64,000 nucleotides of DNA from Brachybacterium sp. P6-10-X1. GTDB taxonomy: Bacteria > Actinomycetota > Actinomycetes > Actinomycetales > Dermabacteraceae. Shown piece after piece: positions 1-64,000 of the stretch (positions are counted from its first letter, which is position 1; every line of letters begins with the position of its first letter). Below the pieces are notes generated by a model that made no database searches, was not told the origin of the DNA, and was given only the letters and a program-made list of their open reading frames with translations. The position numbers and the translations under genes were made by a program. The DNA lies in NCBI RefSeq assembly GCF_001969445.1, contig NZ_CP017297.1:4216001-4280000 (forward strand), given 5' to 3'.

Positions 1-803
1 CCTTCGTGGAGCAGGACTCCGAGCGCATCGAGGAGGCCCGGGACTCGGGCCGACGTCTCGTCGACCTGGGCATGCCCACCGTGGGCCCCCGCCCCGGCGG
101 CCCGCGGCCCGGTGCGTCGTCAACCCCCGGCGGCCGGCCCGGGGACGACCTCAGCGGCGAGGACACCACGCCGCCGGACACCCCCGAGTTCCGCTGGCTG
201 ATGTCCTCGGACGTCTGCAAGCACTGCACCAATGCCGGGTGCCTGGACGTGTGCCCGACCGGAGCGCTGTACCGCACGGAGTTCGGCAGCGTCGTCGTGC
301 AGCAGGACATCTGCAACGGGTGCGGGACCTGTGTGGGCGGATGCCCGTTCGGCGTGATCGAGCGCCGTGACGACGGCACCATCTCCCCGCGGTCCTCCCG
401 CGAGGAGCCGGAGGAGGTCCCCGAGCTCGGGACGGCCCACAAGTGCACCCTCTGCCACGACCGGCTGGTCGACGGCGAGACGCCCGCCTGCGCGCAGACC
501 TGCCCGACCACCTCGATCAAGTTCGGCGACCACGAGGACATGGTCGAGTCCGCCGAGGACCGGGTCCAGCAGCTGCACACGCAGGGCATGACCGAAGCGC
601 GTCTCTACGGCGCCAACGCGAACGACGGCGTGGGCGGCATCGGATCGGTGTTCCTGCTGCTCGACGAGCCCGAGGTCTACGGGCTGCCGCCCGACCCGCA
701 GGTGCCCACGAAGGCGCTGCCGCAGATGTACCGCACGGCCGGGGTCGCCGCCCTCGGGATGATCACCGCGACCGCTCTCGCCTTCCTCGGAGGGCGTCGG
801 TGA
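1..803 (+). CDS. fdhB: Formate dehydrogenase iron-sulfur (4Fe-4S) subunit, FdhB/HybA type, 5'-truncated
   Basis: Electron-transfer subunit passing electrons from a molybdenum/tungsten formate dehydrogenase to the membrane subunit. The frame is open to the left edge (first codon at 3), so the GTG at 6 is internal: the first residues match the middle of family members, and the N-terminal CxxCxxC cluster must lie upstream of the window. Visible Cys clusters are CKHCTNAGCLDVCP, CNGCGTCVGGCP and a CxxC...CxxxC block (CTLC ... CAQTC), typical of a four-cluster ferredoxin subunit. A hydrophobic helix near the C-terminus suggests membrane anchoring. It overlaps the NrfD gene by 4 bp (GTGA). The selenocysteine genes just downstream suggest that the catalytic subunit, not in the window, is a Sec enzyme; this is inference from context. 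Confidence 0.9.
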   Translation, partial: FVEQDSERIEEARDSGRRLVDLGMPTVGPRPGGPRPGASSTPGGRPGDDLSGEDTTPPDTPEFRWLMSSDVCKHCTNAGCLDVCPTGALYRTEFGSVVVQQDICNGCGTCVGGCPFGVIERRDDGTISPRSSREEPEEVPELGTAHKCTLCHDRLVDGETPACAQTCPTTSIKFGDHEDMVESAEDRVQQLHTQGMTEARLYGANANDGVGGIGSVFLLLDEPEVYGLPPDPQVPTKALPQMYRTAGVAALGMITATALAFLGGRR

Positions 804-2029
804 CGCACGCGGCGCATTCCGAGTACGACGCGTACCGCCCGCCGGAACCGCCGCGGCGGAAGCGTCGAGGTGACGGCAGACCCCGTCGGCAGTCCGGATC
901 GTCCGGCGGAGGCGACGGCTCGCGCGAGACGCCCATGGTCGAGGACATCGAGTTCAGCTCCTACTACGGGCGCCCCGTGGTCAAGGCACCGCCGTGGGAG
1001 TGGCCGATCGGCCTGTACCTCTTCGTCGGCGGTCTCGCGGGCGGTTCCGCCCTGCTCGGCGCCGGCGGAGACCTCACCGGTCTGCCCCGCCTGAGACGCA
1101 ATGCACGGCTGACCGCACTCGGGGCGGTCGGCGTCGGCCTGCCGGCGCTGGTCCTCGACCTCGGGCGCCCGGAGCGCTTCCTGCACATGCTGCGCGTGGT
1201 CAAACCGACGTCGCCGATGAGCGTGGGGACCTGGTTGCTGACGGCTTTCGGCACATCCGCCGGGTTCGCCGTGGCCGGTGAGCTGGATCGGATGACCGGC
1301 GAGCGCTTGCCGCTGGGCCGTCTTCGACGCCCCCTGCGTGCGGCCGAGGGCGCCGGGGGAGCGACAGCGGCGGTGCTCGGCGCGCCGCTGGCCGCCTACA
1401 CGGCCGTGCTGCTCGGCGACACCGCCGTCCCCACCTGGGCGGCCTCCCGCAGGGGATTGGCGTACGTCTTCGTGTCCTCGGCGAGCATCGCCGCCGGCGG
1501 GGCCGCTCTGGTGACGACCTCCACGCAGGAGTCCGGGCCGGCTCGGATCGTGGCCGTGCTCGGCGCCGCGGGGGACGTGATCGGGATGCGCAGCATGAAG
1601 AGGCAGATGCACCCCTTGGAATCCGAACCGCTCGAGACGGGCGGCGCGGGGCGGAAACTCCGGCTGGCCGAGGGCCTCGCGCTCGCGGGCGGTCTGGGAG
1701 CGCTGCTGGGCGGACGCCGTCGCGGGATCGCGGTCGTCAGCGGGCTCGCGCTGGTCGGCGCCTCGGCGCTCACCCGCTTCGGCGTGCTCGAGGCCGGTCT
1801 GGAATCGGTCAAGGACCCTCGCCGCGTCATCGAGCCGCAGCGGGAGCGGCTCGCTCAGCGCCGCGCAGCCGGTATCACCGATGACTCGATCACCACCGCC
1901 CCGCGCCCCGCGGGCCACGAGACGGCGGACCCCGGGCAGACCGGGCCTGGCCCCGCACGGCCCGAGGCCGCCGAGTCCGGCTCCCCGGACACGGGCGCGC
2001 CCGATGTCCCGGAGAACCGCGGATACTGA
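800..2029 (+). CDS. nrfD: NrfD/PsrC-type polysulfide reductase-like membrane subunit
   Basis: 409 aa. Integral membrane quinone-interacting subunit that takes electrons from the iron-sulfur protein encoded directly upstream. The chosen GTG overlaps the upstream stop by 4 bp; a basic Arg/Gly-rich cytoplasmic N-terminus (about 45 aa) precedes the conserved block beginning MVEDIEFSSYYGRP. About eight hydrophobic segments follow, with family landmarks such as LGRPERFLHMLRVVKPTSPMS around residues 115-135. The C-terminus is a Pro/Ala/Glu-rich hydrophilic tail. An alternative start is the internal ATG at 934. Co-occurrence with selD, selA, selB and tRNA-Sec is the usual actinobacterial arrangement for a Sec-dependent formate dehydrogenase. 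Confidence 0.88.
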   Translation: MTHAAHSEYDAYRPPEPPRRKRRGDGRPRRQSGSSGGGDGSRETPMVEDIEFSSYYGRPVVKAPPWEWPIGLYLFVGGLAGGSALLGAGGDLTGLPRLRRNARLTALGAVGVGLPALVLDLGRPERFLHMLRVVKPTSPMSVGTWLLTAFGTSAGFAVAGELDRMTGERLPLGRLRRPLRAAEGAGGATAAVLGAPLAAYTAVLLGDTAVPTWAASRRGLAYVFVSSASIAAGGAALVTTSTQESGPARIVAVLGAAGDVIGMRSMKRQMHPLESEPLETGGAGRKLRLAEGLALAGGLGALLGGRRRGIAVVSGLALVGASALTRFGVLEAGLESVKDPRRVIEPQRERLAQRRAAGITDDSITTAPRPAGHETADPGQTGPGPARPEAAESGSPDTGAPDVPENRGY

Positions 2030-2099
2030 GCGCGGCGGGCACTGCCTGCGGTGAGCACCCTGCGCGGCCACGGCCCGGCTGCCGACCGACGGGGCAGGG

Positions 2100-3137
2100 T
2101 CAGCGCACCTCGAGCCCCGAGCCCCCGACGATCTCGCCGATGATCGGGTGACCGGGGACCTCGCCGACGACCAGCAGCCCGCCGGAGGTCTGCGCATCGG
2201 CCAGCAGCAGCAGGTCGTCCTCGGTGATGCCGGGCCCTGCCTGCAGGTGGTCGCGGACCCAGTCGAGGTTCCGTCGGGTGCCGCCGGAGACGTAGCCGTC
2301 CCGCAGCGCCTCGGCGGCCCCGTCGATCAGCGGCACCGCGGAGCGGTCCACGACCGCTCCGACCCCGGAGGCCCGCGTCATCTTGTGCAGATGGCCCAGC
2401 AGTCCGAAGCCCGTCACGTCGGTCGCGGCCCGGGCCCCGGCGTCCAGGGCGGCCCGGGCCGCCTCCCGGTTCAGGGTGGTCATGGTCTCGACGGCGGCCG
2501 CGGAGACCTCGGCGGTGGACGTCATCCGGTTGTTCAGCAGCCCGACGCCGAGCGGTTTGGTCAGCGTCAGCGGCAGGCCGGGCCGCGCGGCATCGTTGCG
2601 CAGCAGGCGGTCCGGGTCGGCGGTGCCCGTGACGGCCATGCCGTACTTCGGTTCCGGGTCGTCCACGGAGTGACCGCCGATCACGGGCACGCCCGCCTCC
2701 TGGGCGATCGCGAGCCCGCCGGCGAGGACCTCGCGCAGCAGCTCCAGCGGCAGCACGCCGCGCGGCCAGCCCACCAGATTGATCGCCACCACCGGGTCCC
2801 CGCCCATCGCGTAGATGTCGGAGAGCGCGTTGGCGGCGGCGATGCGCCCCCAGTCGTAGGCGTCATCCACCACGGGGGTGAAGAAGTCGGCGGTCGACAG
2901 CACGGCGGTGCCGCCCGCGATCCGCACCGCGGCGGCGTCGTCCCCGTCGTCCAGCCCCACGATCACCTGTTCGTGCTGTGGGCCGGCGAGGGCGCCGACC
3001 ACCTCCTCGAGCTCGCCCGGCGGGATCTTGGAGGCGCAGCCGCCGCCGTGGGCCATCGTCGTCAGGCGGACCGCGGGAACCGCCGGGGTCGTCGGCACCG
3101 GGATGATCGGGGATTCGGAGACCGGAGAGTCGCTCAT
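2100..3137 (-). CDS. selD: Selenide, water dikinase (selenophosphate synthetase)
   Basis: 345 aa. Makes selenophosphate from selenide and ATP, the selenium donor for Sec-tRNA. The N-terminal catalytic loop reads HGGGCASK: the essential Cys (E. coli Cys17 equivalent, here Cys34) and Lys (Lys20 equivalent, here Lys37) are present, while the second Cys of the E. coli loop is Ser here. Other AIRS/PurM-fold signatures are DDAAAVRI, STADFFTPVVDD, NALSDIYAMGG, GGHSVDDPEPKYG, TDVTGFGLLGHL and DAQTSGGLL. It is convergent with the formate dehydrogenase genes and divergent from tRNA-Sec/selA/selB. A TAGGCT hexamer lies exactly 6 nt before the ATG, so the mRNA is probably leaderless. Not itself a selenoprotein (no in-frame TGA). 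Confidence 0.96.
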   Translation of the reverse strand: MSDSPVSESPIIPVPTTPAVPAVRLTTMAHGGGCASKIPPGELEEVVGALAGPQHEQVIVGLDDGDDAAAVRIAGGTAVLSTADFFTPVVDDAYDWGRIAAANALSDIYAMGGDPVVAINLVGWPRGVLPLELLREVLAGGLAIAQEAGVPVIGGHSVDDPEPKYGMAVTGTADPDRLLRNDAARPGLPLTLTKPLGVGLLNNRMTSTAEVSAAAVETMTTLNREAARAALDAGARAATDVTGFGLLGHLHKMTRASGVGAVVDRSAVPLIDGAAEALRDGYVSGGTRRNLDWVRDHLQAGPGITEDDLLLLADAQTSGGLLVVGEVPGHPIIGEIVGGSGLEVR

Positions 3138-3143
3138 GCCCGG

Positions 3144-3149
3144 AGCCTA
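3144..3149 (-). promoter_or_regulatory. -10 element of selD, leaderless spacing
   Basis: TAGGCT on the minus strand, then CCGGGC, then the selD ATG. The 6-nt gap puts the expected transcription start on the A of the ATG. No convincing -35 hexamer is visible. It faces away from the tRNA-Sec promoter only about 35 bp away, so the two form a compact divergent promoter. Confidence 0.55.
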
Positions 3150-3184
3150 CTCAGCAGGCTAGGAATGTGCAGGTGGGACGGTGG

Positions 3185-3190
3185 TACCTT
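3185..3190 (+). promoter_or_regulatory. -10 element of tRNA-Sec (and probably selA-selB)
   Basis: TACCTT followed by 6 nt (GTGGGC) and then the first base of the mature tRNA-Sec at 3197. With normal sigma-70 geometry transcription would start at the mature 5' end, leaving no leader for RNase P. No good -35 box is seen. Confidence 0.5.
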
Positions 3191-3196
3191 GTGGGC

Positions 3197-3291
3197 GGAG
3201 GCGTACGTGTCCTGGTGGGCGCCCCGGTCTTCAAAACCGGTGAGACCGAGCATCTCGGTCTGGCGGGTTCGATTCCCGTCCGCCTCCGCCA
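3197..3291 (+). tRNA. selC: tRNA-Sec (anticodon TCA), CCA encoded
   Basis: 95 nt with all hallmarks of bacterial tRNA-Sec. The acceptor stem GGAGGCG (3197-3203) pairs with CGCCTCC (3281-3287), followed by discriminator G and encoded CCA (3289-3291). The D arm is long (6 bp, 3207-3212 with 3217-3222) with a TGGT tetraloop. The anticodon stem CCGGT/ACCGG closes a 7-nt loop carrying TCA at 3231-3233. The variable arm is extra-long, AGACCGAG/CTCGGTCT (3243-3250 with 3254-3261). The T arm has the TTCGATT loop. The eighth acceptor pair expected in bacterial tRNA-Sec (3204 with 3280) is a T-C mismatch. Lies between divergent selD and selA. Confidence 0.97.
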
Positions 3292-3319
3292 ACGCCATGC
3301 CGCGCCGAGGAGGTTCACC

Positions 3320-4723
3320 GTGACCCAGGATCCGGGGAGCCGCCGGGCCCCGGGGGGCCGTGAGGCGCCGGGACGCCCTGCGGGTCCGCTGCCCAGGCCG
3401 GCGACGGAGGACCCTCGGCGGCGCATCCCGCGCACGGACTCCCTGCTCGCCCACCCTGAGATCGCGCGAGCGAGCGCGACCATGAGCGCTCGCGTGGTGC
3501 GCGACCTCGTCCGGGCTGCCCAGGACCGCGCCCGGGGCGGACAGATCGCTCCCGAGCAGGTGCTCGACGAGGTCCTCGCCGCGCTCGGCGACGGCGCCGC
3601 CTCCTCGCTGCGCCCGGTGCTGAACGCCACCGGGGTCATCGTGCACACCAACCTCGGCCGTGCGCCGCTGTCCGAGACCGCCCGGGAAGCGGTCCAGGAC
3701 GCCGCCGGGTACACCGACGTCGAGTTCGACCTCGCCACCGGGGCACGATCCCGTCGCGGCGCAGGGGCCCGGGCCGCCCTGCTGGCCGCCTGCCCCGCGG
3801 CCGAGGAAGCGCTCGTGGTCACCAACGGCGCCGCCGCCCTGCTGCTCGCGACCACCGCCCTGGTCGGGTCCGGCGACGTGGTGCTCAGCCGGGGGGAGAT
3901 GATCGAGATCGGGGCCGGATTCCGATTGCCCGACCTCATCACCTCCACCGGCGCGGCGCTTCACGAGGTCGGCACCACCAACCGCACCCACCTGGCCGAC
4001 TACGAACAGGCCCTCGGACCCGACACCGGCTGCGTGCTGCGGATCCACACCAGCAACTACCGCGTCATCGGCTTCACCAGCGAGGTCCCCCTGCCCGATA
4101 TCGCCGGCCCCTGCCGCGCCGCGGGTGTCCCTCTGGTCGCCGACCTCGGCAGCGGCCTGCTCGCCCCCGAACCGCTCCTGCCCGCCGAGCCCGACGCCGC
4201 CACCGCCCTGCGTGACGGCGCGGACCTCGTCCTCGCCAGCGGGGACAAGCTCCTCGGCGGGCCCCAAGCCGGCATCCTGCTCGGGACGGCCGAGGTCATC
4301 GCACGCCTGGCCCGTCATCCGCTGGCGCGGGCGGTCCGCGCCGACAAACTCACCCTGGCCGCCCTCGAAGCGACGTTGACGGGCCCCACCCCGCCGGTGC
4401 TCGCGGCCCTGCGCACCGACGAGGGCCGGCTGCGCGAGCGCACCGCCGCCCTCGCCGGACGGACGGGCGGGCGGCTCGTCGCCCACGACGGCCGCGTCGG
4501 CGGCGGGGAAGGGGCCGAGGTGCCGCTGCCCGGCTGGGCGGTCGCCCTCGAGCCCGAGCTCGCCGGGCCCCTGCGCACCGGCAGACCCGCGGTCGTGGCG
4601 ACCGTGCGGGAGGACACCTGCCTGCTGGACCTGCGCTGCATCCCCGAGGATCAGGACGACCTGGTGATCGCGGCCGTCGAGGCGGCGCGGGCCCGGGGCA
4701 GGACCGCGGAGCCGCCCCGATGA
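3320..4723 (+). CDS. selA: L-seryl-tRNA(Sec) selenium transferase
   Basis: 467 aa, PLP-dependent enzyme converting Ser-tRNA(Sec) to Sec-tRNA(Sec) with selenophosphate. The GTG at 3320 is chosen because GAGGAGG (3307-3313) lies at good distance and it clears the tRNA gene; the frame stays open through the tRNA but that is not coding. The PLP lysine is in ASGDKLLGGPQAG (Lys310). Other conserved blocks are LRPVLNATGVIVHTNLGRAPLS, TNGAAALLLATTAL, SRGEMIEIGAGFR and HTSNYRVIGFT. Stop overlaps the selB start (ATGA), indicating translational coupling. Likely co-transcribed with tRNA-Sec. Confidence 0.97.
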   Translation: MTQDPGSRRAPGGREAPGRPAGPLPRPATEDPRRRIPRTDSLLAHPEIARASATMSARVVRDLVRAAQDRARGGQIAPEQVLDEVLAALGDGAASSLRPVLNATGVIVHTNLGRAPLSETAREAVQDAAGYTDVEFDLATGARSRRGAGARAALLAACPAAEEALVVTNGAAALLLATTALVGSGDVVLSRGEMIEIGAGFRLPDLITSTGAALHEVGTTNRTHLADYEQALGPDTGCVLRIHTSNYRVIGFTSEVPLPDIAGPCRAAGVPLVADLGSGLLAPEPLLPAEPDAATALRDGADLVLASGDKLLGGPQAGILLGTAEVIARLARHPLARAVRADKLTLAALEATLTGPTPPVLAALRTDEGRLRERTAALAGRTGGRLVAHDGRVGGGEGAEVPLPGWAVALEPELAGPLRTGRPAVVATVREDTCLLDLRCIPEDQDDLVIAAVEAARARGRTAEPPR

Positions 4724-6510
4724 GGCAGGTGGTCGCGACCGCCGGGCACGTCGACCACGGCAAGTCGACGCTGATCCGCGCCCTGACCGGCACCGACCCG
4801 GACCGTCTGCGCGAGGAGAAGCAGCGGGGGCTGACCATCGAGCTCGGCTTCGCCGGGATGACCCTGCCCTCGGGCACGGAGGTGTCCTTCGTCGACGTTC
4901 CCGGGCACGAGCGATTCCTGGGCACCATGCTGGCTGGTCTCGGACCTGCCCCGATCGTGTGCTTCGTGATCGCGGCCGACGAGGGCTGGAGCGCCCAGTC
5001 CGGCGACCACCGCGACGCTCTCGAGGCGCTCGGCATCGACCAGGGGCTGATCGTCATCACCCGCACCGACCTGGCCCCGGACCGGGTGGAGACCGCTCTC
5101 GCCCGGTCCCGCGCCGAGCTGGCCGGGACCGGGCTCGCCGATGCCCCCGCCGTCGCCGTCTCCTCGGTGACCGGGGACGGGCTGGACCAGCTGCGGGACC
5201 GGCTCGACGAGGTCGTGCGCAGCGCTCCGGCGCCGTCGGCGACACAGCGGATACGGCTGTGGGTGGATCGTTCCTTCCCGATCTCCGGCGCCGGCACCGT
5301 GGTCACCGGCACGCTCCCGGCCGGGACCCTCGCGCAGGGGGACCGGCTCGAGCTGGCCGGGGCCCGACGCGGGGGTGTGCTCACCGTCCGCGGTCTTCAG
5401 CACCTCGGCGGACAGACCGACCGGCTCGTCCCGGTCACGCGGGCGGCGGTGAATCTGCGCGGGGTGGCCGCCGAGAACATCGGACGCGGCGACGCCCTGC
5501 TCACCCCCGGGACATGGATGCACACTGCCGTGCTGGACGTGCGCCGCGTGAGCGGTGACGGCTTCGAGAACTCCCCGGCACAGCTGATGGTCCACCTCGG
5601 CACCGCGACCGTCGCGGCCCGGCTGCGGCCGCTGGGAGCGGACCATGCGCGCCTCACCCTCGACCGGCCGCTCCCGCTGACGGTCGGGGACCGCCTGGTC
5701 CTGCGCGCCACCAGCTCCCGCGCCGTACGCGGGGGCGCGGTCGTGCTCGACCTCGACCCGCCCCACCTCGACCGCCGCGGGGAAGGCCGGCGCCGAGCCC
5801 GGACCCTCGCGTCGATGCCGGCCCAGGGAGACGCCGCCGCTGAGGTGGCGCGCCGCGGCGCGATGCGGGAGGACACCCTGGTCCGCGCCGGGATCGCCGT
5901 GCCCGAGCAGCTCCCGGACACGCTGGCCCGGCACGGGCGCTGGCTGGTGGACGCCCCCGCGCTGCAGTCCTGGTCCGTACGGCTGCGAGAGCTCGTCGCC
6001 GCGGACCGTGACGCCGACGCGCTGTCCCCGGGACTGCCGCGCAAGGCGGCGGCCGACGCCCTGGAGCTGCCCGACCCGGACCTGCTGGCCCCCGTCCTCG
6101 CCGCCGCCGGCCTGCACCAGGTGACAGGGCGCATCCGCGCGACGACCGACGCCGACTCCCTGGGCCCGGCCGAGCCCGCGGTGCGTCGGCTCGAACAGCG
6201 CCTGGGCGAGCATCCCTTCGTCGCCCCGGAGGCCGACGAGCTGGTCGTGCTGGGCCTGGGACCGCGCGAGCTCGCCGCGGCCGCCCGGCTGCGGCGATTG
6301 CTGCGTCTGCCCGGGGAGGTGATCCTGCTGCCCACCGCGCCGGCACTGGCCATGCGCGAGCTCGCCGCGCTGCCGCAGCCGTTCACCACCAGCCAGGCCC
6401 GGCAGGCACTGGGCACCACGCGGCGCATCGCGGTCCCGCTGCTGGAGCACCTGGATGCCCGCGGCTGGACCCGCCGCCCGGACCGGGGCCACCGCGAGGT
6501 CGTGCGCTGA
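4720..6510 (+). CDS. selB: Selenocysteine-specific elongation factor SelB
   Basis: 596 aa GTPase that carries Sec-tRNA(Sec) to UGA codons marked by a SECIS element. N-terminal EF-Tu-like G domain: G1 GHVDHGKST (9-17), G3 DVPGHE (59-64), G4 TRTD (114-117, Arg where most GTPases have Lys). Then come beta-barrel domains 2 and 3 (WVDRSFPISGAGTVVTGTL) and domain 4 and winged-helix repeats in the last about 230 residues for SECIS RNA binding (ending QARQALGTTRRIAVPLLEHLDARGWTRR). ATG overlaps the selA stop by 4 bp. Length is normal for the family. Confidence 0.96.
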   Translation: MRQVVATAGHVDHGKSTLIRALTGTDPDRLREEKQRGLTIELGFAGMTLPSGTEVSFVDVPGHERFLGTMLAGLGPAPIVCFVIAADEGWSAQSGDHRDALEALGIDQGLIVITRTDLAPDRVETALARSRAELAGTGLADAPAVAVSSVTGDGLDQLRDRLDEVVRSAPAPSATQRIRLWVDRSFPISGAGTVVTGTLPAGTLAQGDRLELAGARRGGVLTVRGLQHLGGQTDRLVPVTRAAVNLRGVAAENIGRGDALLTPGTWMHTAVLDVRRVSGDGFENSPAQLMVHLGTATVAARLRPLGADHARLTLDRPLPLTVGDRLVLRATSSRAVRGGAVVLDLDPPHLDRRGEGRRRARTLASMPAQGDAAAEVARRGAMREDTLVRAGIAVPEQLPDTLARHGRWLVDAPALQSWSVRLRELVAADRDADALSPGLPRKAAADALELPDPDLLAPVLAAAGLHQVTGRIRATTDADSLGPAEPAVRRLEQRLGEHPFVAPEADELVVLGLGPRELAAAARLRRLLRLPGEVILLPTAPALAMRELAALPQPFTTSQARQALGTTRRIAVPLLEHLDARGWTRRPDRGHREVVR

Positions 6511-6549
6511 GCCCCGGTGGCCGGCGCCTCCCGGCGGATCGGCCGGCGG

Positions 6550-7026
6550 TCAGCGCCGCCCGGACAACCACTCCCGGTGCGCCGCCAGGAGCGCGTTCTG
6601 TGCCGTGGAGTGGTCCGCGTCGCCGAGCAGCGATCCCGGGGAGGTCGGGGACTCCCAGAGCGCCCGCACCTCGATCCGGGACCGGTCGCGGAGCTCCGCG
6701 ATCGCCACGGTGCGGGACGTGCCCGACGGGGGCGGCAGCAGCTGATGGAGCTGCTCCCAGCGCACGGACCGCTCGGCCCCGAGGAACCCGCACCAGGTGA
6801 ATCCGTCGGCATCGATCTGCAGGCGGGAGCGCCGCGCGCCGCGCAGCACGAAGGCTCCGCCGGCGAGGGCGAGCGCGGCCGGGATGAACAGGGCGAGGAA
6901 GCCCGCGGCACCCAGCACGATGGTCAGCACGATCGCGGTGATCCCCGCGCCGATGCCGATCAGCATGACCAGGGGTCCGATGACGAGATTCACGCGCGAT
7001 CCTGCGCCGCGGATCGTCCGTGGCAT
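6550..7026 (-). CDS. Two-TM membrane protein with PH-like domain, unknown function
   Basis: 158 aa. Two adjacent hydrophobic helices (about residues 12-60) are followed by a soluble beta-rich region (LQIDADGFTWCGFLGAERSVRWEQLHQL ... RTVAIAELRDRS) that resembles bacterial PH-like domains of small membrane proteins; this assignment is by pattern only. The ATG is supported by GGAGG 6 nt upstream. Convergent with selB, with a 39-bp gap, so not part of the selenium operon. Divergent from the WXG100 gene at 7214. No function can be assigned. Confidence 0.6.
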   Translation of the reverse strand: MPRTIRGAGSRVNLVIGPLVMLIGIGAGITAIVLTIVLGAAGFLALFIPAALALAGGAFVLRGARRSRLQIDADGFTWCGFLGAERSVRWEQLHQLLPPPSGTSRTVAIAELRDRSRIEVRALWESPTSPGSLLGDADHSTAQNALLAAHREWLSGRR

Positions 7027-7121
7027 GTGCGCCTCCGAGGGATGGTGGGGTGTGGTGGGCCGTGCCGGGTGGGCCGTGGTGCTCCGAGGAGCCCGCCCGG
7101 CGGTGCTGCGGGATCCACCCT

Positions 7122-7139
7122 ATGGGGAGTACTCCCCAT
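7122..7139. promoter_or_regulatory. Perfect 18-bp palindrome ATGGGGAGTACTCCCCAT, putative operator
   Basis: A perfect inverted repeat 74 bp upstream of the WXG100 gene at 7214. The same arms, ATGGGGAG and CTCCCCAT with a 2-bp centre, recur at 25777-25794 upstream of the second WXG100 locus. This suggests a binding site for a dimeric regulator shared by the two loci; the regulator is not in the window. Confidence 0.6.
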
Positions 7140-7213
7140 GGGCGGGACGGAGCGATCGTCGTAGGCTCGCTCCCACGTCAGGGTCAGCGGAGGACAGCAC
7201 GAGGGGAGCGGTC

Positions 7214-8497
7214 GTGGCCGAATTCTACGGTGGGGACACCGAGCAGATGCGGCAGCACGGCGCGGCCTGCACACAGGGGGCACAGAGGCTCGAGGACCTC
7301 GTCGCGAGTGCGCAGTCCGCGATCGACAGCGCGAGCTGGGAGGGCCCGGACGCAGATGCATTCCGGGAGCGCTGGCACGGCGCCGTGCGGCAGGAGCTGC
7401 TGGCCCGCAGCGAGGACGTGCGCGAGCGGGCGCGTCAGCTCGAGCAGCACGCGGAGCAGCAGGACGAGACCTCCCGCGACGGCGGCTTCTTCGACGTCGT
7501 CTCCGGCCGGCTGCCCGGCGGGCCCTTCGGCCCGTTGATGCCGCTGCCGGCGTTCCCCGGTGCTCCGCTGGGGCCGGGGCTCCTCGGGGTGCTGGGCAAC
7601 GCTCTGGGAACCGGTGACCCCGGGGGAGGAGGCCCGGGCTTCTACGGCGACCCCGGATATGGCGTCGGCAATGCCGCCTCGAACGCCCGCCCGGTCGGGG
7701 GGAATGACGCGGGCGGATCGCACTGGGACGGCCGCGAGATCGACAACGAGCGCGGCTACTTCGACGGGTACGCGAACACGCGCGCGAGCGCCGGCACCAG
7801 CACCACGACCGATGAGTTCGGCAACACCACCCGGACCGCAGGGGCCCGCGCCGGGGCCGAGATCGGATTCGACGAGCAGCTGAACCTGCCCGGCGGGATG
7901 TCGTACCAGACCGACGGCCGCCTCGGCGCGGAGGCGTACGCCGAGGCGGGGATCACGACGGGTCCGGACGGGGCGAGCATGGGCGCCTCGGCCGGCGCCG
8001 GCGCCTACGGCGACATCCACGGCACCTTGAACGGCCCCTTCGGGTCCAGCAACACGATCGGCGTCACCGGGTACGCCGGGGCCGAGGCCCACGTGAACTC
8101 CTATGCCCATCTGACGCGCAACGACGAGGGCGACGTCAACGGCTTCACCTTCGGGGCCGACGCCGGAGCGTTCGCGGGCGCCAAGGCCGATGCGGACTTC
8201 TCCTCGACCTCGCCGGGCGGCTGGTTCAGCTCCTCGGGCTCCTTCGGCGTCGAGGCGGGCGCCGGCATCGGCGGGAGCTACGGCGGGACCGTCTCGACCG
8301 ACGAGGTCGGCCTGGCCGTCGGCGGCGACGTCGCCGCCGCCGTCGGCATCGATGCGGACCTCGCCGTCTCGATCCACCCCAACGAGATCGTCAACGACAT
8401 CACGCCCGGAGATTACAACCTCGACGACGCCATCGGCGACGCCCAGGGCGCCTTCGAGGGTGCCAGCGACTTCGTCGAGGACAAGTGGCCGTTCTGA
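7214..8497 (+). CDS. WXG100-headed Gly/Ala-rich protein, possible type VII secretion substrate
   Basis: 427 aa. The GTG at 7214 has GAGGGGAG just upstream and begins the recognisable domain; the longer open frame is not needed. Residues 1-90 are helical with a WXG motif (SASWEGPDADAFRERW) and charged helices as in ESAT-6/WXG100 proteins. A hydrophobic Pro/Gly linker follows (GGPFGPLMPLPAFPGAP). From about residue 170 the protein is Gly/Ala/Asp-rich and built of repetitive short beta-like phrases (GAEAYAEAGITTGPDGASMGASAGAGAYG ..., then FGADAGAFAGAKADADF and VGGDVAAAVGIDADL). The C-terminus is acidic, ending DKWPF. No toxin active site is recognised. It ends 16 bp from convergent valS. Confidence 0.65.
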   Translation: MAEFYGGDTEQMRQHGAACTQGAQRLEDLVASAQSAIDSASWEGPDADAFRERWHGAVRQELLARSEDVRERARQLEQHAEQQDETSRDGGFFDVVSGRLPGGPFGPLMPLPAFPGAPLGPGLLGVLGNALGTGDPGGGGPGFYGDPGYGVGNAASNARPVGGNDAGGSHWDGREIDNERGYFDGYANTRASAGTSTTTDEFGNTTRTAGARAGAEIGFDEQLNLPGGMSYQTDGRLGAEAYAEAGITTGPDGASMGASAGAGAYGDIHGTLNGPFGSSNTIGVTGYAGAEAHVNSYAHLTRNDEGDVNGFTFGADAGAFAGAKADADFSSTSPGGWFSSSGSFGVEAGAGIGGSYGGTVSTDEVGLAVGGDVAAAVGIDADLAVSIHPNEIVNDITPGDYNLDDAIGDAQGAFEGASDFVEDKWPF

Positions 8498-8513
8498 GCC
8501 CCGGGCCGCTCGC

Positions 8514-11195
8514 TCAGCCCTGGTTCCGCGGCTGCTTGACCGGCGGCTCGCCCAGCTCGACGTCCTCGGCGAGGATGTCCTCGCCCTCTCCGGCCACGAG
8601 CTCGAACCGCTCGATCCGGCCCAGCGCCGTGAGGTCCGCGGAGGCGGCCTCGAGATGCCCCAGGGACGTCTGCGGCGCCACCAGCTTCACCTGGAGGATC
8701 GGGGTCTTCTGGGAGACCTTCGCATCGGACTTGATGCGCCGCACCGAGACCGCGGCGCGGGCGACGGAATCCAGCAGCGACTCGTCCTGCCCGGCAGCGG
8801 CCTCGCGCAGGGGCTCCGCGACGGGCCAGGCCTGGGTGTGCACGCTGCCGCCGCGCCACCACGACCAGACCTCCTCGGTGGCGAAGACGATCACGGGGGC
8901 GAACAGGCGCAGCAGCACCTCGAGGGTGATCGCCAGCGCCGCTCGGGCCGACGCCGCCCCGGCGTCCCCCGCGGGTCCGTTGCCGTGGGCACGCTCCTTG
9001 ACCAGCTCGATGTAGTCGTCGCAGAAGGCCCAGAAGAAGGGCTCGGCGACCTCGAGGCTGCGGGCATAGTCCATCTCCTCGAAGGCGGCCGTGGCCTGGT
9101 CGACGACCCGGGCGAGATTCGCCAGCAGAGCGCGATCCAGCGGATCGGTGACGGCCGACGGGTCCGCGGCCAGGCGTCCGCTGGGGTCCGCCGGGGCGGT
9201 GCCGAAGCCGAGGGCGAACTTGGAGGCGTTGAGGATCTTGATCGCCAGGCGTCGGCCGATCTTCATCTGCCCCTCGTCGAAGGCCGTGTCCACGCCCTGG
9301 CGCGCCCGGCCCGCCCAGTAGCGCACCCCGTCGGAGCCGTGCTGGTGCAGCAGACCGATGGGGGTGACCACGTTGCCCTTGGACTTGGACATCTTCTTGC
9401 GGTCCGGGTCCAGGATCCAGCCGTTGATCGAGGCGTGCTTCCACGGCAGCGAATCCTGCTGCAGATGGGAGCGCACGATCGTGGAGAACAGCCAGGTGCG
9501 GATGATGTCGTGCCCCTGGGGGCGCAGATCCATCGGATACACCGTGGAGAAGAGCCCGTCGGAGGCCGCGTCGGCGTTCCAGCCGCCCGCGAGCTGCGGG
9601 CTCAGCGAGGAGGTCGCCCAGGTGTCGAGGATGTCCGGGTCGGCGACGAAGCCGCCGGGGCGGTTCCGCTGCGACTCCTCGTACCCGGCGGGCACGTCGA
9701 TCGTGGGGTCGATCGGCAGCGACTCGACGGGCGGGGTGAGCACCGTGTCGTAATCGGTCTCGCCATCGGCACCGACCGCATACCAGAGGGGGAACGGCAC
9801 GCCGTAGAAGCGCTGGCGGGAGATCAGCCAGTCGCCGGTGAGGCCCTCGACCCAGTTGCGGTAGCGGGATTCCATGTACGCGGGGTGCCAGGTCAGCTCG
9901 GACCCGCGGGCGATGAGCTCATCGCGCAGGCCTCCTTCGGAGGTGTCGCGCCCGCCGTTGGTGAGGTACCACTGGCGGGAGGTGACGAACTCCAGCGGCT
10001 TGTCGCCGTTCTCGTAGAACTTCACCGGGTGGGAGATCTTCTCCGGCTCGCCGACCAGGTCCCCGGAGGCGGTGAGCATCTCCACCACGCGCTTCTGGGC
10101 GCTGAACACCGTCAGCCCCACCAGCTCGGAGTAGGAGGCCCGGCCGTCGGCGGTGGTGATCCACGGAGTCTCGGGCAGGAAGCGGCCGTCGCGACCCACC
10201 ACGGAGCGGGTGGGCAACTCGAGCTCGCGCCACCACGTCACGTCGTTCGCGTCGCCGAAGGTGCAGATCATCGCGATGCCGGCGCCCTTGTCCATCTGGG
10301 CGAGGGGGTGCGCCATGACGGGCACCTCGACGCCGAACAGGGGAGAGGTCACGGTGGAGCCGAACAGCTCCTGGTAGCGCTCGTCCTCGGGATGGGCCAC
10401 CAGGGCCACGCAGGCCGGCAGAAGCTCGGGGCGGGTGGTCTCGATGAACACCGTCTCCCCGGTGCCGTCGATCCTGGTGAAACCGATGCGGTGGTAGGCG
10501 CCGTCGCGCTCGCGGTCCTCCTGCTCGGCCTGCGCCACCGCGGTGCGGTAGGTGACGTCCCACATCGTGGGTGCCTCCGCCTGGTACGCCTGACCCTGCT
10601 CGAGGTTCTCGAGGAAGGCGCGCTGGGAGGTCGCGCGGGAGGCGGCGTCGATCGTCTGGTAGCTGTGGTTCCAGTCCACCGACAGTCCCAGGGTGCGGAA
10701 GACCTCTTCGAAGGACTTCTCGTCCAGGGTGGTGAGCCGCTCGCACAGCTCGATGAAGTTGCGGCGCGAGACCGGCAGCTGGTTCGCGGCCTTGGAGGAC
10801 TTGTTCGAGCCGCCCTCCTGCGGGGGCGTGAAGTCCGGATCGTAGGGCAGGCTCGGGTCGCAGCGCACCCCGTAGTAGTTCTGGGCGCGACGCTCGGTGG
10901 GCAGGCCGTTGTCGTCCCAGCCCAGCGGGTAGAACACGTTCTTGCCGCGCATGCGCTGGTAGCGCACGATCATGTCCGCCTGCGAGTAGCCGAACACGTG
11001 GCCGATGTGCAGCGATCCGGACGCCGTCGGCGGCGGGGTGTCGACGCTGAACACCTGGTCACGGGTGGTGTCCTGGTCGAAGGCGTAGAGCTGCTGCTCG
11101 CTCCATACCCCGTCCCACTTCTCCTCGAGACCCTCCAGGGAGGGTCGATCGGGGAGGGCAGGACCAGTGTCAGGGCGCGGTGCGGTATCGGTCAT
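8514..11195 (-). CDS. valS: Valyl-tRNA synthetase
   Basis: 893 aa class I synthetase charging tRNA-Val. HIGH motif at 63-66 (GSLHIGHVFGYSQ), KMSKS at 601-605 (RKKMSKSKGNVV), and a CP1 editing domain with TTRPELLPACVALVAHP around residues 250-265. The C-terminal anticodon-binding part contains AEPFFWAFCDDYIELVK and a short coiled arm. The preceding sequence TPPPTASG before HIGH marks the actinobacterial/archaeal-like ValRS subgroup. The open frame of 1019 codons on the other strand is a high-GC shadow. An AACAAT hexamer lies 6 nt before the ATG, so a leaderless start is possible; no T-box is visible. Confidence 0.97.
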   Translation of the reverse strand: MTDTAPRPDTGPALPDRPSLEGLEEKWDGVWSEQQLYAFDQDTTRDQVFSVDTPPPTASGSLHIGHVFGYSQADMIVRYQRMRGKNVFYPLGWDDNGLPTERRAQNYYGVRCDPSLPYDPDFTPPQEGGSNKSSKAANQLPVSRRNFIELCERLTTLDEKSFEEVFRTLGLSVDWNHSYQTIDAASRATSQRAFLENLEQGQAYQAEAPTMWDVTYRTAVAQAEQEDRERDGAYHRIGFTRIDGTGETVFIETTRPELLPACVALVAHPEDERYQELFGSTVTSPLFGVEVPVMAHPLAQMDKGAGIAMICTFGDANDVTWWRELELPTRSVVGRDGRFLPETPWITTADGRASYSELVGLTVFSAQKRVVEMLTASGDLVGEPEKISHPVKFYENGDKPLEFVTSRQWYLTNGGRDTSEGGLRDELIARGSELTWHPAYMESRYRNWVEGLTGDWLISRQRFYGVPFPLWYAVGADGETDYDTVLTPPVESLPIDPTIDVPAGYEESQRNRPGGFVADPDILDTWATSSLSPQLAGGWNADAASDGLFSTVYPMDLRPQGHDIIRTWLFSTIVRSHLQQDSLPWKHASINGWILDPDRKKMSKSKGNVVTPIGLLHQHGSDGVRYWAGRARQGVDTAFDEGQMKIGRRLAIKILNASKFALGFGTAPADPSGRLAADPSAVTDPLDRALLANLARVVDQATAAFEEMDYARSLEVAEPFFWAFCDDYIELVKERAHGNGPAGDAGAASARAALAITLEVLLRLFAPVIVFATEEVWSWWRGGSVHTQAWPVAEPLREAAAGQDESLLDSVARAAVSVRRIKSDAKVSQKTPILQVKLVAPQTSLGHLEAASADLTALGRIERFELVAGEGEDILAEDVELGEPPVKQPRNQG

Positions 11196-11332
11196 GGGGC
11201 CATTGTTCCAGGTCTGCGCCTCGGTGCAACGCAGGCGTCAGCAGTGTGAGCGCCCTCGCGAGGCTCCGGAGGCCTCATCGGCCCGAGAGTTCTGGTGCCG
11301 CGTGCGGCGAGAGCTCCGTCGCCCGGCGCGGC

Positions 11333-12418
11333 TCACGGCACCCGGGTGGTCCATTCCTCGGTGGCGAACTTCGTGGTCACCAGGTCCCGGGCCTTCGCCA
11401 GCTCGTCCTCGGTGTACGTCGAGTCGACGGTGTCGTAACGGGCGCGGAAGAAGTCCAGGAACCCCTCGATGATCTGCTCGCGGGCCAGGCCCGTCTGCGA
11501 GCGCATCGGGTCCACGCGCTTGTTCGCGCTGCGGGTGCCCTTGTCCGAGAGCTTCTCCCTGCCGATCCTCAGCACCTCGGCCATCTTGTCGGCGTCGATG
11601 TCGTAGCTCATCGTCACGTGGTGCAGCAGCACGCCTCCGGCGAAGCGACGCTGGGCGGCACCACCGATCTTGCCCTGCTCGGAGGCGATGTCGTTCAGCG
11701 GCACGTAATGGGCCTTCACCCCGATCTCCGCGAGCGCCCCCATCACCCAGTCGTCGAGGTAGGCGTAGGCCTGCTCGAAGCTGAGCCCCTCGACCAGCGA
11801 GGTGGGCACCACCAGGGAGTAGGTGATGCAGTTGCCCTGCTCCATGAACATGGCGCCGCCGCCGGTGATGCGCCGCACCACGCCGATGCCGTGCTTCCGC
11901 GCCCCGTCGGCGTCGATCTCATTGCTCAGCGACTGGTAGGAGCCGATCACCACGAGCGGGGAGTCCCAGTCCCAGATCCGGAAATGGGGACGGCGCCGGC
12001 CGGCGATCACCTCGTGGGGCAGCACCTCGTCCAGCGCGACGTGCATCACCGGCGGCAGCGAGACCGCCGGGATCACGTCGAAGGTGAGGTCCTCCCAGCT
12101 GGAGGCGTGGCCGAGCGCGCGTCGGGTCGCGATCGCGATCGCCTCCTCGTCGAAGCCGATCATCTCGACGGGATCGGACCGGGACTCGAGCCGCGCCGTG
12201 ACGGCGGCGGAGAGCTCCGCGGCCGTGGCCTGGGTGGGCATCCCCTCCAGGGCGGCGTTCAGATCCTCGAGAGCGTCGTCGGGCTCGAGGAAGAAGTCTC
12301 CGAACACGTGGGCGGTGGCGATCCGACCGTCCTCGGTCGTCAGCTCCACCGAGACCAGCTTGCCGCCGCGGACCTTGTACTCGCCGTGCATCGTCGTGCT
12401 GTTCTCGCGCTCATCCAT
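11333..12418 (-). CDS. Lipoate-protein ligase A family protein with N-terminal accessory domain
   Basis: 361 aa. Lipoate or octanoate attachment or scavenging enzyme of the LplA/LipB fold. Residues about 10-60 (GEYKVRGGKLVSVELTTEDG ... GDFFLEPDDALEDLNAALEGM) look like the LplA accessory domain, which is C-terminal in E. coli LplA and a separate protein in some archaea; here it comes first. The catalytic domain follows, with RRITGGGAMFMEQGN (lipoyl-AMP loop) and KIGGAAQRRF (the binding lysine region). Two starts are possible: ATG 12418 (chosen) or an in-frame ATG 18 nt upstream. It follows the ABC exporter genes after 134 bp and may have its own promoter. Exact substrate unknown. Confidence 0.8.
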   Translation of the reverse strand: MDERENSTTMHGEYKVRGGKLVSVELTTEDGRIATAHVFGDFFLEPDDALEDLNAALEGMPTQATAAELSAAVTARLESRSDPVEMIGFDEEAIAIATRRALGHASSWEDLTFDVIPAVSLPPVMHVALDEVLPHEVIAGRRRPHFRIWDWDSPLVVIGSYQSLSNEIDADGARKHGIGVVRRITGGGAMFMEQGNCITYSLVVPTSLVEGLSFEQAYAYLDDWVMGALAEIGVKAHYVPLNDIASEQGKIGGAAQRRFAGGVLLHHVTMSYDIDADKMAEVLRIGREKLSDKGTRSANKRVDPMRSQTGLAREQIIEGFLDFFRARYDTVDSTYTEDELAKARDLVTTKFATEEWTTRVP

Positions 12419-12552
12419 GACCCCATCCTCTCGCATCCTCTCGCACCCGGACGGCAGCGCGCGGACGCGAGCGCGGGCCGGGCAGAGCGGCCCCCACGTG
12501 CCAGGAGCAGTGCCGGACAGCGCGGGACGGGAACCGGGTGGCCCAGCGGTGG

Positions 12553-13602
12553 TCAGCCGATCCCGCCGCGGGCGTAGATCGTCCGCACCAGGTCCTCGAC
12601 GGCGGGTTCGGTCAGCGCCAAGTCCCGCACCGTGGTCTGGGCGCCGATCGCCGACAGCAGCGCGGGAACCGTCAGCTCCGCCCCCGAGAAGCGGATGCGG
12701 TGGCGGATCCCCTCGGCCTCCACCGCCGCCGTCTCGGCCGAGCCCGGCAGGGCGAGGGCGGCGACCGGCTCGGCGAGGTCGACGACCAGCTCCCGGGGCG
12801 CGCCGAGATGCGCGCGGAAGGAGTCCAGCGCCCCGTCGTAGGCGACCGTGCCGGCATTGACGACCACGATCCGCTCGCACAGCCGCTCCACGTCGCCCAT
12901 GTCGTGCGTGGTCAGGAACAACGTCGTGCCGCGCTCGGCGCGGTCGGTGCGCAGGAAGCGCCGCAGCCCCTCCTTGGAGACCATGTCCAGCCCGATCGTC
13001 GGCTCGTCGAGCACCACCAGGTCGGGGGAGTGCAGGAGCGCGGCCGCCACCTCGCCGCGCATCCGCTGGCCGAGCGAGAGCTGACGCACCGGGCGGCCCA
13101 GGAAGCCGCCGAGGTCCAGGCCCTCGACCAGGCGATCCAGCCGTGCTTCGCGCTGTCGGTCGGTGAGCCGGTGCATCGCGGCGAGGATCGTGTAGCTCTC
13201 CCGCAGGGGCAGGTCCCACCACAGCTGGGAGCGCTGGCCGAACACGACGCCGATCTCGCGGGCGAGGTGCCGCCGCTGGGGCACCGGATCGCGGCCGAGC
13301 ACGCGCAGGCCCCCGGACGTCGGGCGCAGGATGCCCGTCATCATCTTGATGGTGGTGGACTTGCCGGCGCCGTTGGCGCCGACGAAGCCGACCGACTCGC
13401 CCCGGGCGATGGTCAGCGAGACGTCGTCGACCGCGCGCACGATCTGGCGCCGACGCCGGCGCGAGCCGGCCACCCTCGAGCGCACCGCGTAGTCGCGGCG
13501 CAGAGAGCTCAGCTCGACGGCCGGCTCGTCGGGCGCTGCGGTCGGGGGACCGCCGCAGGGATCGGAGGCGTCGGTCGAGGGATGGGGTTCGGGGGTGGTC
13601 AT
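12553..13602 (-). CDS. ABC-2 type transporter ATP-binding protein
   Basis: 349 aa. Walker A GANGAGKSTTIK, signature LSLGQRMRG, Walker B LVVLDEPT and switch histidine TTHD are all present, followed by a C-terminal about 80-aa domain typical of NatA/DUF990-linked ATPases. The ATG at 13602 overlaps the upstream permease stop (ATGA), so the longer frame is not used. An N-terminal Pro-rich stretch precedes the domain (AVELSSLRRDYAVRSR). Last gene of a three-gene operon with two DUF990-family permeases. Substrate unknown; related systems are usually annotated as exporters. Confidence 0.9.
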   Translation of the reverse strand: MTTPEPHPSTDASDPCGGPPTAAPDEPAVELSSLRRDYAVRSRVAGSRRRRRQIVRAVDDVSLTIARGESVGFVGANGAGKSTTIKMMTGILRPTSGGLRVLGRDPVPQRRHLAREIGVVFGQRSQLWWDLPLRESYTILAAMHRLTDRQREARLDRLVEGLDLGGFLGRPVRQLSLGQRMRGEVAAALLHSPDLVVLDEPTIGLDMVSKEGLRRFLRTDRAERGTTLFLTTHDMGDVERLCERIVVVNAGTVAYDGALDSFRAHLGAPRELVVDLAEPVAALALPGSAETAAVEAEGIRHRIRFSGAELTVPALLSAIGAQTTVRDLALTEPAVEDLVRTIYARGGIG

Positions 13603-14468
13603 CCACCGGCTCCTGTGTATCGACGGACTCCCGCGCGCCAGGCCGTGCCGGCGACGATCCAGGCGAGGAGCGCGGCGGGCAGCCCGGCCCACCCGGCCCA
13701 TGCGGGGACCAGGAGGGGACCGGGCAGGTCCAGCAGCGCGAGAGTGGGGGCGTAGGCGATCAGCGTCGCGGGGACGACGAAGGTGAAGAAGGCGCGCAGC
13801 GGCAGGGCGAACACCGCGCCCGGGGTGGTGGCGACATAGTTGCCGCCGTAGGTGAAGGCGTTGGCGAACTCACGGCCGTCGACGAGCCAGAACTGCAGGG
13901 CGCCGGCCAGGGTGAACAGGGCGCCGAAGATCAGGGCACCGGCCGGCGGGGCCAGGATCGCGAGCGCCACCGTGGCGACGGTGGGCTGGAAGCCGGCGAT
14001 CCCCAGCGCGGTCACGAACATCGCCAGCCCCACGAGGATCCGGCCGATGCGGCGCAGCGACAGGTCCAGGCTGGAGATCTGCAGGAGCACCGGCACGGGT
14101 CGGATCAGCAGGGACTCGAGCTTCCCGGACCTGATGGCGCTCGAGAGACCGTCGATCTCCCCGAAGAGCATGTCGGCGATCCCGAAGGCCAGCGCGCCGA
14201 GGCCGTAGACCACCGCGACCTGGGGGAGCGTCATCCCGCCCAGGGTGCTGACCTGCGAGAGGATCACCCACAGCTCGAGGAACTCGGTGCCGACGATGAG
14301 CACTTGACCGGCGAGGTCGGCGAGGAAGCTGGCGCGGAAAGTCGCCTGGGAGCGGATCCGCGAGCCGTACAGGGTCGCCACTATGCGGGCCGTCGAGACC
14401 GGACGATCCGGGTCGCGGCGGCGCGGTGGGCGCGTCGTGCGGGCGGGACGGGGCCTCGGGTCAGCCAC
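13599..14468 (-). CDS. ABC-2 family permease (DUF990-like)
   Basis: 289 aa membrane protein with six or so hydrophobic segments. The GTG at 14468 is chosen because GGAGG lies 6 nt upstream and it overlaps the previous permease stop by 8 bp. The first about 25 residues are Arg/Pro-rich. Conserved family phrases: SRIRSQATFRASFLADLAGQ, VVYGLGALAFGIADMLFGEIDGLSSAIRSGKLESLLIRPVPVL and FTYGGNYVATTPGAVF. Forms a heterodimeric channel with the neighbouring permease. Confidence 0.85.
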   Translation of the reverse strand: MADPRPRPARTTRPPRRRDPDRPVSTARIVATLYGSRIRSQATFRASFLADLAGQVLIVGTEFLELWVILSQVSTLGGMTLPQVAVVYGLGALAFGIADMLFGEIDGLSSAIRSGKLESLLIRPVPVLLQISSLDLSLRRIGRILVGLAMFVTALGIAGFQPTVATVALAILAPPAGALIFGALFTLAGALQFWLVDGREFANAFTYGGNYVATTPGAVFALPLRAFFTFVVPATLIAYAPTLALLDLPGPLLVPAWAGWAGLPAALLAWIVAGTAWRAGVRRYTGAGG

Positions 14469-15255
14469 CTTGGACCTCCACGCTGCGCACACCCGAACGC
14501 AGCATCAGCTGGGCCGCGAGGGCGAGCACCGCCAGCCACGCCCCCTGGACCAGGACCAGGGGGAGCGCCTCGAGGGGCGGGATGCGGCCGGAGAGGGTGT
14601 CGATCGGGGTCTGGATCATCGAGGGGAACGGGGTGGCGCGGGCGATGGTCAGCAGCCAGTCCGGGAACCACACGATCGGGATCAGGAAACCCGAGAGCAG
14701 GTTCATCACGCCGTTGTAGACGACGGTCAGCCCCCGCGTCTCCAGCAGCCAGAAGGCCGCGAGGTTGACCATCATGTCTGCCAGGAACGCCACCGTGATC
14801 GCCAGCAGGAGCGAGACGGCCCCCAGCAGGTAGGAGAGGGGATCCTTCGGCAGCGCGAGCCCCGTCACCAGCGCGCCCACCAGCAGGGGAGGGATGCCGC
14901 GCCCCAGCAGCAGGAACGCGGAGCGGCCGAGCTTCTGCGCGTAGTACAGGCCGAGGAACGCGGTGGGCCGCAGCAGGTCGACCGCCACATCGCCCTGGTG
15001 GACCCGCTGGGAGACCTCGCGGGTGCCGAAGGCCTCGACCGGCGCCAGCAGGGCCTGTCCGAGCCACACGTAGGTCGCGGCCTGGGCGACGGTGTACCCG
15101 CTGAGCTCTCCGCCCGCCGTCGTGATCGCGGCGATCAGGATCGAGGCGCGGATGAGCCCGAAGACGGTGTTGGTGAAGACCCCGGCGGCGGTCGCCATCC
15201 GGTAGGTCGAGTACTGGCGGAAGGACGCCGAGGCGATCGACCAGTACGTGGGCAC
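14461..15255 (-). CDS. ABC-2 family permease (DUF990-like)
   Basis: 264 aa, first gene of the exporter operon. Five to six hydrophobic helices. Family phrases include YVWLGQALLAPVEAFGTREVSQRVHQGDVAVDLLRPTAFL, matching the GxIxxxLLRP motif also seen in its partner. Start is GTG 15255; a TAGGAT hexamer sits 7 nt upstream, so the transcript is likely leaderless, and no Shine-Dalgarno is present. Divergent from the symporter gene at 15374. Confidence 0.85.
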   Translation of the reverse strand: MPTYWSIASASFRQYSTYRMATAAGVFTNTVFGLIRASILIAAITTAGGELSGYTVAQAATYVWLGQALLAPVEAFGTREVSQRVHQGDVAVDLLRPTAFLGLYYAQKLGRSAFLLLGRGIPPLLVGALVTGLALPKDPLSYLLGAVSLLLAITVAFLADMMVNLAAFWLLETRGLTVVYNGVMNLLSGFLIPIVWFPDWLLTIARATPFPSMIQTPIDTLSGRIPPLEALPLVLVQGAWLAVLALAAQLMLRSGVRSVEVQGG

Positions 15256-15262
15256 TCGCGCG

Positions 15263-15268
15263 ATCCTA
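15263..15268 (-). promoter_or_regulatory. -10 element of the ABC exporter operon, leaderless spacing
   Basis: TAGGAT on the minus strand, 7 nt before the GTG start of the first permease. No Shine-Dalgarno lies between them. Confidence 0.5.
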
Positions 15269-15329
15269 GCGAGGTGTGGAGCCTGTCACAAGGTCCATCG
15301 CGGCGGGGTTCGCGGCCGGTGCACGGCTC

Positions 15330-15335
15330 TAGCCT
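15330..15335 (+). promoter_or_regulatory. -10 element of the SDF symporter gene
   Basis: TAGCCT 38 bp upstream of the ATG at 15374; only a weak ribosome site lies between. No clear -35 hexamer. Confidence 0.35.
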
Positions 15336-15373
15336 GACCCGGTCCCGACCCCTGCAGCAGAACCGGATCGCTC

Positions 15374-16738
15374 ATGAACACCGCCGCCCGCTCCGTGGCC
15401 CCCGACAGAACCGACGAGGGCCCCGAGGCGGACTCCGCGCAGGATGCCCCTGATGCGCAGAGTCGCCAGGAGGGTCCCGAGACTCCGGACGGATCCGGGA
15501 CCCCGGATGGTTCCGGAGCCGCCGCTGGGCGTCGCTCGCGTTTCGGCCTGCTTCCGCGCATCGTCCTCGCCATCGCCCTGGGCATCCTGCTGGGTCTCGT
15601 GCTGCCGGAATCGATCGCCCGCGTCTTCACCACCTTCAACTCGCTGTTCTCGGGGTTCCTCGGCTTCCTCATCCCCCTGATCATCGTGGGTCTGGTGACG
15701 CCCGCGATCGCCGAGCTGGGCCACGGCGCCGGAAAGATGCTGGCCGCGACCGCGGGCATCGCCTACCTCTCGACGGTCCTGTGCGGCGTCTTCGCCCTGA
15801 CCCTGTCCCTGCTCCTGCTGCCCCGCATGCTCCAGGGGCAGAGCATCGCCTCGCTGGAGAACCCCGAGGACTCCGCGATCGCCCCCTACGTCGAGCTCGA
15901 CATCCCGCCCGTCTTCGACGTGATGACGGCACTCATCCTCGCCTTCTGCCTCGGCATCGGCCTGACCCTGGTGCGCCGGGGCGCGCTGCAGGAGTCCTTC
16001 GAACAGCTGCGCACGATCGTCGTGCGCATCATCGAGGCGATCATCATCCCGCTGCTGCCGCTGTACATCTTCGGGATGTTCCTGGGCCTGACCCTGAACG
16101 GTCAGATCTGGACGGTGATCGGCACCTTCCTCACCGTGATCCTGCTCGTGCTCGCGATGACCGTGGTGGTGCTGCTGGCGCAGTACGCCGTGGCCGGCTG
16201 GGCCATGGGCCGCAACCCCCTGAAGATGCTGTGGACCATGATCCCCGCCTACGCCACGGCACTGGGCACCAGCTCCTCCGCCGCGACCATCCCGGTCACC
16301 ACCGAATGCGCCAAGCGCAACGGCATCCCGGACGCCATCGCGGACTTCGTCGTGCCGTTGTGCGCGACGATCCACCTGGCCGGCTCGACGCTCAAGATCA
16401 CCACCTTCGCGGTCGCCATCATGATCGTCACCGGCATGCCGCTGACCATCGGGCCCCTGATCGGCTTCGTCCTCATGCTCGGCGTCGTGATGATCGCCGC
16501 TCCCGGTGTCCCGGGCGGCGCGATCATGGCGGCCGCCGGCGTGCTGTCCTCGATCCTCGGCTTCGACGAGGCGGCCGTCGGGCTGATGATCGCCGCCTAC
16601 ATCGCGATCGACTCCTTCGGCACGGCGACCAACGTCACCGGCGACGGCGCGATCGCGGCGCTGATGGCGCGGCTGTCGAAGGGGCGGGTCTCCGGCGATC
16701 TGCGGACCCCGGAGCACCCGCAGGTCCAGGGGGTCTGA
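15374..16738 (+). CDS. Dicarboxylate/amino acid:cation symporter (SDF/DAACS family)
   Basis: 454 aa. Secondary transporter of the GltP/DctA fold, coupling uptake of acidic amino acids, dicarboxylates or serine/threonine to cation entry. A hydrophilic N-tail of about 55 residues rich in Asp/Pro/Gly precedes the first helix. Signature elements are the serine-rich hairpin GTSSSAATIPVTTECAKRNG (about 298-317) and the C-terminal FGTATNVTGDGAIAAL, the cation/substrate site. Substrate cannot be decided from sequence. Single-gene unit between the divergent exporter and the SDR gene. Confidence 0.85.
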   Translation: MNTAARSVAPDRTDEGPEADSAQDAPDAQSRQEGPETPDGSGTPDGSGAAAGRRSRFGLLPRIVLAIALGILLGLVLPESIARVFTTFNSLFSGFLGFLIPLIIVGLVTPAIAELGHGAGKMLAATAGIAYLSTVLCGVFALTLSLLLLPRMLQGQSIASLENPEDSAIAPYVELDIPPVFDVMTALILAFCLGIGLTLVRRGALQESFEQLRTIVVRIIEAIIIPLLPLYIFGMFLGLTLNGQIWTVIGTFLTVILLVLAMTVVVLLAQYAVAGWAMGRNPLKMLWTMIPAYATALGTSSSAATIPVTTECAKRNGIPDAIADFVVPLCATIHLAGSTLKITTFAVAIMIVTGMPLTIGPLIGFVLMLGVVMIAAPGVPGGAIMAAAGVLSSILGFDEAAVGLMIAAYIAIDSFGTATNVTGDGAIAALMARLSKGRVSGDLRTPEHPQVQGV

Positions 16739-16773
16739 GGGAGCCGCCGCGCAGATGGTCGGGACCGTCCCCG

Positions 16774-16779
16774 TATCCT
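16774..16779 (+). promoter_or_regulatory. -10 element of the SDR gene, leaderless spacing
   Basis: TATCCT, then GAGGTC (6 nt), then ATG-ATG. The geometry predicts transcription beginning at or next to the start codon. Confidence 0.5.
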
Positions 16780-16785
16780 GAGGTC

Positions 16786-17595
16786 ATGATGGACCCGACC
16801 GCCGCCGCGCCCGCCCCGCGTTCCTCCGCGCCCGCTGCCGCACCGCTGACCGCCGTGGTCACCGGGGCCTCGTCGGGGATCGGCCGCGCGACCGCCGCCC
16901 GTCTGGTCGCCGACGGCTGGCGGGTCCTGGCCGTCGCCCGTCGCGAGGATCGACTGGCCGAGCTGGCGGCCGAGACCGGCTGCGAGGTGCTCGGCGTCGA
17001 CGTCACCTCCGACGAGTCCGTCGACCGCCTGGTGGCACGGGCCGAGGACCTCTTCTCCGGATCGCTGAACGCGGTCGTGCACGTCGCCGGGGGCGCCCTC
17101 GGGGTCGAGCCCGCGGCCGAGGCCGATCTGGGCAAGTGGCAGCGCATGTACGACATCAACGTGCTCGGCGCCGTGCGCGTCACTCGTGCCCTGCTGCCCG
17201 CGCTGCGCGCGAGCGGACGGGGCGACCTGCTGTTCGTCACCTCCGTCGCCGGCCAGGAGGCCTACCCCGGCGGCTCCGGGTACAACGCCGCGAAGGCCGG
17301 GGAGCACATGCTCGCCGCCGCCCTGCGCCTGGAGCTGAACGGCGAACCGATCCGCGTCATCGAGATCGCGCCCGGCATGGTGGCCACGGAGGAGTTCTCC
17401 CTCGTCCGGCTCGGGGACCAGGAGGCGGCCGACGCCGTCTACGACGGGGTCGAGAACCCGCTGACGGCCGAGGACTGCGCCGACGTCATCGCCTACGCCC
17501 TGGGCGCCCCGCACCACGTCAACCTGGATCTGGTCACGGTGCGACCGCTCGCCCAGGCCGCCGCGCACCGCGTGGCCCGCCACCGGGGGATCTGA
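16786..17595 (+). CDS. Short-chain dehydrogenase/reductase
   Basis: 269 aa NAD(P)-dependent oxidoreductase of the classical SDR family. Cofactor loop TGASSGIG (26-33), Asn in the structural motif near INVLGAVRVT, catalytic Ser in TSVAGQEAYPGG and YNAAK. The closest named relatives by pattern are YdfG/serine 3-dehydrogenase-like enzymes (IEIAPGMVATEEFSLVRLGD). An Ala/Pro-rich N-tail of about 20 residues precedes the Rossmann fold. Two adjacent ATGs (16786, 16789) could serve as start. Substrate unknown. Confidence 0.88.
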   Translation: MMDPTAAAPAPRSSAPAAAPLTAVVTGASSGIGRATAARLVADGWRVLAVARREDRLAELAAETGCEVLGVDVTSDESVDRLVARAEDLFSGSLNAVVHVAGGALGVEPAAEADLGKWQRMYDINVLGAVRVTRALLPALRASGRGDLLFVTSVAGQEAYPGGSGYNAAKAGEHMLAAALRLELNGEPIRVIEIAPGMVATEEFSLVRLGDQEAADAVYDGVENPLTAEDCADVIAYALGAPHHVNLDLVTVRPLAQAAAHRVARHRGI

Positions 17596-17700
17596 GAGCC
17601 CGCGGGGGCCACGGGATCGGGGACGGGGCCGACGGGCGACCGACGGCCCGGCCCGATCCGGCCGGGGTCGGTGCCGGGAGCCGGGGCGGGGAGGCCCCGA

Positions 17701-17718
17701 CTACGACCAAAGGTGTAG
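17701..17718. promoter_or_regulatory. Imperfect inverted repeat CTACGACC-AAA-GGTGTAG
   Basis: In the 267-bp gap before the small membrane gene at 17863. The arms match as CTACGACC versus GGT(C)GTAG with one missing base. It looks like a site for a dimeric regulator, but which one cannot be told. The rest of 17596-17862 holds no gene or other clear signal. Confidence 0.35.
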
Positions 17719-17862
17719 ACGGATGTCCTCCTCCCGCCCGATGCGCGGTGAGGTCGGGGAGGGGAGGATCGGGTCATCGCCCGGTGCGGGAGGGCGGATG
17801 CGACAGCACCCGACCCGCGGACCGGACGACCACCGCCGCACCCGAGTACCCAGGACGTCATC

Positions 17863-18087
17863 ATGGCGACGATTCCCCCCGACCGCTCCTCGCACGATCA
17901 CCGCGGACGCAAGCCGTCCGTCGGCCGTCCGGTCCTGTTCGTCGTCCTGCTCGCGATCGCGTCGCTCGGTGTGCTGGGCCTGCTCGTCGTCGGTCCCAGC
18001 ATCACGCTGCCGGTCGCGGTGGCCGTGGCCGCCGGGCTGCTGGGTCTGGTCGGGGTCGCGTGGGCGGTGGCCGGGCCCCGTCTGTGA
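17863..18087 (+). CDS. Small two-TM membrane protein, unknown function
   Basis: 74 aa. A hydrophilic N-terminus rich in Arg/His/Ser (about 22 residues) is followed by two hydrophobic helices (LFVVLLAIASLGVLGLLVV and LPVAVAVAAGLLGLVGVAWAVAG), so it is probably a membrane hairpin. No catalytic or binding motif is seen. Start ATG 17863; upstream sequence lacks a strong ribosome site. Positioned alone between the SDR gene and the minus-strand ferredoxin. Confidence 0.55.
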   Translation: MATIPPDRSSHDHRGRKPSVGRPVLFVVLLAIASLGVLGLLVVGPSITLPVAVAVAAGLLGLVGVAWAVAGPRL

Positions 18088-18174
18088 TCCGCTGATCCGT
18101 GCGCGCCCGTGAGCGCTTCCCGTCCGTGAGCCGCACCGGTCCATGACCAGCGCGCTGACCACGCGACGGGCTGA

Positions 18175-18447
18175 TCAGACGTCGATCTGGATCTCACCCT
18201 CGCCGCGCGAGACGCAGGTGGTCATCTGCTCGTCCTGCTCGTCCTCCATGAGGAACTCATCCAGGTGCTCGACCTGTCCCGAGACCAGGGGCACCACGCA
18301 GGTGCCGCAGACCCCGCCCTCGCAGGAGTAGTCCATATCGACGCCGGCATCGAGGAGCGATTGCAGGAGGGACTGACCCTCGGCGACCTCGACCGTCATC
18401 CCGGACCTGAGGCACTTCGCCGTGAAGGGTTTTCCGAACAGCGACAT
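18175..18447 (-). CDS. Plant-type 2Fe-2S ferredoxin
   Basis: 90 aa soluble electron carrier. Cluster ligands Cys42, Cys47, Cys50 and Cys78 give the CX4CX2C...C pattern (SCEGGVCGTC ... TTCVS), as in the ferredoxin domain of phthalate/vanillate dioxygenase reductases. The ATG at 18447 is chosen because AGGAGCGAGG lies directly upstream and it fits the family length; the longer frame adds a non-conserved tail. No reductase or oxygenase partner sits nearby, so its partner is unknown. Confidence 0.88.
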   Translation of the reverse strand: MSLFGKPFTAKCLRSGMTVEVAEGQSLLQSLLDAGVDMDYSCEGGVCGTCVVPLVSGQVEHLDEFLMEDEQDEQMTTCVSRGEGEIQIDV

Positions 18448-18551
18448 CCTCGCTCCTTCTGCGTGGGCCGCCCGGGGCGGCAGCCAGGACTGCCAGTTTC
18501 CCATGCCGGAGGTGGAGAGCAGGGGGTGAGTCGCGCCTCACCAGCGGGTTC

Positions 18552-18884
18552 CTACTCGCCGACCTCGCCCTCGGCCCCGACCTCGGAGCGCGGGGGCATC
18601 GACATCGCCGCGGTCGGGGACACGGCCGGGGAGGCGGAGACGCGGGCGGGCGCCGGCGCCGCTGTCGAGGACGGGCTCAGCGCGAGAGCGGCGGGGCCGA
18701 AGCTCAGCACCAGCAGGGCGGTCGCACCCAGTGCGGCGGCTCCGGCGGTGGCGCGGCCGGCCAGGCCGCGAGATCCGGAGAGGAGCTCGGGGGTCGGAGC
18801 GAGCGCCGAGGGGAGCTCCGCGCAGACCGCGACCTCGGTCGCTGCCGTCGAGGGGCGCGAAGCTCTGCCGGTCTCGTCGTCCAT
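18552..18884 (-). CDS. Small single-TM protein, unknown function
   Basis: 110 aa. The ATG at 18884 has an excellent GAAGGAGG upstream. Acidic N-terminus, one hydrophobic helix (about 58-78, AAALGATALLVLSFGPAALAL), then a Ser/Ala/Pro-rich outer part with an acidic end (GAEGEVGE). No recognised family. Its promoter would lie in the region divergent from the ileS leader. Confidence 0.5.
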   Translation of the reverse strand: MDDETGRASRPSTAATEVAVCAELPSALAPTPELLSGSRGLAGRATAGAAALGATALLVLSFGPAALALSPSSTAAPAPARVSASPAVSPTAAMSMPPRSEVGAEGEVGE

Positions 18885-19034
18885 ATCGGTTCCTCCTTCG
18901 GGAACTGCGGCGATCTGCCGAGGAACCCATTCCAGACGCTTCAGCTGTGCTGGCGCTGTGCACGCGGATCGGGTTCTCTGTGATCCGCGCATCGGATCCG
19001 CTCCCCATCGGATGATTGCCTCGGGCCGGGCGCG

Positions 19035-19040
19035 TACACT
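19035..19040 (+). promoter_or_regulatory. -10 element of the ileS transcript
   Basis: TACACT just upstream of the T-box leader; the predicted start is near 19047. No clear -35. Confidence 0.5.
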
Positions 19041-19046
19041 GGGCCG

Positions 19047-19306
19047 TATCGGCATCGACCCGGCCATCACCGGAGAGCCGCGGGAAGAACCGCCCGTCGT
19101 CCGCTCGCGGAGGAGGGCCCAGTAGAACCCGCCGGGACCAGCCCGTCATCGCTGAGGAACAAGGGGAAGCCCCCGCGCCGGTCCGCCGGTTCGGACGGGC
19201 ATCAACCGAGGTGGTACCGCGCCGCCGATCTCCGGGTCGGCAAGCGTCCTCGGACATCGTGATGTCCCAGCCGCCGCCCCCTGTTCTTCTTCGGAGGTCC
19301 GTCCCC
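19047..19306 (+). promoter_or_regulatory. T-box riboswitch (tRNA-Ile sensor) of ileS
   Basis: Leader with the actinobacterial ileS T-box features. An ultrashort stem I carries specifier ATC (Ile) at 19066-19068 in CCGGCCATCACCGG, followed by GGAGAGCCGCGGGAAGAAC. A stem II-type segment starts at CAGTAGAACCCGCCGGG. The invariant T-box TGGTACCGCG, which pairs with the tRNA acceptor end, is at 19212-19221. The GGAGG ribosome site (19293-19297) and ATG 19307 come about 85 nt after the T-box with no T-run terminator between, so control is likely at translation, as known for actinobacterial ileS. A small GGACATC-GT-GATGTCC hairpin lies at 19251-19266. The segment 18885-19034 shows no gene. Confidence 0.9.
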
Positions 19307-22300
19307 ATGGTCTACCCGGTCAGCGGAGCCCCGCTCGTCCCCTCGCCGAACCTGCCGGCGCTCGAGAACGCCATCCAGGAGTTCTGGCGCGCCGACGACA
19401 CCTTCCGCGCCTCGATCGCGCAGCGCGAGGGCGCCGAGGAGTTCGTCTTCTACGACGGCCCGCCCTTCGCCAACGGCCTGCCGCACTACGGGCACCTCCT
19501 GACCGGTTTCGTCAAGGACGTCGTCCCCCGATTCCGCACCATGTGCGGCAACAAGGTCGACCGGCGCTTCGGCTGGGACACCCACGGCCTGCCCGCCGAG
19601 CTCGAGGCGATGCGCGAACTGGGCATGACCGAGAAGTCCGAGATCGAGGACATGGGCCTGCAGGCGTTCAACAACGCCGCCCGGGCCTCGGTGCTGAAGT
19701 ACACCAAGGAGTGGGAGGACTACGTCACCCGCCAGGCCCGCTGGGTGGACTTCGAGGACGACTACAAGACCCTCGACGCCACCTTCATGGAGTCGGTGCT
19801 GTGGGCCTTCAAGACCCTGTACGACTCAGGCCGCGCCTATGAGGGCTACTACGTGCTGCCCTACTGCTGGAAGGACCAGACGCCGCTGAGCGCGCACGAG
19901 CTGCGCATGGACGACGACGTCTACCAGGAGCGCCAGGACCAGACCGTCACCGTCACCTTCCCCTTCCTCGGGGACAAGGCCGAGCAGCTGGGTCTGGACG
20001 GGGTCAGCGCGCTGGCCTGGACCACGACCCCGTGGACCCTGCCCACCAACTTCTCCCTCGCCGTCGGTCCCGAGCTCGAGTACTCCGTGGTCCCCGCCGG
20101 CCCGCGCGGAGCCGCCGACGGCACCGCCGCCGGGGCGGGACGCTACCTGCTGGCCACGGCGCTGCTCGGCGCCCACGCCGAGGCGCTCGGGTACGTCAGC
20201 GCCGAGGACGCCCTCGCAGCGTGCGAGGAGCGGGTCTTCCTCGGCTCCGAGCTCGAGCACATGGCCTACCGGCCGCTGTGGACCGTCTACTCCGCGGACC
20301 GGGAGAAGTGGGGGACGCAGAACGCCTGGATCGTGACCGTCGCGGACTACGTCTCGACCGACGACGGCACCGGCGTGGTCCACCAGGCCACCGCCTACGG
20401 TGAAGCCGACCAGCAGGTCAACGCCGATTACGGCATCCCCGTGATCGTCTCGGTGGACGAGGGTGCTCAATTCCTGGACTACTTCGCCGGCACCGAGCTC
20501 GACGAGATCGCCGGGGTGCAGGTGTTCGACGCGAACCGTCCGATCATCCGCAACCTCCAGCGCTCCGGGCGCCTGCTGCGCGAGGCCAGCTACGTGCACT
20601 CCTACCCGCACTGCTGGCGCTGCCGGAACCCCCTGATCTACAAGGCCGTCAGCTCCTGGTACGTCAAGGTCGCCGACCAGCGCCGGCGCATGCTCGAGCT
20701 GAACGAGCAGATCGACTGGGTGCCCGGCAACGTCAAGGACGGCCAGTTCGGCCGCTGGCTCGAGGGCGCCCGCGACTGGGCGATCTCCCGCAACCGCTAC
20801 TGGGGCTCCCCGATCCCGGTGTGGAAGAGCGACGACCCGAACCACCCCCGCATCGACGTGTACGGCTCGCTGGCGGAGCTCGAGGAGGCCTTCGGTGCTC
20901 TCCCGCGCGACGAGCACGGAGAGGTGAACCTCCACCGCCCCTACATCGACGAGCTCACCCGGGCGAACCCGGACGACCCGACCGGGGCCTCCACCATGCG
21001 CCGGGTCGACGAGGTCTTCGACGTCTGGTTCGACTCCGGCTCGATGCCCTACGCGCAGGTGCACTATCCCTTCGAGAACTCCGACTGGTTCGAGACGCAC
21101 AACCCGGCGGACTTCATCGTCGAGTACGTCGGCCAGACCCGCGGCTGGTTCTACGTCATGCACGTGCTCTCGACCGCGCTGTTCGACCGGCCCGCGTTCA
21201 CCTCGGTGATCTGCCACGGCATCGTGCTCGGCGAGGACGGGCAGAAGATGTCCAAGTCGCTGCGCAACTACCCCGACGTGCGCGAGATGTTCGACACCTA
21301 CGGGGCCGACGCGATGCGCTGGTTCCTCATGAGCTCGCCGATCCTGCGGGGCGGCAATCTCGTCGTCGACGAGCCGAAGATCCGCGACGCCACCCGCCAC
21401 GTGGTGCTGCCGCTGTGGAACGTCTGGTACTTCCTGGGGCTCTACGCCAACGCCGCGGGGGAGAAGGACGAGCACGGGCGGCCGACGGGCTACCGCGGGA
21501 AGACCCGCTACGAGTCCACCGACGTCATGGACCGCTACCTGCTGGCCCGCACCGGCGATCTGGTGCGACAGGTGCGCGAACAGATGACCGCGCTCGCCAT
21601 CGCCGATGCCGCCGAGCTGATCCAGGACTACCTGGACATGCTCACCAACTGGTACGTGCGCCGCTCCCGCGACCGGTTCTGGGAAGGCGACGAACAGGCG
21701 ATCGACGTGCTCTCGACCTGCCTGGAGACGCTGTGCCAGGTGGCGGCCCCGCTGCTGCCCATGGTGACCGAGGAGATCTGGAAGCAGCTGACCGGAGAGC
21801 GCTCCGTGCACCTGACGGACTGGCCCGACGACTCGCTGTTCCCCCGCGACCCCGCACTGGTCGCCCAGATGGACGACGTGCGCGCGATCGCCGGCGTCGG
21901 CAACTCCCTGCGCAAGAAGGAACAGCTGCGGGCACGGCTGCCGCTGGCCGAGCTCACCGTGGTCCACCACGACCCCACCTCCCTCGAGCCCTTCACCGCC
22001 CTGATCGCCGACGAGCTCAACGTCAAGGCGGTGCGCCTGCTGGACGTGGCCGGCGATCAGGCCCAGGGCATGGGCGTCGAGCAGCGGCTGACCGTCAACG
22101 CGCGCGCCGCCGGCCCGCGCCTGGGCAAGCAGGTCCAGACGGTCATCAAGGGGTCGAAGTCCGGTGACTGGTCGGTGGACGAGGCCGGCACGGTCACCGC
22201 CGGGGGCATCGACCTCGTATCCGGTGAGTACTCGCTCGACCTCGTGGCCGGGCAGTCCGCCGCGATGGAGGGCCGGGCCGTGGGCGTGCTGCGCGGCGGC

Positions 22301-22603
22301 GACTTCCTGGCGCTGGACATCCGTCTCGACCCCGAGCTCGAGGCCGAGGGCACCGCTCGTGATGTCGTACGCGCCATCCAGTCGGCCCGGCGTGGGGCCG
22401 GGCTGGACGTCTCGGACCGGATCCGCCTCACCGTGGACGGCGACGAGCGGGTCGTTGAGGCGGTGACCGCGCACCGCGAGCTGGTGGCGGGGGAGGTGCT
22501 GGCCGTCGAGCTGGCGGTGCCCGCCGCTCCTGCCGACGGCGCCCATGCCGCGACCGAGACGGTCTCCGGCGGGACCGTGACCGTCTCGGTCGCCGCCGTG
22601 TGA
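19307..22603 (+). CDS. ileS: Isoleucyl-tRNA synthetase
   Basis: 1098 aa class I synthetase. HYGH motif at 60-63 ([12 protein letters not shown]) and KMSKS at 647-651 ([14 protein letters not shown]). The CP1 editing domain includes [19 protein letters not shown] and [17 protein letters not shown]. The C-terminal half has the anticodon domain and a long tail with [22 protein letters not shown]. Length and the sequence [14 protein letters not shown] place it with the eukaryote-like (type 2) IleRS common in actinobacteria. The ATG at 19307 follows GGAGG. Controlled by the T-box leader directly upstream. Confidence 0.97.
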
Positions 22604-22853
22604 GGCGGGCGCGACCGACCGAGCTCCGCGCTGTCGTTGCCACAGCGGACCATGGCACCGATGACGCAGAGCTCGCCCGAGGGAAGGCCCGGGGGAAGGA
22701 GAGCGGAGGGGGTTCCGGTGCCGCGGGCACGCGCGGCATGGGATACTCGCAGCGGTCGCGACGACCGCGGCCGGTGGGGCGCACGGGTCGCCCGGTCTCC
22801 CGCGGGAGCGCGACGGCGAGAGACCCGGCCCACGTCGAGAACGGACAGGGACG

Positions 22854-23282
22854 ATGATGGGACGACGACGCCTCCTCACCGCGGGCCTTGCTCTGTCGGC
22901 GGGGTTCCTCAGCGGCTGCGGGCTGCGCGGACGAACGCTGCAGGGGACGCTCAACGAGGCGGCCGAGAGTGTCGACGGGGTCACCGTCTCCGCTCTCGAG
23001 ACCGTCAGCGGCGCCGAGTTCCAGCGCGCGATCCGAGGGCGGGTCGAGACCTCCGCCGCCGAACGGGAGGACGTGCTGGAGATCTTCGGGCAGGTGATGT
23101 CCGCGCTGGTCGCGGCGGTCGACGAGCACGGTGACCCCGACACCGGGGGCTCGCGCGTGGTGGGTGCGATCACGGCCCTCGGCGCCGACAGCGAGGAGTA
23201 CGACATGTGGGATCTTCGTCCGGACCTCGAACGGACCGCGGGGCGGCTCGACGCGGTGATCCTGGAGGACTTCGCCGAGTAG
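22854..23282 (+). CDS. Predicted lipoprotein, unknown function
   Basis: 142 aa. Signal peptide with n-region MMGRRR and lipobox LSGC, lipidated Cys22; the twin arginines would also allow Tat export. The mature part is acidic and helical (EDVLEIFGQVMSALVAAVDEHG) with no recognised domain. Start may be ATG 22854 or 22857. The 250-bp gap before it carries only a weak -10 candidate (GATACT at 22742). Confidence 0.6.
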   Translation: MMGRRRLLTAGLALSAGFLSGCGLRGRTLQGTLNEAAESVDGVTVSALETVSGAEFQRAIRGRVETSAAEREDVLEIFGQVMSALVAAVDEHGDPDTGGSRVVGAITALGADSEEYDMWDLRPDLERTAGRLDAVILEDFAE

Positions 23283-23311
23283 GGGAGCGGGGGCCACGCC
23301 GCTGATCCGGC

Positions 23312-24916
23312 TCAGGGATCCCCGCGCCCCACGGTCACGACCTGGGACCGTGCGACGTAGGTGCCGTCACCCAGGTACACCCCTGCGAGATCGTCCTGGA
23401 GCGCGGACAGCGTGGGATCGCTCGCCGTGCTCCGGGCGAGGGATCCCGAATAGCCCCCTGCCGGATCGTGACCCGGTCCCAGGGAGTCGTGGTTCGCGAC
23501 CAGCACCGGCACGGGATCGATACCGGTGACCGGGTAGGGGTCCAGGGTCACCTCGTGGCGATTCGGGGCGCCGAGGTGCGTCCCGCCGGGTTGAGCCCCA
23601 CCGAGATCCGTCGCGGCGATCAGGTCGCCGCGGAAGCCATCGGCTCCGATCCCGGCCTCGTGATGGACGTTCACCGATCGGGTGGTGCCCTGCGCCGGGA
23701 CGACGGTCTGCACCGGAGAGCCGACCGAGAAGGTGTGGGTGACATTGTAGGTGCCGGGGTCTCCGGAGGAGCTGTTGAAGCTCGGGTCCGCCGCGAGCTG
23801 GTTCGCGATGATCCCTCCCTGGCTGTGGCCGACGATCAGGACATCGGCGCCGGGTGGCACATCTGCTGCCGCCATCGCCGCCTGCACGTCTTCCATCGCC
23901 GCGGGATGCTGGCCGGCGACCAGGCGCAGGTTCGAGCCCCAGTCCCGGGAATTGCCCTGCTCGCCGTACGCCTCGGGGACGTCGGTCGCCGCCGCCCCTT
24001 CGGTGGGCGGGACCTGCACGATGTAGGAGGACTGCCCGCCGGCGTCACGGCGGACCTCCTGGATCCCGATCCGGCCCGCCTCCAGCGGGGCCTGGCCCGG
24101 GTTGTCCATCCGCAGCGCATCGTTGTCGACGACCAGGTCCTGCAGATCCTGCGGGGACCGTGCAGGCCCGTCGTCGGACACCACATCCGTCACGATGCCG
24201 CCGGCACGGTCGTCGAGGAAGGGGGTGTCCTCGCCCGTGACGGCCTCGTACACGCCCACTCCGGCGGATCCCGTGGTCACCAGGGCGGCGGCCCCGAGCT
24301 CGGCGTAGGTCGGGACCCGCTCCCCGGTGGCCCAGTCCTCGAGGATCGTGCCGAGATGGTCGGTGTCGCGCTGGAACTGCGCGATGCCGTCGGTCCTCAC
24401 CCCGACGGACCCCAGCCCGCCCTCGATCAGGTCGATGCCCGTGTCGACGCCCCAGCCGATCGCGTCGGACGTCACCCCGGCCACGCCGGACAGCCCCTCC
24501 TCCAGCGGAGCCTCGAGCCAGTCGGGCATCCACGGCGCGTCGTCCCGGCGGTAGCCGCGCGCGATGTCCGCGGCAGGAGCGGGCGGGATCGTGGCCCCTT
24601 CGCCGGCCGTCCCTGCTCCTTCGCCGGCCGTCCCTGCTCCTCCGTCGTCCGGTGCAGAGGTCGCGTCCTGCTCGTCCGCCTCGGCGAGCGCCCGGTCGCC
24701 GAGGCGCTCGAGCTGATCGCACAGAGCGATCAGGGTGTCGGTGGCCTCCTCGCGCCACCGGCCGCGGAACTCCTCGGCATCCGGACCCGTCCAGGAGACC
24801 GACCGCACGGCGGCGTCGAGTCGTCCGCGTCGGTCCTCGAGGTCGCCGGAGGCGGTGTGCAGGCGCCGGGCGTACGAGCGCACCGCGGCGGGGGCCATCC
24901 CGTCGAAGCCGCTCAT
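23312..24916 (-). CDS. WXG100 domain fused to alpha/beta-hydrolase (putative secreted lipase/esterase)
   Basis: 534 aa. Residues 1-95 form a WXG100-like helical hairpin with SVSWTGPDAEEFRGRW. A linker follows with a twice-repeated GEGAGTA phrase, encoded by a 21-bp tandem repeat at 24597-24638. Then comes an alpha-helical middle and a C-terminal alpha/beta-hydrolase domain with nucleophile elbow GHSQGG (Ser365) and a candidate catalytic His in VANHDSLGP. Probably a type VII-like secreted enzyme acting outside the cell; substrate unknown. The start overlaps the stop of the gene at 24913-25695 (ATGA), so the two are co-translated. Confidence 0.75.
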   Translation of the reverse strand: MSGFDGMAPAAVRSYARRLHTASGDLEDRRGRLDAAVRSVSWTGPDAEEFRGRWREEATDTLIALCDQLERLGDRALAEADEQDATSAPDDGGAGTAGEGAGTAGEGATIPPAPAADIARGYRRDDAPWMPDWLEAPLEEGLSGVAGVTSDAIGWGVDTGIDLIEGGLGSVGVRTDGIAQFQRDTDHLGTILEDWATGERVPTYAELGAAALVTTGSAGVGVYEAVTGEDTPFLDDRAGGIVTDVVSDDGPARSPQDLQDLVVDNDALRMDNPGQAPLEAGRIGIQEVRRDAGGQSSYIVQVPPTEGAAATDVPEAYGEQGNSRDWGSNLRLVAGQHPAAMEDVQAAMAAADVPPGADVLIVGHSQGGIIANQLAADPSFNSSSGDPGTYNVTHTFSVGSPVQTVVPAQGTTRSVNVHHEAGIGADGFRGDLIAATDLGGAQPGGTHLGAPNRHEVTLDPYPVTGIDPVPVLVANHDSLGPGHDPAGGYSGSLARSTASDPTLSALQDDLAGVYLGDGTYVARSQVVTVGRGDP

Positions 24917-25695
24917 CGCGCCTCTGTCCGGACGGGCCGGGCCGCGGCGAAGCGCAGGCCGTCCTGCAGGACGGGCAGCACGCTGCCCAGCACGTCCCCG
25001 TCTGCCACCGGGTGGACCGGGCCGAGAGCCGCCAGCGTGTCATCCACCCGGTACAGCGAGCGCTCGCCGCGCACCCACAGCCGGGACCACGTCTGCGCCG
25101 ACCGCAGATGTCGCCCGGAGGGGTCGTGCCGCGTCAGCGAGACCGCGGCCCGCGGCCCCTTGGCGGTCAGCGCGTCCAGCAGATCCGGGTCGATGCCGTC
25201 CGCGGCGGCGAACGCCTCCGTCGGGGCCGCGCCGCGGGAGAGTGCGAGCCGGACCTGCTCGATCTCCTCCCTCGTGAGCCGGAGACCGGTCGACTCCCGT
25301 CGGACCTCGAGGCGTGCTGGACCGCCGGCGAGACCGATCGGGGTGAGAAGCTGCTCGATCAGTGCCGGGAGCCGCTCCACGGGGGCGGCGGACCAGGTCG
25401 AGGGGGAGCCGTCGCGGGAGGTCTCGACCGTCGCCGCGTCGGGATGCAGCCCGATGCGCAGCCTGCTGGTCGAGTCTGCCTCGGTCGCGGCGACCACGAG
25501 CAGGGCGGGGGAGGCGAAGTGCCGACCCAGGAGCGCGGTGGAGGCAGGATCGTGCTCGCCCCGCCCGGCTCCGGCGGGAGCGCGGTCCGGGGCGGCGACG
25601 AGCGTCCGGTACACGGGATTCCACGTCTCGGGCGACACGGAGGCCTCGGCGACGCGGCGGGCGGCCTGCTCCACGTCGGCGGTCAGCGGTGGCAT
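24913..25695 (-). CDS. Possible ESX secretion-associated (EspG-like) protein
   Basis: 260 aa soluble protein. The ATG at 25695 follows GAGGAGG. Composition and secondary-structure pattern (ALLVVAATEADSTSRLRIGLHPDAATVETS ..., then LPALIEQLLTPIGL) resemble EspG chaperones that bind WXG/PPE substrates, but no diagnostic motif is certain. Being directly upstream of and coupled to a WXG100-hydrolase fusion supports a chaperone role. The operon is preceded by the palindrome at 25777-25794, about 80 bp from the start codon. Confidence 0.5.
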   Translation of the reverse strand: MPPLTADVEQAARRVAEASVSPETWNPVYRTLVAAPDRAPAGAGRGEHDPASTALLGRHFASPALLVVAATEADSTSRLRIGLHPDAATVETSRDGSPSTWSAAPVERLPALIEQLLTPIGLAGGPARLEVRRESTGLRLTREEIEQVRLALSRGAAPTEAFAAADGIDPDLLDALTAKGPRAAVSLTRHDPSGRHLRSAQTWSRLWVRGERSLYRVDDTLAALGPVHPVADGDVLGSVLPVLQDGLRFAAARPVRTEAR

Positions 25696-25776
25696 CGCCG
25701 CCTCCTCACGTGCTCGAGCCGGAGTCCCCGGCGCTGCTGATGTCCCCGAGACTAGGAGGAGGGCCTCCGCCGGCCC

Positions 25777-25794
25777 ATGGGGAGGACTCCCCAT
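25777..25794. promoter_or_regulatory. 18-bp inverted repeat ATGGGGAG-GA-CTCCCCAT, putative operator
   Basis: Same 8-bp arms and 2-bp spacer as the palindrome at 7122-7139; extended by one pair, C25776 and G25795. It lies between the WXG100-hydrolase operon (minus) and folC (plus), 82 bp upstream of the former's start codon. Confidence 0.6.
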
Positions 25795-25813
25795 GTGGAC
25801 AGTCACCCCCTGG

Positions 25814-25847
25814 GGAGGAACGATTCCTCCGCGGCCCCTCGTAGACT
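25814..25847 (+). promoter_or_regulatory. folC promoter region with a second inverted repeat
   Basis: GGAGGAA-CGA-TTCCTCC (25814-25830) covers the expected -35 region; TAGACT at 25842-25847 is the -10. The segment GGGGAGGA repeats part of the nearby operator half-site, so the same or a related regulator could bind here. Confidence 0.4.
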
Positions 25848-25887
25848 GAGGCCACCCCCGACCGCCTCGCCCCACCCAGGAGCCTTC

Positions 25888-27276
25888 GTGCCGAGTTCTC
25901 CCCGCCCGGGAACGTCCCGTCCGGCGCTGTCACCCGAGCTGCGGGAGGTCTATGCCGCGCTGCTCGAGCGCGCCCCGGAGAACCGGATCGAGCCGGACCT
26001 CGCGCGCATCACGCGCGTGATGGAGCTGATGGGCGACCCCCAGAACGACTACCGCTCGATCCGCATCGCCGGCACCAACGGCAAGACCACCACGGCGCGG
26101 ATCCTCGAACGGATCCTGCGCGAGGCCGGGCTGCGCACGGGACGCACCACCAGCCCCCACCTGCATTCACCTCTCGAGCGGATCGCGATCGACGGCGCCT
26201 CCATCGACGAGGAGGGCTTCCTCCAGGCCTACCGGGACGTGGAGCCGTTCGCCGCGATCGTCGACGCCGAGCAGGAGGCCGCCGGGGGAGCGCGGCTGAC
26301 GTACTTCGAATACCTCACGGCGATGTCCTTCCAGGCGTTCGCCTCCGCCCCGGTCGACGTCGCGGTGGTCGAGACCGGGCTCGGCGGCACCTGGGACGCC
26401 ACCGGCGTCGTCACCCCCGATGTCACCGTGATCACCCCCATCTCCCTGGACCACCAGGACTACCTCGGCGACACCATCGCGGAGATCGCCGGGGAGAAGG
26501 CCGGGATCCTCACCGCCGATGCCACGGCGGTCATCGCCGATCAGCCCTATGAGGACGCGGCCGACGTGCTCCGCGAGCGAATCACCGACCTCGGCGCGGA
26601 GGCCGCCGTCGAGGACCAGCAGATCGGCGTGCTCGCCCGCACCCCGGGCGTGGGCGGCCAGATGCTGACCCTGCAGGGGATCGCGGGCCGCTACGAGGAG
26701 GTTTTCCTCTCGCTGCTGGGAGAGCACCAGGCGCGCAACGCGCTGCTCGCCGTCGCGGCGACCGAGGCGCTGCTCGGCGACGGCGGCACCGTGCTGGACG
26801 GGGAGATGCTGGGCGCGGCCCTGGCCTCGATCACCTCACCCGGACGCGCCGAGGTGGTCCGGCAGTCGCCGACCGTCCTGCTGGACGCCGCCCACAACCC
26901 CGCCGGGGCCCTGACCCTGGTGGGGACCGTCCGGGAGAACTTCCGCTTCACGCGCACCATCGGTCTGGTCGGCATCCTGGAGGAGAAGGACGCGGAGGAG
27001 ATCCTCGCGGTCCTCGAGCCGCTGCTGGACCACGTCGTGATCACCCAGTCCTCCTCGCCACGGGCGATCCCGACCGATGTCCTCGCCGACCTCGCCCGGG
27101 ACGTCTTCGACGACGAGGACCGCGTCCTCGAGCAGGGCAGCCTGCCCGATGCGATCCAGGCCGCGGTCGACCTCGCCGAGACCGAGGGTGACCAGTTCGG
27201 CGGGGTGGTGGTCGCCGGCTCCGTCACGCTCGCCGCCGAGGTGCGGGACCTGCTCGGCGTCTCGCGGGAGGACTGA
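25888..27276 (+). CDS. folC: Bifunctional folylpolyglutamate synthase/dihydrofolate synthase
   Basis: 462 aa ATP-dependent ligase adding glutamate to dihydropteroate and folates. Mur-ligase fold: P-loop AGTNGKTTTARIL, TSPHLHSPLERIAIDG substrate loop, ETGLGGTWDATGVV, ITPISLDHQDYLG, and the C-terminal domain with LLDAAHNPAGA. The GTG at 25888 is preferred to the upstream in-frame ATG at 25777, which lies in the operator. Followed after 2 bp by the DUF4233 gene, its regular actinobacterial partner. Confidence 0.94.
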   Translation: MPSSPRPGTSRPALSPELREVYAALLERAPENRIEPDLARITRVMELMGDPQNDYRSIRIAGTNGKTTTARILERILREAGLRTGRTTSPHLHSPLERIAIDGASIDEEGFLQAYRDVEPFAAIVDAEQEAAGGARLTYFEYLTAMSFQAFASAPVDVAVVETGLGGTWDATGVVTPDVTVITPISLDHQDYLGDTIAEIAGEKAGILTADATAVIADQPYEDAADVLRERITDLGAEAAVEDQQIGVLARTPGVGGQMLTLQGIAGRYEEVFLSLLGEHQARNALLAVAATEALLGDGGTVLDGEMLGAALASITSPGRAEVVRQSPTVLLDAAHNPAGALTLVGTVRENFRFTRTIGLVGILEEKDAEEILAVLEPLLDHVVITQSSSPRAIPTDVLADLARDVFDDEDRVLEQGSLPDAIQAAVDLAETEGDQFGGVVVAGSVTLAAEVRDLLGVSRED

Positions 27277-27278
27277 CC

Positions 27279-27698
27279 ATGGCACTGGACCTGACCCCGT
27301 CGCCGCGCCCCCACGGGGCGCAGCGGATGTTCTCCGCCACCATCCTCATCATCGAGGCCTTCGTGGTGTTCTTCGCGGTCCTGGTCGCTCATCAGCTGGC
27401 TCCCGAATCGCGGGTCAGCACCTGGGTCTGGGGCGTGCTGACGGCCCTGGCCCTGGTGGCGTGCTCGGGACTGCTGCGGCGCGGGGCCTGGCCGTACTGG
27501 GTCGGGATCGCCCTGCAGATCCCCACGGTCCTGCTGGGGCTGCGGGTGGGTGCGATGTGGGTGGTCGCTCTCGCCTTCGCGGCCCTGTTCGTCTACGGGG
27601 CGTTCAAAGGCCACCAGCTGGACCGGGAGAAGGACACGGTCGATGCCCGCGTGCGCGCGGCGCAGGGAGAGGCCCCCGCAGCACCGGACGACGTCTGA
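27279..27698 (+). CDS. DUF4233 membrane protein
   Basis: 139 aa with about four hydrophobic helices (ILIIEAFVVFFAVLVAH, VLTALALVACSGLLR, WVGIALQIPTVLLGLRV, VVALAFAALFVYGAF) and a charged C-tail. The family sits after folC in many actinobacteria; its function is unknown. Only 2 bp separate it from folC, so it belongs to that operon. Confidence 0.85.
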   Translation: MALDLTPSPRPHGAQRMFSATILIIEAFVVFFAVLVAHQLAPESRVSTWVWGVLTALALVACSGLLRRGAWPYWVGIALQIPTVLLGLRVGAMWVVALAFAALFVYGAFKGHQLDREKDTVDARVRAAQGEAPAAPDDV

Positions 27699-27743
27699 TC
27701 CGGCGCCCTCTCGATGCGGTTCGGCCCCGGCGCAGGTCATGGG

Positions 27744-27749
27744 TACCCT
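27744..27749 (+). promoter_or_regulatory. -10 element of ndk, leaderless spacing
   Basis: TACCCT, then GGTGCC (6 nt), then the ndk ATG. Predicted start of RNA is the start codon itself. Confidence 0.55.
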
Positions 27750-27755
27750 GGTGCC

Positions 27756-28181
27756 ATGACCGCACAGCGCACCCTCGTCCTGCTCAAGCCCGACGCCGTC
27801 CAGCGCGGCCTGCGCGGGGAGATCATCCGCCGGATCGAGGCCAAGGGGTACGACATCGTCGCCCTGGCCCAGCGCACCGCGAGCGCCCAGGAGCTCGCCG
27901 CCCACTACGCCGAGCACGAGGGCAAGCCCTTCTACCCCGGACTCGTCGAGTACATGAGCGCCTCCCCGCTGGTCGCGCTCGTCGCCGAAGGCGTCGGTGT
28001 GATCCCGGGCTTCCGCTCCCTGGCCGGTGCCACCAACCCCACCGAGGCCGCTCCTGGCACGATCCGCGGCGACCTCGCCTGCGAGGACGACCTCCCGGTC
28101 ATCCAGAACCTCGTGCACGGCTCGGACTCCGAGGAATCCTCCACGCGCGAGATCGGCATCTGGTTCCCCGAGATCGACTGA
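27756..28181 (+). CDS. ndk: Nucleoside diphosphate kinase
   Basis: 141 aa. Transfers the gamma-phosphate of ATP to other (d)NDPs through a phospho-His. RTLVLLKPDAVQRGLRGEII at the N-terminus, RSLAGATNP, and the active-site His in NLVHGSDSEESS. Full family length. No ribosome site; the TACCCT-N6-ATG arrangement indicates leaderless translation. Confidence 0.97.
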   Translation: MTAQRTLVLLKPDAVQRGLRGEIIRRIEAKGYDIVALAQRTASAQELAAHYAEHEGKPFYPGLVEYMSASPLVALVAEGVGVIPGFRSLAGATNPTEAAPGTIRGDLACEDDLPVIQNLVHGSDSEESSTREIGIWFPEID

Positions 28182-28260
28182 CCTACCGGTTGCCGGCGCG
28201 TGAGGCGCGTCGCAGGGCAGGATCCAGCCGATCCCGATCTGCGGCGTGCACACTGTGGTC

Positions 28261-28422
28261 ATGGCACTGCCCATCGTCACCGTCCTCTTCCTGGGGATCG
28301 CCCTGCTGGTCGGGCTCGGGATCCTGGTCCTCGTCGCGCTGCCGCACCTGCGCGGGCGCGGGGACGACGAGGAGCCGACCACGGATCGCTCCCGCCGCCA
28401 CTCCTCACGCACCGGCCGCTGA
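28261..28422 (+). CDS. Small single-TM protein (53 aa), unknown function
   Basis: Short ORF between ndk and ftsY. One strongly hydrophobic helix (LPIVTVLFLGIALLVGLG and on to LVLVALP) is followed by a charged cytoplasmic-type tail (RGRGDDEEPTTDRSRRHSS). A CACACT hexamer sits 6 nt before the ATG, the same spacing as the other leaderless genes here. The clear hydrophobic/charged split supports it being real; no family recognised. The rest of 28182-28573 carries only the ftsY promoter. Confidence 0.5.
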   Translation: MALPIVTVLFLGIALLVGLGILVLVALPHLRGRGDDEEPTTDRSRRHSSRTGR

Positions 28423-28517
28423 CCGGGGCGATCTTCCGGCTGCTCGCAGGATGCCCTGCACCTCGAGCACACGTCGCCGCGACGCGGCTCCGTCAGAAGG
28501 GGCCCATCGCGGCGTCC

Positions 28518-28523
28518 TAGACT
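28518..28523 (+). promoter_or_regulatory. -10 element of ftsY
   Basis: TAGACT, giving a leader of about 45 nt before the ftsY GTG, with GGAGG at 28563-28567. Confidence 0.45.
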
Positions 28524-28573
28524 GACCGATGGCCGCGCCGCATAGTCGGCTTCCCCGACCCCGGAGGTGACCC

Positions 28574-30115
28574 GTGGACCCCAATGACATCCTTGCCCTG
28601 ATCGCCGGAGGCGGCGGCAGCGTCCTCGTGATCGGTGCAGGCGCCTGGGCCTACGTGCGCAGCCGCGGCAGGAAGAAGTCCTCCGACGAGGGCACGTCGC
28701 GGGACGGAACGGACTCGGCGAGCAGGGCCGCGGGATCGCGGAGCTCGACCGCCGTCAAGGACCGACCGGCCGCGCCCACCTGGGCCGACACCCTCTCGGC
28801 CCCGCCGACGACGTCGGCGGAGGACACGTCCGCGTCCACGGCGCCCGAGACCGCCGAGCGGCCGGCGGCGGAGACCGCGCCGACCGGGACGGGCGACGAC
28901 GCGCGCACCGGATCGACGGCCGAGGCCCCCGAGGGCGCTCGAGCGTCCGGGGCCGACACCGCTGCCACGATGGAGCCCGGCACTGCCGAGGAGTCCGGGA
29001 CGGCCGCGGAACCGGCGTCGGACGCGACGGCCCCCGCGGAGCCCGCCACCGCTCCCGCGGAGCCCGCCACGGCTCCCGCGGAGCCCGCCTCAGCACCCAC
29101 AGGATCCACCACCGCTCCGGCGGAGTCCGCCGGGACCGGCTCGGACGCGCCCGCCCTGGAGACGCCCGAGGCCCCCGCCGACCGGATGGTGCGCCTGCGC
29201 GAGCGCCTCTCCCGCTCCGGAGCCCTGGGTCGCGGCATCCTCGGCCTGCTCACCCGCGGCAGCGTCGACGAGGAGACCTGGGACGAGATCGAGGAGACCC
29301 TGCTGCTGGCCGACCTCGGCCCCGACGCGACCGACGAGCTGCTGGAGAACCTCCGCCGGCGCATCCAGGTCCTCGGCACCGAGGACACCGCGGCTGTCCA
29401 CGACGCGCTCCGCGAGGAGCTGCTGACGCTCGTCGACCCCTCCCTCGACCGCCGCCTGGCCGCCACCCGGCGTGACGCCCCGGACGGCACCGTGCTCCCC
29501 TCCGTGATGCTCATGGTGGGGGTCAACGGCACCGGCAAGACCACCACCGTCGGCAAGCTCGCCCGCGTGCTGGTCGCCGCCGATCGCAGCGTCGTCCTCG
29601 GCGCGGCCGACACCTTCCGCGCCGCCGCCGCCGAGCAGCTGACCACCTGGGGATCCCGCGTCGGCGTCGACACGGTGCGCTCGGACCGCGAGGGGGCCGA
29701 CCCCGCCGCCGTCGCCTACGACGCCGTGAGGACCGGCATCGAGCAGGAGGTCGACGTGGTCATCATCGACACCGCCGGTCGCCTGCAGAACAAGAAGGGC
29801 CTGATGGACGAGCTCGGCAAGGTCCGACGCGTCGCCGAGAAGGGCCTGCACGGGGACCAGGTCGCCGAGGTGCTGCTGGTCATCGACGCCACGACGGGCC
29901 AGAACGGCATGCAGCAGGCGCGGGTCTTCTCCGAAGCCGTCGCCATCACCGGCATCGTCCTGACCAAGCTCGACGGGACCGCCAAGGGCGGCATCGTCGT
30001 CAACGTCCAGCGCGAGCTCGGCGTGCCCGTCAAGATGGTCGGCCTCGGTGAGGGGATGGACGACCTGACCCCCTTCGACCCGCACGGCTTCGTCGACTCG
30101 CTGCTGGGGGACTGA
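28574..30115 (+). CDS. ftsY: Signal recognition particle receptor FtsY
   Basis: 513 aa SRP receptor GTPase docking Ffh-ribosome complexes at the membrane. N-terminal hydrophobic helix (ILALIAGGGGSVLVIGAGAWAY), then about 170 residues of low-complexity Ala/Pro/Thr/Glu linker with AEPATAP repeats, then the NG domain: P-loop GVNGTGKTTT (316-325), AADTFRAAAAEQL, DTAGRLQNKKGLMDEL, TKLDGTAKGG and the closing GLGEGMDDLTPFDP. Start GTG 28574 with a good ribosome site. Confidence 0.96.
   Translation: MDPNDILALIAGGGGSVLVIGAGAWAYVRSRGRKKSSDEGTSRDGTDSASRAAGSRSSTAVKDRPAAPTWADTLSAPPTTSAEDTSASTAPETAERPAAETAPTGTGDDARTGSTAEAPEGARASGADTAATMEPGTAEESGTAAEPASDATAPAEPATAPAEPATAPAEPASAPTGSTTAPAESAGTGSDAPALETPEAPADRMVRLRERLSRSGALGRGILGLLTRGSVDEETWDEIEETLLLADLGPDATDELLENLRRRIQVLGTEDTAAVHDALREELLTLVDPSLDRRLAATRRDAPDGTVLPSVMLMVGVNGTGKTTTVGKLARVLVAADRSVVLGAADTFRAAAAEQLTTWGSRVGVDTVRSDREGADPAAVAYDAVRTGIEQEVDVVIIDTAGRLQNKKGLMDELGKVRRVAEKGLHGDQVAEVLLVIDATTGQNGMQQARVFSEAVAITGIVLTKLDGTAKGGIVVNVQRELGVPVKMVGLGEGMDDLTPFDPHGFVDSLLGD
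29039..29089 (+). repeat. 21-bp tandem repeat inside ftsY
   Basis: Two nearly identical 21-bp units (29039-29059, 29060-29080) and part of a third, encoding the EPATAPA repeat of the FtsY acidic linker. Copy number is likely to vary between strains. Confidence 0.7.
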
Positions 30116-30216
30116 CGAGCCGGGGCACTCCCCGCGCTTCGGACACCGCCTGCTCGTCGGGCCCCCACGCGCACCTCACGCCCGTGGACCCCGGCGTCCA
30201 CCCGGTGGGACGTGAG

Positions 30217-30245
30217 ATCACGGAATGATCACGGGGGCATCACGG
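30217..30245. promoter_or_regulatory. Three ATCACGG direct repeats, 11-bp period, upstream of amtB
   Basis: ATCACGG begins at 30217, 30228 and 30239, one helical turn apart. A CACGAT hexamer at 30271-30276 could be the -10, placing the repeats where an activator would sit. Direct repeats with 11-bp period are known for OmpR-family regulators (GlnR and PhoP boxes); the TCAC core fits the first half of the GlnR box, TNAC, only loosely. Confidence 0.5.
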
Positions 30246-30357
30246 CCTCGGTGAGGGGCCGCCGTGGTCGCACGATGTGAGCGCGACCCGTCGGGCCGCG
30301 CGGATCCCGGGTCGCCGAGGCGGGCCGGGGCCGGCCCCCTTCCTGTTCGGAGACGAC

Positions 30358-31776
30358 ATGGAGCCCTTCACCCTCGATACGGGGGCGACGGCCTGGATCC
30401 TGATCAGCGCCGCCCTCGTGCTGCTGATGACCCCCGGCCTGTCCCTCTTCTACGGCGGCATGGTGCGTGCCCGCACCGTGCTGAACATGATGCTGATGTC
30501 CTTCAGCGCCATGGCCGTCGTCGCGATCGCCTGGACGGTCGCCGGCTACTCCATCGCCTTCGGCACCGACATCGGCGGGCTGATCGGCAACCCCACGGAG
30601 CATCTCGGACTCGCCGGGACCGATGAGCAGTCGATCCTCGTCGACAGCGGCGTGCCCTTCCTCGTCGCCGCTGGGTTCCAGATGACCTTCGCGATCATCT
30701 CCACCGCCCTGATCTCCGGGGCCATCGCCGACCGCGTCAAGCTCGGCACCTGGATGGTCTTCTCCCTGCTGTGGGTCCTCATCGTCTACGCACCGCTGGC
30801 GCACATGGTCTGGGGCGGCGGCCTGCTCGGCGCGGACGGCCCCTTCGCGGCGATCGCCGAGCCGGTCGACTTCGCCGGCGGCACCGTCGTGCACATCAAT
30901 GCCGGTATCGCCGGGCTGGTCCTCGCCCTCGTGGTCGGGGCGCGCAAGGGCTTCGGCAAGGAGGCGATGAAGCCGCACAACCTGCCGCTGGTCATGCTCG
31001 GCGCCGCCCTGCTGTGGTTCGGGTGGTTCGGCTTCAACGCCGGGTCCGCCGGCACCGCCGACCGGACCGCGGGTCTGGCCTGGGTGAACACCACCGTCGC
31101 CACCGCCGGGGCGATGCTGGGCTGGGCGGCGATCGAACGACTCCGCGACCGCCACGTCACCTCCCTCGGCATGGCCTCCGGGGTCGTCGCGGGCCTGGTC
31201 GCCATCACCCCGGCCGCCGCCGCACTCTCCCCGCTGACCGCCATCGTCCTCGGCCTCGCGGCCGGTGCGGCCTGTGCCCTCGCCGTCGGGCTCAAGTACC
31301 GATTCGGGATAGACGACTCCCTCGATGTCGTCGGAGTCCACCTCGTGGGCGGCCTGGTCGGCACCGTCGGCATCGGATTCCTCGCCACGGACGGGGGGCT
31401 GCTGCTCGGCGGCGGAGTGCGCCTCCTGATCGTCCAGGTCCTGGTCGCTGCCGCGGCGATGATCCTCTCCGGCGCCCTCACCGCCGTGATCGCCCTGGCG
31501 CTGAAGTACACGATGGGCTGGAGGATCAGCGCGGCCGACGAGCGCAGCGGCATCGACCTCACCCACCACGCGGAGGCCGGATACGATCTGGCCGGGGCCC
31601 CGTCCGCCCGTCGGGACCGCGCGATCGCCCCGAGGAGGGACCCGTCGACCGGGGCATCCGCCGCGACGGAGCCGCGGAACGCGGCCCCGGACCCGGGGGC
31701 CCCGTCGGACCCCCGGAGCGCCGCGGCGGGCACCCAGCCCGTCACTCGGCCCATCACCACAGGAGAGCCGCGATGA
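30358..31776 (+). CDS. amtB: Ammonium transporter
   Basis: 472 aa, eleven-helix Amt/Rh channel. The ATG at 30358 follows GGAG and starts at the conserved N-terminus. Landmarks: DTGATAWILISAALVLLMTPGLSLFYGG, the twin histidines in GGTVVHINAG and DVVGVHLVGG, and AFNAG-like WFGFNAGSA. The C-terminus carries a long Ala/Pro/Arg-rich tail (about 60 aa) beyond the usual GlnK-contacting segment. Overlaps glnB by 4 bp. Confidence 0.96.
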   Translation: MEPFTLDTGATAWILISAALVLLMTPGLSLFYGGMVRARTVLNMMLMSFSAMAVVAIAWTVAGYSIAFGTDIGGLIGNPTEHLGLAGTDEQSILVDSGVPFLVAAGFQMTFAIISTALISGAIADRVKLGTWMVFSLLWVLIVYAPLAHMVWGGGLLGADGPFAAIAEPVDFAGGTVVHINAGIAGLVLALVVGARKGFGKEAMKPHNLPLVMLGAALLWFGWFGFNAGSAGTADRTAGLAWVNTTVATAGAMLGWAAIERLRDRHVTSLGMASGVVAGLVAITPAAAALSPLTAIVLGLAAGAACALAVGLKYRFGIDDSLDVVGVHLVGGLVGTVGIGFLATDGGLLLGGGVRLLIVQVLVAAAAMILSGALTAVIALALKYTMGWRISAADERSGIDLTHHAEAGYDLAGAPSARRDRAIAPRRDPSTGASAATEPRNAAPDPGAPSDPRSAAAGTQPVTRPITTGEPR

Positions 31777-32111
31777 AGCTCATCACCGCCATCATCCAGC
31801 CGCACGCCCTGCAGGACGTCACCGACTCCCTGCGCGAGTACGGGGTCAGCGGCCTGACCATCACCGAGGTCGCCGGATACGGGCGCCAGGGCGGGCACAC
31901 CGAGGTCTACCGAGGTGCCGAGTACACCATCGACACGATCCCGAAGATCAAGGTCGAGGTGCTCGCCGAGGACGCCGACGAGGCCGCGATCCTGGATCTC
32001 GTCGTCGCCTCCTCCCGCAGCGGGCGGATCGGGGACGGCAAGGTCTGGACCACGGACGTCGGCACCGTCGTGAGGGTGCGCACCGGAGAACGCGACGCGG
32101 ATGCCCTCTGA
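31773..32111 (+). CDS. glnB: Nitrogen regulatory protein P-II (GlnB/GlnK)
   Basis: 112 aa trimeric signal protein sensing 2-oxoglutarate and ATP/ADP; it blocks AmtB and is covalently modified by GlnD. The T-loop GHTEVYRGAEYTID has the modification residue Tyr51, adenylylated rather than uridylylated in studied actinobacteria. C-terminal signature KVWTTDVGTVVRVRTGERDADAL. Start and end overlap amtB and glnD, so all three are one translationally coupled operon. Confidence 0.96.
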   Translation: MKLITAIIQPHALQDVTDSLREYGVSGLTITEVAGYGRQGGHTEVYRGAEYTIDTIPKIKVEVLAEDADEAAILDLVVASSRSGRIGDGKVWTTDVGTVVRVRTGERDADAL

Positions 32112-34440
32112 CCCGTTGCCCTCGCGCCGGATCAGCCAGGTGCTCCACGAGGGTTTCGCGGACCCCGCCGCCGGACCCCGTCGCCGCCTGGCCCAGGCCG
32201 AGCTCGTCGACGACTGGCTGACCGGGCTGTGGGAGACGGTCGATGCGCCCGCGTCCGGAGCGGCGCTCGCCGCGATCGGCTCGCTGGGCCGGCGCGACCT
32301 CGGGCCGGGCAGCGATCTCGATCTGGTGCTGCTGCTGGACCCCGACGCCGTCGATGCGGACGGGGCGCAGCGTCTCGCGAGCGCCCTGTGGTACCCGATC
32401 TGGGACTCCGGGACCTCCCTCGATCACGCCGTGCGCACTCCGGTCGAATGCGAGGACGTGGCCCGGGAGGATCTGCTGGCGGCGATCTCGCTGCTGGATC
32501 TGCGCCCCGTCGCCGGAGACCCCGACCTGGTCGCGGACACGGCCCGGCGCGTGCGCGCCCAATGGCGTCGGGAGGCCCGGCGGCGCCTCGGGGATCTCGT
32601 CGTGCTCGCCGCCGACCGCTCCGGTCGCTACGGCTCCCTCGCCCACTCCACCGAGCCGAATCTCAAGTCCGACCGCGGCGGTCTGCGGGACGTGACCGTC
32701 ATCCGCGCCCTCGCCGAGAGCTGGCTGGCCGATCACGACCACGGGATCGTCGACGCGGCGGCGCGCACCCTGGCCGATGCCCGCGATGCCCTGCAGGCGG
32801 TCACCGGGACCGCCGGCACCCGACTGGGCCGGGCCGATCAGGACGCCGTCGCTGCGCTGACCGGGCACGCCACGGCCGACGACCACCACACCGTGCTCGC
32901 CGAGGCGGCCCGGGCCGTGACCTGGCAGCTGCATCGGGCCGTCCGCGCCGCCGAGGCCGCCGGTGCCCGCAGCGCCACCCGGGGCACCGGCACCGAGCGT
33001 CGCCCCGCTCTGACCCGTCTGCCCCACGGCGTGCTGGTGGCCTCGGGCGAGGTGACGGTCGATCCGGGTTCGCCCGACCGACTCCGGGACCTCGCGGCAG
33101 TGCGCCATGCGGCCGCGACGGGCCTGCCGCTCGCCGATGCGACGCTCGCCCGCATGGCCTCGAGCGAGGCCGCGCCGCTGACGCCCGCCCAGCGCGACGT
33201 GCTGGTCGACGCGCTGGCGGGGGAGCACTTCGCCGCCGCCTACGAGGCGCTCGACGTCAGCGGCATCTTCGCTCGCTGGATCCCGGGGTGGGCGGAGGTG
33301 CGCAATCGTCCCCAGCGTTCGACCGTGCACCGCTTCACCGTGGACCGGCATCAGGTCCAGACCGTGCTCGAGGCCCAGCGCTTCCTGTCCCGCGTCAGCC
33401 GACCCGACCTGCTGCTGATCGCGGCGCTGCTGCATGACCTCGGGAAGCGGGCCGATCGGCGCGACCACGCCGCCGAGGGCGCCCCGCTCGCCGAGACGGC
33501 CGCCCGCCGGCTGGGCTTCGGAGAGCCGGACGTCCGGGCGGTCGGCCTGCTCGTGCGCGAGCACCTGACCTTGATCTCCCTGGCCACCGGACGCGACCTC
33601 GCCGACCCCGCGACCCTGCACGACCTGCTGACCGCCGTGGGGCATGACGCCGACACCCTCGAGCTCCTGCGCGCCCTGACCGAGGCGGACGCGCTCGCTG
33701 CCGGCCCCGCCGCCTGGTCCACCTGGCGCGCCGACCTCGTCGACCACCTCACCGATCTGGCCCGCGATGCCCTTCGCGGCACCGCCCCCGCGCCGCGCAC
33801 CGTGCTGACCCCGCAGCGCGGCGTGGCCGACGCGGTGCTCGCCGCGGTGCGCGACAGCGGCAGCGCCCAGGTGATCTATCCGGCGCACACCGAGGACGAG
33901 CCCATCTCCCAGATCTGCGCGGGAGCACCTGACGGGGACGGGGTGTTCGCCGCCATGGCCCGCGTGCTGGTGCGGCTGCGCCTGGACGTCCACAGCGCCG
34001 TCGTCCTCAGTCGGCATGGCGTCGCCCTGAACACGTGGTGGGTCGCGGCCGCACCGTCGGACCTGCCGCACCCCTCCGTGCTGCGCAGCGCGCTGGATCG
34101 GGAGCTCGCCCATCGGGACCGCCCCGACGCCCGGGTGCTCGAGCTCCCGCCGGCGCCGCCGCCGCGCACCACCGAGGACACCCCTGTGGTGACCGTCCTG
34201 CCCGACGCGTCCCGCGAGGCGACCGTCATCCAGGTCAACGCCCGCAACCGCCCCAGTCTGCTGGCCGACGTCGCCGCGGCGATCACCGAGCACGGCCTGC
34301 AGGTGCGCAGCGCCCACATGCTGACCCTCGGCCGGCGAGCCGTGGACGTGCTGTACCTGACCGATCAGCACGGGCGTGTGCTCGACCCTCCGACGACGGG
34401 CAGGATCGTCTCCGCGCTGATGGATGCCGCGGCGACCTGA
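32101..34440 (+). CDS. glnD: P-II nucleotidyltransferase/deadenylylating enzyme GlnD
   Basis: 779 aa. Nucleotidyltransferase domain with GSLGRRDLGPGSDLD from residue 60, a GlnD linker domain, an HD domain with LLHDLGKRADRRDH (His445-Asp446) for removal of the modification, and two C-terminal ACT domains for glutamine sensing (the last: ARNRPSLLADVAAAITEHGL). Begins 11 bp inside glnB. Size is slightly below the proteobacterial enzyme (about 890), normal for actinobacteria. Confidence 0.95.
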   Translation: MPSDPLPSRRISQVLHEGFADPAAGPRRRLAQAELVDDWLTGLWETVDAPASGAALAAIGSLGRRDLGPGSDLDLVLLLDPDAVDADGAQRLASALWYPIWDSGTSLDHAVRTPVECEDVAREDLLAAISLLDLRPVAGDPDLVADTARRVRAQWRREARRRLGDLVVLAADRSGRYGSLAHSTEPNLKSDRGGLRDVTVIRALAESWLADHDHGIVDAAARTLADARDALQAVTGTAGTRLGRADQDAVAALTGHATADDHHTVLAEAARAVTWQLHRAVRAAEAAGARSATRGTGTERRPALTRLPHGVLVASGEVTVDPGSPDRLRDLAAVRHAAATGLPLADATLARMASSEAAPLTPAQRDVLVDALAGEHFAAAYEALDVSGIFARWIPGWAEVRNRPQRSTVHRFTVDRHQVQTVLEAQRFLSRVSRPDLLLIAALLHDLGKRADRRDHAAEGAPLAETAARRLGFGEPDVRAVGLLVREHLTLISLATGRDLADPATLHDLLTAVGHDADTLELLRALTEADALAAGPAAWSTWRADLVDHLTDLARDALRGTAPAPRTVLTPQRGVADAVLAAVRDSGSAQVIYPAHTEDEPISQICAGAPDGDGVFAAMARVLVRLRLDVHSAVVLSRHGVALNTWWVAAAPSDLPHPSVLRSALDRELAHRDRPDARVLELPPAPPPRTTEDTPVVTVLPDASREATVIQVNARNRPSLLADVAAAITEHGLQVRSAHMLTLGRRAVDVLYLTDQHGRVLDPPTTGRIVSALMDAAAT

Positions 34441-34465
34441 GGACGACGAGAACGGCGATCACGGG

Positions 34466-34502
<37 letters not shown>

Positions 34503-34604
34503 ACCGAGGCGGGGCCGGAGCCCGAGCGGGCGTCGGGACCGGACCGGCCGCGTGCCCTTCGCCTCGACGGCGTCGCTCCGGCGTGCTCAGTCCAGGGGCG
34601 GCCA

Positions 34605-34610
34605 CTACAC
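34605..34610 (+). promoter_or_regulatory. -10 element of ffh
   Basis: TACACT about 35 bp before the ffh GTG; AGGGGAAG at 34630 is the ribosome site. Confidence 0.5.
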
Positions 34611-34644
34611 TGATGCGGTCCGTCCGACCAAGGGGAAGCGCTTC

Positions 34645-36246
34645 GTGTTCAACAATCTCTCCGATCGCATCACAGCGTCGCTGAAGGGGCTGCGCGGCCA
34701 CGGCCGGTTGTCCGAGGCGGACGTCGACAAGACGATCCGCGAGATCCGTCGTGCGCTGCTCGACGCCGACGTCGCCGTCTCCGTGGTGCGCGAGTTCACC
34801 GGCCGGGTGCGCGAGCGAGCGCTGGGCGAAGAGGTCTCCAAGGCCCTCAACCCTGCTCAGCAGGTCGTCAAGATCGTCAACGACGAGCTGGTCGAGGTCC
34901 TCGGCGGTGCCACGGGTGAGCTGCAGTGGGCCAAGAATCCGCCGACGGTCATCATGCTGGCCGGTCTCCAGGGTGCCGGCAAGACCACCCTCGCCGGCAA
35001 GCTCGCGACCTGGATGAAGTCCGAGGGGCACACCCCGCTGCTCGTCGCGGCGGACCTCCAGCGGCCCAATGCCGTGAACCAGTTGCAGATCGTCGGCGAG
35101 CGCGCGGGCGTCCCGGTGTTCGCGCCCGAGCCCGGCAACGGCGTGGGCAATCCGGTGCTGGTCGCCATGAACGGCGTCTCCACCGCCCAGTTCCAGCAGC
35201 ACGACGTGGTCATCGTCGACACCGCCGGTCGTCTCGGCGTCGACGAGGAGATGATGCAGCAGGCGCGGGACATCCGCGACGCCGTCAATCCTCACGAGAC
35301 CCTGTTCGTGGTCGACGCGATGATCGGCCAGGACGCCGCCCGCGTCGCCGAGGCCTTCCGCGACGGGGTCGGCTTCACCGGCGTGGTGCTCTCCAAGCTC
35401 GACGGCGACGCCCGCGGCGGCGCCGCGCTGTCGATCACCGGCGTCACCCGGCGACCGATCCTCTTCGCATCCACCGGTGAGGGCCTCCAGGACTTCGAGC
35501 GGTTCCACCCGGATCGCATGGCCAACCGCATCCTCGACATGGGGGACGTGCTCACCCTCATCGAGCAGGCCGAGAAGGCGTTCGATCAGCAGGAAGCGGA
35601 GAAGGCGGCCGCGAAGCTCGCCTCCGGCGAGGACTTCACCCTCGATGACTTCCTGAACCAGATGCAGCAGCTCAAGAACATGGGCAACATCAAGAAGATG
35701 CTCGGGATGCTGCCGAACATGGGTCAGCACCGGGAGGCACTGGAGAGCTTCGACGAGGGCGAGATCGGTCGCATCGAGGCGATCATCCGCTCGATGACGC
35801 CCGAGGAGCGCAACAACCCCAAGGTCATCAACGGCTCGCGCCGCGGTCGCATCGCCAAGGGCTCCGGCACCACGGTCCAGCAGATCAACCAGCTGCTCGA
35901 GCGCTTCAAGCAGGCGCAGCAGATGATGCGCAGCATGGGTTCGGGCATGGCCGGCGGTGGCGGCGGGATGCCGGGCATGCCCGGCGGCCCCGGCATGGGC
36001 ATGGGCAAGAAGTCCCGTGGCCGTCAGCAGGCGCCGAAGCAGGGCAAGAAGTCGAAGGCCTCGAAGAATCCCGCGAAGGCCGCGCGCGAACAGGCCGAGG
36101 CCGCCCGGAAGGCCGCGGCCGGCGAGGGGCAGAAGAAGGGCGGCTCCGCCTTCGGCGGCTCGTCGACCGAGAACGCGCCGGATGCCGCCGACTTCGACCC
36201 CAAGCAGCTGCCCCCGGAGATGCAGAAGCTCTTCGGCGGCAAGTGA
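34645..36246 (+). CDS. ffh: Signal recognition particle protein Ffh (SRP54)
   Basis: 533 aa. N domain, G domain with P-loop GLQGAGKTT (from 107), DTAGRLGVD, TKLD-equivalent SKLDGDARGG, then the Met-rich M domain (LDDFLNQMQQLKNMGNIKKMLGMLPNMG and SRRGRIAKGSG) binding 4.5S RNA and signal peptides. The last about 90 residues are a Gly/Met/Lys/Ala-rich tail (GMAGGGGGMPGMPGGPGMGMG). The GTG at 34645 starts at the conserved VFNNLSDRI. Own promoter upstream, so not an extension of the glnD operon. Confidence 0.97.
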   Translation: MFNNLSDRITASLKGLRGHGRLSEADVDKTIREIRRALLDADVAVSVVREFTGRVRERALGEEVSKALNPAQQVVKIVNDELVEVLGGATGELQWAKNPPTVIMLAGLQGAGKTTLAGKLATWMKSEGHTPLLVAADLQRPNAVNQLQIVGERAGVPVFAPEPGNGVGNPVLVAMNGVSTAQFQQHDVVIVDTAGRLGVDEEMMQQARDIRDAVNPHETLFVVDAMIGQDAARVAEAFRDGVGFTGVVLSKLDGDARGGAALSITGVTRRPILFASTGEGLQDFERFHPDRMANRILDMGDVLTLIEQAEKAFDQQEAEKAAAKLASGEDFTLDDFLNQMQQLKNMGNIKKMLGMLPNMGQHREALESFDEGEIGRIEAIIRSMTPEERNNPKVINGSRRGRIAKGSGTTVQQINQLLERFKQAQQMMRSMGSGMAGGGGGMPGMPGGPGMGMGKKSRGRQQAPKQGKKSKASKNPAKAAREQAEAARKAAAGEGQKKGGSAFGGSSTENAPDAADFDPKQLPPEMQKLFGGK

Positions 36247-36385
36247 CGCGGGGCGCGACGGCGGGACCTGTGCGTCCGCGCCCCGGTCCTGCGCGTGCCC
36301 CTTGCCGTGCTCCGGGGCAGGCCCTCCTCCCGCCACCAGCCGCGCCGACACGGCATGCCCCCACGGGTCCTCGCATCGGCGTCGG

Positions 36386-36391
36386 TAGGCT
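36386..36391 (+). promoter_or_regulatory. -10 element of the amidohydrolase gene, leaderless spacing
   Basis: TAGGCT, CCCGTC (6 nt), ATG. No ribosome site in between. Confidence 0.5.
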
Positions 36392-36397
36392 CCCGTC

Positions 36398-37549
36398 ATG
36401 ACGACCGCGACCACCGGAGCCGAGACCGTCGACTCCGCTTCCGACCACTCCGCGCCCGTCCTGCACCTCACGGGACCGATCCTCCTCGGCCCGGAGCAGG
36501 AGATCTCCGAGGCCTGGGTCGCCGGCGGCCGGATCCTCCACGAGCGGCCTGATCTGCCGGCCGGGGCCGAGATCCGCGCGCTCGACGGATTCGTGGTCCC
36601 GGGGCTCGCGGACCTGCACTGCCACCTCGGAATCGGCGACGACGGCGCGGGCACCACCCTGGCGACAGCCCGCGAGCAGGCGCTCACCGACCGCGCGACC
36701 GGGGTGCTGCTGATCCGTGACGCCGGGTCGATCATCGACAACTCCCCGCTGCAGCAGCAGGGTGACCTTCCGCAGCTGTTCCGCTGCGGCAGACATCTCG
36801 CCCGGACCCGCCGATACCTGCGCGGCTACGCCCACGAGCTGGAGCCCGAGGACCTCCCGGCAGCCGTCACCGCCGAAGCGGAGCGGAGCGATGGCTGGGT
36901 CAAGCTCGTGGGCGACTGGATCGACCGCCGGGCCGGGGACCTCGCCCCCTGCTGGAGCGGCGACGACTTCGCAGCGGCCGCCCGTGCCGCGCACACGGCC
37001 GGGGCCCGCATCACCACGCACACCTTCGACGAGGAGACGCTCCCGCTCGTCCTGGATGCCGGCTTCGACTGCCTCGAGCACGCGACCGGCCTGACCGATG
37101 AGACGATCCGGCGGGTCGCCGAGGCGGGCATCCCGGTGGTCACCACCCTCGTGAACGTCGACGAGTTCGAGACCTACGCGAGCCAGGGCGAGGCCAAGTT
37201 CCCCACCTATGCGGCCCATATGCGACGGTTGCGCGCCTCCCGATTCGAGCGCACGCGCGATGCCCACGACGCCGGGGTCCCACTGCTGGTGGGCACCGAC
37301 GCCGGGGGAGTGCTGGGCCACGGCATCATCCATGACGAGCTCGACGAGCTGGCCCTCGCCGGGCTCGGCGCCACGGAGATCCTCGAGGCCGCCGCCTGGG
37401 CCCCCCGGCGCTTCCTCGGTGCGCCCGGGCTCGAGGACGGCGCTCCGGCCGATCTTCTGGTCCTGCCCCGGGACCCCCGCGCCGACCATCAGGCTCTGCG
37501 CGAACGGTCGGCCGTGGTGCTGCGCGGACGCGTCGTCGCCGAGGAGTAG
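36398..37549 (+). CDS. Amidohydrolase-family metal-dependent hydrolase
   Basis: 383 aa, TIM-barrel hydrolase of the imidazolonepropionase/prolidase-like group. Metal ligands visible as DLHCHLG (HxH), His in ITTHTFDE, His in CLEHATG and Asp in GTDAGGVLGH. Conserved edge strands at both ends (VVPGLADLHCH; ADLLVLPRDPRADHQAL). Substrate unknown. Monocistronic by spacing, likely leaderless. Confidence 0.85.
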   Translation: MTTATTGAETVDSASDHSAPVLHLTGPILLGPEQEISEAWVAGGRILHERPDLPAGAEIRALDGFVVPGLADLHCHLGIGDDGAGTTLATAREQALTDRATGVLLIRDAGSIIDNSPLQQQGDLPQLFRCGRHLARTRRYLRGYAHELEPEDLPAAVTAEAERSDGWVKLVGDWIDRRAGDLAPCWSGDDFAAAARAAHTAGARITTHTFDEETLPLVLDAGFDCLEHATGLTDETIRRVAEAGIPVVTTLVNVDEFETYASQGEAKFPTYAAHMRRLRASRFERTRDAHDAGVPLLVGTDAGGVLGHGIIHDELDELALAGLGATEILEAAAWAPRRFLGAPGLEDGAPADLLVLPRDPRADHQALRERSAVVLRGRVVAEE

Positions 37550-37641
37550 GGGGCGGCACGCGACGCGGACGGTGCGACAAGGAATACGCGCGACGCGCCG
37601 TCCGACCCGACGGCATCCGCCGAAGGTGTCCGTGACCACCC

Positions 37642-37647
37642 TAGGAT
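37642..37647 (+). promoter_or_regulatory. -10 element of the Nramp-like gene
   Basis: TAGGAT followed by 8 nt and the ATG; at most a 1-2 nt leader. Confidence 0.45.
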
Positions 37648-37655
37648 CGCCAGCT

Positions 37656-38915
37656 ATGGAACCACCTCCGAGGGAAACGCAGAACGCTCCGGCACGATGG
37701 AAGCTCATCGGCCCCGGCCTCGCCGTGGCCGCCACCGGCATCGGCGCCGGGGACCTGATCGCCACGCTGGTGGCCGGATCGCAGTACGGCTACGCCCTGC
37801 TGTGGGCCGCGGTCCTCGGCGTCGTCATCAAGATCTTCCTGGTCGAGGGGGCAGGACGCTGGTCGCTGGCCACCGGTCGCACCATCTTCCAGGGCTGGCA
37901 GCGCGTGGGCCGGTGGACGTCGGTCTACTTCGGTCCGTACATCCTGCTGTGGGGATTCGTCTACGGCGCCACCGCCATGAGCTCGACGGCCCTGCCCGTC
38001 TACACCGTGTTCCCGCAGGTGCCGTTCATCGTCTGGGCGATCCTGACGGGCCTGATCGGGGCCGCCCTGGTGTGGAGCGGTCGCTACCGCGCCTTCGAGA
38101 AGATGATCGCGGTCCTGGTCGGCGTGATGTTCGTGACCGTCGTCGGCGCGGCCGTCGTCACCGTGCCGAATCTCCCCGAGATCCTCGCCGGGCTGGTCCC
38201 GCGGATCCCCGAGGGGGGACTCGTGTACACGCTGAGCCTCGCCGGGGGAGTCGGCGGGACGATCACCCTGGCCGCCTACGGGTACTGGCTGAGGGAGAAG
38301 GGCTGGTCGAGCCCGCGCTGGATGAAGGTCATGCGGATCGACAACTCCGTCGCCTACGTCATCTCCGGCATCTTCGTGATCTCGATGCTGATCGTCGGCG
38401 CCGAGCTGCTGTACTCCGCCCAGATCGCGATCACCGACGGGGACGAAGGCCTCGTCGAGCTCTCCGGTGTGCTGGAGGAGCGCTACGGCTCGGTCATGCG
38501 GTACGTGTTCCTGCTGGGCTTCTGGGCCTCGTCCTTCAGCTCGGTGCTGGGGGTGTGGAACGGCGTCTCGATCATGTTCGCGGACTTCTGGGGCAACCTG
38601 CGCGGGCTGCCCGAGGAGCACCCCGGGCGAGGCATCGGCGGACGGTACTACCGCGGGTACATCCTGTGGCTCACCTTCCCGCCGATGCTCCTGCTCCTGC
38701 TGGGCAAACCGGTGCAGGTGATCATCGCCTACGGGGTGCTGGGCTCGTTGTTCATGCCGTTCCTGGCGCTGACGCTCCTGTTCCTGCTGAACTCCCGGCA
38801 CATGCCGAAGAGGTGGCGCAACGGGTGGGTGCTGAACGCGATCCTGGTGGTCGTCGCGGTGCTGTTCATCGTCCTGGGCATCCAGCAGCTGATCGGCGCG
38901 ATCACCGGTTCCTGA
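37656..38915 (+). CDS. Nramp-like metal ion transporter, non-canonical motifs
   Basis: 419 aa with about 11 hydrophobic helices, LeuT fold of the Nramp superfamily. Where classical Mn/Fe Nramps have DPGN in helix 1, this protein reads GIGAGDLIATL (GAGD at 30-33). The helix-6 MPH motif is also absent (GGTITLAAYGYWLREKG). Its ion is therefore uncertain; Nramp-related branches with altered motifs carry other ions. The ATG at 37656 is chosen from the conserved start; the longer frame runs through the amidohydrolase gene. Confidence 0.8.
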   Translation: MEPPPRETQNAPARWKLIGPGLAVAATGIGAGDLIATLVAGSQYGYALLWAAVLGVVIKIFLVEGAGRWSLATGRTIFQGWQRVGRWTSVYFGPYILLWGFVYGATAMSSTALPVYTVFPQVPFIVWAILTGLIGAALVWSGRYRAFEKMIAVLVGVMFVTVVGAAVVTVPNLPEILAGLVPRIPEGGLVYTLSLAGGVGGTITLAAYGYWLREKGWSSPRWMKVMRIDNSVAYVISGIFVISMLIVGAELLYSAQIAITDGDEGLVELSGVLEERYGSVMRYVFLLGFWASSFSSVLGVWNGVSIMFADFWGNLRGLPEEHPGRGIGGRYYRGYILWLTFPPMLLLLLGKPVQVIIAYGVLGSLFMPFLALTLLFLLNSRHMPKRWRNGWVLNAILVVVAVLFIVLGIQQLIGAITGS

Positions 38916-39024
38916 GCGTCCCCGCGTCCCGTCGGCAGCACCTCGGCACACCCGCGGCGGGTCCGGGTGCCGGTTGTGCCCCGGTGCACATCGGCGCGGG
39001 TGGTGCCGGAGCGCGGATCCCTGG

Positions 39025-39030
39025 CATAAT
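39025..39030 (+). promoter_or_regulatory. -10 element of the rpsP operon
   Basis: CATAAT in the 246-bp gap upstream of rpsP; gives a leader of about 125 nt. No reliable -35 was found. Confidence 0.4.
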
Positions 39031-39161
39031 CTCTCCCTGTATGCGTCCGGGCCGGCCCTCTACCCGCCCGGGCACGTCACCCCGAGAACCGTCAGCGCCC
39101 GCATGACCCCACAGGCTGCGGCGGGACTCACCCGAACATCATTGAAGGAGAGTCCACCCAC

Positions 39162-39644
39162 GTGGCTGTCAAGATCCGCCTGAAGCGCATGGGCAAGGTC
39201 CGTGCACCGCACTACCGCATCGTCGTGGCCGATTCGCGCAAGAAGCGCGACGGTGCCGTGATCGAGCAGATCGGCCAGTACCACCCGACCGAGGAGCCCT
39301 CGTTCATCGAGGTCGACTCCGAGCGCGCGCAGTACTGGCTCGGCGTCGGGGCTCAGCCGAGCCCGCAGGTCGCCGCGATCCTCAAGGTCACCGGTGACTG
39401 GGCGAAGCACACGGGCGAGGGCGATGTCGCCGGCACGCTGAAGACCCGCGCCGACAAGCAGTCCGCCGAGGACCTCGTCGCCGAGACCTCCAAGGCTGCC
39501 TCCGCCTCCCGGGAGAGCGCCAAGAAGGCCAAGGCCGAGGAGCCCTCCGCCGCGGACGCCGCGGTCGAGCCCGGCTCCGAGGAGGCCCCGGCCGCGGGCG
39601 AGTCCACCGAGGACGCCGAGGCCGCGACGACCGACGAGGCCTGA
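39162..39644 (+). CDS. rpsP: 30S ribosomal protein bS16
   Basis: 160 aa. Conserved core in the first about 85 residues ([45 protein letters not shown]). The remaining half is an Ala/Glu/Ser-rich extension typical of high-GC actinobacteria. Start GTG with GAAGGAGAG upstream. First gene of rpsP-khpA-lipoprotein-rimM-trmD. Confidence 0.97.
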
Positions 39645-39645
39645 G

Positions 39646-39888
39646 ATGAGCGCCCGCGCCGAAGCCCTCGACCACCTCGTCCGCGGCATCGTCGACGACC
39701 CCGAGGCCGTGAGCGTGAACGAGAAGTCCACGCGCCGAGGGCCCTTGCTCGAGGTCCGGGTCGGTGCCGACGACCTGGGACGCGTCATCGGGCGTTCCGG
39801 CCGCACCGCCCGTGCCCTGCGCACGGTCACCGCGGCCCTGTCCGAGGACGACGTGCGCGTCGACATCGTCGACGTCGACCGGCGCTGA
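39646..39888 (+). CDS. khpA: KH-domain RNA-binding protein KhpA
   Basis: 80 aa, a single type II KH domain with the RNA-binding GRSGRTARALRTV loop. Conserved between rpsP and rimM in Gram-positives; affects RNA metabolism and cell elongation in studied species. Starts 1 bp after the rpsP stop. Confidence 0.93.
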   Translation: MSARAEALDHLVRGIVDDPEAVSVNEKSTRRGPLLEVRVGADDLGRVIGRSGRTARALRTVTAALSEDDVRVDIVDVDRR

Positions 39889-39889
39889 G

Positions 39890-40870
39890 GTGCCTCGTAC
39901 GACCTCTGGGAGCGGCACTGCCGACAGGACGGACGTCACCGTCCTGATCCGGCAGTGCCGCTCCTGGTCGTCCAGGCCTCTCCGGCGCACTGCGCGCACG
40001 ACGGGCGTCCTGCTCGGTGCGTCCCTGCTGCTGGCCGGATGCAGCGTCGCCGGCGGAGGAGACCCCGAGGAGACCTCGACCGCGGCTCCTGGCGAGTCCG
40101 GGCCGGCCGCCGCCGATGCGACCACCACGGCGGAGCCCGAGCTCGCCGCCGCCTGCCAGCAGTTCTGGGGCGATCCCGACTACACCGCGCCGTTGTCCCG
40201 CGTCGTGCTCGACCGGGCCGCCACCGCCCCCGAGGCGGGCCCGTCGGACCCCTTCTTCTACGCCACCACCGGCGATGAGGTGGAGACCACCTTCGCCGAG
40301 GCTCCCGCGGACGCGCAGGCCGCGGCGACCGATCTGGCGGACTGGTTCCGCAGCGAGCCCGAGCGTGGGCCGGACGCCGACCTCGACGCCTTCGCCGCCG
40401 CCTGGGACGGCGTGGCCGGTGCCTGTGCGGACAGCTCCCTCGCCGCCACCTGGGCCCTGGGCCCCGGCGAAGACGGCACGAAACCCGCTGCACTGACCTG
40501 CGCGGACGTGTTCGACACCCCGGGCACCCTGACCCACTTCGCCAATGCGAACGTGCTGACCTCGAACATGTTCAAGCTCGTCGGCCGCGCTCCCCGCACG
40601 GTCCCCGCCGATCGCATGGAGGACGTGCAGGACACCGCCGATCTGCTCTCCACCGAGATCGCTGCGGTCGACGACGAGGCCGTGCGCGAGGCCCTGATCC
40701 AGGTGCGCGCCCCGTTCCAGGACGCCCTGGACGGGGACACCTGGTCCGAGGGCCTGCAGGATCCCCTGACCGAACTCAGCACCGCCTGCGACGCGGCCGG
40801 GTACGCCGCTCCCGAGCTCGGCGAGACCGATGGCGGCGAGCCCGCCGAGGACAGCGAAGGACTGGTATGA
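39890..40870 (+). CDS. Predicted lipoprotein, unknown function, inserted between khpA and rimM
   Basis: 326 aa from GTG 39890. A very long basic n-region (about 39 aa) precedes the hydrophobic core and lipobox LAGC (Cys51). The mature protein has a Thr/Ala/Glu-rich linker, then an acidic helical domain with Cys residues (AAACQQFWGDPDY, AGACADSS, LTCADVF, STACDAAGY) that may form disulfides. No ATG/GTG/TTG exists between the hairpin at 39909-39964 and the lipobox, so the start must precede or overlap the hairpin. Overlaps rimM by 4 bp. Confidence 0.65.
   Translation: MPRTTSGSGTADRTDVTVLIRQCRSWSSRPLRRTARTTGVLLGASLLLAGCSVAGGGDPEETSTAAPGESGPAAADATTTAEPELAAACQQFWGDPDYTAPLSRVVLDRAATAPEAGPSDPFFYATTGDEVETTFAEAPADAQAAATDLADWFRSEPERGPDADLDAFAAAWDGVAGACADSSLAATWALGPGEDGTKPAALTCADVFDTPGTLTHFANANVLTSNMFKLVGRAPRTVPADRMEDVQDTADLLSTEIAAVDDEAVREALIQVRAPFQDALDGDTWSEGLQDPLTELSTACDAAGYAAPELGETDGGEPAEDSEGLV
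39909..39964 (+). terminator. Long perfect hairpin after khpA, overlapping the lipoprotein start
   Basis: Outer stem of 15 bp (39909-39923 with 39950-39964), inner stem of 8 bp (39925-39932 with 39939-39946), loop ACGTCA. No T-run follows. It could be a terminator/attenuator after khpA or an element limiting translation of the lipoprotein. Confidence 0.55.
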
Positions 40871-41454
40871 ACACCCTGGACGTCACCGTCGCCACGATCG
40901 GGCGCGCCCACGGACTGCGTGGGGAGATCGCGCTGATCCTGCGCACCGACCAGCCCGAGGAGCGCCTCGGCCGAGGGGCGCGCTTCGAGGTCTCCACCGG
41001 GGCCGGTCCGCGGTCCCTCACCGTGCGGAGCACCCGCAGGCAGCAGGAGCGCTGGTACGTCTCCTTCGACGAGGTCTCCGACCGCACCGATGCCGAGTCG
41101 CTGCGCGGCGTGGAGCTCGTGCTGGCCGTGGACGCCGAGGACGAGGCCGCCGAGGACCCGGACGCCTGGTACCCGAGCCAGCTCACAGGCCTGACCGTGC
41201 GCCACGTCGACGGTCGCGAGCTCGGCACCGTGCAGGGGGTGGAGCACTACCCGGCGCAGGACCTGCTGGTGGTGCGCGCCACGGACCGCCGACGCGTCCA
41301 GCTCCCGTTGGTCGAGCAGCTGGTGCCCGAGGTGGACCTCGAGGCCGGCATCGTCCTCGCGAACCCGCCCGGCGGTCTCTTCGACGCCCTGCCCGAGGAC
41401 GAGCAGGGACCCGAGCCCGAGACCTCCGCGCCGCCCGAGCGCCCGCGGGGCTGA
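40867..41454 (+). CDS. rimM: Ribosome maturation factor RimM
   Basis: 195 aa. N-terminal RimM barrel ([21 protein letters not shown]), PRC-barrel second half ([22 protein letters not shown] ... [40 protein letters not shown]). Assists 30S head assembly with uS19. Short acidic/Pro C-tail. Seven bp before trmD, its usual partner. Confidence 0.96.
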
Positions 41455-41461
41455 GGCCGCG

Positions 41462-42220
41462 ATGCGCATCGACGTCCTCACCCTCTTCCCCGAGTACCTC
41501 GCCCCGCTCGAGCTCTCCCTGATCGGCAGGGCCCGACGCGATGGCCGCGTCGACCTGCAGGTCCACGACCTGCGCGATTGGACCCACGACCGTCACCGCA
41601 CCGTGGACGACACCCCGCTGGGGGGCGGCGCCGGCATGGTGATGAAGCCCGAGCCCTGGGCGGAGGCCTTCGCGGGCGTCCGCGCCGCCGGGCAGGAGGC
41701 GCTCGGCGACGTGGAACCACTGGTCGTCTTCCCCAACCCGGCCGGCGCCCCGTTCGCCCAGGCCACCGCCCAGGAATGGTCGCACCGCGAGTGGATCATC
41801 TTTGCCTGCGGGCGCTACGAGGGCATCGACGAGCGGGTCTACGAGCATCTGGCCGATACCGGCTACGAGGTCGCTCTCGCCTCCCTCGGCGACTACGTGC
41901 TCAACGGCGGAGAGGTCGCCGTGCTCGCGATCACCGAGGCCGTGGTGCGCCTGGTGCCCGGCGTCGTCGGCAATGCTGAGTCCCTGGTCGAGGAATCCCA
42001 CTCCGACGGGCTGCTCGAGTACCCGCTGTACACCCGCCCCGCCACCTGGAGGGACCCCGCCGGCGTCGTGCGCGAGGCGCCGTCGATCCTGCTCTCCGGC
42101 GACCACGGGAGGATCGCGGCCTGGCGCCGCGAACGGTCCGTGCAGCGCACCGGGGAGCGACGTCCCGATCTGCTCGGACCGACGGGCGGGGAGGCCGACG
42201 GGCCCGATGCCCCGCACTGA
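41462..42220 (+). CDS. trmD: tRNA (guanine-N1)-methyltransferase TrmD
   Basis: 252 aa SPOUT methyltransferase making m1G37. [20 protein letters not shown] start, [17 protein letters not shown], the knot [11 protein letters not shown] and [20 protein letters not shown], and [15 protein letters not shown]. Full length. Confidence 0.97.
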
Positions 42221-42301
42221 GCTCCGGGGAGGACGTGCCGTGCCGTGACGGATCCGACATCGCGGGATCGCGCTGACCTGGGTCATCGGCAGGAGCGAGG
42301 C

Positions 42302-42330
42302 TTGCCGAGGAGTTCCTGCGCTGGCAGAAT
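42302..42330 (+). promoter_or_regulatory. Promoter of rplS
   Basis: TTGCCG (42302-42307), 17-bp spacer, CAGAAT (42325-42330), the best -35/-10 pair in the window. Predicted leader of about 210 nt before rplS ATG 42547; the 326-bp gap 42221-42546 holds no other supported gene. Confidence 0.6.
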
Positions 42331-42546
42331 GTCCCCTTGTGCGCACCGTGCGTTCCTCTGCCTCAGGGGAGGGACGCAGCATGCGGTCGGGCAGATCCGT
42401 GGCGATGGGAGTCGCCGCCAGAGGCCCAGCACACCGGGAGGGGAGTTCGCTCCTCGCCGGATCGACGGTTCATGACGGACCCCGACCATCTCGGGGCGTC
42501 CGACGAACACGCCGTCCGACCTGAGGCGGAGGGCTGGAGATACACC

Positions 42547-42897
42547 ATGCAGAAGCTCGATGAGCTCGACCAGGCGTCCCTGCGCGAGGACGTCCCCGAT
42601 TTCCGCGCCGGCGACAACGTCAAGGTGCACGTGAAGGTCATCGAGGGCAACCGCTCTCGTATCCAGGTCTTCCAGGGCTACGTCATCGGTCGCCAGGGCC
42701 ACGGCGTGGGCGAGACCTTCCGCGTCCGCAAGATCTCCTTCGGCGTCGGCGTCGAGCGCGTGTTCCCCGTGCACGCCCCGACCGTCGACAAGATCGAAGT
42801 CGTCACCCGCGGTGACGTGCGTCGCGCGAAGCTGTACTACCTGCGCAACCTCACGGGCAAGAAGGCCCGCATCAAGGAGAAGCGCACCCACTCCTGA
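42547..42897 (+). CDS. rplS: 50S ribosomal protein bL19
   Basis: 116 aa, complete: [71 protein letters not shown] and [18 protein letters not shown]. The ATG at 42547 with GGAG upstream matches the family start; in-frame starts up to 42337 extend into the leader and are rejected. Confidence 0.97.
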
Positions 42898-42904
42898 TCC
42901 AGGA

Positions 42905-43483
42905 ATGCATCGCGATCCCGTGCGCGGACGGCGGCGGCCCCACCCGGTGGTGGCCGCCGCCGTCTGCGTCGTGCTGCTCCTGGTCGCAGCCGGGACGGTG
43001 CGGCATGTCGTGGTCCGCCCCTTCCGGGTGCCGTCGGCATCCATGGAGCCCGCGCTCGTCGCGGGAGACGTGATCCTCGCCGATCGCTCCACGCGGGGGA
43101 CCGCGACACGCGGGGACGTCGTCGTCTTCGACGGCACCGGATACTTCGCCCCGTCGGCCGAGGACGGGGGCCGGTACTGGGTCAAGCGCGTGATCGGCGT
43201 CGGCGGCGACCGGGTGCGCTGCTGCGACCCGGACGGCGCGATCACCATCGACGGCGAACCGCTCCAGGAGCCCTACCTGGCCCCGGGCACGGCTCCCAGC
43301 GAGATCGAGTTCGATCTGCGCGTTCCCCCCGGGCGCATGTTCGTGCTCGGCGACAACCGCTCGGACTCCACGGATTCGCGGCATCTGCTGGGGGCGCCGG
43401 GGGGCGGGATGATCCCTGTTGACCGGGTCGTGGGCGACGTCGATCGCATCGTGTGGCCTCTCACGCGTCGCGGTACGGTCTGA
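42905..43483 (+). CDS. lepB: Signal peptidase I (first of two)
   Basis: 192 aa. One N-terminal membrane helix, catalytic Ser46 in FRVPSASMEPAL, general-base Lys94 in RYWVKRVIGVGGD, and the GDNRSDSTDSR box. Cleaves signal peptides of exported proteins at the outer face of the membrane. Begins 7 bp after rplS and so shares its transcript. A second copy follows at 43514 with its own promoter. Confidence 0.92.
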   Translation: MHRDPVRGRRRPHPVVAAAVCVVLLLVAAGTVRHVVVRPFRVPSASMEPALVAGDVILADRSTRGTATRGDVVVFDGTGYFAPSAEDGGRYWVKRVIGVGGDRVRCCDPDGAITIDGEPLQEPYLAPGTAPSEIEFDLRVPPGRMFVLGDNRSDSTDSRHLLGAPGGGMIPVDRVVGDVDRIVWPLTRRGTV

Positions 43484-43500
43484 CACGCAGGTTGTGCGGA

Positions 43501-43506
43501 TAGTAT
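43501..43506 (+). promoter_or_regulatory. -10 element of the second lepB, leaderless spacing
   Basis: TAGTAT, 7 nt, ATG at 43514. A TCTGAC hexamer 16 bp upstream (43479-43484) could act as -35. Confidence 0.5.
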
Positions 43507-43513
43507 CGCCGCG

Positions 43514-44287
43514 ATGAACGCGTCCGAAGAGCCCCACCGTGCCGAGTCCCATTCCCAGGACGCCGCACCGGAGGAGGATGCCCCCGGGAGGCACCGGGCG
43601 ACTCAGCGCCCCGGCCGCCGTGCCCGGATGCCGCTGTGGCTGGACACGGTGGTCACCATGGTCGTCGCCCTGCTCATCGCGGTGCTGGTCAAGACGTTCC
43701 TGATCCAGCCGTTCTACATCCCGTCGGCGTCGATGAACCCCACGCTGCTCGAGAACGACAAGATCCTGGTCTCGAAGCTGACCCCGGGCGTGTTCGACCT
43801 GCACCGGGGCGACGTCATCGTCTTCGAGGACCCGGACAACTGGATCCCCGGGGATGCGACCGAGAACCCCACCCCCCGGGTGCGGGTGATGATGGTGCTC
43901 AGCCTCGTCGGCCTCGCCCCCGATCCCTCCCAGGACCATCTGGTCAAGCGGCTCATCGGGCTGCCCGGCGATCACGTCGAGTGCGAGGAGCAGGGCGGAC
44001 CGCTGACGGTCAACGGCGTCGAGCTCGACGAGCCCTACACCAATCAGGCCACCTCGCCCTGCCAGGTCGCCTTCGACGTCACCGTGCCCGAGGACCGGGT
44101 GTGGGTGATGGGCGACAACCGCCATGCCTCCGCGGACTCCGCCTGGCACGAGTCCCAGGGCGAGAACGGTTTCGTCCCCGAGTCGAACATCACCGGCAAG
44201 GCCGAGGTCGTCTTCTGGCCCGTCTCCCGGTGGGGCGGTCTGGGCGACGGCCGCGACAGCTTCACCGACGTCCCCGACCAGCCGTGA
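43514..44287 (+). CDS. lepB: Signal peptidase I (second of two)
   Basis: 257 aa. A long acidic then Arg-rich cytoplasmic N-tail (about 40 aa), one TM helix (TVVTMVVALLIAVLVKTFLI), Ser73 in YIPSASMNPTLL, Lys145 in HLVKRLIGLPGD, and GDNRHASADSAWH. It carries an insert after Asp-Trp-Ile (GDATENPTPRVRVMMVLSLVGLAPD) missing from the upstream paralogue. Overlaps rnhB by 4 bp (GTGA). Confidence 0.94.
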   Translation: MNASEEPHRAESHSQDAAPEEDAPGRHRATQRPGRRARMPLWLDTVVTMVVALLIAVLVKTFLIQPFYIPSASMNPTLLENDKILVSKLTPGVFDLHRGDVIVFEDPDNWIPGDATENPTPRVRVMMVLSLVGLAPDPSQDHLVKRLIGLPGDHVECEEQGGPLTVNGVELDEPYTNQATSPCQVAFDVTVPEDRVWVMGDNRHASADSAWHESQGENGFVPESNITGKAEVVFWPVSRWGGLGDGRDSFTDVPDQP

Positions 44288-45117
44288 CCGTCACACTGCC
44301 CACCCTCGACCTCGAGCTCGCCCTGGCCGCCCGCTGCGGACCGGGACGGCGCCTCGTCGTCGGCCTCGACGAGGTCGGTCGCGGCGCGCTGGCGGGCCCC
44401 GTCGCCATGGGCGCCTGCGCGCTCGAGATCGTCGACGGACGGACCCCCGCCCTGCCCGAGGGCGTGCGGGACTCGAAGAAGCTCAGCCCGCGACGCCGGG
44501 AGGCGCTGGTGGAGCCGATCCTGAAGGCGGTCCATGCCGGGGCGGTCGGATGGGCGGGTCCCGCCGAGATCGACGAGTTCGGCATCGTGGGGGCACTGAC
44601 CCGGGCCGGCCTGCGCGCCCTCGAGGGTCTCGGCGTCGAGCCCGATGCGATCCTGCTGGACGGCGACGCCGACGTGCTCTCCGCCGCGCTGGTCCGTCCG
44701 GACAGACCGGCGCCCGTGGTCGAGCTGCGGGTCGCGGCCGACCGGGACTGCGCGAGCGTCTCCGCCGCCAGCGTGCTGGCGAAGGTCGCCCGCGATGCGC
44801 ACATGGTCGAGCTCGACGGCCTCGCCCCGGAGTACTGCTGGGCGTCGAACAAGGGGTACGGCTCGGCCGCGCATCGGGAGGCCATCGACCGGCTCGGAGT
44901 CCACGAGCACCACCGTCGCAGCTGGCGGCTCGGCTCCGCCCCCGGGGCCCCGGTGGCGGCGCTGACCGCGGTGGGTCCGGCCCCCGCGGCTGCGGAGGAA
45001 CCGGCGGCCTCCGCGGCACCGGTGGTGCCCACCTCCGTGCCCGCACCTGCTCCCAGCCCCGCTGGCGTACTGTGGAGCGACCAGTGGCCCCTGCAGCACA
45101 AGGAGGAGCGTCGGTGA
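44284..45117 (+). CDS. rnhB: Ribonuclease HII
   Basis: 277 aa. Cleaves RNA in RNA-DNA hybrids and single ribonucleotides in DNA. Acidic catalytic residues in LDEVGRGALAGP (Asp29, Glu30), LLDGDAD and AADRDCASVSAASVLAK. Conserved to about residue 220 (HRRSWRLGS); the remaining Ala/Pro-rich tail (about 55 aa) is not conserved. GTG overlaps the lepB stop and the end overlaps the DUF2469 gene, so all three are coupled. Confidence 0.95.
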   Translation: MTVTLPTLDLELALAARCGPGRRLVVGLDEVGRGALAGPVAMGACALEIVDGRTPALPEGVRDSKKLSPRRREALVEPILKAVHAGAVGWAGPAEIDEFGIVGALTRAGLRALEGLGVEPDAILLDGDADVLSAALVRPDRPAPVVELRVAADRDCASVSAASVLAKVARDAHMVELDGLAPEYCWASNKGYGSAAHREAIDRLGVHEHHRRSWRLGSAPGAPVAALTAVGPAPAAAEEPAASAAPVVPTSVPAPAPSPAGVLWSDQWPLQHKEERR

Positions 45118-45416
45118 GCGCGCAGGATCTCGAGAACTACGAGTCCGACCTCGAACTCCAGCTGTTCCGCGAATACCGCGACGTGGTCAGCCTGTTCACC
45201 TACGTGGTCGAGACGGAGCGGCGCTTCTACCTCGCCAACCAGGTCGACCTCCAGGTCCGCTCCGGCGGCGGCGAGGTGTTCTACGAGCTGCGTCTGGCCG
45301 ACGTGTGGGTCTGGGACATCTACCGCTCCAACCGCTTCGTGCGCTCGGTGCGCGTGGTGACGTTCAAGGACGTCAACATCGAGGAGCTCAACAAGCCGGA
45401 CATCTCCTTGCCCTGA
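45114..45416 (+). CDS. DUF2469 protein
   Basis: 100 aa, strongly conserved small acidic protein (SAQDLENYESDLELQLFREY, RDVVSLFTYVVETERRFYL, FKDVNIEELNKPDISLP) found after rnhB throughout actinobacteria; function unknown. The GTG at 45114 has AAGGAGGAG upstream and overlaps the rnhB stop. Confidence 0.93.
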   Translation: MSAQDLENYESDLELQLFREYRDVVSLFTYVVETERRFYLANQVDLQVRSGGGEVFYELRLADVWVWDIYRSNRFVRSVRVVTFKDVNIEELNKPDISLP

Positions 45417-45555
45417 CCACCGCCTCGACCTCGGGGCGGGCGGCCCAGCGCCGGTCGGCGCCGGTCTGCTCCGCCCTTCCTCCCCAGAGGGTGCTCGTCC
45501 ACAGAACGGGCGGCCGGGGCTGTGCCGCGAGCGGGATCCATCCACGCTGGCGGGC

Positions 45556-46080
45556 ATGAACTCCCTCGCCTCCACCCCGCGACCCGCGACCGACAGTCCT
45601 CCACCTCGTCCTCCCCGCCCCGCCGACGGCACGGTCCCGCCGTCGGAAGAGGCTCCTGTGGTGGGCGAGGCGGGACATCCGCCGGTCGCCGGGCCCTCCG
45701 CCCCGCCGGGGCGTCGCAGGGTCCGGGAGATGACCACCGCGGAGCTGGGACGGGCGGGGGAGGACCTCGCCGCCGAGCACCTGGTGGCCTGCGGATGGCA
45801 GATCATCGAGCGCAACCTCCAGCTCTCCCAGGGTGAGCTCGACATCGTCGCCCTCGCGCACACGACCCTCGTCTTCGTCGAGGTCAAGACACGCCGCACG
45901 TTCGTCACCGGAGTGCCGCAGGCCGCTGTCACCACCGCGAAGCTGCGACGTCTGCGACGACTGGCGGGGGAGTACCTCATGGAGCGGTCCACCCCGCATC
46001 GGGACGTGCGCGTCGACGTGATCGGTGTCCATGCGCACCTCGACGGGACCTTCTCCCTCGAGCATCTCGAAGCGGTGTGA
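45556..46080 (+). CDS. YraN/UPF0102 family endonuclease-fold protein
   Basis: 174 aa. The conserved restriction-endonuclease-like domain starts at MTTAELGRAGEDLAAEHL (ATG 45730 is an alternative start); the first 58 residues are a Pro-rich, poorly conserved tail. Core motif GELDIVALAHTTLVFVEVKTRR holds the putative metal-binding Glu/Asp and Lys. Usual neighbour of comM and dprA. Biochemical role not established. Confidence 0.88.
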   Translation: MNSLASTPRPATDSPPPRPPRPADGTVPPSEEAPVVGEAGHPPVAGPSAPPGRRRVREMTTAELGRAGEDLAAEHLVACGWQIIERNLQLSQGELDIVALAHTTLVFVEVKTRRTFVTGVPQAAVTTAKLRRLRRLAGEYLMERSTPHRDVRVDVIGVHAHLDGTFSLEHLEAV

Positions 46081-46082
46081 GG

Positions 46083-47630
46083 ATGGGCCACGCACGCACG
46101 CTCTCGGTCAGCCTCTCCGGTCTCGACGGGACGCTCGTCGAGGTCGAGGCCGACGTCTCCCCGGGACTGCCGGCCTTCACCCTCGTGGGGCTGCCGGATT
46201 CCTCCACGCTGCAGGCGAGGGAGCGGGTGAGGGCCGCCACCGCCCACAGCGGCGTCCCTCTGGCCGCCCGCCGGATCACCGTGAACATGACACCGGCCTG
46301 GCGGCCCAAACGCGGGTCCGGGTTCGACCTCGCCATCGCGATGGCGGTCGTGGACGCCCAGGGCGACCTCCTCGTCCACGTCCCCGGCGACACGGTGCTG
46401 CTGGGAGAACTGGGGCTGGATGGGCGCGTCCGCCCGATCCCCGGGGTGCTGCCGGCGCTGCTGGCGGCGCGCGGCCTGGGGATCTCCCGGGCAGTGGTCC
46501 CGCAGCAGAACCTGACCGAGGCGCGGCTGGTCGACGGGCTCGAGGTCGACGGCGCCGAGGATCTCACCGACCTCCTGCACCGCTTCGGGGCCGACGTCCC
46601 GTCCTCCCCGGTGCGCCAGAGCCTGCAGCTGACCGCACCGCGTCCGGGGGCGATGGATCGACCCGGCCCCGCCGCACCCCCGGACTTCGCCGACGTCCTC
46701 GGCCAGGCCCAGGCACGCCGCGCTGCCGAGGTCGCCGCCGCGGGAGGGCACCACCTGCTGCTGACGGGGCCACCGGGGGCCGGCAAGACGATGATCGCCT
46801 CCCGCATCCCGGGGATCCTCCCCGAGCTCGAGATCGACGACTCCTTGACGGTCTCGGCGATCCACTCGCTCGGCGGCCGTTTCGATGCCGACGACGGGCT
46901 CTGTCGGACGCCCCCGTTCGAGAGTCCGCATCACACCTCCAGCACCGCGGCGATCGTCGGGGGAGGGTCCGGGCTGGCCCGTCCCGGAGCGATCTCCCGC
47001 GCCCATGCCGGGGTCCTCTTCCTCGACGAGGCCCCCGAGTTCTCCTCCCGCGTGCTCGAGGCGCTGCGCGAACCGCTCGAGACCGGGGACATCACCCTCC
47101 ACCGCGCCCGCGCGGTGACCCGATACCCGGCGCGCTTCCAGCTGGTCCTGGCGGCCAACCCGTGCCCCTGCGGCCAAGCCTTCGGCAAGGGTGCAGGATG
47201 CTCCTGCACCGCGATGCAGAAACGGCGGTACGCAGCACGCCTTTCCGGACCGGTGCTGGACCGCATCGACATGCGCGTGCAGGTGGGCCCGGTGGACATC
47301 CGCCGCACCAGCGAGACGGAGGCCGAGCCCACGGCCGTGATCGCCCAGCGGGTGGCCGCGGCACGTCGGCGCCAGCGCCAGCGGTTCGCGGGCCTGCCCT
47401 GGCGCACCAACGCCCAGCTGCCCGGGCCCCGGCTGCGCCGGGAGTTCTCACCCCGGTTGCCCGAGCGCCGCCTCCTGGACCATGCCGTCGCCCAGGGTCG
47501 GCTGACTCTGCGCGGCCACGACCGGGTCCTGCGTCTGGCCTGGACCCTGGCCGATCTCGACGAGTCGGACCGGCCCGACGCCGAGCACATCGGCCTCGCC
47601 CTCACCCTGCGCGAAGGAGAACCGCGATGA
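46083..47630 (+). CDS. comM: YifB/ComM family AAA+ (Mg chelatase-like) protein
   Basis: 515 aa. Lon-protease-like N-terminal fold (ARTLSVSLSGLDG, then VGLPDSSTLQARERVRAA), AAA+ core with Walker A TGPPGAGKTM, FLDEAPEF and the Cys-rich NPCPCGQAFGKGAGCSC, then a C-terminal helical domain. ComM homologues are helicases promoting branch migration during natural transformation. The ATG at 46083 fits the family start; a GTG at 46077 overlaps the yraN stop. Overlaps dprA. Confidence 0.94.
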   Translation: MGHARTLSVSLSGLDGTLVEVEADVSPGLPAFTLVGLPDSSTLQARERVRAATAHSGVPLAARRITVNMTPAWRPKRGSGFDLAIAMAVVDAQGDLLVHVPGDTVLLGELGLDGRVRPIPGVLPALLAARGLGISRAVVPQQNLTEARLVDGLEVDGAEDLTDLLHRFGADVPSSPVRQSLQLTAPRPGAMDRPGPAAPPDFADVLGQAQARRAAEVAAAGGHHLLLTGPPGAGKTMIASRIPGILPELEIDDSLTVSAIHSLGGRFDADDGLCRTPPFESPHHTSSTAAIVGGGSGLARPGAISRAHAGVLFLDEAPEFSSRVLEALREPLETGDITLHRARAVTRYPARFQLVLAANPCPCGQAFGKGAGCSCTAMQKRRYAARLSGPVLDRIDMRVQVGPVDIRRTSETEAEPTAVIAQRVAAARRRQRQRFAGLPWRTNAQLPGPRLRREFSPRLPERRLLDHAVAQGRLTLRGHDRVLRLAWTLADLDESDRPDAEHIGLALTLREGEPR

Positions 47631-48841
47631 CCCCCTCGACCTCGACCCCCGCACCGGCCGATGACCCTGCCGACCGCCTCGCCAGGATCACCTGGTCCCT
47701 GATCGCCGAGCCCTCGGATCCCGTCGCCCTGCTGGCCCGCAGCCTCCTCGGCCCTGTCGAGGCCCTGACCCTCGCCCGGGAGGGAACCGACACGGAACTG
47801 ACCACGCGGCTCGGCGGCGAGCTCCCGGCCGACGCCGCCGAGCCAGGTGCCCCTCACGAGCGGTCCCGGCGCGCCCTGGCCCGCTGGCGCTCCCGCTGGG
47901 CCGAGATCGACCTCGATGCGGTCCTCGAGGACGCCGGGCGCCGTCGGATCCGGATCCTCACCCCGGCGGACCCGGAGTGGCCCGCGCCCCTGGCGGACCT
48001 GCAGGAGACCAGCCCCCATTGCCTGTGGGTGCAGGGCCCGGGGCGGCTCGACGAGCTGATCGCGTCCCGCTGCGCCGCGATCGTCGGCTCCCGCGCCTCG
48101 ACCCCCTACGGGGAGGACGCCGCCACTGGCTTCGGGGCGGAGCTCGCCGCCCGCGGTGGCACCGTCGTCTCCGGCGGCGCCTACGGGATCGACGCCGCCG
48201 CCCATCGCGGGGCGCTCGCGGCACCCGATGGGGCGACGGTCGCCGTGCTCGCCGGCGGGCTCGACCGTCTCTATCCCGGGGGGAACACCGACCTGCTCGA
48301 ACGCATCCGGGACGACCACCTCGTGCTCAGCGAGGCCCCGCCGGGGACCGCCCCCACCCGGTGGCGCTTCCTGGCCCGCAACCGCCTGATCGCGGCATTG
48401 GGCCAGGCCGTGCTGGTGGTCGAGGCCTCCTGGCGCTCCGGGGCGCTGTCCACCGCGCGCCTCGCGGATCAGCTCTCGCGCCCGGTCGGCGCCGTGCCCG
48501 GACCGATCACCTCCGCGGCGAGCGCCGGATGCCACCGCGTCATCCGCGAGCGAGGAGCCGTGCTGGTCACCGAACCGTCCGAGCTGCTGGACCTGCTCCC
48601 CGGCGGCCCCGCCGCCGGGGACGGGAGCTTCGCGGTCCAGGACGAGCTCGATCTGCTCAGCCCTGCCGATCGGCGGGTCCTGGATGCGGTGCCCCCGCGC
48701 TCGAGCCTCGCCATCGCCCGCATCGCCCGCGAGGTCGGTTTCGGGCAGGCGGAGGTCGACGCCGCGCTGGCACGCCTGGCCCTGCTGGGACTCGTGGAGA
48801 CGCTGGGGGACCGTGCGCGACGCGCCCGACCTCGCAGGTGA
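47627..48841 (+). CDS. dprA: DNA-processing protein DprA
   Basis: 404 aa. Rossmann-fold core with AIVGSRASTPYG, VSGGAYGIDAAAHRGAL, LAGGLDRLYPGGN and RNRLIAALG, plus a C-terminal winged helix (RRVLDAVPPRSSLAIARIA). Protects incoming single-stranded DNA and loads RecA. The ATG at 47627 overlaps the comM stop, with GAAGGAG upstream; yraN-comM-dprA form one operon. Confidence 0.96.
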   Translation: MTPSTSTPAPADDPADRLARITWSLIAEPSDPVALLARSLLGPVEALTLAREGTDTELTTRLGGELPADAAEPGAPHERSRRALARWRSRWAEIDLDAVLEDAGRRRIRILTPADPEWPAPLADLQETSPHCLWVQGPGRLDELIASRCAAIVGSRASTPYGEDAATGFGAELAARGGTVVSGGAYGIDAAAHRGALAAPDGATVAVLAGGLDRLYPGGNTDLLERIRDDHLVLSEAPPGTAPTRWRFLARNRLIAALGQAVLVVEASWRSGALSTARLADQLSRPVGAVPGPITSAASAGCHRVIRERGAVLVTEPSELLDLLPGGPAAGDGSFAVQDELDLLSPADRRVLDAVPPRSSLAIARIAREVGFGQAEVDAALARLALLGLVETLGDRARRARPRR

Positions 48842-48878
48842 CGAGAGCTCCGGCCTCGGGATGAGGGACCATGGGGCC

Positions 48879-50033
48879 ATGACAGCCGCGTCGGAGTCCT
48901 CCGGAGAGGTGAAGCCTTCCGGGCAGGCGGAGCCCGCCCTCGAGGCCGTGGTCTCCGCCTTCGCCGAGCATCTCCGTCTCGAGCGGGGGCGCTCGGAGCA
49001 CACCGTGCGGGCTTACTGCCGGGAGGCCACGAGCCTTCTCGAGCATCTGGCCGCCGTCGAGCGCGTCGATCTGGTCGAGCTCGACGTGGCCGCGCTGCGC
49101 TCCTGGCTGGCGGCACGCTCGGAGACCGGTGCGGCGGCCAGCACGCTCGCCCGCTCGGCGGCCGCAGCGCGCACCTTCACCACCTGGCTCGCGACCACCG
49201 GCCGCATCCCACAGGATGTCGGGGGGCGCCTGAAGGCACCGCGCCGGGGCCGTCATCTGCCGGTCGTGCTCTCGGGGGACCAGGCCGCGGACCTGCTGGA
49301 CGGGGTCACCGCCGCCCCCGAGCGCCCCGCCCCACCCGACGGGAACGCGCCCCCTGACCCGATCGAGGCACCGCTATCCTCCGACCCGAGCCACGCTCCT
49401 GATCCGTCGGAGGCCCGCGATCCGGATCGTGATCCGCACCGCGGCCACGGCACGACGGAGGCGACCGTCCCGGGCGAGGACCCCGTGCAGCACGCGATCG
49501 CGCTGCGCGATGCGGCGGTGCTCGAGCTGCTGTACTCCTCGGGACTGCGCGTGTCGGAACTGGTCGCGCTGGACACCCGGGGCGTCGACAGCACCCAGCG
49601 GACCGTGCGGGTGCGCGGCAAGGGGGACAAGGAGCGCGTCGTCCCGGTCGGGATTCCCGCGCTCGAGGCCGTACAGCGGTGGGAGCTCGAGGGCCGTCCC
49701 GTCCTCGCCGGCCGGGCTCGGACCGTGGCACGGAACCGCGGGACACCGGACCCGAGGGGGGCTCTGTTCCTGGGCGTGCGCGGCGGCCGACTCGGGGACC
49801 GCGCGGTGCGCACTCTGATCGATCGCTACGCGACCCGGGCCGGCATCGCCAAGCACATCACCCCGCACACCCTGCGCCACAGCGCGGCCACCCATCTCGT
49901 CGAGGGCGGGGCGGACCTGCGCAGCGTCCAGGACTTCCTCGGGCACTCCTCGCTGGCGACCACACAGATCTACACGCACGTCAGCGCGGACCGCCTGCGG
50001 CGGACGATCGACCAGGCCCACCCCCGCGCCTGA
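48879..50033 (+). CDS. xerC: Tyrosine recombinase XerC-like, with unusual internal insert
   Basis: 384 aa. Core-binding SAM-like domain in the first about 125 residues, then a catalytic domain with Arg224 (SSGLRVSEL), HTLRHSAATHLVEGG, HSSLATTQIYTHVS and nucleophile Tyr365. About 55 residues rich in Pro/Asp/His (145-199) are inserted between the first and second catalytic-domain helices, where relatives have a short loop. Start ATG 48879 or in-frame ATG 48861. Located after dprA as usual; resolves chromosome dimers with XerD. Confidence 0.92.
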   Translation: MTAASESSGEVKPSGQAEPALEAVVSAFAEHLRLERGRSEHTVRAYCREATSLLEHLAAVERVDLVELDVAALRSWLAARSETGAAASTLARSAAAARTFTTWLATTGRIPQDVGGRLKAPRRGRHLPVVLSGDQAADLLDGVTAAPERPAPPDGNAPPDPIEAPLSSDPSHAPDPSEARDPDRDPHRGHGTTEATVPGEDPVQHAIALRDAAVLELLYSSGLRVSELVALDTRGVDSTQRTVRVRGKGDKERVVPVGIPALEAVQRWELEGRPVLAGRARTVARNRGTPDPRGALFLGVRGGRLGDRAVRTLIDRYATRAGIAKHITPHTLRHSAATHLVEGGADLRSVQDFLGHSSLATTQIYTHVSADRLRRTIDQAHPRA

Positions 50034-50069
50034 CGGACACCGCCGAGACCCCGGAGCGGAAGGTGCCCT

Positions 50070-50879
50070 TCATCTCGCCAGCGCGATCCGCACACCGGCC
50101 CCGGCACCCGTCGTCGCCGCGCGGTCCGTGCTCCGCGGCGGGATGCGGGGCGGTGGACGGGAGACCGGCGGGTGCGAGAGCGAATCCGACCTCGCTTCTG
50201 TCTCCTCCGCGACGGCTCGTCCCTCGGTCGTCGCCCGCTCCTCCGTGACCGTGCGCCCCGCCACCGCGCCCCTGGCCGTCGCCCGTCCGTCCGATGACCA
50301 CGGCAGCAGCACGCTGGGGCCTCGCGCCCCGAGCAGCACCTCCGGATCAAGGTATCCCTGGCCCCGACGCGCCCCCAGATGCAGACACATCCGGCCCGAG
50401 CAGTGGGAGGCCTCGCTCTCGGCGACCACGCCCAACATCTCGCCGGCCCGGACCTTTGTGCCCTCCGCCAGCGTTCCGGCGACGGGTTCGTAGGTCGAGA
50501 TCAGCCCGTCGGCGTGCAGCACCGAGACCACACCGCGCCCGGCCACGCTCCCGCTGAATCGCACCGTGCCCGCCTCGACGGCGCGGACGGGCGTCCCGCC
50601 GCCCGGCACGGCCACGTCGATGCCGCGATGGCCGGGCCCGTAGGGATCCTCCGGGGCGTCGAAGGGATGGACCACCGGATGCGGTCCTGGGACCGGCCAT
50701 CGCCAGCGCGGCCCCTCGGCCCCCGCCGGGCCTTCGGCACCGGCCGGCCCCTCAGCCCTTGCTGGGGCAGGGACAGCCAGGGCGAGCAGCACACACAGCA
50801 CGATCAGCACGATGCGCAGCACGCGCGGGACAACCGGGCGTGGGGGCGGCGTGATCGCGGACGGATGACGGGGAACCAT
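50070..50879 (-). CDS. M23-family (LytM) peptidase-like secreted protein
   Basis: 269 aa. The ATG at 50879 has GGGAGG upstream and begins the signal peptide (hydrophobic core LRIVLIVLCVLLALAVPAPARA). The AEGPAG phrase is repeated twice, then a LytM domain with zinc-ligand motifs GPGHRGIDVAV and CLHLGAR. The C-terminal about 90 residues are low-complexity Thr/Arg/Glu. Predicted cell-wall endopeptidase; convergent with xerC. The 634-bp gap to rpsB holds its own promoter region and the rpsB control region. Confidence 0.85.
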   Translation of the reverse strand: MVPRHPSAITPPPRPVVPRVLRIVLIVLCVLLALAVPAPARAEGPAGAEGPAGAEGPRWRWPVPGPHPVVHPFDAPEDPYGPGHRGIDVAVPGGGTPVRAVEAGTVRFSGSVAGRGVVSVLHADGLISTYEPVAGTLAEGTKVRAGEMLGVVAESEASHCSGRMCLHLGARRGQGYLDPEVLLGARGPSVLLPWSSDGRATARGAVAGRTVTEERATTEGRAVAEETEARSDSLSHPPVSRPPPRIPPRSTDRAATTGAGAGVRIALAR

Positions 50880-51123
50880 CCAGGCATCCTCCCCGGCGGC
50901 GGCAGCCCTGACCCGGGCAGGGCCGTCGCGGTGGACGCAGGGGTGTTGGGGAGGACGGTCGACCTCGCGCATCGCGCTCCTCGACCAACCCCCATCCCCG
51001 TGCGCCCCGGCCCCGCACCCGACTCACGTTCGCCTCCCGCCCCGTCCCCGCCCGGCCCGCCCGGCACCCGTTCCCGTCCCTCGCCCCGCCCGTTCTCCGT
51101 CCGGTCCTGTCGTCGGGCCGATG

Positions 51124-51278
51124 CGCATCCACTGGCGGAATGCGAGCAAGGTGCCGCGTATAGGGCGGTATAGGGCGGTGCGTGCACGTAAGGCGCCCGT
51201 GGATGCGAGAGCGCGCCGGCGCACCGTATCCGGCGTGACGCATCCAGCACCGGGGGATGCGTCGACGTCGGCTAGACT
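51124..51278 (+). promoter_or_regulatory. rpsB promoter region with four GGATGCG elements
   Basis: TAGACT at 51273-51278 is the -10, giving a leader of about 230 nt to the rpsB ATG. Upstream, GGATGCG occurs at 51201-51207 and 51255-51261 on this strand and as CGCATCC at 51124-51130 and 51239-51245; the last copy overlaps the -35 area. The leader (51285-51513) contains GC-rich inverted segments that could fold but matches no leader family I can name. 50880-51123 shows no further signal. Confidence 0.45.
51159..51178. repeat. Tandem direct repeat TATAGGGCGG x2
   Basis: Two perfect 10-bp copies (51159-51168, 51169-51178), AT-rich for this genome, 95 bp upstream of the rpsB -10. May be a binding site or the -10 of an additional promoter (TATAGG). 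Confidence 0.5.
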
Positions 51279-51513
51279 CTCCCCAGCATCCGGTCCGTCC
51301 GGATGACTTCGCGTGCCCATCAGGGCTCGTCGGCCCTCGGTCCTCGGCCGCATCGCACCTCGGTGCGAGCATCGTCGGGGCGGCCGGCACCCGGGCACCA
51401 GGCCCCGCACCGACCGGTGTCGGGGGAGAACTGAGAGAACAGGTCCTGCGCGATGACCACGGACGCCTCCGGGCGAGTCGTGTGAGCCCAGGCCCAGAAC
51501 AGAGGACACCACC

Positions 51514-52500
51514 ATGGCAGTCGTCACCATGCGCCAGCTCCTGGAGAGCGGCGTCCACTTCGGTCACCAGACCCGCCGCTGGAACCCGAAGGTCCGTCGC
51601 TTCATCTTCACGGAGCGCAACGGCATCTACATCGTCGACCTCATGCAGACCCTGTCGTACATCGACAAGGCCTTCGACTTCGTCAAGCAGACGGTCGCCC
51701 ACGGCGGCACCATCCTGTTCGTCGGCACCAAGAAGCAGGCTCAGGAGTCCATCCAGGAGCAGGCCACCCGCGTGGGCATGCCCTACGTGAACCAGCGCTG
51801 GCTGGGCGGCATGCTCACCAACCTGCAGACGGTCTCCGCGCGCGTGAACCGTCTCAAGGAGCTCGAGCAGATCGACTTCGAGGATGTGGCCTCCTCCGGC
51901 CGCACCAAGAAGGAGCTGCTGATGATGCGCCGCGAGAAGGACAAGCTCGAGCGCACCCTGGGCGGTATCCGCGACATGCCCAAGGCCCCGTCGGCCGTGT
52001 GGATCGTGGACACCAACAAGGAGCACCTGGCCGTCGACGAGGCGCAGAAGCTGAGCATCCCCGTCGTCGCGATCCTGGACACCAACTGCGACCCCGACGA
52101 GATCACCTACCCGATCCCCGGCAACGATGACGCGATCCGCTCCGTCACCCTGCTGACGCGGGTCGTGGCCGACGCCGTCGCCGCCGGCCTGCAGGAGCGT
52201 CACGCCAAGGCATCCGGTGCCGACGGGGGCGAGAAGAACGTCTCCGCCGTCGCCGCCGAGCCGCTGGCCGAGTGGGAGCAGGAGCTGCTGAAGCAGTCCG
52301 AGGTCCAGCAGCAGGACGCACCCGCCGAGGAGTCGGTCGCCGCCGAGGCCACCGAGGCCGCACAGGCAGCGGACGAGTCGGCGGCCCCCGCGGCCGCTGA
52401 GGTTCCCGGCAGCTCTGCCCCGGCCGAGAACGCGCCGGCCGCCGCCGAGGCGAAGGCCGCCGAGTCCGCCGAGGCCGACGAGCCCACCTCCGCCGAGTGA
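51514..52500 (+). CDS. rpsB: 30S ribosomal protein uS2
   Basis: 328 aa. [63 protein letters not shown] and [21 protein letters not shown] are diagnostic. After about residue 230 the protein has an Ala/Glu/Ser-rich extension of nearly 100 residues, long even for actinobacteria. Preceded by a long leader. Confidence 0.97.
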
Positions 52501-52504
52501 TCGT

Positions 52505-52541
52505 CCGGAACCGGACGGGCCCTGGGCCCGCCCGGTTCCGG
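52505..52541 (+). terminator. Intergenic hairpin between rpsB and tsf
   Basis: Perfect 10-bp outer stem CCGGAACCGG/CCGGTTCCGG (52505-52514 with 52532-52541), one mismatch, then a 6-bp inner stem, with only TTT shortly after. Likely a partial terminator or RNA-processing site that lowers tsf relative to rpsB. Confidence 0.6.
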
Positions 52542-52587
52542 CACGTTTCGCCTGACCCGACACTTCACGTCCCCGAGGGAGACATAC

Positions 52588-53412
52588 ATGGCCAATTACA
52601 CGGCAGCAGACATCAAGGAGATCCGGGAGATCACCGGCGCGGGAATGCTCGACGTCAAGAAGGCCCTCGACGAGGCCGACGGCGAGAAGGCCAAGGCCAT
52701 CGAGGTCATCCGCGTCAAGGGCCTCAAGGGCATCGCCAAGCGTGAGGCGCGCACCGCCTCCGAGGGCCTCATCGCCGTCGACATCCGCGACAGCGAAGGC
52801 GGCCGGACCGGCACCCTCGTGGAGCTCAACTGCGAGACCGACTTCGTGGCCAAGAACGACAAGTTCGTCGCCCTGGGCGACGAGGCCGTGGCCGCGGCGG
52901 TCGACTCCGGCGCCGAGCAGCCCGAGGATCTCTCCGAGACCGCTTTCGGCGAGGCTCTGACCAACGCGGGCGCCACCATGGGCGAGAAGATCCTGGTGCG
53001 CCGCATCGGCCGCGTCTCCGGTGAGGCGATCACCTCCTACATGCACCGCACCAACAAGGACCTGCCCCCGCAGGTCGGTGTGCTGGTCGCCTCCGATGCG
53101 GCCGGTGCCGAGGTCGCGCGCGACGTCGCGATGCACATCGCCGCGTTCTCCCCGGCCTACCTCACGCGCGAGGAGGTCCCCGAGGAGATCGTCGCCAACG
53201 AGCGCCGGATCGCTCAGGAGACCGCCGAGAACGAGAACAAGCCCGAGAAGGCGATCCCGAAGATCGTCGAGGGCCGTCTGAACGGTTACTACAAGGAGAA
53301 CGTCCTGCTCGACCAGGCGTTCGCCAAGGACCCGAAGCAGAGCGTCGGTGCGGTCGTCGAGGCCGCCGGAGGCTCCCTGAGCGGATTCGTCCGCTTCCGC
53401 GTCGGCGGCTGA
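52588..53412 (+). CDS. tsf: Elongation factor Ts
   Basis: 274 aa nucleotide exchange factor for EF-Tu. N-terminal UBA-like domain ([24 protein letters not shown]), [10 protein letters not shown] signature ([18 protein letters not shown]), [17 protein letters not shown] and the C-terminal [11 protein letters not shown] follows GAGGGAGA. Confidence 0.98.
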
Positions 53413-53480
53413 GACCGCCTCGGGGAGCCGGACCTCCCGGCCCGGCGCCCCCGGCCCCGCGTGAGCGTGGCCACCGACCC

Positions 53481-53509
53481 GCGGCCCCGCACCATCGGTG
53501 CGGGGCCGC
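53481..53509 (+). terminator. Strong hairpin terminator after tsf
   Basis: Perfect 13-bp GC stem (53481-53493 with 53497-53509), ATC loop, no T-run; the common actinobacterial I-shaped type. It ends the rpsB-tsf transcript; a new -10 for pyrH follows at once. Confidence 0.75.
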
Positions 53510-53514
53510 GCCGG

Positions 53515-53520
53515 TATCAT
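53515..53520 (+). promoter_or_regulatory. -10 element of pyrH
   Basis: TATCAT directly after the tsf terminator, about 30 bp before the pyrH ATG; GGAAGGA is the ribosome site. Confidence 0.5.
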
Positions 53521-53549
53521 CGCCGAGGACCCAGTGCGGAAGGACCCTC

Positions 53550-54305
53550 ATGACCCAGACGTTCACGTCGCCCATCCCTGTTCTCCCCCGGAAGCAGGAC
53601 GGACGCCGAGTCCTCCTGAAGCTGTCCGGCGAAGCCTTCGGGGGAGGTGCCGTCGGGGTCGATCCCGACGTGGTCTCCCGCATCGCGGCGGAGATCGCCG
53701 AAGGGGTGGCCGAGGGCGTCGAGTGCGCCATCGTCGTCGGCGGCGGCAACTTCTTCCGCGGCGCCGAGCTGTCCCAGCGCGGCATGGACCGTCGGCGTGC
53801 CGATTACATGGGGATGCTCGGCACCGTCATGAACTGCCTGGCGCTGCAGGACTTCCTCGAGCAGCGCGGGGTCTCCACCCGTGTGCAGACCGCCATCGAG
53901 ATGGGACAGGTCGCCGAGCCCTACATCCCGCTGCGCGCCGTGCGGCACCTGGAGAAGGGTCGCGTGGTCATCTTCGGCGCCGGTGCCGGCATGCCCTACT
54001 TCTCGACGGACACCGTCGCGGTCCAGCGCGCTCTGGAGATCGGCTGCGAAGAGGTCCTGATGGGCAAGAACGGGGTCGACGGCGTCTACGACGCGGATCC
54101 ACGCACCCACCCCGACGCCGTGAAGCTGGACCACGTGACCTACAACGACGCCCTCCAGCGCGGTCTCAAGGTGGTCGACTCCACCGCTTTCAGCCTGTGC
54201 ATGGACAATGCGCAGCAGATGATGGTGTTCGGCCTCGACGCGCCCGGCAACATCACCCGGGCCATGCGCGGCGACCGGATCGGCACGGTCGTCACGCACG
54301 ACTGA
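53550..54305 (+). CDS. pyrH: Uridylate kinase
   Basis: 251 aa hexameric UMP kinase. [73 protein letters not shown] and [18 protein letters not shown] are all standard. Normal length. Confidence 0.97.
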
Positions 54306-54445
54306 CCGTCCCTCGGTCCGACGCCGTCGGCCGACATCGCCGCCCGGCGCCGTCGGTCGGCCCCGGACCTGCCCCGCGCCCGCCCGCACCGGCTTGACGG
54401 TGCGGGACAATGGACCCACCACACCCCGAGAATCGAGGAGCAGTC

Positions 54446-55012
54446 GTGAGCGACGACCCCGCCAGCATCCTGAAGGACGCCAAGGCCAAGATGTCCAAGT
54501 CCGTCGAGGTCACCAAGGAGGAGTTCACCGCCATCCGCACGGGACGGGCCTCCGCCGCGATGTTCCAGGGCATCACGGTCGAGTACTACGGTGCGCCGAC
54601 GCCGCTGAACCAGCTCGCCTCGCTCCAGTTCCCCGAGGCGCGCACGGTCATCGTCACCCCGTACGACAAGTCCGCCATGGCGCAGGTGGAGTCCGCGCTC
54701 CGGGACTCCGACCTGGGCGTGAACCCGACCAACAACGGCGACACCCTCCGCGTGGTCCTGCCCGCGCTGACGGAGGAGCGTCGCCGGGACTACGTCAAGC
54801 TCGCCAAGAGCAAGGCCGAAGAAGGCCACGTCGCGGTGCGTGGCTCCCGCGGCAACGCGAAGAAGGCGCTCGAGAAGCTGGTCAAGGACGGCGAGATCGG
54901 CGAGGACGAGGGCTCCCGCGCGGAGAAGGAGCTGGAGTCGCTGACCAGGACGGCCAACGAGCAGATCGATGAGGCCCTGGCCCTCAAGGAGACCGAGCTC
55001 GAGACGTTCTGA
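54446..55012 (+). CDS. frr: Ribosome recycling factor
   Basis: 188 aa. The GTG at 54446 with GAGGAG upstream gives the usual length. Landmarks: EEFTAIRTGRASAAMFQGI, VEYYGAPTPLNQLAS, NNGDTLRVVLPALTEERRRD and VRGSRGNAKKALEKL. A GACAAT hexamer at 54406-54411 may be its own -10, so it need not depend on pyrH transcription. Confidence 0.96.
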   Translation: MSDDPASILKDAKAKMSKSVEVTKEEFTAIRTGRASAAMFQGITVEYYGAPTPLNQLASLQFPEARTVIVTPYDKSAMAQVESALRDSDLGVNPTNNGDTLRVVLPALTEERRRDYVKLAKSKAEEGHVAVRGSRGNAKKALEKLVKDGEIGEDEGSRAEKELESLTRTANEQIDEALALKETELETF

Positions 55013-55040
55013 CCTCTCGGCCGACTCCTGACCGCGCCCC

Positions 55041-55940
55041 GTGAGTATCGCCCCGGACTCCCCGCCGTCGACGACCGCCTCGACCCCCGTCGAGGCGGTC
55101 GTCGACGCGGGTGCGCCGGCGCACGCCAAGCGACGGGGCCCGGGCCGCAACCTCCCGGCGGCCATCGCCGTGGGAGCGGGCCTGGGCGGCGTGGTGCTGT
55201 GCACGCTGTTCCTGCTCCCGCAGGCGTTCCCCGTGCTGGTGGCCGTCGTGATGGTGCTGGCGGTGCTCGAGCTCACCCGGGCGCTGGCCCAGGGCGGCCT
55301 GGAGGTGCCGCCCGTCCCGCTCCTGGTCGGCGTGATCGGCATGGCCGTCTCGACGGTCGTCTTCGACACGGAGGGCCTGCTGGTGGCCACCGCCGTCGCC
55401 GTCTGCGTGCTGATCCTGTGGCGGGTCTCCGAATCCATGGGGCTGACTGCTCTGCGGGACGTCGCCGGGGGCGTGTTCTGCCTGGCCTGGGTGGCGTTCC
55501 TGGGATGCTTCACCCTGCTGCTGTTCGGGCTCGAGCAGGGGCCGATGCTGGTGCTGCTGGCGGTGCTCGGCTCCGTCGGCAATGACATCGGCGGCTACGT
55601 GGCCGGGGTGCTGTTCGGCTCCCACCCGATGGCACCGGGGATCAGCCCCAAGAAGAGCTGGGAAGGGTTCGCCGGTTCCCTGATCATGGGCGTCGCCGCC
55701 GTCACCACCGTGGGCGTGCTCGCCCTCGACCTGCCCTGGTGGATCGGCGTGCTCCTCGGCGTGGTCCTCGTGATCGTCTCCACCTGCGGCGACCTGTCCG
55801 AATCGCTCCTGAAGCGGGACCTCGGGATCAAGGACATGGGTCATCTGCTCCCGGGCCACGGCGGAGTGCTCGACCGAGTGGACTCGATCCTGATCGCCGC
55901 GCCCACCACCTACATCATGCTGGAGGTCCTGCTGCCATGA
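55041..55940 (+). CDS. cdsA: Phosphatidate cytidylyltransferase
   Basis: 299 aa, eight or so membrane helices after a hydrophilic 35-residue N-tail. Makes CDP-diacylglycerol for phospholipids. Signature from SPKKSWEGFAGS through GDLSESLLKRDLGIKDMG to HLLPGHGGVLDRVDS near the C-terminus. Start GTG 55041; its stop overlaps rlmN (ATGA). Confidence 0.95.
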   Translation: MSIAPDSPPSTTASTPVEAVVDAGAPAHAKRRGPGRNLPAAIAVGAGLGGVVLCTLFLLPQAFPVLVAVVMVLAVLELTRALAQGGLEVPPVPLLVGVIGMAVSTVVFDTEGLLVATAVAVCVLILWRVSESMGLTALRDVAGGVFCLAWVAFLGCFTLLLFGLEQGPMLVLLAVLGSVGNDIGGYVAGVLFGSHPMAPGISPKKSWEGFAGSLIMGVAAVTTVGVLALDLPWWIGVLLGVVLVIVSTCGDLSESLLKRDLGIKDMGHLLPGHGGVLDRVDSILIAAPTTYIMLEVLLP

Positions 55941-57259
55941 ACCACCCTGCCGACCGCCCCGCCGGCCGCTCCTCGTCCTCCGGCCCCGCCGGCCGCGCGG
56001 AGAGGACCGCTCCCGCCACCCGGGCGGAGCTGCCCGATCTCTCCCGGGAGGCCGTACCCGGCGAGAAGGTCGCCCTCGCCCCCGGCCAGCTGCAGCTGCG
56101 CCCGGCCCGGCGCGGCAAGCCGCCGGCGCATCTGGCGGACCTCACCCTGGACGAGCGGATCGCCGCGGTCGAGGAGATGGGTCTGCCGGGGTACCGCGCC
56201 AAGCAGCTGTCCGTGCACTACTTCGAGCACTTCACCACGGACCCCGAGGATCTCACCGACCTGCCGAAGGACCGTCGGCAGGAGCTCACGGACCGCTTCT
56301 TCCCGCCGCTGCTGAGCATCGTCTCCCGGCAGTCCGCGGACCACGGCGCGACCCAGAAGTTCCTGTGGAAGCTGTTCGACGGCCCGATGGTCGAGTCGGT
56401 GCTGATGCGCTACAGCGACCGCGTCACCCTGTGCATCTCCTCCGAAGCCGGCTGCGGCATGAACTGTCCCTTCTGCGCCACCGGGCAGATGGGCCTGACC
56501 CGCAACCTCTCGGCCGCCGAGATCCTCGAGCAGGTCCGCATCGCCAATAAGCTGCTGGCCGACGGCGAGCTGCCCGGTGGCCCCGGTCGCGTCTCCAACG
56601 TCGTGTTCATGGGGATGGGCGAGCCGCTGGCGAACTACCGGCCCGTGGCCACCGTGTGCAAGCGGCTGAACGCCCCCGCGCCCGAGGGCTTCGGCATGGG
56701 CGCCCGCCACATCACCGTCTCGACGGTGGGGCTGGCCGCCGCCGTGCGCAAGCTGACCGCCGAGAGGATCCCGGTCACCCTCGCGGTCTCCCTGCACGCC
56801 CCCGACGACGCGCTGCGCAACGAGCTGGTGCCGATCAACACCCGCTTCGACATCGACGAGATCCTCGACGCGGCTTGGGAGTACTTCGAGGCGACCGGCC
56901 GCCGCGTGAGCATCGAGTACGCCCTGATCCGCGACATCAACGACCAGGCGCATCGGGCCCAGCTGCTCGCCGACCGTCTGATCGCCAAGGGTGGGGCCCA
57001 CTGGATCCACGTCAACCCGATCCCGCTGAACCCGGTCAAGGGCTCGAAGTGGACCGCGTCGGACCCCTTCGTCGAGAAGCAGTTCGTCCGGACGCTGCGC
57101 GATGCCGGCATCTCCGCGACCATCCGCGACACCCGCGGCTCCGACATCGACGGCGCCTGCGGCCAGCTCGCGGCCGAGGTCATCGAGACCGATGAGCACC
57201 GCGAGGACCGCGAGGCGCGGATCGCGCGCGTCGAGGCCGTCGCCGGAGCGGTCGACTGA
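55937..57259 (+). CDS. rlmN: 23S rRNA (A2503)/tRNA (A37) C2-methyltransferase RlmN
   Basis: 440 aa radical-SAM enzyme. Cluster CGMNCPFCATG (Cys173, 177, 180), FMGMGEPLANY, ITVSTVGLAAAVRKL, AVSLHAPDDALRNELVPIN and the C-terminal Cys in DIDGACGQL. The N-terminal about 85 residues are a Pro/Arg/Ser-rich extension. Start overlaps the cdsA stop. Confidence 0.96.
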   Translation: MNHPADRPAGRSSSSGPAGRAERTAPATRAELPDLSREAVPGEKVALAPGQLQLRPARRGKPPAHLADLTLDERIAAVEEMGLPGYRAKQLSVHYFEHFTTDPEDLTDLPKDRRQELTDRFFPPLLSIVSRQSADHGATQKFLWKLFDGPMVESVLMRYSDRVTLCISSEAGCGMNCPFCATGQMGLTRNLSAAEILEQVRIANKLLADGELPGGPGRVSNVVFMGMGEPLANYRPVATVCKRLNAPAPEGFGMGARHITVSTVGLAAAVRKLTAERIPVTLAVSLHAPDDALRNELVPINTRFDIDEILDAAWEYFEATGRRVSIEYALIRDINDQAHRAQLLADRLIAKGGAHWIHVNPIPLNPVKGSKWTASDPFVEKQFVRTLRDAGISATIRDTRGSDIDGACGQLAAEVIETDEHREDREARIARVEAVAGAVD

Positions 57260-57314
57260 TGGTGCCGTCCGCCTCCCCGACCCCCGCCTCCCCGAACCCC
57301 GCCTCCCACCCCGC

Positions 57315-57320
57315 TACAGT
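57315..57320 (+). promoter_or_regulatory. -10 element of the DivI1A-repeat gene
   Basis: TACAGT about 33 bp before the GTG; AGGAAGGA lies between as ribosome site. Confidence 0.45.
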
Positions 57321-57353
57321 GGGACCCCGACAGCACCGAGGAAGGATCCACTG

Positions 57354-57902
57354 GTGAGCACATCGTTCGAGCGCGTCTCTCGCTTCAGCGTCGGATACGA
57401 CATGCGCGAGGTCGACGACTTCCTCGCGCGCGCCCGCACCTCCTATGAGGGGCGCGACCCCGAATTCTCCGGGGCGGACATCACGTCGGCCAGCTTCGGG
57501 ACCGAGCGCGGGGGCTATGACATGCGGGTGGTCGACGAGGCGCTGGACCGCCTCTCCGACGCCTTCGCCCTGCAGGCCCGGGACGACGCCATCGCGTCGA
57601 CGGGCGAGGATGTCTGGGTCGCCCAGCTCACCGAGCGCGCCGAGAGCCTCAAGGAGCGCCTCGAGCGTCCCGCCGGGGACCGATTCGCCCCGGCCTCGCA
57701 GGGAGAGCCGTCCTACGACAAGGCCGACGTCGACGCGCTGTGCGATCAGCTGGTCGCCTACTTCACGGACGGGCTGCCGATGAGCGTCGACGATGTGCGG
57801 CGCTCCGCCTTCCGGCGCCGTCGCGGGGCCGAGGGCTACCGCGAGGCCGTGGTCGACGTCTACCTGGACCACGTCGCGGACGTGATGGCCTCCGTGCCGT
57901 GA
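57354..57902 (+). CDS. DivI1A-repeat (DivIVA-like) protein
   Basis: 182 aa. At least three copies of the short DivIVA N-terminal motif: GYDMREVDDFLARAR, GYDMRVVDEALDRL and SYDKADVDALCDQL, with a fourth, degenerate one at GYREAVVDVYLDHV. No long coiled coil follows, unlike true DivIVA/Wag31. Probably a membrane-curvature or cell-pole associated protein, but its role is unknown. GTG chosen from the ribosome site. It occupies the place before rip where many actinobacteria carry dxr. Confidence 0.75.
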   Translation: MSTSFERVSRFSVGYDMREVDDFLARARTSYEGRDPEFSGADITSASFGTERGGYDMRVVDEALDRLSDAFALQARDDAIASTGEDVWVAQLTERAESLKERLERPAGDRFAPASQGEPSYDKADVDALCDQLVAYFTDGLPMSVDDVRRSAFRRRRGAEGYREAVVDVYLDHVADVMASVP

Positions 57903-57939
57903 TCGACGCCGACGCCGTCGTCGGCGACGGGTCGGCGCG

Positions 57940-59289
57940 ATGAGCGCGGCCCTGTTCGTCCTCGGCGTCCTGGTCGTGGCCGCGGGCCTGGCGGTCTCGA
58001 TCGCCCTGCACGAGATCGGGCACCTGGTCCCGGCGAAGCTCTTCGGCGTCCGGGTCACCCAGTACATGATCGGCTTCGGACCGACGGTCTGGTCCCGCAC
58101 GCGGGGGGAGACCGAGTACGGCGTCAAGGCCTTCCCCCTCGGCGGCTACATCCGCATGATCGGCATGTTCCCGCCGCACCGGGGCGAGCCCGAGGGCACC
58201 ATCCGTGAGGATTCCACCGGTCTGCTCCAGCAGATGACCGAGATGTCCGAGGACGCCAAGGCCTACGAGTCCTCGCAGTACGGTGCCGAGGACGCGCATC
58301 GCACCTTCGTGGCGCTGTCGGTGCCCAAGAAGCTCGTCGTGATGCTCGGCGGCCCGACGATGAACCTGCTGATCTCCCTGGTGCTGATGACGGTGATGGT
58401 CAGCGGCATCGGGATGCCGGCGGTGACCCCGACGGTGCAGGCGGTCTCCGAGTGCGTGCTGCCGGCCGGGGCTCCCGCCGACGCGAGCTGCGAGGGGGAG
58501 CGGCCCCCCCCCGCGCTCGCCGCCGGGATCCGGCCGGGGGACACCCTGCGGTCCATCGACGGCCACGAGATCAGCACCTGGTCCGATGTGACCACCGCGA
58601 TCCGTGCCAGCGGCGACCGCACCGTTCCCGTCGTCGTCGAGCGCGACGGCGAGACGCTGCGGCTTCAGGCGACCCCGATCGTCGACGCCCGTCCGGTGCT
58701 CGACGAGGACGGGGCCGTCGTCCGCGATGCCGAGGGCGACCTGGTCACCGAGCAGGTCGGCTTCCTCGGGGTCTCGGGCACGCCCGACCTGGTGCCCCGG
58801 TCCCCGGCCGTCGTGCCGGAGCTGGCCTGGACCACCTTCTCGCGGACCGGCGAGCTGGTCCTCACCCTGCCCGTGCGGCTGTACGAGGTCGGCCAGGCCG
58901 CGTTCGGCAGCGCCGAGCGCGACCCGAACGGTCCGCTCGGCGTGGTCGGCGTCTCGCGCCTGGCCGGGGAGGTCGCCGCCGCCGATCAGCCCGGATTCGA
59001 GCTGCGCGAGAAGGTCGGCACCATGATCTCGATGCTGGCCTCGCTGAACATGGCGCTGTTCGTGTTCAACCTGGTGCCGCTGCTGCCCCTGGACGGCGGC
59101 CATGTGGCCGGAGCGCTGGTCGAGGGGGTGCGACGGTTCCTGGCCCGTCTGCGCGGGAGAGCGGATCCGGGTCCGGTGGACATGTCGCGCCTGCTGCCGC
59201 TGACCAATGCGGTCGCGATCGTCTTCGTGCTGATGACGGTGCTGCTGCTGTACGCCGACATCGTCGAACCCATCACGCTGTTCCCCTGA
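57940..59289 (+). CDS. Site-2 zinc metalloprotease (RseP/Rip1 family)
   Basis: 449 aa M50 intramembrane protease. Zinc-binding HEIGH (His24-Glu25-His28) in the first TM helix, a PDZ domain around AAGIRPGDTLRSIDGHEIS, LGGPTMNLLIS, and the third zinc ligand in LVPLLPLDGGHV (Asp385). Cleaves membrane-bound anti-sigma factors in relatives. Only 37 bp from the previous gene; the neighbouring dxr and ispG of other actinobacteria are absent. Confidence 0.94.
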   Translation: MSAALFVLGVLVVAAGLAVSIALHEIGHLVPAKLFGVRVTQYMIGFGPTVWSRTRGETEYGVKAFPLGGYIRMIGMFPPHRGEPEGTIREDSTGLLQQMTEMSEDAKAYESSQYGAEDAHRTFVALSVPKKLVVMLGGPTMNLLISLVLMTVMVSGIGMPAVTPTVQAVSECVLPAGAPADASCEGERPPPALAAGIRPGDTLRSIDGHEISTWSDVTTAIRASGDRTVPVVVERDGETLRLQATPIVDARPVLDEDGAVVRDAEGDLVTEQVGFLGVSGTPDLVPRSPAVVPELAWTTFSRTGELVLTLPVRLYEVGQAAFGSAERDPNGPLGVVGVSRLAGEVAAADQPGFELREKVGTMISMLASLNMALFVFNLVPLLPLDGGHVAGALVEGVRRFLARLRGRADPGPVDMSRLLPLTNAVAIVFVLMTVLLLYADIVEPITLFP

Positions 59290-59327
59290 CCTCCGCCGGC
59301 ATGAGCACATCGCCAGGACGAGACGGC

Positions 59328-59333
59328 CATAAT
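59328..59333 (+). promoter_or_regulatory. -10 element of the ispG-like remnant, leaderless spacing
   Basis: CATAAT (five of six consensus bases), GGGGAC (6 nt), then GTG 59340. Confidence 0.5.
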
Positions 59334-59339
59334 GGGGAC

Positions 59340-59465
59340 GTGACTTCCGTGAGCCCGGGCATCCCCGCCGCGCCGACGGCGCTGCCGGCGGCCCCGTGCC
59401 CCGCGGCCGACCCGGAGGGCGAGGTGGTCGTCTCTCACGGTGCCGTCTCGGTCTCGGCAGGCTGA
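59340..59465 (+). pseudogene. Putative internal-deletion remnant of ispG (41 codons)
   Basis: A 41-codon ORF between rip and the GNAT gene, exactly where ispG (4-hydroxy-3-methylbut-2-enyl diphosphate synthase) lies in many actinobacteria. The N-terminus VTSVSPGIPAAP resembles IspG N-termini of the type MTSVSLGMPAAP; the C-terminus, GEVVVSHGAVSVSAG, resembles the IspG tail ending in GxPxVSVAG. All of the catalytic barrel and the cluster Cys are missing. The promoter and reading frame are intact, so it could still be expressed. The match is from memory of the family, so it is a hypothesis; alternatively it is an unrelated small protein. Confidence 0.5.
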
Positions 59466-59471
59466 GGGGCG

Positions 59472-60314
59472 ATGTTCCGGCGCGGTGGCCGGGTCCGGCC
59501 GGTCCGCCCCAGCGGTCTCGATGCCGCGCTCGCGCTCGCCCTGCAGGACCCGGTGGCCAATGCTCTCGCGGGCGCTCGGCTGCGGGAGGTGGGGCACCAT
59601 CCCGCCGTCTCCCAGGAGTTCTCCTCCATCGGCGACGAGAAGGAGCCCAGCGGTCTGCTGTGGCACGGCGTGAACGTCTCGCCGCTCTCGGCGACCGAGG
59701 AGGCGCTGGACGAATTCGGCCGCCACGTGGCCGCTCGCTCCCGCCGGGCCAGCTCGGTGGTGGGCCGACGCCGCGCGGTCGAGACCCTGTGGGAACCGCT
59801 GGCCGACGTCTGGGGCCCGGCCGTGCGCGAGTACCGCTGGAGCCAGCCGCTGCTGGTGGCCGGCGAGGCCGGGAGCCTCGGGGCGTCCCGGCTGCGCCCC
59901 GCGCTGCCCGGGGAGGAGGGCGCGGTCTTCCCGGCCGCGGTCGCGATGTTCCGGGAGGAGGTCGGGATCGATCCCCTGCTGGGCGACGGCGGGCGCTCCT
60001 ATCGAACTCGGATCAAGGAGCTGATCCGCCTCGGCCGCACCTATGTCGTCATCGAGGACGGCCAAGTGCTCTTCAAGGCCGACGTCGGTTCCCTGTTCGG
60101 CCCTGTCGCCCAGATCCACGGCGTGTGGGTGCGTCCTGACCACCGCGGCCACGGCCTGGGCCGGACCGCCATGGCGGACCTGGTGCGGCAGGTGCGCCGC
60201 GATCACGCGCCGCAGGTCTCCCTCTACGTCAACGACTTCAACGAGCCGGCCCGGCGGGCCTACGCCGCCTCCGGATTCCACCAGGTCGGGGAGCTGTCCA
60301 CGATCCTGTTCTGA
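59472..60314 (+). CDS. GNAT-family N-acetyltransferase with DUF4081-like N-terminal domain
   Basis: 280 aa. The N-terminal half (about 1-135) is the DUF4081-type domain found in this family (SSIGDEKEPSGLLWHGVNVSPL); the C-terminal half is a GNAT fold with acetyl-CoA loop RPDHRGHGLG and closing LYVNDFNEPARRAYAASGF. Syntenic with the acetyltransferase near proS in other actinobacteria; substrate unknown. Starts 6 bp after the remnant ORF. Confidence 0.85.
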   Translation: MFRRGGRVRPVRPSGLDAALALALQDPVANALAGARLREVGHHPAVSQEFSSIGDEKEPSGLLWHGVNVSPLSATEEALDEFGRHVAARSRRASSVVGRRRAVETLWEPLADVWGPAVREYRWSQPLLVAGEAGSLGASRLRPALPGEEGAVFPAAVAMFREEVGIDPLLGDGGRSYRTRIKELIRLGRTYVVIEDGQVLFKADVGSLFGPVAQIHGVWVRPDHRGHGLGRTAMADLVRQVRRDHAPQVSLYVNDFNEPARRAYAASGFHQVGELSTILF

Positions 60315-60454
60315 CCGGGGCCGGGCGTCTACGATGCCTCGATGAGCACATCCCCGGACCAGGGACCCGCCCCTGATAGCACGATCGGGGCCCGGGTGTT
60401 CCTGCTCGTGGGCCCACCGGCCGTGACGGCGCAGCCCCGGACCCCGATCGTCGA

Positions 60455-60487
60455 TCAGCACCGGTTCAGCACCGGCTCAGCACCGGT
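60455..60487. repeat. Three tandem 11-bp repeats TCAGCACCGGY
   Basis: 60455-60465, 60466-60476 and 60477-60487, differing by one base. In the gap between the convergent GNAT and GH15-like genes, about 20 bp beyond the latter's stop. Function not evident; each unit contains a CACCGG core. Confidence 0.7.
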
Positions 60488-60508
60488 TCTGCTCGGGCCC
60501 GTGTCCGC

Positions 60509-61927
60509 TCACTTCCCGCTGAGCGCATCCAGCGCCAGCAGCACGTTCGCCGCCGTCCACGCCAGCGGCGCGACCGCGGCGGGCCGCCCGTCGAAGAGCA
60601 CCTTCTCGGGCAGAGAGCCGGCTCCGGTGCGGTGCTCGGCGAGCCAGGTCAGGATCTCCTCGGCCTCCGCCGTCCGCCCGGACCGGGCGAACGCGAGGGC
60701 GAGCAGGCTCGTCGACGGTGTCCAGCTGATCCCGTCGGCCTTCCAGGACGCGCCGGGGGCGATCCCGCCGGCCGGGCGGGCCAGCTCCTGACGCAGGGAG
60801 AGGAGCCGGTCGGTCGGCGCGATGTCGTGGCAGCCGGTGGCGTCCAGGAACGCCAGGGCCGAGTCCGCGCCCCCGCCGCGCCGGTGGCGCTGGTATCCGT
60901 GCGCCCCGAAGGTCTCCGTCAGCAGGGACTCGAATGCCACCGCTGCGCGTCGCGCGCGGTCCTGGCCGGTCAGCTCCGCCCCCGCTCGCAGGCCCGCGAG
61001 CGTGGCGGCCATGATGCCGAGCGTCACGGAGCGCTCATGGACCTCCCAGTAGTCGGGGGAGACCGGCGGCATCACCGTGCCGTCCCCGGTCGAGGCCAGC
61101 AGCACCCGCTGGGACGTGCTGATCAGCACGGTGAGACGGTCCACGAGCTCGGCGCGGGAATCCTCGGGTGCCGTGCGGGCCACCTCCGCGGCGGCCCAGA
61201 GCACCAGACCGGTCCCGTCGAACTGGCGGGCGCGGTCATCGGGCGCCCGGCCCGTCCCTGGCACGTACCGCGCCTCGTACCAGCCATCGGCGGCCTGCAG
61301 GGACTGCAGATGGGTCAGGACGTCCAGAGCTCGGTCAAGAAGCCCGATACGGGCGAGGGCCACCGCGGCGAAGGCCGCGTCCCGCGGCCAGATGAAGCGC
61401 CAGTTGCGGCTCCAGCCCGCGACCGGGGCGGGGAGCTCATCGGTGAGCACCCACAGGTCGGCCAGCGCCGAGGACCCGAGCTCGCGCAGCGCGGGGGGTG
61501 CGGCGGGAGAGCCGGAGCCGGAGGCGAGACGGTCCGTCCACGCGGCGGCGCCGGCCAGGAACGCCGCGGCGCGCTCGCGGACCGGTGCCTGCTCCGGGAC
61601 CGTCTCCAGCACCCGGGTCCCAGGTTTCGGGGAACCCCTCCGGTCCGGTGCCCCGTCGGCCCCTACCAGCTGCCGGGACCCGGAGGCGTCGTAGGCCACC
61701 GTGGTCGAGAACAGCGGGACGACCGTGCGCGGATCGACCGGAGGCGAGAGTCGACGGCTGAGCGTATAGGCCCCGGCCCCGGCCGCTCCGAGGACGGCCA
61801 GCGTCCCGGCACCGCGCAGGACGCGACGGCGGGACGGGGCCTCGGGAACCGCAGCGTCCTCCTCCGTCCCCGTCGAGGGGTCCGGGACGGAGGAGCGGGG
61901 CGTCCGCCGGTGGCCTGGCCGATGCAT
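60509..61927 (-). CDS. GH15-like (six-hairpin) glycoside hydrolase, predicted exported
   Basis: 472 aa. The N-terminus has a twin-arginine stretch (SRRRVLRG) before a hydrophobic segment ([17 protein letters not shown]), so Tat export or anchoring is likely. Six-hairpin fold repeats with the GH15 signature [20 protein letters not shown] and the late [22 protein letters not shown]. Glucoamylase/trehalase-like; true substrate unknown. A TACCCT hexamer lies 6 nt before the ATG; GGAGGG is too close to act as a normal ribosome site. Confidence 0.8.
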
Positions 61928-61933
61928 CCCTCC

Positions 61934-61939
61934 AGGGTA
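61934..61939 (-). promoter_or_regulatory. -10 element of the GH15-like gene, leaderless spacing
   Basis: TACCCT on the minus strand, GGAGGG (6 nt), ATG. Confidence 0.5.
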
Positions 61940-61978
61940 CTGCGGGGCCGGTGGCGTGCTCGGGTCCGCGACGGTCGG

Positions 61979-62293
61979 TCAGTCGCTCTCGGCGACGGCC
62001 CCGGCCGCGGCGGCCAGCTCGCTGATCCGCCGCGCCATCGCGAGGTCGCGCTGCGTGATCCCGCCGACGTCGTGGCTGGTCAGGGTGACGCCGACGGAGC
62101 CGTAGCCGAGCGTCAGGTCAGGGTGGTGATTCGCCTCCTCCGCGGCCGCCCCGATCTCGGTCACGAGGGCCAGCGCGGCGGCGAAGTCCTTCGTGCGGTA
62201 GCTGGCCGTGAGCACGGGGGTGGGCCGGCCGAAGTCGGCGAGATCGGCTGCGTCGATCTCGGCGGGGGTGAGGGCAGGGGTCTTCTCGCTCAT
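61979..62293 (-). CDS. 4a-hydroxytetrahydrobiopterin dehydratase (pterin carbinolamine dehydratase)
   Basis: 104 aa. Active-site block [29 protein letters not shown] with the HHP histidines. Recycles pterin cofactors or acts as an assembly factor. ATG at 62293 starts the conserved domain; the very long frame continuing upstream is a shadow of proS. Divergent from proS. Confidence 0.9.
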
Positions 62294-62354
62294 GTCGGCC
62301 ACCCTGCCACCGGCGCGCGGTGGGCGGAAGGGCGCGCACCGCTCGGTTCGCCGA

Positions 62355-62360
62355 TAGGAT
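62355..62360 (+). promoter_or_regulatory. -10 element of proS
   Basis: TAGGAT, giving a leader of about 35-40 nt. Confidence 0.45.
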
Positions 62361-62401
62361 CCTCCCTGGAGCTCCTGCCCACGATGAGAGGCCGTCCTGC
62401 C

Positions 62402-64000
62402 ATGATCCGTATGTCGTCGTCGTTCGTCCGCACCCTGCGGGAGGACCCGGCCGACGCCGAGGTCGCCAGCCATCGGCTGCTCGTGCGCGCCGGGTACATC
62501 CGCCGCAGCGCGCCGGGGGTCTACACCTGGCTGCCGCTGGGACTGAAGGTGCTGCGCAAGGTCGAGCGGATCGTGCGCGAGGAGCAGGACCGCATCGGTG
62601 GTCAGGAACTGGTCTTCTCCGCGCTGCAGCCGCGGGAGCCCTACGAGGCGACGGGACGCTGGGAGGAGTACGGGCCCCTCCTGTTCCGTCTGCAGGACCG
62701 GCGGGAGGGCGACTACCTGCTCGCGCCCACCCACGAGGAGATGTTCACCCTGACGGTGAAGGACCTCTTCAGCTCCTACAAGGATCTGCCGACGATGCTG
62801 TACCAGATCCAGACCAAGTATCGCGACGAGGCGCGTCCCCGGGCGGGACTTCTGCGCACGCGCGAGTTCATCATGAAGGACGCCTACTCCTTCGACGTGG
62901 ACGACGCCGGCCTGGACGCCTCCTACGAGAAGCAGCGCGGCGCCTACCAGCGCACCTTCGACCGGCTCGGACTGCCCACCGTGATCTGCCGGGCCGACGC
63001 CGGCGCGATGGGCGGTTCCCGCTCGGAGGAGTTCCTCCACCCCACGCTGGTCGGCGAGGACACCTTCGTGGTCTCCGACGGCGGCTTCGCCGCGAACGTC
63101 GAGGCCGTCACCACCGTCGGCCCCGCGCCGCTGGACGCCGCGGCGATGGCCGCGCTGCCGCCCTCCCGGGACGTGACCACGCCCGGCACGGGCACCATCG
63201 CGAGTCTCGTGGACCACCTCAACGGCCACGAGCCGCGTCAGGACGGCCGGGACTGGGACCGCACCGACACCCTCAAGGCGCTCGTGTACCAGCTCCACCA
63301 CCCCGACGGCTCCACCCAGCCGCTGCTGGTGATGATCCCGGGCGATCGCGACGCCGACCCCAAGCGGCTCGAGGCCGCCCTCGCCCCCGCCACCGCCGTG
63401 CCCTTCACCGAGGAGGACTTCGCGGCGCACCCCGTGCTCACCAAGGGATTCATCGGCCCGGTCGGGCTGGGGGAGGACTCCGACTCGGGCGTGAAGGTGC
63501 TGATCGATCCGCGCGCCGCCGACGGGACCCGCTGGGTGGTCGGCGGCCTGGCCCCGGACGTGCACACGCTCGACGTGGTGCCCGGGCGCGACTTCGTCCC
63601 GGACGGGTACATCGAGGCCGCTGAGGTGCGCGAGGGAGATCCGGCGCCGGACGGCTCCGGCCCCCTGCACCTGACCCGCGGCATGGAGATGGGGCACATC
63701 TTCCAGCTCGGCCGCACGTACGCCGAGGCCCTGGACCTGCGGGTGCTCGACGTGAACGGCAAGTCCGTCGTGGTGACCATGGGGTCCTACGGGATCGGGG
63801 TCACCCGCGCGGTGGCCGCGATCGCCGAGCTGAACCATGACGACAAGGGCCTCGTGTGGCCCCGCCAGATCGCTCCGGCCGACGTCCACATCATGGCCAC
63901 CGGCAAGGACCAGGAGGTGCATGACGAGGCCGAGCGGATCGCGTCCGAGCTCGAGGCCCGGGGCCTCGAGGTGCTCTTCGACGACCGCCCGAAGGTCTCC
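62402..64000 (+). CDS. proS: Prolyl-tRNA synthetase, 3'-truncated by window end
   Basis: First 533 codons, no stop before the edge. Class II synthetase: [33 protein letters not shown]-terminus, motif 2 region [21 protein letters not shown], then the bacterial-type INS editing domain (about 225-385, with [26 protein letters not shown]), then motif 3 with [17 protein letters not shown]. Start ATG 62402 gives [12 protein letters not shown]; an in-frame ATG at 62384 is possible. The anticodon-binding domain is only begun here. Confidence 0.96.

Follow-up and report, generated by a model that had tools for sequence, protein, structure and literature searches.

Short in-frame ORFs at the sites of lost dxr and ispG genes in Brachybacterium, probably retained as ribosome bridges

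What is left behind when dxr and ispG disappear from a gene cluster, and why should anything be left at all? The question is raised by a 64,000-nucleotide stretch of the Brachybacterium sp. P6-10-X1 genome (the window; family Dermabacteraceae). A sequence-only reading of the window had given the usual order as DivIVA-like gene, dxr, rip, ispG and GNAT gene, and this order was seen in the MEP-carrying relatives. The reading had also described a gap of 37 bp between the DivI1A gene and rip and a 41-codon ORF in the ispG slot behind an intact leaderless-type promoter. This layout held up: 37 nt (57903-57939) separate the DivI1A stop from the rip start, and the ORF begins with GTG, lies between rip and the GNAT gene, and ends 6 nt before the GNAT start. 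The CATAAT box is kept ahead of the GTG, consistent with a leaderless-type promoter. The genome (G000 below) is a single contig of 4.39 Mb and is 100% complete; relatives are labelled G003-G046 and so on, and the same-genus set consists of 38 Brachybacterium genomes. The features are collected in Table 1.

Table 1. Features around the dxr and ispG slots of Brachybacterium sp. P6-10-X1, in window positions
Feature	Position	Strand	Remark
DivIVA-domain (DivI1A) gene	57354..57902	+	TIGR03543, E 7.7e-59
In-frame ORF of 14 codons in the dxr slot	57899..57943	+	position and junctions are the sole basis for assignment to dxr
rip (M50/RseP-type metalloprotease), 3' neighbour of the dxr slot	57940..59289	+	PF02163, E 5.7e-39
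-10-like box CATAAT, kept from the ispG promoter	59328..59333	+	
41-codon ispG scar with a leaderless-type GTG start and a TGA stop	59340..59465	+	
Scar portion derived from the 5' end of ispG (codons 1 to about 21)	59340..59402	+	first 11 codons clear, exact junction uncertain
Scar portion derived from the 3' end of ispG (roughly the final 20 codons)	59403..59462	+	
DUF4081/GNAT acetyltransferase gene	59472..60314	+	PF13312, E 2.1e-20; PF00583, E 3.3e-12

The sequence-only reading had proposed that the MEP pathway is lost and that isoprenoids come from the mevalonate route or from relocated genes. Whole-genome family searches of G000 returned no intact ispG and no match for ispH, dxr or ispF, and relocated copies of these genes were rejected on this basis. 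Only partial, sub-threshold matches to dxs were obtained, with the N-terminal half absent among the matches listed; ispD was looked at by one locus comparison with G017. Many MEP genomes also score under the cut-off of the dxs model. Among the matches listed, the N-terminal half of dxs was matched in 26/26 Brachybacterium genomes with ispG and in 4/5 other genomes of the family with ispG (not G040), and in 0/12 MEP-less Brachybacterium and 0/4 Dermabacter genomes. The G000 contig carries a complete mevalonate set at about 2.643-2.650 Mb (L155 4452-10865), a run of six genes for mevalonate kinase, diphosphomevalonate decarboxylase, phosphomevalonate kinase, IDI-2, HMG-CoA reductase and HMG-CoA synthase. 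The HMG-CoA reductase falls below the NCBIfam cut-off and above that of Pfam (285.6 vs 27 bits). That the MEP pathway is actually present, and was missed through an assembly error or relocation, is barely credible: four MEP families are missing genome-wide from a complete single contig on which the mevalonate run is complete. G015 and G023, which are separate genomes, carry the same junctions plus substitutions of their own, and the scar is therefore not an assembly error.

We compared the ends of the 41-codon ORF with ispG from 25 of the 26 Brachybacterium genomes that carry the gene (G022 was dropped because of a broken reading frame). Over its first 33 nt the ORF reaches 85% identity to the closest of the 25 genes (0/2000 codon shuffles as high). 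Identity to ispG is 65% over the last 60 nt (0/2000) and 75% over the last 24 nt (7/2000). Judged by this similarity the ORF is two ispG ends fused in frame, about 21 first and 20 last codons, in agreement with the suggestion that joined IspG termini had resulted from an in-frame internal deletion. The 41-codon junction is shared by G015 and G023, and no relative was found in which this small ORF accompanies an intact ispG. Similarity at both ends beyond chance, together with an in-frame join, was found in G000, G015, G023 and G027. G027 has a separate scar whose breakpoints differ; of its 43 codons, about 36 come from the beginning of the gene and about 7 from its end. Such similarity was not found in G003, G009 and G010, save for weak matches (G009 start, 86/2000 shuffles as high; G010 end, 8/2000; the others in these three genomes weaker still).

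The surroundings of the ispG start are well conserved among MEP relatives. The start is GTG in 25/25, the box 5 nt before it reads ATAATG in 21, ATGATG in 3 and ATAATA in 1 (n = 25), and the gene stops shortly ahead of the GNAT start. The scars carry ATAATG 5 nt ahead of the start codon, as most MEP relatives do, and those of G000, G015 and G023 retain box, spacing, start and both ispG ends. The ORFs of G003, G009 and G010 (35, 37 and 24 codons, respectively) are no longer clearly ispG; box, spacing and start codon (now ATG in all three) are kept, and the stop lies 5-7 nt before the GNAT gene. In all seven MEP-less Brachybacterium genomes that retain the ispG box, the distance from box to start codon is unchanged, and the ORF comprises 24-43 codons and stops 5-7 nt short of the GNAT gene. 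With the box at this distance, a leaderless mRNA is predicted. Calculated from base composition with events assumed independent, the chance that G003, G009 and G010 would all show a start codon at this spacing is 4.6e-6.

A second short ORF, which the sequence-only reading did not mention, was found here in the dxr slot. The last two bases of its GTG fall within the DivI1A stop TGA (57900-57902), a GTGA overlap, and its own stop overlaps the rip start as ATGA, such that the 37-nt gap is the interior of this ORF. In MEP genomes dxr starts at a GTG overlapping the DivI1A stop in 22/22 cases where the script located dxr (22 of 26 genomes; the motif was not found in G037, G030, G013 and G034). The dxr stop overlaps the rip start in 8/22 and otherwise lies a few bases upstream, as counted by eye. 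The place and junctions of the G000 ORF match those of dxr in these relatives. All 12 MEP-less Brachybacterium genomes have an in-frame ORF that opens with the same GTG and closes on or at the rip start, spanning 11-33 codons: 14 in G000, G015 and G023, 23 in G027, 33 in G003, 15 in G010, 17 in G009, 11 in G035, 27 in G029, G025 and G016, and 19 in G031. The stop in G027 lies 2 nt ahead of the ATG taken as the rip start. The G027 stub is still dxr by sequence (start 0/1000, end 15/1000 shuffles as good). A recognisable dxr scar in G000 was considered and rejected (start 403/1000, end 289/1000), and by the shuffle test the stub was not clearly recognisable as dxr in 10 of the other 11 MEP-less genomes either, the nearest being G035 (end, 27/1000) and G031 (start, 53/1000). 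Frame and junctions thus appear to outlast sequence, and the old gene is often unrecognisable.

Across the genus, ispG is present in 26/38 genomes and absent from 12/38. HMG-CoA reductase was found in 12/12 of the ispG-less genomes and in 4/26 of those with ispG. G017 and G021 have all six mevalonate genes plus MEP and hence both pathways; G024 has ispG plus HMG-CoA reductase, the reductase alone having been looked at. G012 was rejected as a dual-pathway species: its HMG-CoA reductase is unrelated to that of G000, the other proteins of the G000 run were unmatched within 18 kb, and its ispG is intact. Brachybacterium is known to include MEP, mevalonate and dual species, and B. halotolerans and B. 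kimchii are among those with the mevalonate route alone (Qabar et al. 2026, PMC13001223); our data agree with that study in finding a MEP/mevalonate mix within the genus. It is drawn on here for gene presence, and the words scar and synteny are missing from its main text; relative to that text, the number of losses, the junctions and the stubs are new.

A tree built from seven proteins of the locus itself in 45 genomes needs six MEP losses in the family, six being forced by starred branches. The MEP pathway has been lost at least six times in the family, five of them in Brachybacterium. The loss groups are A (G000, G015, G023), B (G027), C (G010), D (G009, G031, G035, G029, G025, G016) and E (G003), plus Dermabacter. 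Loss is the likely direction of change because other genera of the family hold dxr and ispG in these slots. A single shared loss for all 12 MEP-less Brachybacterium genomes was rejected (P = 7e-48). The pairs A+B, A+C and C+D, and G003 with D, C or A, were tested as joined groups, the groups having been named after the tree was seen. The first three were rejected (A+B, P = 1.4e-5; A+C, P = 1.7e-6; C+D, P = 2.3e-4), and rejection was weaker for G003 joined with D (P = 0.013), C (P = 0.042) or A (P = 0.014), which makes the separate placing of G003 less firm. The tree gives no firm order at the fork above G009.

How might such stubs arise and persist? The mevalonate operon would have made the MEP pathway dispensable, and in-frame deletions would then have removed the ispG interior and dxr. 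Deletions inside coupled operons would have lasted where ribosomes could still reach the next gene. In the dxr slot, a ribosome finishing DivI1A would restart at the overlapping GTG, translate 14 codons and stop on the rip start. In the ispG slot, a leaderless mRNA would open with the old ispG start codon, and the ribosome would end 6 nt before the GNAT gene. Selection would retain the frame and the junctions and leave the intervening peptide largely free to change. We consider it likely that both stubs are deletion leftovers kept in this manner as ribosome bridges to rip and GNAT, and they probably persist since both genes depend on ribosomes that have just finished the upstream ORF. Support for such bridging comes, among other observations, from the start codon and spacing that persist in G003, G009 and G010 despite the erased gene, and from the ispF slot of clade A, which also holds an in-frame remnant, described below.

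Alternatively, the stubs could be passive scars, random remnants of a pathway swap whose frames are open by chance. An open frame is readily obtained in GC-rich DNA, where stop codons are rare, and shuffled stub interiors remain open 63-100% of the time; a frame that also fits is expected in one case of three, against 5/5 independent lineages in frame at dxr and 5/5 at ispG. We calculated the chance with 1/3 for frame and dinucleotide shuffles for stops, assuming independent events and working with small numbers. On this model, the probability that all five representatives are open and in frame is 2.6e-3 for dxr and 2.2e-3 for ispG, and the joint probability is 5.6e-6, or 1.9e-7 if three further clade D lengths count as events. 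The DivI1A stop and the rip start already dictate part of the GTGA and ATGA letters, and unbridged slots do exist, namely the ispG slot of five of the 12 MEP-less genomes (G016, G025, G029, G031 and G035, with neither box nor mini-ORF) and the ispF slot of five. Passive scars leave the survival of start codon and spacing where the gene is otherwise erased to coincidence, and we regard them as an unlikely explanation of the stubs.

The 41-residue product might itself have a function. When the 41-codon ORF is compared among G000, G015 and G023, 10 sites vary at first codon positions, 13 at second and 17 at third. Its first 11 codons differ at third positions only (6/6 sites, P = 4e-4, for a segment picked after looking), which hints that the start of the ORF is translated, and codons 23-28 are identical. 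A functional micropeptide would draw on these two segments, but its middle is free, with up to 9/11 residues changed in codons 12-22. The product matches no Pfam or NCBIfam family, the other independent lineages carry unrelated peptides in the ispG slot, and no residue constraint was detected in the dxr-slot ORF. A role for the peptide itself is thus very improbable. The pattern of variation fits retention as a ribosome bridge, in which the frame would count more than the peptide.

Dependence of rip on upstream translation was assessed from its own start region. Anti-Shine-Dalgarno pairing as strong as that of the strongest tenth of random positions is lacking at 9/12 rip starts. The other three (G003, G010 and G031) reach or exceed that level in their Shine-Dalgarno-like energies, and the need for coupling is therefore not uniform.

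Other slots gave a mixed picture. Nothing recognisable as ispH was found within about 1.5 kb of xseA in 12/12 MEP-less genomes; the gene lies near xseA in 6/6 MEP genomes, pointing away from it in G028. An EIIB-like gene and ilvA flank the ispF slot, which was read in 11/12 MEP-less Brachybacterium genomes (G029 has no close ilvA). In G023 the slot holds an in-frame stub of 9 codons, which opens with an ATG overlapping the EIIB stop, closes with a TGA overlapping the ilvA start and resembles the ispF end. The 9-codon frame is kept in G000 and G015, headed by CTG with no usual start, and GAGGAG is retained ahead of ilvA in all three genomes. An open frame leads from the EIIB stop straight into ilvA in G027, G010 and G003. 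The slot has no bridge in G025, G016, G035, G031 and G009. In Dermabacter, a GTG overlapping the rip stop lies in frame with the GNAT gene in G042, G045 and G046 and not in G044. Three mevalonate-only genomes outside the family (G058, G118 and G095) showed no comparable bridge by eye; the rip gene of G095 seems to have its own Shine-Dalgarno sequence, and in its relative G064 dxr overlaps rip. A universal bridge rule was rejected, both on the mixed ispF slot and on the 5/12 genomes that have lost box and mini-ORF at ispG. Several arrangements exist at loss sites, and the mini-ORF is one among them.

By their anatomy, the stubs would work like known coupled small ORFs. Mycobacteria possess small ORFs, leaderless or coupled through RTGA, that keep their architecture while the peptide sequence changes (Shell et al. 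2015, PMC4633059). The Brachybacterium stubs resemble them in being short ORFs that start where the (putative) mRNA starts or stop on the start codon of the following gene, and the ispG stub has the size (5-50 codons) and the position, with its stop at the following start or just ahead of it, of a leaderless coupled small ORF. The two stubs depart from the mycobacterial pattern in different ways: the ispG stub has no RTGA and stops 6 nt short of the GNAT start, and the dxr stub carries RTGA at each end without being leaderless. For mycobacteria there are measurements of leaderless starts and of translation, whereas for the Brachybacterium stubs these are predicted from sequence; an origin of the mycobacterial ORFs from deleted genes is not given in the sections of that paper considered here. 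A short upstream ORF may serve merely to deliver ribosomes to the next gene (review 2025, PMC12548453), as the stubs would do, and gene loss as a source of coupling ORFs is not mentioned in the parts of the review that concern us.

In engineered knockout collections, in-frame scars keep the start and last codons so that downstream genes stay expressed. Those scars are a man-made design, whereas the Brachybacterium stubs are natural deletions. What is new here is the visible origin of the stubs from gene loss, repeated in independent lineages; such scars were not found in the literature searched on the genus, pathway replacement, remnants and coupling. Some of the coupled small ORFs described in actinobacteria may have begun as stubs of this kind, and the stubs offer a testable origin for these ORFs. 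It is possible, although on balance we doubt it, that gene loss in tightly coupled operons is generally frame-constrained and leaves bridge ORFs as a general source of unannotated actinobacterial small ORFs. If that were true, past gene losses could be read from the leaderless and coupled small ORFs of actinobacteria. The genus, which also contains dual-pathway species, provides a replicated natural experiment on the swapping of an essential pathway and indicates what a deletion seems obliged to preserve within a coupled operon. Annotators could mistake such stubs for small-protein genes.

The mevalonate run of G000 sits among sugar genes (neighbourhood about 2.639-2.656 Mb, L155:289-17461), presumably for rhamnose use. 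The same neighbours lie beside the mevalonate run in G015, G023 and G010 and were not seen near it in G027, G009, G017, G021 and others. The HMG-CoA reductase tree conflicts with the tree of the locus. These patchy neighbours and the conflict between the two trees suggest that the mevalonate run was transferred within the genus. The dual-pathway genome G017 has a short tandem repeat of GTCTCTGAG between rip and ispG.
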